A stretch of 64,000 nucleotides of DNA, taken from the NCBI RefSeq assembly GCF_964204645.1, contig NC_134029.1:21718450-21782449 (forward strand), read 5' to 3'. The notes beneath the pieces were generated by a model. The model saw nothing but the letters and a program-made list of their open reading frames with translations, did no database searches and was not told the DNA's origin. This document shows, one piece after another, positions 1 through 64,000 of the stretch. Each line of letters opens with the position of its first letter. The stretch's first letter is position 1. A program made the position numbers and the translations under genes. The stretch comes from Tubulanus polymorphus. Taxonomy: Eukaryota > Nemertea > Palaeonemertea > Tubulaniformes > Tubulanidae.

Positions 1-14
1 AATAGCGGTAGGTA

Positions 15-579
15 TCAGGATTGTTTAGTTTTAGAGCGATCGTCTGTCGGTGATTCTTCTTCCTTCGTATTTGTGATTTCTTCGTCTATTCGTTCCTTCG
101 CGCGTACAACCTACGAATTGACAAATAAAGATAAACTCAGTCTAAAATCACGCCTAAAATGATAACCTTTTGACAACATATTTCACCTTTGACTGGATGT
201 ATAACGATCCGCCATTTTTCTTTTCATTCACATTAAATAAATGTTCGTATTTTTTCTGTAATTCTTCCGCATCTTGTATATCATCGATGTGCAGAATCTT
301 TTTCGCCTCCTGAAATTATATTTAGCTCAAGTTGAATTTCAAACTCCATTTTTACGACAAAACATCTAGCCTATTGATTTAGTTGAAAATAGTTACGTCT
401 AAACTGAGTCCGTGTAATGCATTACTGGCTTGTGAATTAGGGTCTTGTGAATTTCCCGCCGCGTTGCGCCTACTCGCTGCTGCTTGTTGGCTGTAGGTTA
501 TTTCCTGTTTCAAAGCTCTAGTAAATGCACGACCTACCACTTGAGCGCCAAGTACGATGATCTGTGCGATATATTTAGC
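15..579 (-). CDS. PAM16: PAM16/TIM16 (Magmas), mitochondrial import motor subunit
   Basis: PAM16 is a J-like protein on the matrix side of the inner mitochondrial membrane. It pairs with PAM14 (DNAJC19) and regulates mtHsp70 at the TIM23 translocase. Three coding exons read on the minus strand: 579-397 (starts [19 protein letters not shown], the conserved N-terminal segment), 309-187 ([27 protein letters not shown]) and 110-15 ([12 protein letters not shown], then an acidic tail and TGA at 17-15). All junctions are in phase with AG acceptors and GT donors. The degenerate J-like region lies in the last two exons. With one Met the protein is about 134 aa, close to the usual 125. No ATG lies in frame upstream of AKYIAQ, so the start Met must come from a separate exon. 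Family call is firm; the start is not placed. Confidence 0.93.
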
Positions 580-690
580 CTGAAATTGAAAATATCCGCA
601 GATGATATGACTATTCCAGCAGGACAGCTATCTGGCCCAAGTCAGGAAAGGTGACTTTAACAGCAGTTAGAGTTAGAGACCAAGAAGGAA

Positions 691-845
691 TCATTCATTT
701 ATACGTACGCATAAAATTTGAATTTTTCAACCCCCCTCCCCCCATTTACGCAAAATCGGCCATTTTTTTATATACATTAAGCATTACAGTACGCAATTGC
801 ACTGACCCCTCCCCCTCCCCTAATGCGTACGTAATAAATGAATGA
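691..845. mobile_element. Foldback MITE with TCATTCATTTA termini
   Basis: The left end reads TCATTCATTTATACGTACGC and the right end is its near-perfect inverse (GCGTACGTAATAAATGAATGA region), giving inverted arms of about 24 bp around a centre with two C-runs. About 155 bp long, no coding capacity. The superfamily was not determined. Confidence 0.65.
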
Positions 846-846
846 C

Positions 847-3800
847 CCCAAATCAAGAATTACCCATTTGTATGGATCAGTAAAATTCTAAAGACAAATA
901 GTACTTCAAAAGTTAACTTGATTATTTGAGGGAGCATTTGCTACTAAGATATAGTAGGTATGTACGCCCTCAATGAGGATAAAGAAATTTAGAGGACTAA
1001 TTTTTCAATTTATGTCATGAAGCTACTTATGCATTCACTGATTCGACACCAGGTCAACACGGCTACTCCGCGAATTAATTGTACAGGTAAAGCTAATTTC
1101 TGACTTGGGGCTGATAATACTAGATCAATAAAGACTTTAATAAAGTCAATAAATTGATATTATTGAATCGGATGTTACTCTTCGCTGTTTTCAACGTCAA
1201 CGATTGTTTTCAGAGGCCTCTGGATAAATCAGACACGATTTGTTATAGATAAGAACAAGTAACAAGTCATTCCACTCAATGATGATCGATCAAGATTTAT
1301 ATTTACCATATAAGAAGTATTTTATAACTAATTTACTGCGTAAAAGCGTGACCCGGAAATAAAATGAGCTAGTTCCTAAATTGATGGATAGATGGCGCCA
1401 CTGAAAAAGCCGATTCGATTGTTCCCTTTCAGCTACACTATTAACAAATCTAACCACTGAATTTAATTTGAGATAAAGTTATCAATGAATCAAGTGATCT
1501 TTATTTCATAGATAAAAAGTCATATCGTGTATTTCTATTCATTCAGACTTGATATCGTAAAAAATGTAAATACTATGATGAACGTATAAACGGGAGAGCC
1601 CAATAAAATGTAACCCATCAAAAAACCAGGAAGTCAACCTCACCATGTTCAAAACCTACGAATCCCACCGAAATAACGATAAATACTCAATACGGTATGT
1701 ATTGCATCGTGCTTTAGATGTTTCTGTATCCAAAGAATGTCAAGGCTTTGAAAATATTTGAACCGAATGATTCTCCAGCCCGATTTAGTAAGTGAGTAAA
1801 CCTGGTCTCCTCGCTCGTCCTATTTCATCATCAGATTCAGAGCCTCTAAAAGAAAATTCAGAATTCAGAGAAAATTCAAAGAGCGATGTCGATATTTTAT
1901 GATGCATGGATGCTGAGAATTGAGATGTAATACTGGTTTACTCCTCTACCTTGTTCGTCCAATGTAATCATCGATGACGATGATGGTGATCAAACAGTGG
2001 CTGACGATACACAGGCTACACTACCCTTGATTATATGACCTGACTATGAACGTGAGGGTCTAACTGCAGTTTGGGTCACCTATCCACTGGGTGGCGCTAG
2101 TGTTATTAAAGAATAGTGTTATGGTAAGGTTGGGTACATAACCATTAGGGACACCTAAACTGCAGTCATACCAAAAACGATACCGCTAGGATAGAAACCT
2201 GCACCAGTGATTGTTTCCCTTCAATGGCTCTCTTAATCAGTATTTTCACATCAGCCAATCTCTGATAATAAAATCTTACCACCTAAAGATTAGGTAACAC
2301 TATTTTAGGCGCATATGGCTTTCTGTGAATGAAATCAATATTCTCTTCCTATTCAAGTGTTTTAACAATATGCGTTAATGATTCTTGTTTACATTGTTAG
2401 TTCCATATGTACCAGCACATCCACTCTACTCTTGCAATCTTATTGCTAGGCCTACCATCTAAGTGGCACATGTTGCTTCCAATGTGTTGCCTCATCTAAA
2501 AACTATTTTGCTTTCAGAGATTCAGAAAATTGATAATCTATACACATCTAAACATGGTCTGAAACCTCTTCTTTTCTGTAAAACGTATGGACTGAAGATC
2601 TACTGATTATTGTCATTAGGGGCTTACTGTACGCCAAATTCTGATAGATGAGTAAATTTCCATAGTCACCTCGATGCAACATGATGATGTTTTCTTCAGC
2701 GATCGAATGAGACAAGAGAACGTGACAAATATGGAGTATATCACAATTCATTCTGGAAATTATTTCACCCGTTTAGCCAGTTATCGTTCTAGACGTCTTG
2801 GCCTATTATTTAAAAGTACATTATCAAGGCTAGATATAAAAAGAGACACTTAAAAAACCTAATATCTAAACATGGTCTAGATTAATGGAAGCCCTAATTT
2901 AGTCGAAATTAGCGAGTCTTTGAAACCTATGATAATTATTCTATGAATTGCTTAGGTTTGTTTTTACCGAGACTTATTTGAACAGGTCTCTTATGGTTTT
3001 TGCATGCAGGCGTTTAAAATGACATACCCTGATAAGGGATAGACCTATATTTCCTTCAAAAATGCCTTTCATGTCCACGGCGCGCTTATTGGTCTAATTT
3101 GATAAATAGTCTTATCTCCGTACATTTCTGACCTTATAATGCTATGCAAATAGGGTATCTTGATTATTATCGATGATCTCGTGAATTTACTAAGCCTTGA
3201 ATGCATGAAACAAAGTACAGCTATGTAGGCCTATACTTTCAAGAATTCATGAAGACCATAATCTCACAGACTGTAGTCATGAATTAGATAGGCCTACTAT
3301 CTACCAGTATATTTCATAATGATGTACGGAGTGTTATGTTTTTCTTGGTGACATATCATAAAAAATTTACTTTTTTTCATTTAAACTAATAATATAATGT
3401 GCATTTTGATTACCTATATAAAACTATGAACTGGATTTAGGCTTAGACGTAGAGTAAGCTCAACATGCTGGTTGTATTAGTAGCGGCCAATTGCTATTCC
3501 AGGCGCGAAGCCAGGCTGTATTGCTTGTATTCCAAAATAGAGTGCTTATTGAAAAAAGTAGTGCCATTCCCCCTCCCGAAAGTGCCCTTTTGAATTTCTG
3601 TCATATTCTGTAGATTAACGAAAAGATTTAGCATCTTTAGAGTAACAGTTTATTGCAATATTTTCATCTAAATGATGTTACACTGGAATACGGTGGAAAA
3701 TGGCTGCAGGATCTGTCGACTCCTTGTATTTTAGATTTTTTAGAATCATCAATTGCTTGCATTGTACAGATATGTAGTAAAGAATCTTATATAATATAAT

Positions 3801-5411
3801 CAGCGTAAATTGCTTCATTTAAGAAAAATAGATTCTCTTTTCCTTCGAGTACGGTTGTGTGATTTCCATAATTTCCAGGGGTCAAATCTGAGTACTGTTC
3901 AAAGTGTCTCCCGAGTAGCTGGCCATAGGCCCGACGCCCCGGCAGTTGGGTTTGGGGGTCCTCCCCCAAAGAAACTTGAAATTTTAGTTGCTCTCAGACG
4001 CTATCTGAGCAATTTCAAAACAGGAACTACTACTAATAAGATAAAACCCACTTCGTACAAATTAAAAGAATTTTGAAATCGAGAATTTATTTTTCCAAAA
4101 AATTACTTGTATTAAAAGGAATTACTACTATTGAGAAAAAATCGGCAAACCGTAAGCCTCGAGTGCCTGTGGAGCAACGATTCACTACTATCAGTTAGGT
4201 AGCACGTGTACGACAAGTATCGAGAGACAAATATGATACGTGTTAAGTCACATGCAGCAGATCATTGACTATATTGAAAATATTGTGGGAAAATCTTGAT
4301 AGTGCTGCGAAAGTACATACTCGGTGAATTAGATAATATCACAGGTTTTTAAGCTATTGAACCGTCAAAAATGCACTAAATTAATGGGTAAGAACTTAAT
4401 TCATTCTCCATATTCAACAGATATGCCCATATAAGGATAGTTATGGGTATTCGACACTTTGTAAAAAAGAAAAACTAAAAAAGAAAAACCATATTCAGCA
4501 ATAATTGATGATTAATGAGCCTGAGTATTTTAGTGATTAGCAGGGTGATCCATACCAAATTTGCAGAAATAAAACTTCAAAAACAGCAATTTTGATTGTA
4601 TATTCAGCTCATTTTCGACAAAAATTTCATATTCGACGTTTCGCCGGAAAGCCAGCGATATGATGATGATTTTACAAAGATCTCGGAAATCTTAAATGAT
4701 TTTATTGATTTAACAACACCTGTGCATTTAACTTGAAAAGAATCGATTACCGCTAATCAATTTCTGATAATTGGCTTGTCCTAAAAATTATGCCACCAAT
4801 TGGGAAAATGACAGTTAAGAAAATTTACGTTCTTTCATTCGATTTCAGATTGTTGAATGGTGAAGATTGTCTCGATGGTAACAGCTGATAAACGGTGTTT
4901 GTAAAACGTTTGATAAGAGTCATGATTGGGAGAATATGTCGAATGTACGCATAATAATGTAATGTCACGTGTTCGTGTGACGTAAAATCTGGTGCTTAAA
5001 TGATATCTAGTCATAATATCAAGTGTTCCTTCTCGGCGCGGCTAAGCGGTGAAAAGTCGTCTTCCAAATCTAAAAAAATGTCTCTTCCGAAAATCCGAAT
5101 TGCTGGATAAACTACTTACTATCCAGTAGATGGATTATATGTATATAGATACTACTGTCGTCAATATCGGTGCGTTAACCAGAGTTGCTTTTATGGTCAG
5201 TGAACTTCATAGCGTCGAAAGATTTTACTATCGATGGGTTGTAAAAAATATTTCTAAAAAAAAAAGCTCAGTTGCAACGGTTTCACGTAACGACAGCTAG
5301 CCAATGATAATAACCGAACCGCCGCTGTGTCGCTATGATTTACATGTTCGATTCGATTAATACTCAGTTGTAAGCAGACGGTCGTCCCGACTCGGGGTCT
5401 CATCGATAGAA
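847..5411. other. Intergenic stretch between PAM16 and MGAT4
   Basis: No open reading frame here looks coding and no RNA gene is recognised. It should contain the 5' exon of PAM16 and the promoter and 5' UTR of MGAT4. About 3500-4060 has repeat-like pieces, including a C- and G-run hairpin near 3950-3966 and text resembling the end of the composite repeat near 30.1 kb. Confidence 0.5.
1644..1646 (-). other. PAM16: Candidate PAM16 start codon exon
   Basis: PAM16 needs an upstream exon that ends in ATG at phase 0. On the minus strand an ATG at 1646-1644 is followed at once by GTGAGG, a reasonable donor. A second candidate, ATG followed by GTAAAT, lies near 1299. The choice is a guess; neither has independent support. 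Confidence 0.25.
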
Positions 5412-8400
5412 ATGAGGATTTACAAGAAAAGTGTTCTACTATTAGTGGTGGGATTATTGTTCGTATTCATAACGTGGATCGCTGTGCTAACTGGACCAGG
5501 TATGAGATTTTATGGCGTTTTTCTTTCTCTTTTTCGTCAAATCGAAAATCTTCTTTAGAAAAGTTTGGAAATTATCGAATCAGTTGCTCAATTACTTTTA
5601 GCCTTCATTATTAACCATAAACAATTTAAAAAATTCATACATTTTGCTGACCTGACTAAGATTATTACTATTAGAGAGTAGAGTTCCTAAGCAAATTATT
5701 CTTAAAAGTTCAGGGTCCGGTCCACAGTCATGGCTTAGACTTAAGACCGTCTTAAACCGTCTTAGTTCTATAGCCAATCTAACAACTTTAGACCAGTTTT
5801 GTGATTTGAGACCGCTTTTGGACTTAAGTCTGAACTATGTAACTAGCCCTAGAATAATTTCTAGTTAAGTTTCAATTCTACTATTTTTTTATGCCAAATT
5901 ACTCTAATTTTTGGTGTGAATTACTCGTGTAGCCCGGTCTGATTTTGAATCGAGATGACGAAATTTAAAAGATGGGAATATATTTGTCGTTTAAGATTTG
6001 AATCGAGAGGAACTGTTGCAGAAGAAACTGTCTGAATTACGCGACAGGGTTCACTTCGTCGACACGTTGAATAAAGAACGCGAACACGACATAATGATGT
6101 TGAGGAGAAAATTCCACATTCTTCACGAACAGTTGCGTAAAATAAGCGCTAAAAATGAAAGGTAATGAATATAGATGTATATTTCAACGTAAATATGGAT
6201 ATATATGTATGTGACATATTTCTCAACGAGCATCGGTTATTCATGGATTTTAATTTTCACGATAGCTCAGCGTGCAAAAATTTAGATGTGCACTTATCAT
6301 TAACCTTATTAATGTCTTGATGGATTCGAAGGAGCGAAATATTCAACGTGAAATTATGCCCAGCTGTACTGTTCGGGCTAACGATGCATACTTGTATATC
6401 GGAGGGTATTTCAATTTTTCATCGTTCCACAAAAAAATGTTTTGCACCGAAGATATTCATTAGTATATTTTACAACAGATGTCACGTAAACGGCGAAGTA
6501 TGTAGAATACTTAAAATCAGTCGGTGGCAAATGATGTCCAATCATTATACAAACCTGCTAACGGCAGCTTTTGTTAATTGTCAAATTGATGCTGGCGGTA
6601 GCATCATTGTCAACTAGCGATATGGGTTGACTCATTACAGATGTAATTACTAGCTGTGATTATGAAATAGGCGGTCTATATTGTAGCCAGATTGATACAT
6701 GATAACGATGTTTTTATTTCCCCACATGAATAGAGCGGCTAATACCTTAAAACAACTCGAATTAACTTAACTCGATTAAAGGAGGGTGTGATATATTACA
6801 GTTTACGCTGGTCGGCCGGGATGCCCGAATATCTTCGACAAGTATTCTCGAATCTGTCGCTAGCTAATCTCGAGGTACAGCCTCCGAATATTTTTCATCT
6901 GATGCCTCATCTGAGCGAACATCCAGAAGCGTTAGTACCGAAGTTCAAAGTCTCGAATTCCCGGAAGGAAGGTAAGAAGGATGTTCACACGATATTAGAA
7001 ACTCATTCACTAAAAGCTTTGCAACTCATACGAGATGTAGATAATTAGAGAATTGTGTTGCTATTCGTGAATAATGTCATCGGAAAATGTGCATATATGT
7101 ATTCCCTCTTCTACGAGAGAATATTCATGGACATTTTATGATAATTTCTTCTCCGCTCAATGCGTTTATTTACAGTGTCAATAGTAGTCGGCATTCCCAC
7201 CATTAAAAGAGAGGAAGTCATATATCTATACGAAACGTTGAAATCTGTGTTGGATGGTTTGAATGATGAAGAAAAAGACGATTGTCTCATTATTGTTTTC
7301 ATCGCTGAGGTAGGCGTACCCGTATTTACTTTAAGAACGCCTACAAATATATCGACAAAATTTCAATTTTCATATATTTTATCGCTAGCTAATTAAAATA
7401 ACTCCTTGTCAAATTTCAGCCAGATGATCTCAACTATATACACAAGCTCGCCAATGATATAAAAACTCAGTAAGCATTTTCAGTTTGTTCAGCTTTTGAT
7501 AATTAAGGAAAGAACAACATTAATATAGTTATGTGTGTGTTTACTTTTCTTGTCGAGATATCAGTTTTTTTTTTAACGCTTTCCTTTTTTTTCCGGTTTT
7601 TCAGTTTTCCAGCTGCCGTCGACAGCGGTCTTTTGGAAATCATTTCACCTTCTGCGTTGTTCTATCCCAATTTCGACGAGATCCGACAAACCTTGGGCGA
7701 TTCGAAACAGCGAGTCAAGTAAGTTGTGTATCAGTTGACAGCCAGTTAAGTGAGGAAGTGTTTCAATTGTTTTTGGAAAACATGGACAATTTTGGCTTTT
7801 ATTTACAGATGGCGAACTAAACAGAATCTTGATTACTCTTTCCTGATGATGTATGCAAGAACTAAAGGCACATATTATGTACAGGTTAGCACATGTTTAT
7901 ACAGGCGTTGTTGATAATGGGTCCTCCGTTTTTTTTTTGACGCCGAGACAAAATCTTCAAAAAACATTTTTCAGCTGGAAGATGATGTTATAACGAAGCC
8001 AGGATTTTTCTCGGTGATGAAGAATTTTGCTCTCAATCAAAAATCGGAAGATTGGATCTTATTGGAATTTTCACTATTAGGATTCATAGGTAAGCGACAA
8101 GCGTTATTCGTAAGCGTAGGTGATATTAAATCACTCGAATAGATTGTTTGATAGTTCTAATTTCTGATCGCTGTTATTTTTAGGGAAACTTTTTAAATCA
8201 GCAGATTTGCCGACTGTGATTGAATTTTTCCTGATGTTTTATAAGGATAAACCAATCGATTGGCTCCTAGATCATTTACTCAACGTGAAAACTTGTCACC
8301 CTGAAAAAGATAATGTAAGTGGAAGACAACAGTAAAACTATTTTGAGCCGATGTTTTAAGTATCTTTCTAGTCTTATCCAGTAATTTGTCGTATTTTTTG

Positions 8401-9316
8401 TTTTTGTTTTTGTTTTTGTAGAAACATTGCGAAAGAATGAAAGCTAGCGTAAGAATCAAATACAAACCTTCATTGTTTCAACATATAGGAATTCATTCAT
8501 CGTTGAAGGGAAAAATACAAAAGCTGAAGGTAATTCATTCACGAGATCGATATTAATATTGATTTTGTGTCTGTTATGATAATGAATTCGAAGAATTATA
8601 ATAACTTTAATTGTACTTCATTTTCAGGATCGATCATTTGTAGTGGCGAAATTACATCGAGCTCATGCGAATCCACCAGCTGAAGTATCGACAACTCTCA
8701 AAGTTTTCCATTATTATCATTTAGATCGTGCATATCGCGGAGAGACATTCTTCTGGGGTCTAATTCCTCACCCCGGCGATGTGGTTCTTTTCAATTTTTC
8801 ACCTCCGATCGAAATTGAAGGGTGAGTAGTAGTGATTGCTTTGAAGTGAACATTTTTACACCCTCGAGAAAATTACACAATTCTCGATTGATTATTCAGG
8901 TATTACTTTAAAAGTGGAAATGCCGAACATCCTGGCGACCAGTTGTACAATACGACCGTCGAAGTGTTGCCTAAAACGTATATCGATAAAGATTTAGGAT
9001 CTATAGACAATAAACCAGCGGTAACCAATTATCCTCGCACCAATGATGGTTACCTGATCATCGGCAGTTTCAGTCTGGGTGTAGCTCAGAATACAGTATT
9101 ACCTAGTATTGGTCCAGTGACTAAATTGCGACTACACATTCATTCCGCTAGTGCTAACTGGGTTATATTAAGTGAGGTAAGAATGATCCCCTGTTTGTTC
9201 GAACGGTGCGTTCTTATCGATAAATTCAACCGGATACTGGATATTATTTACCGGTATTTTGCTTACAGATTCATATTAAAGCGATGAAAAGAAACACAGG
9301 GAGCAGTCCGCCTTGA
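5412..9316 (+). CDS. MGAT4: MGAT4-type alpha-1,3-mannosyl-glycoprotein 4-beta-N-acetylglucosaminyltransferase
   Basis: This Golgi enzyme adds a beta-1,4 GlcNAc branch to the alpha-1,3 mannose arm of N-glycans, using UDP-GlcNAc. Thirteen exons join in phase: 5412-5499, 5996-6161, 6802-6971, 7176-7309, 7420-7469, 7605-7718, 7809-7884, 7975-8089, 8184-8314, 8422-8529, 8628-8821, 8900-9176, 9269-9316. The total is 1671 nt, or 556 aa plus TGA; human MGAT4A is about 535 aa. Exon 1 encodes a short cytoplasmic start and a signal-anchor helix ([19 protein letters not shown]). Exon 2 is a charged stem. The catalytic region has [29 protein letters not shown], an acidic metal-binding motif in YVQLEDDV, and [10 protein letters not shown]. 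The later exons contain [31 protein letters not shown] and [20 protein letters not shown]. The gene looks intact; the A versus B subtype cannot be set. Confidence 0.96.
5712..5852. mobile_element. MITE in MGAT4 intron 1
   Basis: The ends TCAGGGTCCGGTCCACAGTC and its rough inverse ending in TAGCCCTAGA bracket about 140 bp. Internal text (ACTTAAGACC, TAGCCAATCTAACAA) matches the element at 50429-50572, so both belong to one family. The inverted ends here are degraded. Confidence 0.55.
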
Positions 9317-11300
9317 TCGCTGATATGGTTACTATGCAGGGACAGATCAATCCTCACTTACTGAGATAGTGTTACTAACGTAGTAAGGGAATGATTGTAT
9401 TATCATATTTCATGAGGCAAGAAAGTTTCAAGACACTTTATCAAACCATTTCCCCTCACTACCTATCACTAAAATTTGAATGAAACAAGTGTTAGGTTAT
9501 AATAGTTCAGTGTTTGAAACTGCTGAAGGGACTATGCTCAGTTACTACTCGAAGTATTTATCCGATTCATTTTTGTGTGCCAGTAGGTTTTTGCTGCCAG
9601 TTTGCTAGATCAGAGTTAGCACACTGCTGGCTGGGGTGCAACTGTTTTACAATATTATTTTAAGCTGCTTTAGATTTTATCTATTATGATTCATGTTGGT
9701 CATAAAGTAACCGGTAACAACATTTTAAAATGATTTCGGTGCTCACAATCAAAATTGAATGCAATTTTTTACATATCAATATTTACTGTAAGTCTACTGC
9801 TCACTACGGATTATGAAATACCTATAACTGATGAAATATATCTTCGATATGAAGAACATCCGCTCACAGTCAAGTAAAATTGAAATGAAAACTAGGAATT
9901 AACTATGTGTGTTTAATTCTCTCGATTAGTTCAACGGTGTTCATTCAGTCTTCTGTTACAGTTAATTCTGCTATCAACAGTATTTGCAACAACTGAATTG
10001 GCACAAACGCTCGTGCATGTTACCAAAAATAGATGTATTTTTGATGTTACATATCAATCAACTTCCTAATCAGTGTCAATGGACGAATGTCTTCCTTTTT
10101 TACCGATGATTATAAAATCATTGATTGAATTGATATAGCCAAGTGATTATTAGTGATTCTACTTGTAAATAGATGACATTTGTAATTATGGTTTGTGTGA
10201 ATAATTAAAGTTTAGAGATGATTCTAGTCTTCAGATAAATGGTGCTGATTTGTTGTGCATGTAAAAAAAAACTAGTGTCGCATTTCTTTCTTGTGAATCC
10301 CAGGGATTATTTAAAAAAAAATGTTTTCTCATGACATTAATGACAATGAACTTTTACTCTGCATGAAGCTATATTACCTTATTGTTCTATTGCTATCTTT
10401 AACATTTACAATACTCCGTACATAATATTGATCATCGGTGTGTCAGATCACTTCATTTCATAATCCTTCATATTTTCCACGCTTCTACTTATTAAGATGT
10501 TTTAGGGTAAATCTACTGTTATCGTATACATTAGAACATCGTTTATAACATATTAACGATTGTATGGTAAGCCTAGTCTAACCAAAGATATTTCATTCTG
10601 GGTTAGTTAACCCAGTAAGATGAGGGCAGTTATGTAACTTGGAATAAGTCGGATATGCATCAGGTTAGCGGTTTAGTTATCGAGTTTTAGCATACAAATA
10701 CTAGTGGGTCATTTAGGCGAACTTCGGTTTTTGTATTAAGTCGAATAATGGTGGAAACTTATAATCAAACGCGCTGCAGTTTGAGTAATGCATTTCACAG
10801 CCTCGGCTATCTTGGGAGTTGGTCTACTCTGCTCAATCGGGTGGTCACTATTTCCGGACTAAAGTTCAAACTAACTGACATTTGGTTTCAATAAGTTCGC
10901 GAATAGTAGACTAACTCTGATAAACAAAGTTCCCCTTAGATGCTACTACATGTCCTAGTGGAGAAAAGGACTCTTAGTTTTATTATTCATATAGATATAT
11001 CACACATATCATATGAATTATATCATAGATAATTGGCCAGTTTAAAGTAGTGTAATCGCAGCTTCTTCACTGATTATAAATTGTGTGTACTATACTGCAT
11101 TATTCTTTCTGTACTTTTATTATGCATTTTCAAGGCATTTCTTTCTGATGAAAGTCTCGTCGTTTGTTAGGCCACTAGTTACAAGTTTTAGAAAATGTTT
11201 GTCTTGTAACATGACTTGAAGCAATTTTTTATATTTCCAGGTGTTCTGCTAATCAAATGTATACATTTTGTTGTCACTTATAATAAAATGTATTTATAGA
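9317..11300 (+). other. Probable MGAT4 3' UTR
   Basis: About 2 kb after the MGAT4 stop holds no other gene. AATAAA lies at 11282-11287, shortly before the end of the next minus-strand transcript. An earlier variant signal (AATTAAAG) is near 10202, so a shorter transcript is possible. The UTR is inferred from position and signals only. Confidence 0.5.
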
Positions 11301-11578
11301 TATATGAATTCAAGCCTTGTATTCGAATCATTTGGTCGGTTTTGCCAGTGAAATGTCGAACGAATTCCCAAAGTGCATCAGCAGCCATCTGGAGCTTGTT
11401 TGAATTTGAATCGTTTTGCAAGTATGAACATTACAAAGCCTTTTAAGCTCAGAGTGGAAACGTCTGAGGTGTACCAGGTCCTGGTTGCATAACTGTTAAC
11501 GAAGAGGAAGTCGGTGCCGGATAATGGAATGTTTAGAATTCAGACGAGAACGGAGATTTATGTATTCGAAAACACGTC

Positions 11579-11584
11579 TTTATT
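11579..11584 (-). terminator. Polyadenylation signal for the FAM227 gene
   Basis: AATAAA on the minus strand about 130 bases past the FAM227 stop codon. It is the first canonical signal after the stop and faces the MGAT4 signal at 11282, so the two genes are convergent. Confidence 0.5.
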
Positions 11585-11715
11585 CATATTCTAATAAATA
11601 GATAATTTATAAACAATAAAACTTATGTCATGAAAACATTTAACAAAATATACATGGTAACTGACTTTTCTTAAAGTAGTCGGACGGAATTCTGAAATGA
11701 CTTTATAACGGATAT

Positions 11716-14700
11716 CTATGTGTGATGATTGGTTGAATCTGGTGCTGTGTCGTCTTCGTCAGATCCAGCTGCACCCCCTGATGTAAAAGTGATCGGTACA
11801 TTTCTCTCCTAAACGCAAAATATTTGAGAATATTGCTAAATGAAGTAACGGACGACCCTCAGATAACTCCGCATTCTTTAACACTTACCCTCATATCTAG
11901 TATCCTTTCACTCATAGCTTTCAGTTCGAGAGGATCTTTGATAAACAGGAGCTCTTTTTGTAAGCGGTTGATTTTTTTGTTGATATCCCTCTTTCGTTTG
12001 TCTATATCTAACAATTCCAGGTTTGTTTGTTCGCATATCCTAAAATATTGTAGTAGTACAAAGAATTTTATCAATTGAAATTTACGATGAAACTTATGAA
12101 GCTGAAACCAGGTTTTAGAGACTAGTATTACCTTTTACTTGATTCATTCTCAATAGAGTTGAAGTTAACACCAGTCTATAAAACCGGGCCCAGTAGTTTT
12201 TATCTAATAGACACTTACTTGTGATATTGTTTACTCAGTGCATCAGACATAGCTACGCGGTTATCAATCAATTCTTTATAAGTAGGTGCTGCTTCAGTAA
12301 TCATGTTGATTAAGGACTTCAAGACTTTAGTATGTCAAGTCGGCAATTACGTATAAGTGACAGTGCTTTATCTATAGCTACAGTCAACCCCCGATATACT
12401 GCCCTCCCTAAGTCCCATAAACCGCCAAGTTTACCGTCAATGTACATCTCTATTCAAATACATAATAAAACACCCCTAATATACTGCCATACTCTCTATA
12501 CCGTTCTGCACCGATGTGGGTGGTTTATCCGGGGTTGACTGTATTCATGATATAATTGATATCAATCTCAATCGATCTTTCTTAATTTCAATAGATGAAT
12601 TAGATTTGTAAAAGGATATGGTAGTTTAGCGATTTCAGTTCGTTTCATTTTCATGACGTGTTCACCGCTGTTTAATTCTCTCATCTGTAGATAGTGAGCG
12701 ACAAGCGGACTACGACCAAATGTATTAAACATCACTCGCTGTAGAGTCGGTCCCGGACCAATCTGATGCGACTGAAATCAAACCGACAATTATTTCTCGT
12801 GCTGTCGTTATTTCTGAGATTGGGTTCATAGTAGCAAGGGCGGCTGAAGCACAAGTAAACACTTTACAGCAATTATTGATAGTAAAAGCTAGCACATTCT
12901 AAGTAAGGCAAAAGTGACACTTTTCTTATCATTTCAAGACTGCAGCCCTTGTCCTATATATTTTGTTCACACAGATTGATATTTGCAATGTACATAATTG
13001 TCTAAAAGATAATTTGAGACACTTGAAGACAAGAGTAAGCACTTCTTGAAATTTTTGTGAAAAGACTTTTTAAGCGCCTGACTATTTCTTTCCATAAGTA
13101 AGCACTTTTGAGACTTGCTATGAACTCTGCGAGAACCGATGAATTTACCGATAGTGAGCGTGTTATTTACCTCTAATACTTGTAACTTCGGCGTGCCGCA
13201 TTGAGCTTGTCTGGATGTAGATACCACTTGTACATTATTGCTCTGCGGTAAGGACGATACTGTAGTCGTTTTTGTCGGTTCGCGGGATAAAGCCTGCGGA
13301 CTAACGGTAGCGCCGCGAGAAAGCGGACGAGTTTGATCGCCGAGTTTTGTGACCATCTTCTCAAATCCGTCGATATCTAAATCAATACTCGCTAAAAACG
13401 AACAAACGAATGAATTGGATCAATTACAAATCACTATCATGTGTGTTTAATGTAATGTAATAAGAATTGAAGACTTACTGAAGTTTTCTATAGATTGCGT
13501 TGATACAGTTTGCGGTCCACCTTTAGCTATACTGTTTTCATCGCGAATTTGCAGTTGCTTTTTCAGCAATCGTTTAATATTCCAATGAGTCCAACTCTGA
13601 GGCATCGGCTTCACGCCTTCGAGTAAAAACAATATCATACAAATGTAAGGAAAATCTAATGAAAAACACAACAAAAATATGGGTAAAATTAGACCGATGG
13701 TTACCTGTAACCCACTGGTTGATAGTATTCACTAGTTCTAGTTTGAACGAATCGTTGAAATGTTTCAGAGATTCAGGAAACGCTTCGTAATAAGTTGCAT
13801 AAATCGCCTGACACAAACAATCGCTATAATACTACAAAAATAGACATTTGTTTATTGTAGAATCCGTTTTTCAATAATCACGCCGTGCCATTTTCACTCT
13901 TACTTGAAAGAATTTGTCCTTGATTTCAGGATTGATGCTTGTTATCAAGGCGACAAAACTATCGGCAATTCTATCGAACAATAAATCTTGTTCGTGTCCG
14001 CGATTTTTCTGAAATCAAATAAGAATGAATTTATGAGAACGATTAAACATCATCGTTGACTCTTGAGTCAGGCTCTGATATATGTACTTCATACCTCAAA
14101 TTTCTCAATGAAAAACCACCAGAATGAATCTTGCATAATGGCCACTGATGCTTCCGACTGGAAAATCTTCTTCCAAAATTTCTTAAATCCAGCCTACGGT
14201 ATAAATATTGCAGAAGTAAACAAATTAACCTCTATAATGGCAGAAAAGTACCGGTCGCTGAGGATATAAGAATAAGAGATAAATATAGCCGCAGAGATGG
14301 GTTATATGACCGTACAATAAGGTGTACGGGGTTTCATCGAAATCAGTCATTATCAGTTCAATGAATATGGTAAATATGGTACATACATTGTAATCTTGGG
14401 CTTTTGAAACGCGATTCAGAATTTGCGGTGCCTCTAGCTGACTCGGCAATTCGGTGAGTTCTCTTTTACGGAAACCGGGAAATGAGCAAAATTCGACTGC
14501 TTTCTTTCTCATTTCGACGACAGAATCGGTTAAATCCTACAACAAACCAATCAGAGAAATTCAGTAGAATATTTTCAAACGAGTTGATGAAAACATGCGG
14601 TGAAACCCTGATCGAATTTACACATACGCCTAACAACTGAAAATTAGAACCAAATGAGAAATCGTATTCGATTCACACTTGAAACATTAAACAGAACAGA

Positions 14701-15042
14701 TCTGGTTTTTTGAAATCTTACCTTTTTTCTCCTCGGTGATTGATCGGAAACTTCACAAAGTTCTTGAGCTGTAGGAAGAAAGACGAGATATTACAATATT
14801 TTAACAAAATACTTCATCCATTACTTTCACACTGCATCTATCTGAGCACCTGCCTTTGAGGGGAGCGTAGAACATGTTTTGATCAATTTTAGATTCTCGC
14901 GTTTCATCGGTGACCATTTTCTCAGAATATTTTAGCAACGTCGATTCGATTTGCAACAGTTTTTCTTCGAGTGAATCCAGCATTGATAAATCAATGGCTG
15001 CAGCGGGAGAAGGTTAAGGGAGGAACAAACACATATATATAA

Positions 15043-15111
<69 letters not shown>

Positions 15112-15920
15112 TGCCCTTGTTTCGAATAGACTATTTCAACACTTCCCAAACGTCGAAAAAGTCATACAACTGGAGTGCTGCAAACCCAAAGACTTTAAGA
15201 AGAAAAAGGATACGCGCTGCTTCTTTCAACAGTTGAATTACATCGTCAGGACTTTTGAACATGTAATCACTTTCATCCAAAGCAAGTGGACCTTCTGAAG
15301 TCATTCGTTCAGGCCATTCATCCTGTAAGTCAAAAATGAAATAGGCCAATCATTGATCAAGTCTTCATATTCTAACACAAAATAAAGGTGGATTATGCCG
15401 ACATAATAACATTATTTTAGTAGACGCTATTTTGCCAACATCTATATATAATAAGATACTAATAAGAATAATGAAATTATATTAGGTTTTAGGCTAGGGT
15501 TTCAATAGGCTAAGGATCGATAAGGGTCCAGAGGATTAGGGTTAGGTTTAGGGTCCGATCAGGGCTATAGGGGTGAGGGTAACTTAGGTTGAGTGCTATT
15601 CAGTTGGAGTCCATAAGCCTCGCTAGTATAAGTACTGTATAGTTGAAAGGCACTATGCTAGCAATATGCCTGTGGCCCGAGTCTACATCTAAACTAAAAG
15701 TAGTAGTATTAGTATTATGGGAGGTGGACATATTTACCAAATTCTCCATTTCCAAAAATTCCTCATAATTTCTTGGTGGATTATCTTTATTAAACGCTTG
15801 TTTACCAGATTTCAGTTTTTCTGCCGCCTTTTTTTCACGTTTTTCTATCTTGTCGATGACTGCTTGTAATCTCGAGTCGACACCCACCGGTTCAATATCC
15901 CCCTCCATCATATCTTCCAT
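11716..15920 (-). CDS. FAM227-family protein (FWWh domain)
   Basis: The family is poorly characterised and often linked to cilia and testis. The naming motif FWWh is plain in exon 14157-14095 ([18 protein letters not shown]). Minus-strand exons, in order: 15920-15738 (possible start [13 protein letters not shown]), 15322 to about 15200 ([20 protein letters not shown]), 14997-14854, 14768-14722, 14536-14387 ([20 protein letters not shown]), 14157-14095, 14008-13904, 13831-13705 ([27 protein letters not shown]), 13616-13479 ([17 protein letters not shown]), 13391-13171, 12771 to about 12600, about 12325-12219, 12039-11889 (a charged coiled-coil stretch), 11808-11716 (stop TAG). The intron after 14854 appears to use a GC donor. 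The 3' edge of the 15.3-kb exon, the 3' edge of the 12.7-kb exon and the next acceptor are unresolved. The first Met is tentative and upstream exons may exist. A or B subtype is not assigned. Confidence 0.85.
12381..12541. mobile_element. Pogo/Tc1-like MITE in a FAM227 intron
   Basis: The ends CAGTCAACCCCCGATA and TATCCGGGGTTGACTG are inverse to each other. The 161-bp element is flanked on both sides by TA, the target duplication of Tc1/mariner/pogo elements. It has no coding capacity and sits beside the weakest splice boundary of the FAM227 model. Confidence 0.75.
15036..15110. repeat. (TA)n microsatellite
   Basis: A run of about 30 TA dinucleotides with CA interruptions at both ends, inside a FAM227 intron. 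Strand slippage would make its length polymorphic. Confidence 0.95.
15481..15600. repeat. Degenerate TTAGGG-like stretch
   Basis: Irregular copies of TTAGGG, TAGGGTT and variants spread over about 120 bp in a FAM227 intron. It resembles animal telomere repeat but is not a continuous array, so it is read as a short degenerate interstitial tract. Confidence 0.5.
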
Positions 15921-15987
15921 CACCGTATCCGTTTCTAAGGACTCGACAATTTGACCGTCGTGAAGTGAACACTGGATTCTCGGTATC

Positions 15988-16062
15988 ACTCGTCACTCGA
16001 TTCAAATTTATTTTATTACTCGATTCAAATTTATTTTATTACTCGATTCAAATTTATTATAA
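15988..16062. repeat. Triplicated 22-bp direct repeat
   Basis: Three near-identical copies of a unit containing ACTCGATTCAAATTTATT follow one another just upstream of the FAM227 model. They may lie in its 5' UTR or promoter. Confidence 0.75.
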
Positions 16063-16249
16063 ATTTTTTAGTGGTAATTAATGTGTAGTTTTTGCACTGT
16101 TATTGAATAAAAAGATATTTTACGTTAAAATTAAATTGTGAATATACAACTTATTTCATCTAATTCATTTGTAGTTGTTATTGTACGGACACGAAACCGG
16201 ACTTGGCGGCAACGTAGACTGGTGCCCGGTCTCTATGGAGACATTCTAA

Positions 16250-17460
16250 AATAGGGCCAATTTCCCCGAAATTTCCATCGAAGATAGAGCTATGCAAGAG
16301 CTACAGCCCGGTGTTTATAATTTTCGCGCGGTGCAAGGGCTCCTTGGGGTCTAATTGACCCCAAAACCCCAAAATAACAAAAATATTGTTAAAAAAATAA
16401 ATAAATTCATAAATGAAATACAAAGCGGTCAACTCTGAAACTTTCAGAGAGGATAGACCTAGTTTAGAGCTACAGCCCAGTATATGGTTATTGCCCGGTG
16501 CAAGGGCTCCTTGAGGGTCTAATTGACCCCTAAAGACCCCAAAATATCAAAAATAATGTTTAGAAATTAATAAGTAAAATACAAAACGGTCAAAGTCTCT
16601 GAAACTTTCAGAGAAGATAGACATAAACAAGAGCTACAGCCCAGTATATAGTTGTTGCCCGGTGCAAGGGCTCATTGGGAGTCTAATTGACGCCCAAAAC
16701 CCCAAAATATCAATAATAATGTTTAGAAATTAATAAGTAAAATACAAAACGGTCAAAGTCTCTGAAACTTTCAGAGAAGATAGACATAAACAAGAGCTAC
16801 AGCCCAGTATATAGTTGTTGCCCGGTGCAAGGGCTCATTGGGAGTCTAATTGACGCCCAAAACCCCAAAATATCAATAATAATGTTTAGAAATTAATAAG
16901 TAAAATACAAAACGGTCAAAGTCTCTGAAACTTTCAGAGAAGATAGATCTAAACGAGAGCTACAGTCCAGTAGATAGTTGTTGCACGGTGCAAGGGCTCC
17001 TTGGGGGTCTAATTAAAGGCCAAAGACCCCAAAATATCAAATATAATGTTTAGAAATTAATAAGTAAAATAAAAAAACGGTCAAGGTCTCTGAAACTTTT
17101 AGAGAAGATAGACCTAAACAAAAGCTACAGCCCAGTTATATAGTTGTTGCCCGGTGCAAGGGCTCCTTGGGGGTTTAATTGACCCCCAAAAACCCACAAT
17201 ATCAAAAATAATGTTTAGAAATAAATAAGTAAAATACAAAACGGTCAAAGTCTCTGAAACTTCAGAAAAGATAGAACTTTTCGAGAGCTACAGTCCAGTA
17301 TATAGTTGTTGCCCGGTGCAAGGGCTCATCGGGGTCAAATTGACGCCCAAAGACCCCAAAATATCAATAATATTGTTTGGAAATTGATAAGTAAAATACA
17401 AAACGGTCAAAGTCTCTGAAACTTTCAGAGAAGGTAGAACTAGTCGAGATCTGTAGTAAT
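16250..17460. repeat. Satellite with a unit of about 163 bp
   Basis: About seven head-to-tail copies; the marker CGGTCAA recurs near 16425, 16586, 16750, 16913, 17078, 17242 and 17404. Each unit carries CTGAAACTTTCAGAG, GCCCGGTGCAAGGGCTC and GGTCTAATTGACCCC, the last close to a palindrome. The units starting at 16586 and 16750 look identical over their whole length, a sign of recent duplication. No frame stays open across units. Confidence 0.93.
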
Positions 17461-18340
17461 TTGTTCTAGGAATTCGATATCAGATATTGGCGAGGTTAAT
17501 ACCAATTTTAGTGCTATGTTTGATTGAAAAACGGGATCAAATCCGTTTAATATTAATTGATTCCTTTAAACAGGGCCCCATGTCTCCTTGATTCCTTCAA
17601 AACTCCTTTAAAACTGAAAAAGTTGTTAAAAGGTGCTTGAAACTCCTTCAATTTTGAGAAATAGGCAATTAGAAATTTTTGTAGTTGTACATTAGACTAT
17701 GCCTAAATCTGTAAAGTTGGGATGAGGATTTTTCATTACCCAATTACTGGGTAGGCCAGATACTGAATTAGAAGCTAAGTTAAGGTAGTGCTGAGGATAA
17801 AGCTTGCTTACAAAACACTGAATAAACGGCTTACTGAGATAAACAGTACCCATTTATGAGGAGTCTACTGTAATTGGGATTTGAACGTGATGCAGACACT
17901 TCCTCACAATTTGAAAGTTTCTGCCTTAAAACTCCTTACATTCAAACTCAAATTATTCAGCTGAATTTTTTCAGACGGAACTGCAGCAAAAACGATTAAA
18001 CTTTTCACTAAAGAGTTTGAAAAAAAACTACCAAATTCAATTAATTTCTATTAGTCTTATTAGTCGACTATTGGAAGTTAAAGATTGATTCTCTAAGATT
18101 CTTTTAAAGATTGACTCTAGAAAAGGCTAATTTCAACACGATTTAGTTTTTCACCTGAAGCACAGTCTACTTGTCGTTAATTCAAAGATTTTTGGGGATT
18201 TTTGGAGACATTGAGTTTTATTCGTGTTAATTATCCACGCATTATGTTAATTTTCCAGATATTCGTAAATGATAATTAAGGAGGTGAAGAGACGACCGTT
18301 ATTAACTATTTAGGATTTATCGGTTCACCTGTGATGGCTA
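17461..18340. other. Stretch without recognised features
   Basis: AT-rich DNA between the satellite and a possible small gene. No splice-framed coding text, RNA gene or inverted repeat was seen. Confidence 0.4.
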
Positions 18341-18404
18341 CGAACATGTCCGACTTCAAATGAGTAAGTTTCAAATGTCGACGAAGGCGCCCGTCGTATG
18401 ATTG

Positions 18405-18600
18405 TTTTTTTCGTCGCCCGGTGTAGATTGATTTTAAGATAGTTATTTTCAAGATCATTTCAAATGATGATGTTTTCGTTAACGTTTGAAGATTTTTATT
18501 TTCGTCGACCAGCGTAGACCAATTTTAAGATGTTATTTTCAAGATGATTTCGTCAGATGATGTTATTTCCATTGGTGAAGATCTTTATTTTCGCGTAATT
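18405..18600. repeat. Two-copy direct repeat of about 90 bp
   Basis: Two adjacent copies share the order GTAGA(TT/CC)(G/A)ATTTTAAGAT, GTTATTTTCAAGAT and a GATGATGTT segment, followed by GAAGAT(T/C)TTTATTTTCG. They differ at several positions. The repeat lies just upstream of the candidate coding exon at 18.64 kb. Confidence 0.6.
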
Positions 18601-18611
18601 TAAATAAATGA

Positions 18612-19433
18612 CTCTGACGATGCCGACGGTGGATGCGGTTGCTGCGGCAACGCAAATGATGACAATGATGATGATGATGATTATTATTTAACCGAGGAGG
18701 AAGAACTTGAATTTATTAAAACGCGTTTTCAAATGATTTTATTGTGGGTTAATATTGAATTTAGACAACCGAGTTTCTTAGGTCATTATTTCTCTCTGTC
18801 CTAGTAGAGTTTATAAACAAATTTCCAAAAGGGTTGATTTATGAGGATATTTGGTGGATGTTAGGCTCCCCCTTCCTTCTCTTTTTGAGATTTACATTTT
18901 TCTTATGAACACTTACGTTTTTTAAAATTTGGTGATTGTTTATTTCACGTATGTTTAGATATTTCAGTCACGGATTTATTTGGAATTTCAACCTGAATTG
19001 AGACAATGAATTCTGAGATATTTTCACCATCTGTAAAACTCTGTTTACAGTGGAACATCGTTTTAACAATTTATCAGTTATTACAAAACTAGAATTTCAT
19101 TGCAGATAAGACAATATCAATTATTTCCATACTTGATATAACGAATTATAACTAACAGATTTTCTGGTGCCCTGAAGTTCGTTGCAACAAGGTTCCGCTG
19201 AATAATATTATAAATTCAAAGAATGTTTTACAGACTTTTCGACATCAATAATTAACCACTAAGAAATACATTCTTTTTATTATTTCAGGTGGCAGGAAAG
19301 AAAGGCGAGAGTCATTGATGGCGAGGGTCAATATCGAACGTACATTATTTCACCAAGAAACAAAGATTATAAGGAACTTAAGGGATTAATTTCACCAGAG
19401 AAATGTGACCACATTACAACAGCGAGCGTATGA
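18612..19433 (+). CDS. Possible two-exon protein C-terminus, unrecognised
   Basis: One frame from about 18612 to 18743 reads an acidic stretch (DDADGGCGCC, then a D-run, then YYLTEEEELEFIKTRFQ). It can splice at TT|GTGGGT to an exon at 19289-19433 that continues in phase (LLWQERKARVIDGEGQYRTY) and ends in TGA. An AATAAA at 19482-19487 would serve as the polyadenylation signal. Against it: a stop precedes the acidic stretch in frame with no visible acceptor between, and the first in-frame ATG lies late in exon 1. No family was recognised. It may be a partial gene, a pseudogene or chance. Confidence 0.35.
19048..19200. mobile_element. Pogo-like MITE, diverged copy
   Basis: It starts CAGTGGAACATCGTTTTAAC after a TA and ends with CAACAAGGTTCCGCTG. 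Its right half matches the element at 60976-61169. It lies in the intron of the candidate gene at 18.6-19.4 kb. The right flank is AA rather than TA. Confidence 0.6.
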
Positions 19434-19509
19434 ATTTGCACGAGGCAAATTGAAAATTACCACTTTTATTGCATTGTGATTAATAAACTCAATATTATTA
19501 TCATTTACT

Positions 19510-20570
19510 GAATGGTTTTTCTTTTGAGTTTATTTTTCTTCTATCAGAGGACCGGCATCAATGATGACATTTTTGTAGGCTTAAGCAAAATTTAACGCTT
19601 AATGCGGAAAAAAGTGGCAGGTGGCAGTTTTTCACTCAGTGAATTGCTTTAATACCTAATCATGCCTTGTCTGACTTATCACAACTAGTATCCTCATGGA
19701 CAGACTTACCCTGTACGCATGATTTGATACCGACATACTCTGATCAAAATCAAAACTGGGATAAGAGTAAATTGGAACAAGAAACGAAATTCTAATATGG
19801 ACTTTCCTAAATTTACACGATGATGTACCGTTTAATCCAGTATCAAAATTAAAGAAAACAATTTGTTTTATTTTCGAATTATGAGTGGTAAGCATGAAGT
19901 TTTTGGCAGAATTTCAGAGGATCGGTGCTCCAAGTAATTAAAAAAGCCTAATATGTCTCCCCTCAATTGAATCGAAGGAGTTTTTTAATGAAAATCTGTC
20001 TATTGACGGGATTCTGTGATAACAGTATGAATGATGATTAATCGTGAATGCATGGTATTAGTGGGTTTTCCCCCAATGACTCAAATAGACCGCTTTCCTC
20101 GTGCATGGTGTGAGTTAGTTATCTCGGGTTGCATGAACTGTCCTTTCGTAGTTGTGACTGATAAACTAATTTCATTAGTAAATGTTTACGCGGTTTCTAT
20201 GATATGAAGACCTGTGTTGGTGTGAATCTTTAACTGAAGTGCTATCGGTCGGTATAATTCATAAATTATTCTAGAATTTAAAAAAAAAAACAAAACAGGC
20301 GCCGGCTAATAAATTCGGAAGTAGCTGTTGGGAATCAAGTAATTTATTTCATGGCCTTATTAAAGTTCCTCCACTATATTGTTCAGCTGACTACTGGCGC
20401 GTATTCAACCCGGCGGTGGAACCCCATAATGTAAATCCATTAACAATAGAGACACAATTGCGGGTTTTCAGAGTTGTCGATATCATTCTGACACGCGCTA
20501 TTGAATACGTCACCGGCTGAGCACGGTGTACACAAGCATAGACCATTCACCTCAGCTTACTCACACTGTG
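19510..20570. other. Stretch without recognised genes
   Basis: No coding or RNA feature was seen. An A-run lies near 20281. A weak inverted pair (GGCGCGTATTCAA near 20396 and TTGAATACGTCACCGG near 20500) may mark a degraded element. Confidence 0.4.
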
Positions 20571-20573
20571 AAC

Positions 20574-21517
20574 ATGCTACCGTGGATTCTCCTCCTGGCG
20601 ATTTTCGCTGCGCTCCCGCTCCTGCTCCTGTTCCTGCTTCCTGAGGAACGACGTCTTTATGTTTTATGTGTTACTGTTTGTCTCTGTGCTGTCCTGTACT
20701 GTTCCGTGTTAATTAATCCGTTCTATTTTTCAGCAATTAACCCGTTTTGTTTTTCAGGGCCGATTTCTCTGTCGAATTTCAACGTTTGCTGGAACAAAAC
20801 TAATGTCCGAAAGCGTCGGCTCTCCTTCGCCGGTCATGTGTCGAGGATGTCAGACAAAGAGTCGGTCAGGAAATTCTGCCCTCTACACGCCCTCATACGG
20901 AACACGAAAACTAGGATGACGAGGCCTCACTGCCCCCACCTATCTACAAAGTGTGCTGAGTGATGTCAATGACGGGCATATCTGCGGGATTGCGCGGGAT
21001 ACAAATGGAGCGGTTATACTGGATTGTCACGCTACTAGCATTCATTGTGTCCTTGTGACCGCCCGGATGAGGGATGATTCTACTGTCACGCTCTTTGTTT
21101 CTGGTATTCTGAGTCGGCTGAGGGATGATTCTACTGTCACGCTCTTTGATTTCTAGTTTGAGTGCTAGTTTTCATTGTGTCCTTGTGACAACCCCGGTCA
21201 GTGGATGAAGTCTCTCGTCGGCTTGTGAGTGCTAGTTTCATTGTGTCCTTGTGACAACCTCGGTCAGTGGATGAAGTCTCTTGTCACGCTTTTGAGTGCT
21301 AGTTGAGATCCTGAATCTCAACCCGGTCAAGCTGGTTGTACTGCGCTATTTGTGTTTCGTGCAATTTTACAGGTGTGTCAGTTACTGACGTCGCCCAGTA
21401 CATCCTGCAGTTAGATGGGGAATGTGAGGCGTTGTCATTCTGGTTTTCGCGTTCTGTGTGAGGGCGTGTAGAGGGCAGTATATTCCTGGCTGGCTCATTG
21501 TCTGGTGTTCTCGGCAT
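20574..21517 (+). mobile_element. Broken non-LTR retrotransposon 3' end
   Basis: A frame from about 20780 reads RKRRLSFAGHVSRMSDKESV, the arrangement seen near the C-terminus of non-LTR reverse transcriptases (RRLR-AGH-RM). After a frameshift a second frame at 20953-21156 reads DGHICGIARDTNGAVILDCHA, like the terminal (A)RDRxxWRxLVxxCSA block. Around 21060-21300 come short direct repeats (GATTCTACTGTCACGCTC; TTGTGTCCTTGTGACAACC), probably the 3' tail. A further copy in reverse orientation lies at 21423-21478. The ATG frame starting at 20574 encodes a strongly hydrophobic leader (PWILLLAIFAALPLLLLFLL) fused to the remnant; its origin is unclear. The element is inactive. Confidence 0.6.
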
Positions 21518-21599
21518 GTGACCGGGGACGGAGAGCTGAAAAGCTTTCAGACGTTAGTTTTGTTCCGTACCAGGTTTTCATCGCTCTTCTCTTTTTTTC

Positions 21600-24500
21600 A
21601 TTTCAGGACTCCCAAGATGAAGAAGAAGATGCTGAAGGTGACTACAACGAAGACGATGCCAAAAAAGAACACTGAACTCAGCAATATTGAAAGTTAAGTT
21701 GATACACATGTAAATTACGATGCGTGATACGGAAAGGATTGTGTAACTACAGAATATCGTTCTTTTACTCATTTCAGGTTAATCCGGAAAGGCCCATCTA
21801 AAATCTGCCCACCAGAAGTGCCCACAAAAGACTCCACCTTGAAGTACCACCAAACACGGAAAGACCTGCCGCAACCGAACCTGGCAGTCTTGACCTCATC
21901 CTGCATGGCAACAGGAATATATACATACATAAAGCTAAGTTGATTTTTCATATCTGGGGTAGAATGCATAGGCGTTGGTCAAGCTCACCATCTCCGCACT
22001 ACTTTATTGAAGCTCTGTGGCCGGTAGTAAATTGAAATATAGCTAGGGCAATGATTGCTTGAATATTTACAATATTAGACGAAATGATTGAGTGATGTTC
22101 CTTAAATATTCTTTGGTCTGATAATTAAAATGTAGATTGGTCAGTTATTGATTAAAAGATTTTGTAAGTACATACAATTAAGGTAAATTCAATATCTTAC
22201 GTGACATTTGAAATTATTCGAATGTACCGTAGATATTTCAGGCCTCATATGGCAATTGTTTAACTGACAATCAAGATATAGATAGGACAATTTACTAATT
22301 AGCAATCATTCAATATCTTGTAATGTTAGATGAGACATTCTTTTGGTGTAGATATTTCAAGGCCCCATATACATTTAGGCCGGCTTTACTTAAAGATATA
22401 TCAATTAAACTTTATCGTCGGTTAATAGATTTTTCTTTACAAATAATTATTGATAAATTTATAAAGATTGAGGCCATACTTTACAGTATATACTGTGTGC
22501 TGCCTCACACATAGTAGTAATGAATTTCATTAGATAGTGTCTAGGGCTCTATCGAGGTCTGGTGTTATATGGGGAAAACTATGGACTACGGGTCTTTATG
22601 AAACAGTGATTTGGTCTCAACACTTTGATAAATCCAGAAAAAACCAAAGCTTTAATTGATTTAATTCATTCCTGAAACACTGCGTCTTGTTTTGGGCGTT
22701 ACATGATAATTGTTGTTTGACTGACAATTAGCATACAGCCAGGAAAAATGGCTTAGATATTCACAATTAAGATGAATTCAATATTTGATGTTAGATCAAA
22801 AACTTTTTATATCATAAATATTTATTGAAATATAGCTGAAATATATAATATATTTGAGCACATCTATAAGTGAATCAGTCTCATTGACTGATCAGTTCTG
22901 TATCGCCAACTGCTGCGCTTACGACGACTAGCCATGCTTTTCATTATTGGCAAAATTTACTCAAACCTAACTGATTCAATTAATATCTAAAAGCCATACT
23001 GTGTGTCAAGTGACGCATATTAGATATAGTTTAACTGAAAATTAGAATCTAAGATGAATTACTCATTAACATATTACTTAGATCGATTAAGGTTAATTCA
23101 ATTGTTATGTGAAATTATTTCTAATTCCATGGACATTTAAAATGTAGCTGATACATGTGTTTCTGAGCACATTTATTTATCTGTATCTAAGTGAACCTAT
23201 GGTGTCTTCATACAGCTGTATTAGTTTTGATACGTATTGCCAAAATCATTTAACGCAGATTTACTTCCGATCGAATCTGTGCACAAATACATTCCTGGAT
23301 TTGGTAGGGGGAATATTTCAATTTCACTGTGTATGTCAGATTGAAAGCCTTATTCTGACAGGATATCCTAAACTTAGATCTTATTCCTCTTGCTAATAGC
23401 TCTCTTTTACTAACCCCTCTCCTTCAAACTATTTTCTAGCATCATGACTCGCACCGCACCAGGGAGGTCCGGTCATAACAAGGTCATTTGGTCCTTATAC
23501 ACAGTGTACTATATAAGGGAAATAAAGATTATATAGCCATTCGGCTAAGGGAATTTCTAATTTACCACTAAAAATATGCTATTTTATCTTTAATTTTTGA
23601 TGAATTCAAATAGTGACGAATTCACCACATCTGAAATTCTACTCATGTAGATTTTCAGGCTCCATATAAATATTGTTCAACTGACAATTAAAATATAGCT
23701 AGTATGATTACTAATTAATGGTTCGCTTAGATACCTAGAATTTAAATAAAATTAATTCAATGTAATGAATATAAGTGAAACTTATTCAAAATTGCACAGT
23801 GGATGAGACGACTGTATCGCGCAATGTCATCTGCGTCTAACTGGGCCACATGTGTGTGTGTGGGATCGGTTGAATCAGTTAGGTTTTGGGGGATTCTGGG
23901 TTAGTTAAGCTAGGTATCAAAAGCTCTGATGCAAAATTAGCAGTTCAAATAGTGATTAATTCAAATTCGTACCGGATCTGAAATTCTTCTTGTGTAGAAA
24001 TTTCAAGCCCCATATAAAATATTGTCCGAGACAATTTCAATTATAGCTAGGACATTATCAATTAACTAATTGATTAGGTATCTAATTCAGCATCTTCATA
24101 TAAGGTAAAGGTGCTCAAATCTAAACCATAGGGGTTGATAAGACCACTGTATTATTTAATATTGATTGATATATAAAGAATACTGGGTATGTTTTAACTC
24201 TGTCTCTTGTGCGTGGGATTTATTGAATCTTTAAGGCTTTGCAGAATTCTGGATTTGTCGAGTTGTGGAAATGATTCGAGGTTTCTTAAATCTGTAGAAC
24301 CATGTAACTTGTAGGATCAGTGTGTTCAATGCTGGCAGCGCATCAGTGTGCTCAATGCTGGCTGTGCACTCACTCTTCAGTTAGTTATCATAATTACAAA
24401 ATCATTGTATATGTTAGGAGCAATATTTAGAATTAATGAAATGGATTAGAATACCATTCACTGGGTACAGATGTCGCCATCTGTGGGTAGAAAACATCTC

Positions 24501-24900
24501 TTAAGTTTATTAACTGACGATGAAGTAAATTTGATGATACAAACATGGTTTAGCTGACAATCGAAATATATATAGGCCAATATTACTAGCAGGTTTGCAC
24601 TGTATGATGGGCCTGGGTTTCAATAAAAGACACATCAAGAATTTCAAGAAGATTGAAGAGAAAACAGTTCACAAACGATTTGATAAGATTGATTATGCAT
24701 TACTACATTTGTTGTAACTCTGGTATTCCTAGAGATGACTATAGATGCTTTAGTTGAATTGTTGTTAAACTATAATAATCAACCATTGCTTAGATATTTA
24801 GAATATAGATGAATTACTATATGAGTTGAATTTCATAAATATCATTTAAGACTATTTTTACAATCTACGTATCGATCCACATTGCTGATCTTATATATGA
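21600..24900. repeat. Diverged interspersed modules
   Basis: A module with TTTCAGGC(C)CCATAT, then AACTGACAATTAAAATATAG, TAGGACA and TTAGATATT...GATGAATTCAATAT recurs, each time diverged, near 22230, 22350, 22700, 23030, 23650 and 24000, and again near 26610. Near 21604 and 21779 two exon-like stretches follow good TTTCAG acceptors; the first reads DSQDEEEDAEGDYNEDDA in one frame. No continuous protein could be assembled. The area may be a decayed tandemly duplicated gene, a noncoding transcript or an old repeat family. Confidence 0.45.
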
Positions 24901-25147
24901 ATTGACATGATAATTATGATCAGGGATATTCGAAAGGATTTTCTGCTCAAAAGGTTCTGCTCTTTTCTTCAGCTTGCCGTTTCAGACTGATTGGAAGATA
25001 GTTTGAATGAACCGGAATCGAATTTCCCAATTATGTACTTCGATTTCAGACATACTCGAGAAAAACTACAATAAACTTTAAAAAATTAGACAAATTTAAA
25101 CGGTGAAAATGACAAAAAAAATTAAAGTTAGACAATATTCTCCCACC

Positions 25148-26075
25148 TTAGTTACATGAAAAAAGACCAAATATTGTAAAATATAGTTATTTCCAAAATC
25201 TCGATGTATTAAATTAGGCAGAAAAAAATAGATAAAATTATTCAACCTTGTAAACTTTCGGACTAGTTACATGAAAAAGAGACCAAATATTGTAAAATAT
25301 AGTTATTTCCAAAATGTTGATGTATTAAATTAGGCAGAAAAAATAGATAAAATTATTCAACCTTGTAAACTTTCGGACTAGTTACATGAAAAAAAGACCA
25401 AATATTGTAAAATATAGTTATTTCCAAAATGTCGATGTATTTAATTAGGCAGAAAAAAAATAGACAAAATTATTCAACCTTGTAAACTTTCGGACTAGAT
25501 ACATGAAAAAAGACCAAATATTGTAAAATATAGTTATTTCAAAAATCTCGATGTATTTAATTAGACAGAAAAAAAATAGATAAAATTATTCAACCTTGTA
25601 AACTTTCGGACTAGTTACATGAAAAAAACACCAAATATTGTAAAATATAGTTATTACCGAAATGTCGATGTATTAAATTAGGCAGAAAAAAATAGATAAA
25701 ATTATTCAACCTTGTAAACTTTCGGACTAGTTACATGAAAAAAAGACCAAATATTGTAAAATATAGTTATTTCCAAAATCTCGATGTATTTAATTAGGCA
25801 GTAAAAAAATAGATAAAATTATTCAACCTTGTAAACTTTCGGACTAGTTACATGAAAAAAAGACCAATTATTGTAAAATATAGTTATTTCCAAAATCTCG
25901 ATGTATTAAATTAGGCAGAAAAAGAAAAAAGTTAACCCTAATCAGTCACTTAATATGTGCTTCGACTATTTAAACTGTGAAAACGACTAAAAAAATTGAA
26001 GTTAGACAAAATTATTAAACATTGTAAACTTTCGGACTAGTTACATAAAAAAAGACCAAATATTGTAAAATTATC
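25148..26075. repeat. Satellite with a unit of about 117 bp
   Basis: Seven to eight tandem copies marked by GGACTAGTTACATGAAAAA near 25259, 25374, 25492, 25607, 25726, 25839 and 26034. Each unit also has CAAATATTGTAAAATATAG, TTATTTCCAAAAT and AATTATTCAACCTTGTAAAC. Copies differ mainly in A-run length and a few substitutions. The last copy is interrupted and rearranged. Confidence 0.92.
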
Positions 26076-26379
26076 TTCAACCTTGTAATATAGTTATTTC
26101 CAAAATCAGAATTAGGCAGAATAAAAGATTGTTTGAATGAACTGGAACCGAATTACCAATTATGTTCTTGGACTTAAAAAAAAAAGATCTGTAAAAACGA
26201 CCGCCGATCACGCAACTATATCTGTACTTCGATTTCCGATTTTGAAAAACGGCAGGTGTGGTAGGTTTGTAAGGGACACCAACTCGAAAAGTCAAACGAG
26301 AGTTTGAGGTCAACAACTCATCAAAAATCTGCCGATTAGAGAACAGTGCACAGAAACCGACCGACTTAGGAGATCCTCG

Positions 26380-27545
26380 TCAATGATGAAACCAGCAATC
26401 ATAAAAGGTAACTTGATATACATGAAGTTATTACGATGATTTCTAAATGTCATGATTACAGGATATATCTATTTACTCATTGCAGCTAAGTTTCAACTAT
26501 AAGAAAGAGACCAGCTTAAAATCAACTACTCATCTGAAATCAACGGATTTGAAAAACCCACAGAAGAATCAAACTCATTAGATGGAAATTACCGGTATAT
26601 TGAAATTTCAGGCCTCATATGAATATCATTTGATAAGTGATTATCAACGAAATCTATTTACCTGTCCACATAGCTGATCTTAGAACTTTTATCTTTACTA
26701 GCTTAAACATTGATGAACTAGTCCTACTACTGCAATTATTTATTGGGGCTTAAATCGGCAATTGACGTCAATGAACCTAATTCTGATTTTGGAAATAACT
26801 ATATTAACTAAGTGAAAAACACGGTGGCTTGTAATTTGAAATGACATGTAAGTTATGATAAATCTGTCTGAAATGTTTTGCTTTCTTCACTTTGTTTTAG
26901 TCAAACTACATCCCGGAAATAATGGCCTGAAGAAGACACAAGTAGACAAATACCCATTGACCCATTTGCTGATGAAAACTGCAGAAGCCCAGATGAGAAG
27001 TTTAGGAGCCAGCGACGGATTAATCACTCAATGATGGAATCTTCTACAATCGGTGGTTGATTTCTATAAAACATTTTATCAGGAGCAGCAGAGATGATAG
27101 TGTATCTTATAAACACTGATTCGCGCAGCAAAGACAATGGATTATCTCATAAAATCTGATTCAGGATAAACACCGAAGCAGCAAAGACAATGGTTTATCT
27201 CTGAGATCTAGCACTGAGATCTAGCAGCGGCAAAGACCTCTGTAGTAAAGTATTGATTTTTTTACTAATATCACCCTTTTTCAGACCAGTCTGATAGGTA
27301 ACATAGTTTAAAAAATTTACCTGATTGCGTGGAATGGAGTATGAAAATAGTTTTTGAGTCGAATATTGAAAATATTTAGATAATTAGTTAGATAATTAGG
27401 TTCCGTCGGCCTGAGAAAGGAACTCTATGTTTGAATATTTCAATATAGAGAAAACTATTTTATAATGAGTTTGTAAAAAGATGTGTCATGTGTTTTGCAA
27501 TGTGACAGAAATATCCTTCTTAGAGTCTAATAAAAGCTAAGCTCC
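26380..27545 (+). other. Exon-like modules at the end of the repeat-rich region
   Basis: A donor-like GGTAACTTGATATACATG near 26407 and an acceptor-like TTTACTCATTGCAG near 26485 resemble the pair GTTAAGTTGATACACATG and TTTTACTCATTTCAG at 21693-21778, so the same intron seems to occur twice. A further acceptor TTTGTTTTAG lies near 26900 and AATAAA near 27529. This would fit a plus-strand transcript, but no protein family is recognised. Confidence 0.35.
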
Positions 27546-27549
27546 ATTA

Positions 27550-29198
27550 ATTCACGATATTGGTCTTCGATCTTTGGTTGATAGATAAGTCGAGTTAGGT
27601 TAGGTTGATATTTTCGAAGGCCCGTGTAACCAATTTGAGAAATGAATCATATATGTCGATTTTCACATGGAGTTTTAACTTTGAGCCTCCATCAATCTGT
27701 TCGATGCTACGTATTTGAAAGCAAAAGCTTTATCTAAAAGGAGACCATTATTTACATTTGAGAGGTAAAGCTAAAGTTATAGCTAGGACTAATTTTGAAC
27801 GTTTTAACATTGTTTATAGCTGTTTGAACTTCTTTTATTGTAATGGGTAAATCCATATCACGAGATGGCTCTCGTGAATAATCACTTAGCTTCAAATCGG
27901 GTGTATAATGATTATTAAGAAGCGGCAGTGAATTAGTAGTGCTTTTTTAAAATGGGCCCAGAACCTTACTGTGAAAAAATGCCTGCAGTTGTAAATAGAG
28001 GAGTATAAATAATACATGATACAAAATACAAGTACATGAATAAATAAGAAAAACCAATAAATAAAAAATAATAAATAATAAATAGTAAATAATACAAAAT
28101 ACAAGTTCATAAATAAATGAAAAATATTTAAAAAAAATAGATATAATAATAAGCAACGATACAAACAAACAACAAATCAATACTCTATTTACATGAAAAG
28201 GCATTTTTTCAAATATTTATCAATAAGGTTTTCTCATTTATCGAACAACCTTCCCTAGGTATAGCGAAAACCCGAGATCTTTTCTGTTGTTGTTTTTAGC
28301 ATTCTATCAACTCAGTTATTGTAATAAACAAAACAAATAACCATAAACCTTAACTAAATCAAACACACTAAAAAATATCTGTTTCGATAGAATGCTTCTA
28401 ATAACTGATTAAAGATCATGCGTCCATTTACCTATAAATCACACCCTATCACTGCTGTAACTGTTAATTGTTTAAGGGATAATATCTGGGAGATACATTT
28501 TATTCTTTTTTAGAAAGAAACAGCTATAAACGTGATTAGTTATCGACAGTAAAATTATTGTCATGTTTTCCCTGAAATAACGTTGTATTAAATGAGCGAA
28601 CTGATAATGTTTGAAAATCTCAGGCAAAGTTAGAATAACTCTAGTTATCTTGAAAAATTCTAGTTATCTTGGAAAATAATTTTAATGAAAATGAAAATAA
28701 AGATTGATTAGCTAATCTCAAGCTTTCCAGAGTTAATCTTTAGGTTTTATCTCTGATTTTAATGCTTTTATGTTGAACTGTTTTTTTTTCAAATGCAGTT
28801 CACCCATTGGTAAACGAAGAACTGATAATTCCTCGAATACAAAGCAAAGTTTGCAAAATTTCAGTTTTCTTGTAAAAATAATGTTAATGAAATGAAATTA
28901 GAGATTGATTATTTGAATGAATTTGTGGTTTTATGTCCAGCTTTAAAATGTTTATACGCTGGAGATATGTTTTGCAGTTTTTGTTTTACAGTTTTTTGTA
29001 TAAACAGAAATCTTTTGCTGTAAAGTTGATATGATAGAATGCTTCATATTTCATGAAATAATCAAGTGTCACTTATGCCCGGTGACATCATGAAATGTCA
29101 AATTAATAGTCTTAGACATTCAGACTAGTCCCAATTGTCGATGGTTTATGGATCAAAGTTTACAATTCTTTGTGTAATTTCGTTATTTTCCTATTGAT
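27550..29198. other. AT-rich stretch without genes
   Basis: It includes a low-complexity tract at about 28000-28160 built of AATAAATAATA-like words. Open frames there on the minus strand (rich in F, Y, I and L) are a product of base composition. Nothing else was recognised. Confidence 0.5.
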
Positions 29199-30980
29199 TC
29201 AAATTGTTTGAATCAGTTGCAGTGGAAATTTGAATAAAAACCTTGAAATACCTTGCATGATATGTGATATTAAAAGCTAGTAATCTTATTATTGAATAAT
29301 CTAAGTCATTATTATAAGGCTAAAAATGATACCTTGTTTTTCCTGATCAGTCGGGTCATTTCATAAATCAACGAAATTTGTAATCAGTTAATTTCTATCG
29401 GCTGGGTCTGTTATGGTTAGCTTGATCATGATTTTAAAGTAATACCTTGGTAGATAGGTGGCTGGCCGGGTCAAATTCTAAAGAGTAAAAATGTAAATCA
29501 GATTGATTCATTAAATCTTACGCTTTCCAGAGTATTTGGCCAGGTTTATCTCTGGTTTTAGTGCGGGGAGCCATGGACTTGAGAGTCCATGGTTGTGGGC
29601 CATAGGCGTTTCTGTTTTAGAGTCTATGGTTGGACCATGGATGTATAAACTCTAGTTTATAGTTTATACGCCCATGGTTGGACTGTTTTTGAAATACAGT
29701 CCACGTGTTTGAGGAGCTTACGTTATAATTCCTCGAGCACAAACCTGGCATTTTGTATAATTGTTGTACACTGTATGAGAATAAATATGATTGAAATTTT
29801 TTATCGGTTTAGCTACTCTGAACTTTGTTAGTTCACCAGTCAGTGGTTTTTTGTTATCTTGCAATCCACCTCTTTTTTCAACCCAATATTCTCACCAACA
29901 TTGTGCGGAGGCGAGGATGTCCGGAAAACATGATAATCGAATATTGGCAATACAGCTTACCACTTCAACCCGGACACACTAACACTTGTTGACCGGTTAG
30001 AAGCGAGTGTTGAGCTGCCGAAAAGTAATTACGAAATTAGCAATCTTTTTGATTGTCACTGTAGCCATCAGGGGCGGATCCAGACCGTATTGCCCAATAC
30101 ATTGTTTGTACGGTCTAAAATTTAAGTGCCCTTCGGCAATATTTTGTGACGGCATATATATTTCACCACCCGCTAATTTGATATTTGCACTGATGATCGG
30201 TTTGATTTTTATATACAGAAGCAGAGTCCTGAATAGTTAACTTTGCCTTTAAAAGTGGCACCCAGTATCCTTCTTTTGGTGTTAACATTACATGATTAAT
30301 TACATGAGATTTGTGTTTCTCTTGTAAAAATCATTGTTTTTATTTTCTTCATGCTTTCGGTAAATGTAGCCGATGACCTCCTGATCGTCTCTAAAGTTCG
30401 AACCCAGTAATTACTGATACTGGTTCAGAGTGGCCCTGATGCTGAATAGAGGATGTACGGGGGTGTCCCGGGTTCAAACCCAGTAATTACTGATACTGAT
30501 TCGGAGTGATACTGATGCTGAATAGAGGATGTACAGGGGTATCCCGGGTTCAAACCCATCAATGACTCTGATTAAGAGTGGTCCTGATGGATAAAGGATG
30601 AACAGGGGTGTCCTGGGTTCGAACCCAGTAATTACTGATGCTGATTCAGAGTGGTTCTGATGCTGAATAGAGGATGTACGGGGGTGTCCCGGGTTCAAAC
30701 CCATCAATTGCTGTGATTCAGAGTGGTCCTGATGGATAAAAGATGAACAGGGGTGTCCCGCGTTCAAACCCATCAATTACTGTGATTCAGAGTGGTCGTG
30801 ATGGATAAAGGATGAACAGGGGTGTCCCAGGTTCGAACACAGTAATTACTGATACTGGTTCAGAGTGGTACTGATGCTGAATAGAGGATGTACAGGGGTG
30901 TCCTGGGTTCAAACCCAGTAATTACTGATACTGATTCAGAGTTGTCCTGATGTTGAATAAAGGATGTACAGGGGTGTCCA

Positions 30981-31160
30981 GACCGTACAGTGCTGCCGCT
31001 ATGCTCATCGTTAGCGGGATTTTCATACACTAACTAAAGTCAACTCTGGCAATCGATGTGCTGTCCAGTTATACTCCGTGACCTTGGCTTGCCAGAGTTG
31101 ACTAACGTTAGTGTATAAAAATCCCGCTAACGATGAGCGTAGAGACAGCACCGTACGGTA
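30981..31160. repeat. 180-bp hairpin, copy 1
   Basis: Inverted arms of about 70 bp run from GACCGTACAGTGCTG to CAGCACCGTACGGTA and include ATCGTTAGCGGGATTTT and CAACTCTGGCAA with their inverses. The loop is about 40 bases. It resembles a MITE nested inside the array. Confidence 0.85.
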
Positions 31161-31762
31161 AAAATGTTGATATCTTAACAAAAGAAATTACTGATAACTG
31201 ATTCAGAGCGGTACTGATGCTGAATAAGGGATGTACGGGGATGTCCCGGGTTTGAACCCAGTAATTACTAATACTGATTCAGAGTGGTCCTGATGGATAA
31301 AGGATGAACAGGGGTGTCCCGGGTTCGAACCCAGTAATTACTGATGCTGATTCAGAGTGGTTCTGATGCTGAATAGAGGATGTACGGGGGTGTCCCGGGT
31401 TCAAACCCAGTAATTACTGATACTGATTCAGAGTGGTTCTGATGCTGAATAGAGGAAGTACAGGGGTATCCCGGGTTCAAACCCATCAATTGCTGTGATT
31501 CAGAGTGGTCCTGATGGATAAAAGATGAACAGGGGTGTCCCGCGTTCAAACCCATCAATTGCTGTGATTCAGAGTGGTCGTGATGGATAAAGGATGAACA
31601 GGGGTGTCCCAGGTTCGAACACAGTAATTACTGATACTGGTTCAGAGTGGTACTGATGCTGAATAGAGGATGTACAGGGGTGTTCTGGGTTCAAACCCAG
31701 TAATTACTGATACTGATTCAGAGTTGTCCTGATGTTGAATAAAGGATGTACAGGGGTGTCCA

Positions 31763-31942
31763 GACCGTACAGTGCTGCCGCTATACTCATCGTTAGCGGG
31801 ATTTTCATACACTAACTAAAGTCAACTCTGGCAATCGACGTGCTGTCCAGTTATACTCCGTGACCTTAGCTTGCCAGAGTTGACTAACGTTAGTGTATAA
31901 AAATCCCGCTAACGATGAGCGTAGAGACAGCACCGTACGGTA
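31763..31942. repeat. 180-bp hairpin, copy 2
   Basis: Almost identical to the hairpin at 30981-31160, again followed by AAAAATGTTGATATCTTAAC. The same flanks show that it spread with neighbouring array units rather than by a fresh insertion. Confidence 0.85.
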
Positions 31943-32181
31943 AAAATGTTGATATCTTAACAAAAGAAATTACTGATAACTGATTCAGAGCGGTACTGAT
32001 GCTGAATAAGGGATGTACGGGGATGTCCCGGGTTCGAACCCAGTAATTACTTATACTGATTCAGAGTGGTCCTGATGCTGAATAGAGGATGTACAGGGGT
32101 GTCCTGGGTTCAAACCCAGTAATTACTGATACTGATTCAGAGTTGTCCTGATGTTGAATAAAGGATGTACAGGGGTGTCTA

Positions 32182-32361
32182 GACCGTACAGTGCTGCCGC
32201 TATGCTCATCGTTAGCGGGATTTTCATACACTAACTAAAGTCAACTCTGGCAATCGACGTGCTGTCCAGTTATACTCCGTGACCTTAGCTTGCCAGAGTT
32301 GACTAACGTTAGTGTATAAAAATCCCGCTAACGATGAGCGTAGAGACAGCACCGTACGGTA
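32182..32361. repeat. 180-bp hairpin, copy 3
   Basis: Third near-identical copy in copy A, with the same right flank as the other two. Confidence 0.85.
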
Positions 32362-32556
32362 AAAATGTTGATATCTTAACAAAAGAAATTACTGATAACT
32401 GATTCAGAGCGGTACTGATGCTGAATAAGGGATGTACGGGGATGTCCCGGGTTCGAACCCAGTAATTACTTATACTGATTCAGAGTGGTCCTGATGCTGA
32501 ATGGAGGATGTACGGGGGTGTCCCGGGTTCAAACCCAGTAATTACTGATACTGATA

Positions 32557-32873
32557 TCATAATGGTTCATCATCATCATGAGGAACCATTGTTGGGTGTT
32601 GATTACTGATACATGAATGATCTACCGATGGAATTATTGAATTCACAGCTTGTTTCACTAATTCTATATGTAATGATCTTTCCTCTAGTTGTTCAGTTCT
32701 ATCTCTCCTGACGCCAGCAACACGACCATCGTCAATTTGAGTTGAGGTTTTTTGACAATCAATTGCTCTATATTGACATCGGGATCTGTTCCAGCCGTAC
32801 AATTTGTCTTGTGATTTTCTAGTTTCTCTTCTGTTTCGCTACACTTTCCGCAGCAATAAAACACGCAGTCCAT
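32557..32873 (-). pseudogene. Frameshifted copy of a small cysteine-rich reading frame
   Basis: It starts with the same MDCVFYCCGKC as the intact 105-aa frame in copy B (39015-38698). An indel around the T-run near 32745-32755 shifts the frame after IVKK. The rest (GRVAGVRRDRTEQLEERSLH and onward) is present in another frame down to 32557. The product, if any, would be truncated. Confidence 0.55.
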
Positions 32874-33204
32874 TGCAATAAAATTGGTTCAATTCAATAA
32901 ATGTGTGAATACTCCACTACCTAGGACATTCTGCTCCCTCGAACTAACTGCTCCCTCATTTCACTTCAGTCTTTTAAAACTTGTGAACAGTAAATGAATA
33001 CTTATTTACAAATATTCTGTTGATTGTCTATTGTAGGTCATTGATTGTGTTCTGATGAAGATTTTCTGAGATACAACTCAGGATTTCTTTAGAATTAGAA
33101 GTTATACGTATTAAATTGAATGAGTTCAACATGCACAGAATGAATTGTTGTTATATCATGGTCAGTTTGAAAAACGGATGAAACATGAATTGAAAAGTCA
33201 ATCC

Positions 33205-33719
33205 AATGAAGAAACTAATTGACATTAAATAAAATGGCGTTTGGAGAGAGGATTGGTTTCGAGTGAATGGCGACGTTTAGAATCAATTCTATAAGATTGC
33301 ATTCTCAAATGTTTTGATACTCCCTCAGTTTGCATCAGAAATAGTACAAATCTTTGGTCCAGAAAAAAAAATATTATTAACCGACAGCATAAAATCGTAC
33401 AGACGCATCAACCTATTTGATTTAAGTTGTGAAACATTGAAAACTGAAAAAGAGCGTCACTGAATTGAATGTTTCCTACTTTATCACCAATTTCCTAAAT
33501 ACCGAATTTTCTCATAAGATAGCATTAGTACAAGTAAGCAGTAGTACAATTTAATACCAATAATAATTTCGGGAAAAAATGTCGAACCCCAACTCATCGT
33601 GGAGTTGCTAAAATTTGCAGTTTATGTATTAGATTGAGTACCGCATAACACCGAACCTAGGAGCCAAACAAAATCGGTGACAGCGTGTCGTGTCCGATCG
33701 AAAAACGAACAGCTAGTTC
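33205..33719. other. Short stretch between copy A and the broken GPCR
   Basis: No gene was seen. Its first 30 bases (AGAAACTAATTGACATTAAA) also occur near 42611, so a short dispersed repeat begins here. The remainder could be the 3' UTR of the GPCR gene. Confidence 0.4.
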
Positions 33720-36163
33720 TTATGCTCTACAACGTAACAATAACTTCATTTGTTCTTTGAAGTTTCTACTGTACACGTAATAAAATATGCCGTTTACAGC
33801 GGAATTCAGGGCTTGAAAAGTCTCATTCAGGAGTAATATCCACCAAGTGATAGACCATGGAAAATAAAGTTTAAGAACATTGTATAACATATCAGGGGTG
33901 ACTGACACCATGAATAAAGTTGATGCGACAAATACCATTCTGTGTGCCGTTACATCTTGTTTATTTTGTTTACTTGTTTCTGTACCGGTCAATTGTTTCC
34001 TATTCTTAGCGTGAATTCGTAGTTTAATTAACATGATGAAGTTAAACAGTGGTACAAGAGCGAATGGCAGGTATGTAGAGAAAATATTTTGTAATAAATA
34101 CGAATACCTGGGCGGATCGTGAACTGTTTTAGCACCGAGGACAGTGAGGCCGTATGAACATGTCTTTTTGACATACGCAACAACTCGGTCTTGTGTATGG
34201 GCGGCCATTCCCGCCAAAAATCAGCGTTTCGTCTATTTTTCTGTACTTCGACAAAATGTCATAGTACACCGCCAAAATGTGTTAGCGTAACGTCAAATTG
34301 TGTAATGCGGCTAAATAACACAGGAGGGCGACACTGTACGGACAGTATTTTGCGGTATTTTTCTCGCATTGCGATCATCTCAAGGTCGTTTTATTGAAAT
34401 AATTTTGCGAGTATCAAATCGACAAATCGTATCATATTCCCCAAACCCAATAAAATGATTTTATTGTTACTTTAGTTTGTTAATACTATAATATATAGTA
34501 ATAATGTACGGTAAAATAGCGGAAGTAAATACTTTGCCGTAAACCTATGGAAGCCCTGAGACGACATCTTGAGTTCATGAGTTCCGAGTTCATAACTTCC
34601 TGAGTTCTCAAGTTCATGAGTTCGTCTAATGAAAAAAGCCTGCGATACCGAAACGTCGAATGTAAACACGATGCTCTATCAAAGACCCGCGTCTCAGGCT
34701 CAGACGACACTGAATAACCAGCGATTAATGGTATGTTGAAGGGCGCCTCCGTTCCTCCTCTGGTAGGTAGCTCGGATTTTCTGTGCGCGGGCTAGAGAGA
34801 AGGGTGACTCCGATTAACCGGTGACTCTCGATGAATCTGCTCAGGTTTTAATGATGAAAAAGATAACAAACGCTCGTTATGAGAAATTTTTAAACATCTA
34901 TTTATTTTCTATAAACCATTAAGAAAGCTGATGTCTGATGATAGACTGGTTGCCGGTCGACTTCATATGACTGCCAGTGCAGAATTGGGCACAGTCAACC
35001 AGTCTTGGTTGATGCTGGACATCATTTTTTTAGTTAATTCATGACGTAATCGGATTTAACATCCTTATAATAGGATTCTTTATGTCGCATAATTTCATAG
35101 TGTTGTACATGCCCAAATAAACTCGAAATATCTTCACCAAGAATCTTAGTGTCTGATGTACCACAGTTGTACCACAGTTGGTTACACTAGGATCGTAGAG
35201 CGACGGACATCACTGGTGGAGACAACCACTGCCAGTGCTGGGTGAAGAAATATCATAAACTCTGGAAGTTATGAACTTGGGAACTCATGAACCCAAGGTG
35301 TCGTCTCAGGGCTTCCATATAGGGCCTCCATACCTGAGACGACATCTTGAGTTTATGAGTTCCGAGTTAACTAATAAAGTAATAATAAATTCATTTTATT
35401 GGGTTTAGGGAATATGATACGATTTGTCGATTTGATACTCGCAAAATTATTTCAATGAGACGACCTTGAGATGATCGCAAAGCGAGAAAAATACCGCAAA
35501 ATACTGTCCGTACAGTGTCGCCCCCTGTGTTATTTAGCCGCATTACACAATTTGACGTTACGCTTACACATTTTGGCGGTGTACTATGACATTTTGTCAA
35601 AGTACAGACAAATAGACGAAACGCTGATTTTTGGCGGGAATGGCCGCCCATACTTGTGTGCGATATGAAGATACTCCACTCCAAATGAGAATCCAAAAAG
35701 TTGAAAATGCATAACAATGTTTAAGATTCCAATATCTCTTAGCTTTCAGGGGAAAACAAATGTGAAATGCTCGGTCGAACGTCACTAGTAAGGTCAGACT
35801 GTTACGAATGTAAGATCCCCATTTTAATATGAGATTACCGGCTATATAAAGTTCAGGAGCTCCCAGATTACCGTGTAAATAGAATCCTGTTTTTCCATGG
35901 CGAATTAGTTTCAAAACCCAAGTAAGATGGTTATACATAACGGTTCCAATGCAACAGACAATATCAAAAACAGCCAGTAACAGTAAGATGAAATGCGAAG
36001 TCGCGGAACTATTCATTTTATGTAGTCGATATAACACAACTATGGTAACTGAGTTTGTAATGACGCCGAACCATCCGATCGGTCCTATCACAGTCGCTGC
36101 AACAAGGTTCCAAACTACGCGATCGTGAGTCAGGCATTTCTTCACGACTGTGGCGTTTAACAT
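33720..36163 (-). pseudogene. Single-exon class A GPCR split by a transposon
   Basis: A seven-helix receptor, most like the FMRFamide/peptide receptor-like class A group. The N-terminal half (36163-35659) starts MLNATVVKK with an N-glycosylation site, then TM1 (GVITNSVTIVVLYRL), TM2 with LLAVFD, TM3 ending FDRAFHICFPLKAK (a DRY variant) and TM4, up to YRTQ. The C-terminal half (34195-33720) starts DRVVAYVKKTC, then TM5, a basic loop, TM6 and TM7 with NSAVNGIFYYVYSRNFK in place of NPxxY. Without the insert and one 6-bp duplication the two parts total 981 nt, which is 326 codons plus TAA. No other stop or frameshift is visible, so the gene was intact until the insertion. The ligand is unknown. 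Confidence 0.88.
34196..35652. mobile_element. 1457-bp foldback transposon inside the GPCR
   Basis: Both ends start TATGGGCGGCCATTCCCGCC and its inverse. The inverted arms (about 34196-34485 and 35370-35652) match with only a handful of differences over about 290 bp. A second, inner inverted set (GAAGCCCTGAGACGACATC near 34550 and its inverse near 35310) carries the foldback further, and a hairpin with GACTGGTTGCCGGTCGACTT lies near 34940. The target duplication CTTGTG is at 34190-34195 and 35653-35658. No transposase frame is visible; open frames in the arms are mirror images of each other. It is probably non-autonomous, superfamily unassigned. Confidence 0.92.
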
Positions 36164-36725
36164 ATTGTGTGATGGTAAAGAGGTAATGGTTGATGCTGCG
36201 CACCCGTAGAACACGCCTTCAATTCTAGAATAGTAGTTTGCGTAGAACGAGCAAATTACATAGAAAAATACCGTGTCGTTCTTAATGATATACCACAGAT
36301 AGCAGTCGGGTGCGAGGAGGCAAATACACACCTTATATACACGAAAATATTTCAATAAGGCCATCGGTTATATAAAAATTCTTATAATATCATTTACGAA
36401 ATAAATCTTAACACCTTGCTTATCTCGACCCCACAAAAAATCTATTATCCGTTTCTTTATGCGTACATGTATACCTCAAAATTAAACTTACTTCGGCATT
36501 GGGTGTGAAAAATGATCGCTCTCAAGGATTATAAGTGATCTTAGGGGTGATCTTAAGTTCGGAATGATGGATAAGACAGTAGATTGAAACGGTTCTCTTT
36601 CGTTTTTACAACTGTGGGTATAGGGATCTCAGTGGAGAGATATAAGACTCAATGCATCAATTATTTGAAGATGAAATTAGGAAGAAAAAACTGCATCGTT
36701 TATGATATTGATATCATTCTTTGTA
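36164..36725. other. Probable 5' flank of the broken GPCR
   Basis: No gene was seen. The open frame continues upstream of the chosen ATG to 36364, but that part lacks receptor features. The promoter would lie here, right next to repeat copy B. Confidence 0.4.
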
Positions 36726-38247
36726 TCAAATTGTATGAATCAGTTGCAGTGGAAATTTGAATAAAAACCTTGAAATACCTTGCATGATATATTAAAAGCT
36801 AGTAATTTTATTATTGAATAATGTAAGTCATTATTATAAGGCTAAAAATGATACCTTGTTTTTCCTGATCAGTCGGGTCATTTCATAAATCAACGAAATT
36901 TGTAATCAGTTAATTTCTATCTGCTGGGTCTGTTATGGTTAGCTTGATCATGGTTTTAAAGTAATACCTTGGTAGATAGGTGGCTGGCCGGGTCAAATTT
37001 TAAAGAGTAAAAATGTAAATCAGATTGATTCATTAAATCTTACGCTTTCCAGAGTATTTGGCCAGGTTTATCTCTGGTTTTAGTGCGGGGAGCCATGGAC
37101 TTGAGAGTCCATGGTTGTGGGCCAAAGATGTTTCTGTTTTGAGTCTATGGTTGGACCATGGATGTATAAACTCTAGTTTATAGTTTATACGTCCATGGTT
37201 GGACTGTTTTTGAAATACAGTCCACGTGTTTGAGGAGCTTATACGTTATAATTCCTCGAGCACAAACCTGGCATTTTGTATAATTGTTGTACACTGTATG
37301 AGAATAAATATGATTGAAATTTTTTATCGGTTTAGCTACTCTGAACTTTGTTAGTTCACCAGTCAGTGGTTTTTTTTTGTTATCTTGCAATCCACCTCTT
37401 TTTTCAACCCAATATTCCCACCAACGCTGTGCGGAGACGAGGATGTCCGGAAAACATGATAATCGAATATTGGCAATACAGCTTACCACTTCAATCCGGA
37501 CACACTAACACTTGTTGACCGGTTAGAAGCGAGTGTTGAGCTGCTGAAGAGTAATTACGAAATTAGCAATCTTTTTGATTGTCACTATAGCCATCAGGGG
37601 CGGATCCAGACCGTATTACCCAATACATTGTTTGTACGGTCTAAAATTTAAGTGCCCTTCGGCAATATTTTGTGACGGCATATATATTTCACCACCCGCT
37701 AATTTGATATTTCCACTGATGACCGGTTTGATTTTTATATACAGAAGCAGAGTCCTGAATAGTTAACTTTGCCTTTAAAACTGGCACCCAGTATCCTTCT
37801 TTTGGTGTTAACATTACATGATTAATTACATAAGATTTGTGTTTCTCTTGTAAAAATCATTGTTTTTATTTTCTTCATGCTTTCGGTAAATGTAACCGAT
37901 GACCTCCTGGTCGTCTCTAAAGTTCGAACCCAGTAATTACTGATACTGGTTCGGAGTTGCCCTGATGCTGAATAGAGGATGTACGGGGGTGTCCTGGGTT
38001 CAAACCCAGTAATTACTGATACTGATTCGGAGTGATACTGATGCTGAATAGAGGATGTACAGGGGTATCCCGGGTTCAAACCCATCAATGACTGTGATTC
38101 AGAGTGGTCCTGATGGATAAAGGATGAACAGGGGTGTCCCGGGTTCGAACCCAGTAATTACTGATACTGGTTCAGAGTGGTACTGATGCTGAATAGAGGA
38201 GTTCAGAGTCTTCCTGATGCTGAATAAAGGAAGTACAGGGGTGTCCC

Positions 38248-38427
38248 GACCGTACAGTGCTGCCGCAATGCTCATCGTTAGCGGGATTTTCATACACTAA
38301 CTAAAGTCAACTCTGGCAATCGACGTGCTGTCCAGTTATACTCCGTGACCTTAGCTTGCCAGAGTTGACTAACGTTAGTGTATAAAAATCCCGCTAACGA
38401 TGAGCATAGAGGCAGCACCGTACGGTA
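38248..38427. repeat. 180-bp hairpin in copy B
   Basis: Same inverted arms as the three hairpins of copy A, with the same right-hand flank apart from a shorter A-run. Confidence 0.85.
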
Positions 38428-38697
38428 AAATGTTGATATCTTAACAAAAGAAATTACTGATAACTGATTCAGAGCGGTACTGATGCTGAATAAGGGATGT
38501 ACGGGGATGTCCCGGGTTCGAACCCAGTCATTACTGATACTGATTCAGAGTGGCCCTGATGCTGAATAAGGGATGTACGGGGATGTCCCGGGTTCGAACA
38601 CAGTAATTACTTATACTGATTCAGAGTGGTCCTGATGCTGAATGGAGGATGTACGGGGGTGTCCCGGGTTCAAACCCAGTAATTACTGATACTGATA

Positions 38698-39015
38698 TCA
38701 TAATGGTTCATCATGATGATGATGAACCATTGTTGGGTGTTGATTACTGATATATGAATGATCTACCGATGGAATTATTGAATTCACAGCTTGTTTCACT
38801 AATTCTATATGTAATGATCTTTCCTCTAGTTGTTCAGTTCTATCTCTCCTGACGCCAGCAACACGGCCATCGTCAATTTGAGTTGATATTTTTTTGACGA
38901 TAAATTGCTCTATATTGACATCGGGATCTGTTCCAGCCGTACAATTTGTCTTGTGATTTTCTAGTTTCTCTTCTGTTTCTCTACACTTTCCGCAGCAATA
39001 AAACACGCAGTCCAT
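38698..39015 (-). CDS. Small cysteine-rich reading frame in copy B, unrecognised
   Basis: An ATG-started frame of 105 codons. The N-terminus reads MDCVFYCCGKCRETEEKL and continues with H-x4-C, so C-x2-C...H-x4-C could form a small C2HC zinc-binding knuckle at residues 8-25. A charged middle follows (GVRRDRTEQLEERSLHIEL), then a His-rich tail next to a palindrome of ATGGTTCATCAT. It lies at the right end of the composite repeat and may be an exon or cargo of that element. The homologous frame in copy A is broken, so function is doubtful. No family was recognised. Confidence 0.35.
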   Translation of the reverse strand: MDCVFYCCGKCRETEEKLENHKTNCTAGTDPDVNIEQFIVKKISTQIDDGRVAGVRRDRTEQLEERSLHIELVKQAVNSIIPSVDHSYISNQHPTMVHHHHDEPL

Positions 39016-39343
39016 TGCAATAAAATTGGTTCAATTCAATAAATGTGTGGATACTCCACCACCTAGGACATTCTGCTCCCTCGAACTAACTGCTCCCTCA
39101 TTTCACTTCAGTCTTTTAAAACTTGTGAACAGTAAATGAATACTTATTTACATATATTATGGTTGTCTATTGTAGGTCATTGATTGTGTTCTGATGAAGA
39201 TTTTCTGAGATACAACTCAGGATTTCTTTAGAATTAGAAGTTATACGTATTAAATTGAATGAGCTCAACATGCACAGAATGAATTGTTGTTGTATCATGG
39301 TCAGTTTGAAAAACGGATGAAACATGAATTGAAAAGTCAATCC

Positions 39344-41152
39344 CGGTTTAATTGTTAGTATATGTATATTGGTTTAATTTCAGAAAGTAACGCCAATCAC
39401 GAATCAAAGAGATTAACGAATCCAGCATTAATCATCATGAAATTAGATTCCAAATTACAAACGGTGAAACTCCTTGATTCTGATGCAGTGATGAGAGCTG
39501 GAATTTAGTTCAAATAGTTTAAGGAGTTTAAAGAGCTGGAATTTATGGATAACTGCACGAGCGAGTATGCAATTGGAATTGAGATATTGAATAAGATTTT
39601 GTACTAGAAGTGGACAATAAATATAGAATGGCATTAAAAAAGAGTTTGTCGTGATGGATTTTATACTCAATTTCTAGCAAAAATCATTTTTGGTCCATGA
39701 GGCGATGAAAATATTGCGAATATCCAGATGATCTGAATCACTGGTGTTACTCAAGTCTGTCCCAATTCTGTCTGTATCGAGAATATAAGTAGAGATGTTG
39801 CGGTGGATCCAAATATCTGATCTCACAAAACACTGACATGGAGTTCAAGTATTGTAAACTTTATTCAGACTTTAGTGATTTTCACATCATCATAAACACA
39901 ACAATTCACTGAATATATTTCACATACGGTTGATTAAGAAAGCAGTCCCCTTCGGCCAAGTTCCTTCAGAATGACTCTCACAGCTGAGCCCTTTTCTTAC
40001 CTACAAAATGAATAAGTATTAATTCAGTTGTCTGTATGAATTTCGAGTAAATATCAGCGGATTATTTCGATAATTACAGGAATTAATGCCTTTTCTTCGG
40101 TCTTTGAATTTCCTTTTGTTTGCTGATTACATTTATGGTTCATGATTTTTCAGTGCGATTTTTATATTACTCCTAGTTTCGCTTATTCGATGAGAGGCCA
40201 TTTTAACCCGGAAGTAACTCGATACTGACATGTTTGACATGCATCGAAAATGTAAAATGGAGGATGGGATCAACCGGTCTCTTACTGAAGGTAGAGACCG
40301 GCAACCAGTCTATCACTGCATCCTCGCTTGCCAGAGGCCGGTATCGCTCCTGAGGTTCGGGGAAGCTTCGGCATATGATGGTGGTTCGGCTGAACTGAGA
40401 ACCCCTCCTTCGCCCCGCGTGCGTAATATGGAGGCGTAATATGGAGATACGTTTTGTAAGTTTGGTTCTCTTTTATTCATCCCTGTACCAGCCTCATGTG
40501 GCTAGATGGAATTTAGATAAAGACACCTCGCGATAGGTTTTAGGATTCTTGCGTGCTAATTCTCTGTCCAGCAGTTCTAAAGTAATCTCGAGCGATATTT
40601 TAAGTCATCTCGTGTTATTTTATTTTGAAGTTATCTCACGCAGCTAAACGACAACTATATATATAAACAAGTGCTGAAAAGTGCCACTACGTTTTACTGT
40701 ACAGACCACCAGCAGAACTATGACCACTGAAACCATTAAAACGGACAGCAATGACTCCAATGAAACAAGACTTTTTAAATAAGTTAACTGAAAACTCAGT
40801 TCTCTGTTCTAATACAACGTAAGAAAGCGTGGATTCTGAAGTTATAAATTCACCCGCTATGAACCGAACTGTAACTTTCCTTTCTAACAATAGGATGCGA
40901 TTATATTCAGAACATCGTTGGGATTGACGCCTCAATTAACCTTTGTCTTTGTTTTCTTAGACATTATTTCCTCGAGCCATTTTTTCGCGAATTTATCACA
41001 ACAGATGAACTGATCTTGACTTTACCATCGACAAAGACCAAATGACAAATATTTTAAGATATATATTCGATTTTTTCGTTACTCGCTATTTTCGACAAGC
41101 ACTTAACCCTATTATCAACAGACGACCGTCTGTTTGAAGTCGTAACGTCTGT
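39344..41152. other. Stretch between copy B and the intact GPCR
   Basis: No confident gene. On the minus strand an acceptor TTTTGTAG near 40005 is followed by an open stretch (VRKGLSCESHSEGTWPKGTA) ending in TGA near 39925, with AATAAA on the minus strand near 39860. This could be the last exon of an unplaced transcript. Part of it may also be the 3' UTR of the GPCR at 41153. Confidence 0.3.
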
Positions 41153-42121
41153 CTACTGGTTTAACGTGTCACCGCAACGAAACAGCGTTACAGCCTCCCG
41201 TCTAAAATCTGGAAAAATACATGCGTATATAATGAAATTACTCGCATAATTAAGATACGAAAATGAAATCGAAAAGTTATACCAGTGTGTCATTTCAGGT
41301 CTACTTCCGCCACCTACAAGTGTTAGGATTAATAGGGGAAATGTCAAAACTATATAGAAAAATGATACCAACACGAAATTAAAGTGGCAACGCCATTCTC
41401 TTTTTCTCTGCTTGCGTATCCCTATCTTAATTCTTCGTATGATCGCAATCGAAACAATCAGATTTCCACCAGAGATTGCCATCAACGGAATGACGAAGAG
41501 AAAGCTTAGTTTCAAAATAAGATAGAACCTTATCACATTTATACTCAGAAATTTCATGGTGTTCATGTCACAGTTATTTCTCTTATTTTGCGTGGCAATT
41601 ATATCAACAACGTAAAAAAGATCAATCGAAAAAATGAATACGAAACAAAACAAAATCAACAACCAACTTGTTCGGCGTTTTGTAGTGAATAAGCGCAACC
41701 TTATAATCGGCCAAATAATGGCGATACATCTTTCAGAGGCATAAAGCACGATTATCCAAGCCGAAAATAGTCTGAAAGTTATGCTTGAAAACATGATACA
41801 TTTACAAATAGCTGGATGCAAAATAAGAACGTCGAAATAGATAGTTCCCGATGTGGCGTAGAACAGGGAATACGGGAGCCAGTTCGTCAGACACGAGCAC
41901 AGCAAAGCAAGAGAATCAGCTACAGCGAGCGATATTAAATACTGGCTTAAATCTCTTGAAGTATGAGATATTCGGGGCCAGATGATCATCGAAATGATGT
42001 TGCCCAATAAACCGACCATGGATATGGGCCCGCAGACCCACGCAGATAGCATATCTAGTAGAATTTCGGTCCTAGACTTATGTTCACTCCCATCGGCTTC
42101 GGTCCAATTTCCGGTTATCAT
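41153..42121 (-). CDS. Class A (rhodopsin-like) GPCR, intact, single exon
   Basis: A plasma-membrane receptor of 322 aa, probably for a peptide, with an uninterrupted frame from ATG at 42121 to a stop at 41153. Residues 1-25 are extracellular with N-glycosylation site NWT. TM1 has GLLGNIISMIIW (GN pair), TM2 LAVADSLALL (the LAxAD motif), and a Cys before TM3 (HPAICKC) can pair with a Cys in the second outer loop (NNCDMN). TM3 ends SERCIAIIWPI, an ERC variant of DRY. TM5 includes FLFVIPLMAI and is followed by a basic loop (RRIKIGIRKQRKREW). TM7 reads YASNFIIYACIFPDFRREA, lacking the usual Pro of NPxxY. It differs clearly from the broken receptor upstream on the same strand, though both lack introns. 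FMRFamide or related peptide receptor is a guess. Confidence 0.88.
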   Translation of the reverse strand: MITGNWTEADGSEHKSRTEILLDMLSAWVCGPISMVGLLGNIISMIIWPRISHTSRDLSQYLISLAVADSLALLCSCLTNWLPYSLFYATSGTIYFDVLILHPAICKCIMFSSITFRLFSAWIIVLYASERCIAIIWPIIRLRLFTTKRRTSWLLILFCFVFIFSIDLFYVVDIIATQNKRNNCDMNTMKFLSINVIRFYLILKLSFLFVIPLMAISGGNLIVSIAIIRRIKIGIRKQRKREWRCHFNFVLVSFFYIVLTFPLLILTLVGGGSRPEMTHWYNFSISFSYLNYASNFIIYACIFPDFRREAVTLFRCGDTLNQ

Positions 42122-44685
42122 TTCGTTGAGATGTCAATGCTAATGTTTCTACGACTTATTTCCAACCAGCTAATTAATGCAAGCCGAATATCGACGAAAA
42201 ATTCAACGCAGTGAATTATAATCATTTATAAATATTGATGAAAATATGAGTTGCTTTTACTGTATGGATTTTGATATCGATCTAGATCAGAATTTTACAT
42301 TCATACATATATGAACATCTCTATTAGCCGATATAAGGGAAAATATATAAAGATTTTTTTTCATTCGAATCAACGTAGTACGTTTTTACTGAAAAACCTT
42401 TCAATGCGCCGCTAGCGTTCGCTGAATAATACTGGGTTCGACGTTTGACTAAATGCATCTTTTCTTCCGATTACTAAACCCGGGAAAAATTGTGCAGTAG
42501 GGTGTCGTCTATGTTTGTTGAGTGGATCTCTATGGGACAAAGATTGCGGAAACGTATTTGGAAATAAGAAGAGCTACAAAAATACTTTTGGATTCTGTTG
42601 GATCTGATGGAGAAACTAATTGACATTAAATAAAATGTATTTTGAAAATGGCTCAGAATTGAGTCGAAACGTTAAACTATCTCTTAGTTTTATCATCTTC
42701 CTGCGGGTTTATCAACTTATCAAAGTTGGTATCGAATTGAAGGATTAGCCTTATGCAGATATCAATCTGCAGTGAAAAACCACTTTATCCTAAATCAGTT
42801 CATTTCTAATCGTTCTGCTTATACCGGTTCGCGTCATTGTCTATCATTTATCAGTCCGTCAACTTTCGATCGATGTATGAAATTTAATCATGAAACTAAT
42901 TTAATTAGATTTCTCATTTTACTGATGGATTGAGTAAAATAAGAAGAATATCTTCGTGTACTTCAGGATACTTGTAATAAGATGAACCATATATGAAATC
43001 GTGAATTTATCCTCGTAACTGACCTACGCGCTCTTGCGACTGGGAGCGACACGATTGTTTCAGGAATCTGGGATTGGAACTCACAATGGTAATACGATGC
43101 GTGTTGAAATAATTTTTTTCTGAAGCATTCGTAAAATTACTTATCGGAAATTTTATCTCGTCCATTCGTATTCATATTGCTTCGACCATTAAGACCAGAA
43201 GTCATGACTACTAATAGCCTATCAATAATGGAATGGAACCGGTCAGTGGGGGTAGAAATCACAGAAAAGCAAGAAGCGAGTTTTTATGCCCACTTCTACC
43301 TTGTAATCGCCAGGAATTCGAAAATTCTGCATCGCAAGGCCAACCTGCGCCCAAATTTAGATTTTTTACGATGAAGAAGAATTCAATCACTTAAGTGAGA
43401 TCAGAAATTCCAATCGTAAGATCCGAAGAAATATTATGTAACTGACAATTCGCTACTAATCAACAGATTGCTAAGATATTCAAGAGATTGCTTAGTTCGT
43501 TCACCAAAAGAATTAAAACAAAAAATTTTGTACGTACGTTCTATGATTTTTCATTTATTCATATGATCCATAACAATAACCTTTATATTGTTGTCTTGCC
43601 GCAATTGATGACTAGAAACTATACAATAACAGATTATATCCAAACTATCTCTCGCTATGCACCTCAAACTACGACTCAGACACCCAGTTCCACAGCTGTG
43701 TGATCAATTTGATTACTGACAAAATTGATTGAAATAGATTCAGAAAATTGAAAATGCAAACTATTTATGGACTTTCTAACAGTGTATGGAACTGGCTCTG
43801 CAAATCAAAGAATTCTTAACGATCTGGCAATAAGACTTTGCAGTTCATTATATTGCGATTGTCAGTCTATAATAACGTTATTTAAGACATCAAGTATTTC
43901 ATGGCACTGTATTTATAATCATAGTATCCATAGAGACAAAAGCTTACGCAGCTCGAGAAAGGTAACAATTACATAATAAACCTTATTAAACATAAGGAAG
44001 CATCATTAATAACATTTACTACTAAATTTAGTAAGCCTTAATTATTCAGTTTCTATACAATAACATCAAATATTTACATATTCCAGTTTTCTGTTGAGCT
44101 TATATATACTTTTATACACACATGTACAGAGAAAGAGATCACATGAAATTTCGTGAAATTAAACACCTCGATGTATCCTGTTCCATTTAGATTTCTTTTT
44201 CATATTGATTCTAAATTTCAGATATTAACCATACACAATAATTTAAAAGATTTATAATCTCACGTAAGTACAAATATTTTTGTTCTACTTATCCACAGTT
44301 TTCACAGTTATCAAATAGTTCCTGTGGATGATCATGGTAAATGGAATAATATTCCAATTCTAAGTTTTCCAATGAAAAATTTCTTTTTACAAAATATTTT
44401 TTTCAGTTCAGTTCGAACATGGTCTTTTTTTGTATTTCCAAACACATAAACTGAAGAGTGAGATGATGCATTACATCTGACCGGTGTACGTCTAGCCACA
44501 TTTTGGCTTAAAAAACAACATTTATCTATAGTATATATTATAACGATAATGAATATTTCACATAGAGCCTCTATATCACAGTACCCTCCGCATAAAATGG
44601 TTTTTTCGCTGTATCCCATTTTCTACTGAGAAGACTCTTCGCGCATGAAGAGGAACCACTGGCAAAGAAATGCAGCTTTGCATTA
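42122..44685. other. Intergenic stretch, includes MTMR 3' UTR
   Basis: No gene was recognised. Near 42611 lies a short repeat (AGAAACTAATTGACATTAAA) shared with 33205. The right-hand part, next to the stop at 44686, should be the 3' UTR of the myotubularin gene; its polyadenylation site was not fixed. Confidence 0.4.
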
Positions 44686-47600
44686 CTAGGAAATCTGTTG
44701 GAAGTCGCTATAAGATGGAGAATGTTTAGTGTCTTTATAACAAGCCTTACACACTGGAACTGGCCTCTGTGAATAGTGCCCTGGCAATGGTATATGTCGT
44801 GCGATACATCTTGTACAAAATACATTGCCACATCTCCAACAATGGTACTGAAATAGAGCGATCAGAATTAAAAATTAATTTTCAACAGTTCCAAGTACAT
44901 TTACCAACATTAATGTGTACAAAAGATCCGAAGAAATGTAAAGATTTGTAGAGCAGCCGTGTGGAATCAGTAAAGCGTAAAGACAGTACTTAATAGGTTA
45001 TTTACCCAACGAAGTTAAAAGCTTGTACCGGGTATCGCAAAGAAACTAGTTAACCTATAAAGTACTATCTGTCTCTAAGGTTTACTGATTCAACATAAGC
45101 GTAGCTCACCTTTACAGAACCATCAAAAATAAATTCAAAATTGACTTAAGCCACAAAAGTTCTCATTACCTTTTTACTGAAACTATCAAATGGAGACGTA
45201 CAGCTACATTGTCGAACGTTTCTGAATGACTTCCAGTTGACGGCGACGGAATTGATCTCCGACATAATCTGCTCAACGGATGTATGATCGCTGCTGTTAC
45301 TGCTGAAACTCGATATCAAACACGTCGAGTTCGAATCGTCGTTCGCCGATTTCGACATTTGCGAACCGTTCTCGTCGAATCCGGATTCGCAATCGCTCAG
45401 TCGTATCGCGTTCACATTGTCTATAATCCCGTCGATTATATTATGTCCGTTTTCTAACTTGTCATCGACGGTTTTATTGTCGACGATCGTAGCACCTTGA
45501 AAAGCACTGAGGGTATACAGCGACTCCGACGACACTAGTCCTTCTAACTTTCTTTCGATTGTTTCGTCGGATTTTCCTAACACCTTACACAATCCAGTAA
45601 TTCTCTGAAAACAGTTCAAATAACCATTAGTTCCTTGAATTGAAGCATTACGTTCTTTAATTTTTCAATTTACCAAACCGAAAAGTGACAAACCTTTTCT
45701 AATAACTTGATGTGATCTTCCATTGAACTGGAATGATCTTTCAACGCGGAGACGACATCACTCACATTCTCTCTGGGATGAACCCCGCTCTCAAAACGAT
45801 TGTACATTCCTCTCCAAAACCTGCAAAATTATATAAACATTTTCTTCGAAATCCAAGAAGAAGAATACATGTACAGAACGTGTTTCCCCAAAACTAACTT
45901 ACTTGAATGTTTGTGGACTACTGTTTGGTTTAAGTACTGAGTGTGTGATTTCGCATTCTTTCTTGTACAGAGGGTTGATATAATCTCCGAGGTTTTTAGC
46001 CATGTAACCCCATAATGAGTACGTTCTTTCAGCGAGTCTACACGAATATCACACCGTTTATGTATAAAATCACTGAGATTCGAATTTGCACCGAAAGAGT
46101 CGAAGATGTTGACTTACCTGAGATCAAGCCTGTCCTTTTCACAATTACCAATGAAGGTGCCAAATTGGCAAGAGTACACATGGTCATGTATTGTAAGTAG
46201 ATATCTGTCGTTGAATTGGAATGCACACGGAAACTGCTCTTTTAACTGCCAAACACATTCGAGGAACTGAGTAAAAACCGGTGATACTTCTTTCGGATCG
46301 ACTGTCTCCAGCAGTCCACAACGATCGGTAAATTTGTGTCCGAACGAGAGCCATTCTTTTTCGATCAATATCTGAATCGAGATGGATGATATTTTTCAAG
46401 TATGGTATGGACCCTGTAATGCTATAACGATGTTATCATGTGTTCTTTAAAGTACTCGGCATACCTGAAAGCCCTGGATAGTCCGGTAATATGGATCTAA
46501 GATAAGGCTTGAAACGGAACAAGTCTGAGCTGTTCGATCCCATCCGTCCGAACAATGAACCAATACACTTATACCTCGTTCCACAGCCTGCGAATTATAT
46601 AACATTTACATCGATGAATCTTAAAAATCTTTTTCACAAACCACTTTAAACTACTTAAACTTGTCAGTTACTCGTTAAAACACCAAACGCTTTAAGATTC
46701 AAGAAGCTTTCCAATACGCTCTCCCAATACGCTCTCCCAATACGCTCTCCCAATACGCTCTCAATACGATCTCAAGCGTATTTGACTTACATCGGCTATG
46801 AAAACCGACGTGTCCATTAGTGCCTTGATGTGTTTCAGCCAGCTACTGTTCTCTAAACCAGATAGGAATGCGCTGCTCGAGGGATTCTTTAATTCGCACA
46901 CTGAAAAGTAAGTTAGCAAAAAGAGTAATGAATCGATCTCGATGGAGGGGCAATCTCTCCGGTTAAGTAGCCGGGTAGTTTCACTGCTTACCATCGACCA
47001 CCTTTTGTAGACTACTCCTCATCACGTGTATATTCTCGATACCGAGAAACTGGAATTTTATGTCCGAATAAAAGCTTTCGTTTTCGTAGCCCTTTCCCGC
47101 CGCTTTATTAGCCATCGCGTTGATCTGATAGGAGAATAGAACATTCATCATTATTCAAACGACTAAACACGCATCGATTACCCGAAAACTACCATCGTAA
47201 ATACAAGACTTATCGATCATAATTATGATAATTGATACCATCTTACCTTCGGTCGCGTATCCACAACAAACATATATCTCGACGCTTTGTTACTTTTACG
47301 AATGGCTTGTAACATTTGTTCATCTTCTACACAGCGAGCGCTGAAACCTGCTAGAGGTTGACTACATCGACATATAGCTGCCTGTAATTACAATTACATA
47401 TTTCTCATTAAATCTTTCTCGTCAATTCATAATGTGAGGCGCTGAATGAACATGATTTTTGAAATACTTACACCATTACGACTATTCAGGTACGACAGTA
47501 CCGGCAGTCGTCCACGGCTTCGGAATCTAGAACTACCGATCAGAACTGCTGTGTTTGCCAATGCTGGAACGTACAGGTGTCTCGGGTAAGTGTCACAAAT

Positions 47601-50600
47601 CTGTAAGAACAAAATCAGAAACGAAAAACCATTAGCTATGTGCATGGGCGCCCAGCAAGCCTGTAGCGTGATGAATATGTGGGTGGGTTCATTCGTTGGA
47701 ACTGAACAGGAGTCTCGGTCCACATCGGGAAAGATGTTGAAAACGTGATGCTGAACGATTCCCGACAATGAAGGTCTTAGTAAATGAACAAATCTAATAT
47801 GCCAGGTTATATTGTTATAGTTGTAAGTGTAAAGCTAATCCTAATGGATTCATTTCAATTCAAAGTCAAAAACAAAAAAAAGCGATTACACAGAAAGTTT
47901 GTAAGCATCTGCCGACGGGGACAAGCGATCAGATGGCAACTGACATGGTTTTCTAAGCTGCGGATGTAGCCCAGACGGGTGTAACGCGGATTAGTCTGTC
48001 ACTTGGGCTCAGACATTTTGTTGAATTCAATCCGCATCAACCGACTCATATCGACGCGTTCTACTTTGTAATCGTCTGTAAATACTTAACGAAAATCTGC
48101 GTTTTATTTCGTGTTCGATGAATCGAACATTCTTAATATCAGGTATTATGGTAAATGCCATCGCGCATAAATACCGTCATTGACATTTTACTTTTTCTCT
48201 TTTCCTTTCGCAGAAAACTATTAATCAAAAGCTGCAGCTAAGCCTGTCAAACGCGGGCGCTCGAATCTATATCGGCGTTAAAAAAGAATAATGGCAGGTA
48301 TAAAGACACGGCGCTGCGGGTATGGATGAAATAAACCCAGGTGGAACGATTCTCACCGCTTGCGAGTGTTTATCAAATTTCATTTCTAATGAACCGGAGA
48401 AAGTCTAATGGGACTTGTATTGAATTATATCACAGTCGGGCTGCTGCGGTTTACGCAGTCGATCAATGTCAAATAAATCCCGAAACTGTGAAATTATATT
48501 CCATTCCTGCGTTTGGCATTTTTTAACGGGTGTTTCTAATTTCCGGTTAGTCCCACAAGGATCTCTTAAGAATGGTATTTCATCATCTTTAGACAATAAA
48601 GCTACATCATTCACAGAATCTACCAACAGGATGAAGGTTGAAGAAATTCAGATGGATAAGCGCTCAAAATATGGCTCTAGCAGGTTGCATGATTATTTGA
48701 GCTTTAGATTTTCATGATCTGAGTCCTACTGGTCTTAAGTTGTTAGAACCAAAGTTGAACTAAACTTGAACTAAACAAGTCATGAAGCCTGACCATACAA
48801 GTGGCCCTAGAAAATTCTCTCCTTCATATAGCAGAAGTCGTGCGCAAGAGGAAAACGCTCATCAGAACAGAAATAAAGTTATCCAGAAACACTTTTCTGC
48901 CCTCTCAGGTAATGCGCAAAAAAAACCATCTGCAATTGATGAGCCACAGAAACGTATTAGCGGTAGTGATTTATATAACGTACAAAGTGTCAATATTTCC
49001 TGGTGCATCGCTGATGAAAAGTAATCAGAAGAGCCGCGCCAAGTGTCTCGGGTCATTAACGTAAGTCCGTATTTCATGTCCTCAGGCGCAGATTTATTGA
49101 CCTAGCATCGAATTCACATTGCGGAAAATGTTTCGATGTGAAAAAATCGAAATCATGAAATCATGAAAATGTATAGAATTTTTGCCTAAAAATGGCACAA
49201 AGGGGCTGTTCAAAAATTATATAATGCGTATGGGGATGTGCGGTGTCAAAAAGTTTGTCACAGATTGTCACAAGTGGAGGGTGTGTCTCAACATTTGTTA
49301 CTTGGAATTTCTCAGCGGAAAAATCTTGAGCAACTTTTTTAAAAGTGAAACTAGGACAGGAGTGAAGTTTGAGCATTATCTAATAACAAATACTGCAAAA
49401 CTGTAAAACATTAAACATGACATTAACATAACTCTTCAGGAATTGAAAGCTAGTTTCAAACTGGTACCGCGATAAAGATTTTAGAAAAAAATTCGGAAGG
49501 GGGATTCAAATTTGTTAATATTATACCTAACGTAATATTGTAGGGGGTGAGCCAAGGGGCATCAGAATTTCCCCAAAATGTGTTACATCATTTTTGAACA
49601 GCCCCAAAATGACCAGTATTTATGAATGGAAAAAAAGAGCGCAACAGCGAGCATCATCATACTGCGAGTAAAAACGCCTGATTAATGGAGCCAGCTTACT
49701 GCTTCGTGATGCAGCTCGTATATGAACGCTTTCCATAAATCCTGCACAGATTGTTCGTACACTTTTAATCAAAAATACAGTGTCCACTATCCAGGCCATC
49801 AACTTCATCTTCCTCTCTTACATCATCTACAGCTCTGGCCGACGACGTACACTTTACGTTGATCAGTTTTTTGTTATCGCAGTCACGCGCCCGAATACTA
49901 ATCGAGGCTATTTTCGGCGGAATAAAGTTCACGACCCCGGTCGGCCGGGTATCATCGGTTATTTCTACAAATACACCTGCGACGGAAGATGAAATATAAG
50001 ACTAGTAATGTAAAATCTTATCTCTCTAATACGGTAATCGCCGAGTTCATCGCGCTCAGGAAATGTTTCCATATCGACGACATCGATCCGACAAAACACC
50101 CGCAGCAAATAATTTTTCACTGAACAAAATTATCAACAGTTATTGCAGTTCGATTGATGATAATTCATTATCAGCCAAAGGCGTATTATAAGCAATCTTC
50201 GCGGAGTTTGAATTCATAAGCCCAGAGTTCATGGTATAACGATCTAGGTTTCTAGTGTTGCCAAAAGCTTTCATCCAAGATGTTTATCGAAATAGGCAGT
50301 GTTTGAAATCGATGTTAAATGTTACGCACGCCCTTTCAGAAACTAGTACATATATACCCACTGATTAAGTACTAAACGTAAAATTATGCCCACATAGACC
50401 TTAGTATTTCATTTCTATATTCAGTTATCTGGGGCCAGTTGCACAGTCGTGACTCAAGTCCAAAAGTGGTCTTAAATCTTAAGACTGGTCTTAAATTGTT
50501 AGATTGGCTGTAGGACTAAGTTGGTCTTTGACTGGTCTTAAGTCTCAGCCATGACTATGCAACCGGCCCCAGATACGTCAATGAAAAATTCAATAGTTTG

Positions 50601-53600
50601 AAAAGATGCTGAATTATTTAAAGGAGACGTGAAGATTATCATCAATAGTCGACTGGAACACATACACATTGGCCTACACAGCTAGTAGTATGACGGGATG
50701 CTTATTCGTATAATTACTGTAATTTCTTATCACAATTTATCAGGCTAGATTCGGTAACTAGAGATGTGCAGCCAGACCGACCGTAACTACGGCGTCAGCG
50801 GAAATGATTCAATTAGAAGCAATTATAGAAATGGTCATTCATTGAAGCATTACACATGAGATTAGAGCAGAAGGATATCGGGCGCGTTATCTGCGCGTTA
50901 CGGGAAAAAAATGATGTGTTCCCGATAAATCGTAGGATTCAAGTCCCCTCGAGCAGCACGTATCGATAATCGATTAAAAATAAGAACCGACGTAGACAAA
51001 ACTGATATAAATCTTCGTACGAATCGATCGGTGAAAGCTACGAAAACTTCGAAAAATGTTTGAAAGTCGCTGCGGGTAGATTTTATCGACGACCTGTATT
51101 CGAAACGACGCGCGCACGCCCGCAAACAGGAAATTTCCCGCGCGATGTTAAACAGCCAGATTTTTGTGTTCGTCCGAATAAATCAGCTACGTTGACATCG
51201 GATACGACCGAGGGATATGGTATGTTTAAGATGCTAGTCAGGTATGATAGAAACCGTTATTCAACGATCAGGAAATTGTTTAGACAGTCGTCCGATATGT
51301 GAGTGTGTAAAACCGCATCACACGCGACGCATAAATCAATATGCGAATAGAATGCGAAATAAAAAGAAAACCGATCACAAATTGATCAACATCCAAACGC
51401 ATTCAACTACCAACTATATATATAGGCGCGCTCACACGACGAAATTTAGACCGGTCTAAATTTGGTCCAAGCGTTCACACGGGCAAAAATACCGTTCCAA
51501 ATTAGACCGGTCTAGTTTAGAACGTAGTCAAAACGCCGTGTGAACGCTCACCAAAATTTGGTCCGGTCTAAATTTGGACCGGACCAGGTAGACCGGTCTA
51601 ACTAGTTGTCGCGTGAACGCGGCTTACGTATACAGTGATCCTCTACGGACTTGAAGCTTAATTCTATCGAAGTCAACTTTCTACGGCTTCTAGAGTTCAG
51701 CTGTTTTTCTTGACATATCTCGTAAACCGGTCATTAATCGAAGGTTAGCGGTACACATCGTTGAACACAGGTCCGAGATTGCGGCGATGCTGGACACATA
51801 TCGCTCGGGATGAAATATGGTCTTTTGATTGCGCCAATTTTCCGGGCTACTTCTTCGGCGATATATCGCGACGTTTATCGATTGTGAAAACTTTCCGTTG
51901 ACGCTAACGACGACGACTTGATTAGGTTAACTGAATCTTGCAGGAGACGATAAAATAAAAATTCGAGCACCGTCAGAAAAAAATTCATAACAGGGACGGA
52001 GTTTACTAATTGACAGCGTAACAGACGGTAACATGTCACACAAATACACCGTCTGCCAATCAAACGTTTCGAGCGAGAAAACAATTCACAAATTCTTTCT
52101 CGAAGTGCGTTGTATAACACTCGATGGCTGCATATAGTTCCTTCATTATTTTCCACCAGAAAAGAGGCGTAGTTCAGATGTCAAAGCTAATATAAGGTGT
52201 AACATGTTCGTGCAGTCCGTTCAGGCTACCGAGGACTTGTAAAAATGCCGGTATTCAACTGTCTAACCAGGGAATAGTGTTAGTCACACAACACCAATGG
52301 AATTAACGTTGAAAGTATTTCACGAGGGAAATTCTATGCAATTGCGTTCGGCGAGTGTGGTTGGTCACCGAAGCCAGGCACGTCGGTAGAATTAGCTCTA
52401 TTTCGGTACTTTGAGCTAATGGTCGTGTACTATCCTCTATTGAATATGAATGAGCGATGAGCGGGCAGTGAAAATCGAATCTGAACAGAACGATCCCGAG
52501 GGGGACTACGGGTGGATAGTGCGTATCATCATATCCTAGTAGAATACATTAACCCTGATTGCACATTCTATTTGATTCTATTCTATTCTATTCTATTCTA
52601 TTTGACCAAAAATGTCGGTCCAGACCCGAGCAAAATTTTAGCACAGGTCAAATTATTCTGTGTGAATGATAATTGGTTCTGGAAGTGAATCACCTCACTT
52701 GCCACAGCATCATTTACGTGCGAAGACGCTCTCTAATAATGCACCGGCCAAATTTGACACGGGGGTCTGGTCAAGGCCAACGTGTTTCCACGCGATCACG
52801 GCTATTACCTCATAATCTTTATTGATTTGTGTTTGAACCCAGTTTCCGTCGGGTAAACCCATACGCAGGTATTCGGTCTGTAGATCGAAGAACGACCAGC
52901 CGCAATCTTTCGTCAACGACGGATCGGGGTGTGTGTAGTGATAGGCGTAAAGCTCTCCGAGACTCGCTGCAAATTAAAACAATAGAAGATACAGTAAATA
53001 TGATCAATATCAGCGTGATGTTATCGATGATATATCGACTTGATAATGATCAAGCATACAGGTAAATGTACAGGAAATTCGGCCTAGTAGATTATAAGCA
53101 TTATATGGCAGATTCAGGGTCAAAAGAAGGGTCCACTGAAGAAATTTAGGGTCTTTGTCCATCCACGCATGGCCATGATTTCATCGCTCACATACACAGT
53201 TATGTGTTTCGCGCTATTTTCTATTTGTTCAAGCTTAATCATGTTTTTCAGTCTGGAATTTTTGCAAATGGAATCTTTAGGGGACTCTGATGTCCAAGCA
53301 TAGGGGTGTCCTGATCTTCATAGACACCCCCCCTGGATCCGCATCTGATAAGCATATATACCACCGCATATTGGACCTGGCGTTGAACATACACCAGTAA
53401 TAATTTGATATACATTAAGATGCAGGTTGATTCAATACTCGTTGAACAAGAATTCAATAAAAGAGCTTCTTGTAAGAACAGTAATCTGGTAATCAGGAAT
53501 TCTATATACTGTAATTGGAATAGTAGAAGGGTTACGACAAAGAACTACCCGGGGTGGCGTGGATACTATTCAATTCTACGAATAATAATTACATTTCCGA

Positions 53601-53810
53601 TAATCCGAGGTAATTCAATACTTTTGCTTCTCGTACATACGACGTACCTGGTTGCGATAACTTCAGAAGTGACATATAGATGTCGTGGCAGTCGCGTTCG
53701 CGAGGTATAACGAACGACACCGATAGGAATGTCTTGCAGCGTATTTGAAGCGGTGATCCGGACGTCGTGATGGGAAGCTTCTCCACCGATGATATATGCA
53801 TATGAAGAAC
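44686..53810 (-). CDS. Myotubularin-related phosphatase, MTMR6/7/8 type, with C-terminal FYVE
   Basis: This enzyme family removes the 3-phosphate from PI3P and PI(3,5)P2 on endosomal membranes. Twelve in-phase exons: 53810-53648 ([34 protein letters not shown]), 52966-52809, 47600-47472, 47381-47247, 47124-46992, 46900-46791, 46587-46465, 46371-46118, 46037-45903, 45820-45694, 45604-45170, 44847-44686. The phosphatase domain includes [15 protein letters not shown] and the active loop HCSDGWDRT (Cys-x5-Arg), both key residues present. It continues [29 protein letters not shown] and [11 protein letters not shown] Ser-rich linker leads to FYVE zinc ligands: CSC, then [14 protein letters not shown] and PVCKACY. 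Stop TAG at 44688-44686. The first exon, with the start Met, was not found; the intron from 52809 to 47600 is 5.2 kb. Confidence 0.94.
46705..46775. repeat. 14-bp tandem repeat in an MTMR intron
   Basis: Four to five copies of CAATACGCTCTCC, the last ones shortened, just next to the donor of the exon ending at 46791. Confidence 0.85.
49202..49606. mobile_element. MITE with GGGGCTGTTCAAAAAT ends
   Basis: Left end GGGGCTGTTCAAAAATTATA and right end ATTTTTGAACAGCCCC are inverse over at least 16 bp and bracket 405 bp. The subterminal TAATGCGTATGGGG resembles that of the element at 691-845. AAA on both sides may be a short target duplication. No transposase. Confidence 0.75.
50429..50572. mobile_element. 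144-bp MITE, GGGGCC(A/G)GTTGCA family
   Basis: CTGGGGCCAGTTGCACAGTC on the left is inverse to GACTATGCAACCGGCCCCAG on the right with few mismatches. The centre repeats GGTCTTAA and its inverse, so most of the element folds back on itself. Same family as 5712-5852. Confidence 0.8.
51426..51623. mobile_element. 198-bp GC-rich foldback MITE
   Basis: GCGCGCTCACACGAC on the left and GTCGCGTGAACGCGGC on the right form inverted ends. The body has several GGTCTAAATTTGG and AGACCGGTCTA palindromes. It lies in the large MTMR intron. Confidence 0.75.
52568..52604. repeat. (TATTC)n microsatellite
   Basis: About six copies of TATTC inside the large MTMR intron, flanked by TTTGAT and TTTGACC. Confidence 0.9.
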
Positions 53811-55179
53811 CTGAAATTAGAGAAATGTGGAGAAATGAGTTTTCGGAGATTTACAAGACCGAGGTGTTCGATACAAACATGAAAAAAGTCAGTGAAATAT
53901 ACAGTGAAATAAAGAATGTACCCCATATGAAAAAAGATCGAACCATGTTCTAATTTGATTCACAGAAATGAAGATACATTTCATTTACAATTTTCGTAAA
54001 AAGACCTTCTCATTGTTCCCAGACTTGTAATGTTCGTTTCAAGATAAGTCACGTTTTTTGCAGGCTTTTTTGAAATGGCACTGGTGAGGCAACGACATCG
54101 CGCTGTGATGGCTCTCAATTCTGGCATCCTATGGGGTTCTTTATCAGTCCTATTTACCTGTAGTTCATATAGGACAAACCATAGGACAAATCACTTCCTA
54201 AAAGCGGACCTACTTCAGATTTTGGGTGGTTCGTCGTAACCCCTCCCACGCTACAGGCCACGGAATTGTGAGAAAACAATAATGTCTACTATGTGACAGA
54301 GCTAGCGCTAAACCATCGACTGAATTGACAGACATGTCCGATAATCATACACCAGTCACGTATAACAGTATCAACAATCATACAGAATTACTCAACGCAG
54401 ATATGATACCTCTCTATTCGGCGTATTTCATGAAAATTGCCGCAAGGAAAATAATCGCGTATATCATTTCAGTCGCAGCTTTTATCTCTAAATACCGAGG
54501 AGAGAGGCTAGTACTAAATACTGAATACGTGACCCATGAAACAAAACCATGAACAGAAAACCTAATATAAGGGAGTGTGCAAGAAGTATGGATTTAGGTG
54601 ACCGGATTAGCAAATTTTCCCATGATACTACCACTTGTGTTCAAGCCATAATCACATTTTACCCCCAAACACTCTCTTGTCACTATTAGTAACGTTCACC
54701 CGATCGCTAGGTTAGTCCGTTCAAATTTGACCGGTACTCGAAACAAACCAATTTCAAATGGACTAAATCAATGCTGTACACACATTTTAAAATCTGCAGT
54801 TATCGCTGGTTTAGTTAGAAAATTTGGCCTCCCTTCATGGAATCGACGCATTAACCGATTGATCTATCAATTACAGCAGGTCGAGTTGATCACAGATACT
54901 GACAGTAATCAGTATTAATAGAAAATAATGATGATGCAGTTTAGTCAAACTTTGCGTCATCAAGTTATCAATAATACTAGTAAACGCAGTCGGTGATGAT
55001 AGTCGAGGGAAACGTATTTAGATTGATGAGGGTGACTCGCATTCAGCGAACCGGTCAATTAACCCAACTAGTGACAGTGCAGTAATACCCCTGAGAAGTC
55101 ACACACAGACCAAAGATTACAGTTCTACATCGAAGCATCGCGTTCTACAGGATTCTTCATAAATGCAGTTACACGTAAA

Positions 55180-55505
55180 CGATTTGGCCCGGGCCAAATT
55201 GGCACGGATCAGGCCCGCGTCAAATTTGGTCCGTGCCTAATCAGAGAGCGCTTTCACACGTAAACCACTCACTTGATGCTAAACAATGCTTAAGCAAACT
55301 GAAGACGTTATCAGAACCAGTTGCAATTCACACGTAATGATTAAACCCGTGCTTAACTTTGGCTATACTGTAGCCGCGATCACACAAGCATTTTCGGCCC
55401 GGGCCAAATTTGGCCCAGAACAACTGTTCACATGGGTGCCAAATGGGCCCGAGCCTGATCGGTGCCAAATGGGCCCGAGCCTGATCTTCTCCGTGTGATC
55501 GCGGC
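55180..55505. mobile_element. GC-rich foldback MITEs with GGGCCAAATTTGG bodies
   Basis: The clear unit is 55373-55505: GCCGCGATCACAC on the left is inverse to GTGTGATCGCGGC on the right, and the body repeats GGCCCGGGCCAAATTTGG and a duplicated TGCCAAATGGGCCCGAGCC. A related fragment with CAAATTTGGTCCGTGCC lies at about 55180-55260. Similar design to 51426-51623. Confidence 0.7.
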
Positions 55506-56258
55506 TTGTAAGACTGCCAGACCGGGCACCAAATCTTTAGTTTGTAGGTACCGGTAAGATTAGATTCTTCTGGCTGATAGCCGATGATCATAGAAACCAG
55601 GGAGGTAGATCTCCCTGTAGAAACGAACCATCGATTGACTACGCAGCCGACTCCTCCCCAACCCTATAACATTATTGCAATTAGTCTGATGAAAAAATTC
55701 CGGCATATGATATCAACTTTGCGTTCGGGAGCCGAAAATTCTTCACCACAGCAATAACTACAGTAGTATCGTATATCACTCATCGGGTGCTGCAATAATT
55801 TCCGAGCCTTCAGGGGCAACAAGAGACGAAGTTCAATACGCAATATCAAAAAGTCAGATAAGACGATGTATAATGTTAGCTTACATCTATACGCTCCGCT
55901 CCGGGACAAACCATCGATGATTAGGAAATCTGCTTATCTTCGCGGCAAAAGCAATCATAACTAACTTCAATGATACTCACTCGCCGCGAGTGCGATATAT
56001 CGATTCGATATCCCGAATTTATACCCCGTTCCCCGTCGGCGGAAAAATTCGTTTCGATAGGGGCCGCCGAGGACGGTGTAATACGAACGAGAATGGTCAC
56101 TTATAGCGAAGAGGCTCTCGGCCGAGTGGTTATTACCTCCGGTCGCGACGATATGTGAAATGCAAATGAACTACTTTAGCGAATAGAAGGATGAGGACGG
56201 AGGGTTCGCGAGTTGACCAGTCGAGGAACACTCGACCAAATGTATCGATAAAGAGCAA

Positions 56259-56293
56259 TGATGATGAAGATGACGATGACGATGATGATGATC
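56259..56293. repeat. (GAT)n-type trinucleotide repeat
   Basis: A run of GATGAT/GACGAT triplets. The Ser-run and Asp-run open frames on the two strands are products of this repeat. Confidence 0.85.
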
Positions 56294-56737
56294 GCCTCGA
56301 GGAGACTGATAGCTGTCGACATAAAACAATATCAACAGCGAAGTTATTTCCTATAAGAATCAGATGCAGTCCAGTGAGTGTCTCGTAGGGATAAATTGCG
56401 TTCCATTTCAAGTGGTGGCAACGACACACCGATGTAATCGACATTCTGTGAAAGCAACAATGATAAATTATGTATTCGCGTCCGTACATTCGAGGAGAAT
56501 GAGTCGAAAGAAACTTGATAGACCTTTATTTTTTTTGTCCGATAGACATTCAGGAATTCGGTGAGCGATTCAGCATTATTAAAGATGGCCGCTAGAATAA
56601 CGTAGTTGTAAAAAGCATGATTGACTCTATTAGCTTTACTGCTCGTCTTGGTCATAGTTATGCTCATAGCTCTCCCATTATCAAAGTTTATCTGGATAAC
56701 GCTATATCATTACCATCATTGCCACCACCGTAATTAA

Positions 56738-57025
56738 CCCTTTCAGTGCTGACTAATCAATCCCCTATAGTGCTGGAGATAATTTGAAAATTTTAAAAAA
56801 TTCCACTCTAGTGTGTTGAATAACGGGAATACCACTATAGTGCGTCTACACCGCGGCGCGGTGTATTGTTAGTTACTAGTATTTCACTATGTTTGACAGG
56901 TGCTGCCATCTTTCAATAGAGATAAAAACTAATTACTAATTACATCAATACACTGCAGTGCGGTGTACTAGCAAAATACATCACCGATTCATACACCGCA
57001 CTGCGGTGTAGACGCACTGAAAGGG
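56738..57025. mobile_element. piggyBac-like MITE, copy 1
   Basis: TTAA at 56734-56737 and 57026-57029 flanks an element beginning CCCTTTCAGTGC and ending GCACTGAAAGGG. TTAA duplication and CCCTTT ends are hallmarks of piggyBac. Inside are palindromes CACCGCGGCGCGGTG and CACCGCACTGCGGTG. 288 bp, no transposase. Confidence 0.88.
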
Positions 57026-58799
57026 TTAAGCCACACTAAATAAGATATAACTGAATCTTAGTTGTCACAATATTTTGGTACGTAGAATAAACCATTGGTT
57101 CAAGTCCAAAACTTTCTGACTGTTTTTTTCAGTCCGAATGTTGCATTTTTCTACCGTCTGCCGAAATGTGTCATCATTCGCAGTAGCATTGACTATAAAT
57201 CTAACTTCTTCGATCGAAATATTGTTGATTCATTCACGGATGAAAACGAAAATTGTCAGTACTCGTGAGGCGATAAATCAAAAGATTTCATTACCTCGCG
57301 AGTATCAGTAAGGCGCACACAGTGATGAGTGACAGACGGACGCCAGTCAAGCATAAAACACTAAAGTAGAATAGCGTTACATACCTGCTGCAAATTCTTA
57401 CACGGAAAAACAATTACCATTTTGCGTAAGACCAGGTGATACCATCCCAAAAACATCATCAACCGTCGCTTAAAAAAGGTTCCGCTAATCTTGGGGGAAG
57501 CAGTCGAAAGAGATTTTTGGGAATAGTTTTTTCTCTCAAGCTTGTGGTCGCCGCCGTATTTTTAAGAAGCCTTATTGTGCTCTCGCGTGTACACGCTGAA
57601 TTAGCAGAATCATCGCCGAAAGCGCTTTGCATAAAAACAATAGATCCATTAGTCCCTGAGCATGACATCAGCAAGAAATATATAAAAGGCTTCATAAACT
57701 TCAATAACCGCAAATATGACGAGCGCCATGTCGAAAAAGGTCAACTAAACAACAGGAAACCAAATAAGAGTCAGCCTCGGCTAAAAATGGACATGTTCAA
57801 TTTCCACTCGGGTGAATACAAATTAGATAATGATGCAGGCCAACTAGATTACCTATAGAACCCACACAAAATTGCAGCTGGGATTGTCTCTCTCGTCTTC
57901 CAATGTCTCTACTAGAACCAACAACGATTTCGCGGGTAAGAGATTTCCCGCCGCTATATTTGCAGCGAGTCGTCTTTATCTGTACGAAATTTACATCATC
58001 AACGCCAGAGGACTTCAAACGGAAACATCAAAGACCGTCTTTATAGCTGGTCGACATTGTTTTCCGAGTTAGTTATCGGTTCCTCGCCCCGTTCAAACAA
58101 TCTCGAGATGCCACCCGACGACAAACATGGAAAAAACCAATTAAGCAAATGCACTAATGAAATCATTAATCAACCGTAGATGACAAAACATGATAGAAAA
58201 TTAGTAAGAAATTTGCTACGAAAACAACTGCATCAAAACTTCTATTCAGCGAGTAATCAGGTTTCTCCTGCGTTTCTCTCGACATCACAAACATCCGTTG
58301 CTGAAGATTTCAGAATTTGGCAGCCGGAAAAACTGTTTGATCGAAACCGATTGATAGAATTAAGAGGACGGCGACGAGAAATTGAATTTTCATTTATCGC
58401 TCGTATCGATTTCCTTTTTCGGGTTGTCGTTTAATATTAGATGAAACAATGCTTCGTCGTTTGAGAGAATTCCAGCGCGTCAATTTCTACGTTTCGTTTG
58501 CCGTTTCTACGACTGCGACGCGCGCAGCGTATCAATTCCGATTAGAGCGAGTTGTTTAATATTCCTTCTAAGACGTTGTTGGAATGATTAAATCTCGTGT
58601 AAACTGACGCGCGCTTCGAAGTGTAATACACGATTTAAACAACGCTGATGAAACACAAGTGAATAAAACCGTCGGGAAATGTATAGGCCTAAATGAGGGT
58701 TGAATACATAAGAATCATTCAATTGACTGCTGGGTGTGTCAGACTATAGGATAATCCTGAATTTCATTTCCATTCGAGATATGTTTAACGTCATTCAGA

Positions 58800-59062
58800 T
58801 CTCGGTTTCCCGAGACTAACCCTATTGAGTTTGTACACTAAGCCCCACGCACACGATGCAGGGAGACAGGGAAACAAGGAATCAAACATGTTTGATCTCG
58901 GAAACATTGTTTCCCGAAACCGTGTTTCTCATTTCTCATAAATGAGATACTTCCCTGCTTGGACTTATGCAGCCAGCAGTACTTGAACCTCAGCACCGTC
59001 ACTCAGCACTGATAGTAAATTCAACAGCACCACGCCTTATCCGACTGAGCTACAGGGGCTGC
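58800..59062 (-). mobile_element. tRNA-derived SINE
   Basis: On the minus strand from 59062 the text begins GCAGCCCCTGTAGCTCAGTC with an A box (TAGCTCAGTCGGATAAGG) and later a B box (GAGGTTCAAGTACTGC), ending GGCTGC near 58969, which can pair with the start. The region between is long as in Leu/Ser tRNAs, but the anticodon and T stems do not fold cleanly, so a working tRNA is unlikely. A body with several copies of GGAAACA-like words and their inverses follows to about 58800. Pol III boxes are visible; SINE status is inferred. Confidence 0.55.
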
Positions 59063-59738
59063 AAACATTCAATTATGTATCGAAATCTGAATGGAATCGG
59101 TTAAAACAATACTATAACTCACTCAACGTTGTCTCTATGCTCATCAAATATGTATCCCATATTCATCAGCCCGCATTGAACGTGCGACACATTCATGTGA
59201 AGCGAATCACTCTCAATGCCATCGTAGCTAAATCATTGAAATGACGATGATTCCCTCAGCGGTAAACGCTAACTTTCCACGCCAATCAGTAAAATGATTT
59301 TACTCAGCAAACCTGAACAGAACCGGATGATTGAAACTGGACTTTTTAGAAATTTCAAATACGTGACTGCGTATAATCGAAACAAGTCTCCCCCCGGGAA
59401 AAACAGCGACGTGACAATAATATTCTAAACATCGCCTGCTTTCATTATCGGAGCTCTCCGCCGATGACTGTCACTCAAACCAGCTGAAATACAAGTCAAT
59501 GTGTCCTATCGACGAAAACCATGGAAAAAATCATCTCATCAATCAACGTTATTTCCAAAGTAGCTTTCAAAGATATCCTGGTAGAACATGGAGAAAAAAG
59601 CTTACATAGCTTAAGACATGCTAACCAATTCGGCAAGTATATAAAAAACTGAACATTGCTCAGGTTCTTCGTCGCCAGCAAAAATTCTCGCATGCTTTAA
59701 TAACTGGACCTTTAACCTAGTTTTAATACATATAATAT

Positions 59739-59999
59739 CAACCCTTGTGCATCTACACCGCAGTGCGATGTATAAATTGGTGATGGACTTTGCTAACACA
59801 CCATACTGAAGTTTATGAATTTTATTTTCAATTAATTATAATCTCTTTTGAAATATAGCCCTGGTCAAACATTGTGTTATATCAGGAACTAACAATACAC
59901 CGCACTACAGTGAAGATATGTCCATTACACAAAGCACTGGGAAGGAATTTTCAAATCATCTCCAACACTGGCTACTAACTGATCTGCAATGAAAGGGTT
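59739..59999. mobile_element. piggyBac-like MITE, copy 2, inverted
   Basis: The right end reads CAATGAAAGGGTTAA and the left TCAACCCTTGTGCATCTACA. The body matches copy 1 in reverse, including AATTTTCAAATCATCTCC and CACCGCAGTGCGATG. The left TTAA has decayed to TCAA, so this copy is older or damaged. Confidence 0.75.
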
Positions 60000-60975
60000 A
60001 AATGAAAATGGAATTCCATTCATAAATCTTTCAATGGATAAAACTACTGGGCCTATATATTTACCGATAGTTGTGACTACCGTGTTCAAAAACAGGTTGC
60101 CCGTTACCAATTCTGTGAAAAAGACAGCTAAAATAACATTTTGCCTGAAACGATGAAGTATGGATTTTCGGTAGTTCAAACAAGTCCCCTTGCCCCTGTG
60201 TACGCCTGTTACACGGACATCATCCGAGCTGAGCTTACAAAGCAATTTCATCATAACTTTTCATGCCATTCCTCGAATACTTCACAGCTGATTGGCGGAA
60301 AAGGATGAACACCCAACGAGCGATGACGATGAAATAATAGAAAACCAATAAATAACTGACACGAAAGAAACGAGACGATAATTGCTGGCATCATTTCTTA
60401 CACGTTTTATCTATAACGAGCCAGGTAGAAAAGAACATATCGATGACGCGCGTGCATGTGTGGGATATTATTATTGTTCGATGCAATATGTTCAGAAAGA
60501 AATCAATCGGAACAGCAACAGTCGGACCTGAAATAACACATCGTGTGGCGCCGTGAATAAAAAAATAATCGAATAATTTTTGTCATAGATTCTCATACGT
60601 GCAACATTCATACAAGACCTCGACTGTGATCTTTAGAATATGATATGTTTGACCACGCCTTAAACTATAAATATGTAAGTATCAAGTAACGCCATCAGAT
60701 CTGCCTACGAATTAAAATGGGCTGCCAAATTTTTGCGGATAAGATTTTCACAAAGCCGATGGTATCGATGTTCAGTTCACGCATTGATGATTTTGACATC
60801 ATCTCTTCAGTAATGATCCGTAGCGTGTAACATAACCGCGCTGAACGGCTGAATGGCCACGACTGTCAAACTGTGGTAAAATTGATGGTATGTCGCGTAT
60901 TATAATATTCCCACTACTGGCAAACCGGCAAACTTGGACTTTTTATAGAATTTGACCCGCTGATCTTTGCTACTA

Positions 60976-61169
60976 CAGCGGAACCTCGTTATAACGACCT
61001 CAGATAAAACGATTTACCGATTATTACAAACATAGAATTTCATCCCAAGTAGGACAGTTTTGATAATTTCATACTGGATATTAAAGAAATATCAAAGATC
61101 ATTAATGAACTATTGGTCACTACAAACATTTCCTGGTGTCCTGAAGTTCGTTGTAACAAGGTTCCGCTG
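60976..61169. mobile_element. Pogo-like MITE with TA duplication
   Basis: CAGCGGAACCTCGTTATAACGA on the left is inverse to TCGTTGTAACAAGGTTCCGCTG on the right with few mismatches. TA flanks both ends (60974-60975 and 61170-61171). 194 bp, no coding capacity. Confidence 0.82.
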
Positions 61170-61387
61170 TATATAGAACTATCAGTTACAACAAAAAATC
61201 ATTAAGACTAGAATTTTTGGTTATATGAAACAGATTTTCTGGTGTCCTGAAGTTCGTTGTAACGAGGTTCCACTGTATATAGAACTATCAGTTATAACAA
61301 AAAATCATAAAGACTAGAATTTTTGGTTATAAGAAACAGATTTTCTGGTGTCCTGAAGTTCGTTGTAATGAGGTTCCACTGGCACTG
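61086..61387. repeat. Tandem copies of the pogo-like MITE right half
   Basis: The right part of the element at 60976 recurs twice more, each about 106 bp, ending GGTTCC(A/G)CTG near 61169, 61275 and 61381. Shared text includes GAACTATCAGTTA, GACTAGAATTTTTGGTTAT and GATTTTCTGGTGTCCTGAAG. Tandem duplication of a transposon end is the simplest reading. Confidence 0.85.
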
Positions 61388-63516
61388 TGTAATAACATTC
61401 CTCTTATCCCACTTATTCTGAAGGTTACACAGATCATGCAAACAACTCAACATTTCTCAGTGTTTAACAATTTTTCAATCAGACCCACAACCTTTCCGTT
61501 CTCAGACAGAGGCACGTTTGGAAATATTTGCCACGACAGCTTTAGCAAACTCATAATTTCAATGAGAATAGAACATAATCCACGTTGAGACAACAAAACA
61601 TTTGAAACTTGTGCACACGAAACACTGACATTTTAAATCGATGGGAAAAATGATTAATCTGCGCGACTGCTAATTAAAGCAGCCGAAGGCTCTTAATTCA
61701 AATTAAAGAACGGAGAATTAATATAATAAGTTGAAATATGAGAATGAGGAATATGATACGTCCGCAAACGGCAATTTTGGTTCCATTCGCTAAAATTTCC
61801 AATCAGTTTTTTCTGAGAACGCTCATCCACGAAATCAACAAAACGTGATTGAAAATTGAAAACAGCGGAGACCTTCATTAACAACAGCTAATCGTATATC
61901 GTCGATGCATAATTTCTATTTAAATCTTGGTTCTCGGGATCGATTCACTCGACTGCATCTTACTGCTTATTAACACGACTATCAGCTATAAATTCTATCA
62001 TCTACGTCGGTGTATAGGCCTACGTTCACTAACTAATATAAACTCCCGCCAACGAGAACTTGAATTTTAATTTCCTGCCGAATTTTGCCGTATTTCCGGA
62101 TTAATAACGCGGCGCGGTGTCGACTGGAATATCGTCGGTTGAACAATCCCGACGCTCTTTTCATATACGCAAGAGATTTTGAGCAAACAATATCCGGTCG
62201 AAGGTTCGGATCCCGATGTCTTCATTCTTAAGAAGACTCGAAAAAGAGCAGTTAATGAAACTTTTTTAAACTGAACTGAAGAGTTCATTAACACTTATTC
62301 GAAGCGATGAATCTAGTTTCAATTCGAGTACATGTTATACTCTTCCTTCATTACATGTAAAAAATGAAGATATATATCGGAAAATAACAGTGAAAAGATT
62401 TAATAAATTCCAAATGTACTCGATATTTGTGTCAGGCTTGTTTAAACAACATTATTAGTTATCGGTATTAAGTATCAATATTCATACATAGGCCAATATA
62501 TGCCGTAGCCTTAAGCGGCAGACGCATTCTAGACGAAGCCAGATTGAACCGAAAGAAAATCGATATTTAACTTTTTTCATTCGTTTACCGTTTTTTAAAC
62601 AGTTCCGTCGTCGTCGTTGGGTGTGCCGGTGATTTGTTCGGAGCCGTTTCAGTTTTAACGGAGCTATTAAGTATTAATGAAGGCGGAAATAACACAATAG
62701 CCACGAGCGAGAGAGAGAGAGCGGTATCGACAACTTGCGTTGGAAGAAGTAGTGAAAATGAACCAAGGCGTCGTAGAGGGACTCGTGCAGATAAGAAAAT
62801 GAGCAGAGAAAATGACAAATTGTTTCTGTTACGAATTCGGATAAGAACCATTTCGTACATAGATGAAATACTCGGAAGAAGCTTAATAAATGCCCAGAGG
62901 TATTCGTTATTACTTAATTTCCTCGAGAGAATGCTAACCAAGTACATAGCGATCTATCGAATTCACCTTACAGCCATTTTATCATCGGAGTTTACTGGAA
63001 CTATTATACAAGGAGGGAATAAGCTGCACTGATCATCGTGAAACTCTATCACATTCATGTCCGTCATTAATGTTTGACCAGTTTTCCACTTACCTCCTGG
63101 TATCAAGTAACACAGCAACAGCGGCGTACGGAAAGATGAGATTATAAAGCTCGAAAAAGACCGCTCAAAGGGCCATTTCGAGCTAGTCTCTCGGGGATGT
63201 TAAAAATTCTCTTACGATAAATCTTTAGGCTTCGCAGACATGCATATGATAGAAACTTGCAGCATTTATACTAAACATAGAGATATAAGCTGTAGTTTAT
63301 ACATCGATGCACTGAATTTCCTTAATTTCCTTTTCGGCGACTTTCAATTCCTTCGTGAATTCCTCGATCAATCGAACTTCTATCACTTATATGTGACTGT
63401 GTATATTTACGAATCAATCGGTTCGATAACTTACGGTACACAAGTCTATTATCCAATTGACACGGTGTGTGTACATACAGGAGGCAGTTCGACCTGTTTT
63501 ATGTTCAAATTTGACT

Positions 63517-63653
63517 CCAGGGCCCAGTTTCACAAAAAAGTGAAACTCAAATTTTTGGTGTAATTGCCATTGGTTACTTCATTTCTTCAATGAGGACAAC
63601 AATTCAAACTTAACCGTTTAAGCCTTAAACTTGTTCGTGAAACTGCACCCAGG
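63517..63653. mobile_element. MITE with CCAGGGCCCAGTTTCAC ends
   Basis: The left end CCAGGGCCCAGTTTCACAAA and the right end GTGAAACTGCACCCAGG are inverse to each other with a few mismatches. About 137 bp, non-coding. The ends recall, but do not equal, the GGGGCC(A/G)GTTGCA family at 50429. Confidence 0.65.
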
Positions 63654-63930
63654 AATGAACTATTTTACTCTCAATTCATATCTATAAGAGGCCTAACTGT
63701 AGATTCGTATAGAATTGTTTGAGGCCTTTTTGTAATTACTTTGAGTACTGATTTTTTCAAGAAAAAAATGGAAGGGCGAAAAAATAATTATTTTGCAATA
63801 AGCATTTTAATATGGAAGGAACCAGGAAAGAAAGAAAAAGATTTTAAAAATATTTGAACATTTTCCCAGGACTCAGGACTGCAGAAAAAAATAAAAAAGA
63901 GTGAAAAATCAAGACACGCCTAAAAATTTG

Positions 63931-63944
63931 GGGGGGGGGGGGAA
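63931..63944. repeat. Poly-G run
   Basis: About fourteen G in a row inside an AT-rich stretch. A true homopolymer or a sequencing and assembly error are both possible. Confidence 0.8.
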
Positions 63945-64000
63945 GATTGTGACGAAAACAAGGACTGAAAAACCAGTGTTTCTAATTTGATGGTTTTTGC

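Follow-up and report, generated by a model that had tools for sequence, protein, structure and literature searches.

A foldback transposon resembling IS3EU/GingerRoot elements splits an Srw-like GPCR gene in Tubulanus polymorphus

Foldback (FB/Tu-type) elements are flanked by 9- or 8-bp duplications of their target sites. According to the available text of PMC10045372, every complete IS3EU family has TA..TA termini, with duplications that are usually of 6 bp, and GingerRoot elements, which belong to the same lineage, are alike. Fungal IS3EU elements are described in the available text of PMC12730594 with TAYGG..CCRTA ends, 6-bp duplications and TIRs of over 30 bp, and hAT6 elements also produce 6-bp duplications according to the same source. 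Here we report on a 64-kb stretch of Tubulanus polymorphus DNA (64,000 nucleotides, hereafter the window), in which an element with TATGG..CCATA termini interrupts the gene of an Srw-like GPCR. One explanation appears to us highly probable, namely a recent insertion of an IS3EU/GingerRoot-like element, with transposase supplied in trans, which would have split a single Srw-like GPCR and left a null allele.

The sequence and its ORF list place two collinear open frames on the minus strand within 33720-36367, separated by an insert of 1,457 bp (34196-35652). Exact copies of CTTGTG border this insert on both sides (34190-34195 and 35653-35658). The original prediction, that a foldback transposon had split one GPCR and duplicated these six bases, thus agrees with what we find: the halves are open and belong to the same gene, and the insert carries inverted arms. 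Its 20-base ends are identical when inverted, as had also been reported, the element opening with TATGGGCGGCCATTCCCGCC and closing with the exact reverse complement. The inverted arms are nevertheless far longer than stated. The left outer arm (34196-34474, plus strand) and the right one (35375-35652, minus strand) consist of the inverted-repeat pairs I1 and I2, that is 133 nt at 97% and 149 nt at 96% complementarity. Further inverted segments surround the core (pairs I3, I5 and I6; 34546-35319, with 34546-34623 paired with 35258-35319), and the inner arm contains short tandem repeats at 34570-34623, while a tandem-repeat search reported no array in the outer arms. When folded with DNA parameters (no shuffle control at that length), the whole element forms one long hairpin. 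The boundary observed at this site is the same as at other genomic sites, which fixes the ends of the element, and the longest frame inside it has 101 aa. Two direct repeats lie on either side of the interrupted gene (29199-33204 and 36726-39343); they are 97% alike over 1,481 and 818 bp, and contain a similar small ORF as well as arrays of a 76-bp satellite.

The 5' half of the receptor coding sequence (35653-36163, minus strand; 170 residues in the open frame 35597-36367) starts at the ATG 36163-36161 and includes the right copy of the target-site duplication. In the paralogue searches, family matches begin near this Met, and the half was aligned with 24 paralogues. The 3' half (33720-34189, minus strand; open frame 33720-34220) ends with the stop 33722-33720. 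If TM and loop labels are assigned from the paralogue alignment and general GPCR knowledge, the 5' half would extend from TM1 into the beginning of extracellular loop 2 and the 3' half would hold the rest of this loop and TM5-TM7. The insertion point, between Q and D, would then lie in extracellular loop 2, past the TM4 stretch and before the loop cysteine. With CTTGTG counted once, the empty site reads as a single exon of 981 bases, a length divisible by three, as predicted; its 327 codons (stop included) are interrupted by neither an earlier stop nor a frameshift. A Pfam search matches 7TM_GPCR_Srw (PF10324) to the 3' half (E 7.9e-10) and also, with E 1.2e-10, to L002, the closest paralogue, which is intact. 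A phmmer search with 346 residues of the L002 frame returned no PDB relative at E 0.01.

Apart from the insert, no lesion is visible in the gene, in line with the original prediction. Among the 24 aligned paralogues (L048, whose frame is broken by stops, was excluded), 43 columns are invariant, and the interrupted gene differs at none of them. Its dN/dS against L002 is 0.17. Tajima relative-rate tests with five outgroups give chi2 values of 3.60, 0.08, 0.64, 0.09 and 2.69, all below 3.84; the two outgroups with 3.60 and 2.69 hint, without significance, that the interrupted gene changes faster.

Six-frame searches of the window's own genome (267.8 Mb, 77 contigs) were conducted with each half. 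A search of the same assembly for COX1 gave no match, and hence no mitochondrial clue. For the 5' half, the matches listed include 31 other loci (49-83% identity, E 2.3e-44 or better), and the 3' half retrieves largely the same set. A match at 100% is found at this locus only, for each half. The original prediction had named halves matching two different receptors as the result that would speak against it; instead, both have the same best relative, at C3:20264 kb. Foldback elements can mediate rearrangements, and one could imagine that halves of two different receptors were joined by such an event with the element left at the breakpoint. To this we assign a negligible probability: the flanking duplication is exact, the best relative is shared and the alignment is collinear across the junction, and dS to L002 is nearly equal by half (0.52 and 0.54).

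The same relatives bear on the idea that the insert is a new intron (introner), spliced out to leave a functional receptor. On the coding strand, GT (GTATGG) and AG (CACAAG) are indeed present at the two ends. However, an excision of exactly 1,463 bases at the element ends can be placed in seven ways, none of which yields GT-AG, and the sole GT..AG pair at the very ends takes out 1,464 bases and would shift the frame. Moreover, one ORF covers both halves in order in all 25 paralogous loci fetched, so that no intron is needed there, and the point where the two half-matches meet coincides with the residue of the duplicated bases or is close to it. We therefore regard an introner as extremely unlikely, and return to the insertion of a transposon into a coding exon.

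The interrupted receptor had been thought to belong to a small local cluster, which is not what we observe. A profile built from the 24 paralogues recovers just these two halves within the window, and the closest relatives on the same contig at no less than 49% identity are found near 23.15 Mb, at a distance of about 1.4 Mb; a weak match to the 3' half (33%) is located at C5:21880715, about 127 kb away. The window does contain a second GPCR (41153-42133, minus strand), which is open, matches 7tm_1 (E 8.8e-13) and falls outside the matches of the Srw-like family profile; judged by these matches, it is of another family. Elsewhere, on C3 (G000, C3:22342493-22418501), Srw-like GPCRs occur as mirror-image pairs with identical scores, which points to the inverted duplication of a large segment or to an effect of the assembly.

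Under the explanation that we prefer, a non-autonomous transposon of the IS3EU/GingerRoot kind, mobilized by a transposase from elsewhere, would have landed recently within the exon that codes for one Srw-like GPCR. A staggered 6-bp cut, once filled in, would have produced the CTTGTG duplication at 34190-34195 and 35653-35658. On this haplotype the translation passes from ...RTQ into VWAAIPAKNQRFVYLSVL and then a stop (35600-35652, minus strand). The interrupted allele is very probably null, because the receptor would comprise about four transmembrane helices followed by 18 residues from the element, and the TM5-7 part would be severed from its start codon.

The 3' half lacks a start codon of its own, and the adjoining end of the element offers an outward-facing ATG in frame with it (34206-34208, minus strand; MAAHTQDRVV...). 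A two-part protein, with TM1-4 made from the native start and TM5-7 from the ATG of the element, could thus be imagined in place of a null allele, in which case the transposon would have made a split GPCR. We consider this most improbable. An outward ATGGCC is present at 36 of 36 ends in 18 copies of the element, and is therefore not specific to the interrupted GPCR.

The element belongs to a family whose terminal 31-mer occurs 51 times genome-wide at up to 3 mismatches, versus 0 times for the reversed control pattern. The whole 741-bp core is found at 98-100% identity at 13 loci including the window, and the other loci are older and diverged. We retained 19 two-ended copies, after exclusion of two short diverged variants with unequal or one-mismatch flanks (L054 and L057) and of three loci of a second family (L063-L065); L025, whose right end is missing, was left out of duplication and distance counts. 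An exact 6-bp duplication, like that of the window copy, flanks 17 of the 19; L030 shows one mismatch and L016 shares 4 bases only. This proportion, like the reversed control, speaks against a chance pattern. The second family has long inverted repeats and ends in TATGGGCGGCCATCCCCGCC, its 23-bp ends being nearly the same as those of the window element, with otherwise little similarity; its three two-ended copies (L063, L064 and L065) each have equal 6-bp flanks. At another locus (L027, 606-4442), one copy has its left end repeated together with the flank, giving three occurrences about 1.25 kb apart, all with GGCGTG as the flank.

Could the copy in the receptor gene be a repeat misplaced by the assembly? 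The family is repetitive, and its youngest copies are 98-100% alike. Nevertheless, we view such an artefact as very unlikely, as the 6-bp duplication is specific to this site, the boundaries of the element coincide exactly with those of the family, and the flanks are open, with a single 100% locus for each half. The insertion itself looks young, as originally predicted. Pairwise, the 12 full-length copies differ by 3 to 27 substitutions per ~1,457 bases; private substitutions number 0 in the window copy and 1 to 13 in each of the other eleven (indels uncounted in both cases), hence the apparent youth of the former. If neutral change is assumed to run at a few 1e-9 per site per year, 0 changes in 1,457 bases would place the insertion at less than roughly a million years ago. 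The lack of private substitutions would also fit if the window copy had been the donor of other copies.

Insertions of this element favour 6-bp targets centred on CG, in a post hoc test on one family. In a set of 18 copies, including the window copy and leaving out L016, CG is at the centre of the duplication in 8 cases, whereas it makes up 4.1% of the dinucleotides of the same flanks (binomial P 2.4e-7); for CG, CA and TG taken together, the count is 12 cases, versus an expected 16.9% (P 3.7e-6). Such a preference is not mentioned in the available text of PMC10045372 or PMC12730594.

Empty sites were reconstructed for the 19 copies, and three besides that of the window lie in open frames of more than 240 codons. 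The L023 copy sits in a phage-integrase-like ORF, and the L030 copy in a DDE_Tnp_4 transposase ORF. The L015 copy splits a different, unrelated rhodopsin-like GPCR (PF00001, E 8.9e-13). As to the remaining copies, L020 gives a joined frame of 103 codons made of repetitive sequence, and in the other 14 copies this frame does not exceed 85 codons. The GPCR at L015 is split close to its N-terminus (3-599 and 1848-2201, minus strand) and adjoins a run of Srw-like GPCRs (C1:9.762-9.772 Mb). We do not claim an enrichment of insertions in GPCR genes, as the window copy was chosen for its location, which leaves one of the 18 others.

Which superfamily the element belongs to was considered from its ends and from the transposases of the genome. 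TA..TA is found at the start and end of 18 of the 19 two-ended copies (L024 starts with TG). In 18 of them the longest stop-free frame does not exceed 144 aa, and four of the longest of these frames have no Pfam match. The nineteenth and longest (L028, 5.66 kb) holds a nested LINE, and was rejected as an autonomous partner on this account. The 19 two-ended copies revealed no transposase, and neither did the scanned frames of nine loci fetched as one-ended (L050-L058) and of seven loci with related ends (L059-L065); an autonomous partner did not emerge from them. The ORFs of these last two groups include reverse-transcriptase (L052, L056), immunoglobulin-like (L055) and zinc-finger-like (L053) ones, others being without a Pfam match. 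AT-rich ORFs near element ends at L053 (1879-2585, plus strand) and L059 (676-1248, minus strand) share a GIQC.LDN motif, and those of L053 have weak zinc-finger matches. IS3EU/GingerRoot elements encode an IS3/IS481-like DDE transposase or are mobilized by one; genome searches with PF13683 and PF00665 (best 150 candidates scored) tied no transposase to element ends. When 223 integrase-hit positions (larger contigs, co-located hits merged) were compared with 94 listed ends, two were within 12 kb of one: the match at L066, discarded as a Gypsy-like retrotransposon by eye, and another on C2, in a 1161-aa frame.

Polinton/Maverick elements have AG..TC ends, unlike the TA..TA found here, and carry DNA polymerase B/integrase genes. 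Matches to Polinton-like DNA polymerase are numerous in this genome (111 among the matches listed), but a Polinton origin is not supported through these DNA polymerase B matches. The longest frame in the window element has just 101 aa. Of the facing pairs that 101 listed ends form within 60 kb (one end search listing part of its 125 matches), the longest, the LINE-bearing L028, spans only 5.6 kb. A short Polinton-derived element, or a member of another superfamily with 6-bp duplications such as hAT6 (PMC12730594, available text), is unlikely but deserves some weight, as no transposase is linked to the element ends; TA..TA termini (TAYGG..CCRTA in fungi) together with 6-bp duplications are, by contrast, what the available text of PMC10045372 and PMC12730594 gives for IS3EU. 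Thus, the window element is very likely a non-autonomous member of the IS3EU/GingerRoot group.

The event is an ordinary gene disruption, of a known kind. It provides a clean and probably recent case of likely receptor loss through transposon insertion, in a large receptor family of about thirty similar genes, and would gain in interest if the insertion were shown to be polymorphic. The element family, for its part, forms a well-bounded set of animal IS3EU-like insertions with a CG-centred target preference.

When compared with known systems, the interrupted gene resembles 7TM_GPCR_Srw (PF10324) in the significant matches of its 3' half and of L002 and in the seven-helix layout suggested by the alignment, although the 5' half alone yields no Pfam match at the cut-off of E 0.001. 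The element shares with Foldback (FB/Tu-type) transposons a sequence that is in large part inverted repeat, forms a hairpin and carries short tandem repeats in the inner arm, but differs from them by its 6-bp duplications and by outer arms for which no tandem array was reported. Conversely, its foldback architecture, with ~280-bp outer arms as well as inner ones, and the lack of a transposase in the 19 two-ended copies set it apart from IS3EU/GingerRoot, with which it has in common its TATGG..CCATA termini, its 6-bp duplications and its long TIRs: the outer arms, of ~279 bp at 96-97% complementarity, are well above the 30 bp given for fungal IS3EU elements (PMC10045372 and PMC12730594, available text).
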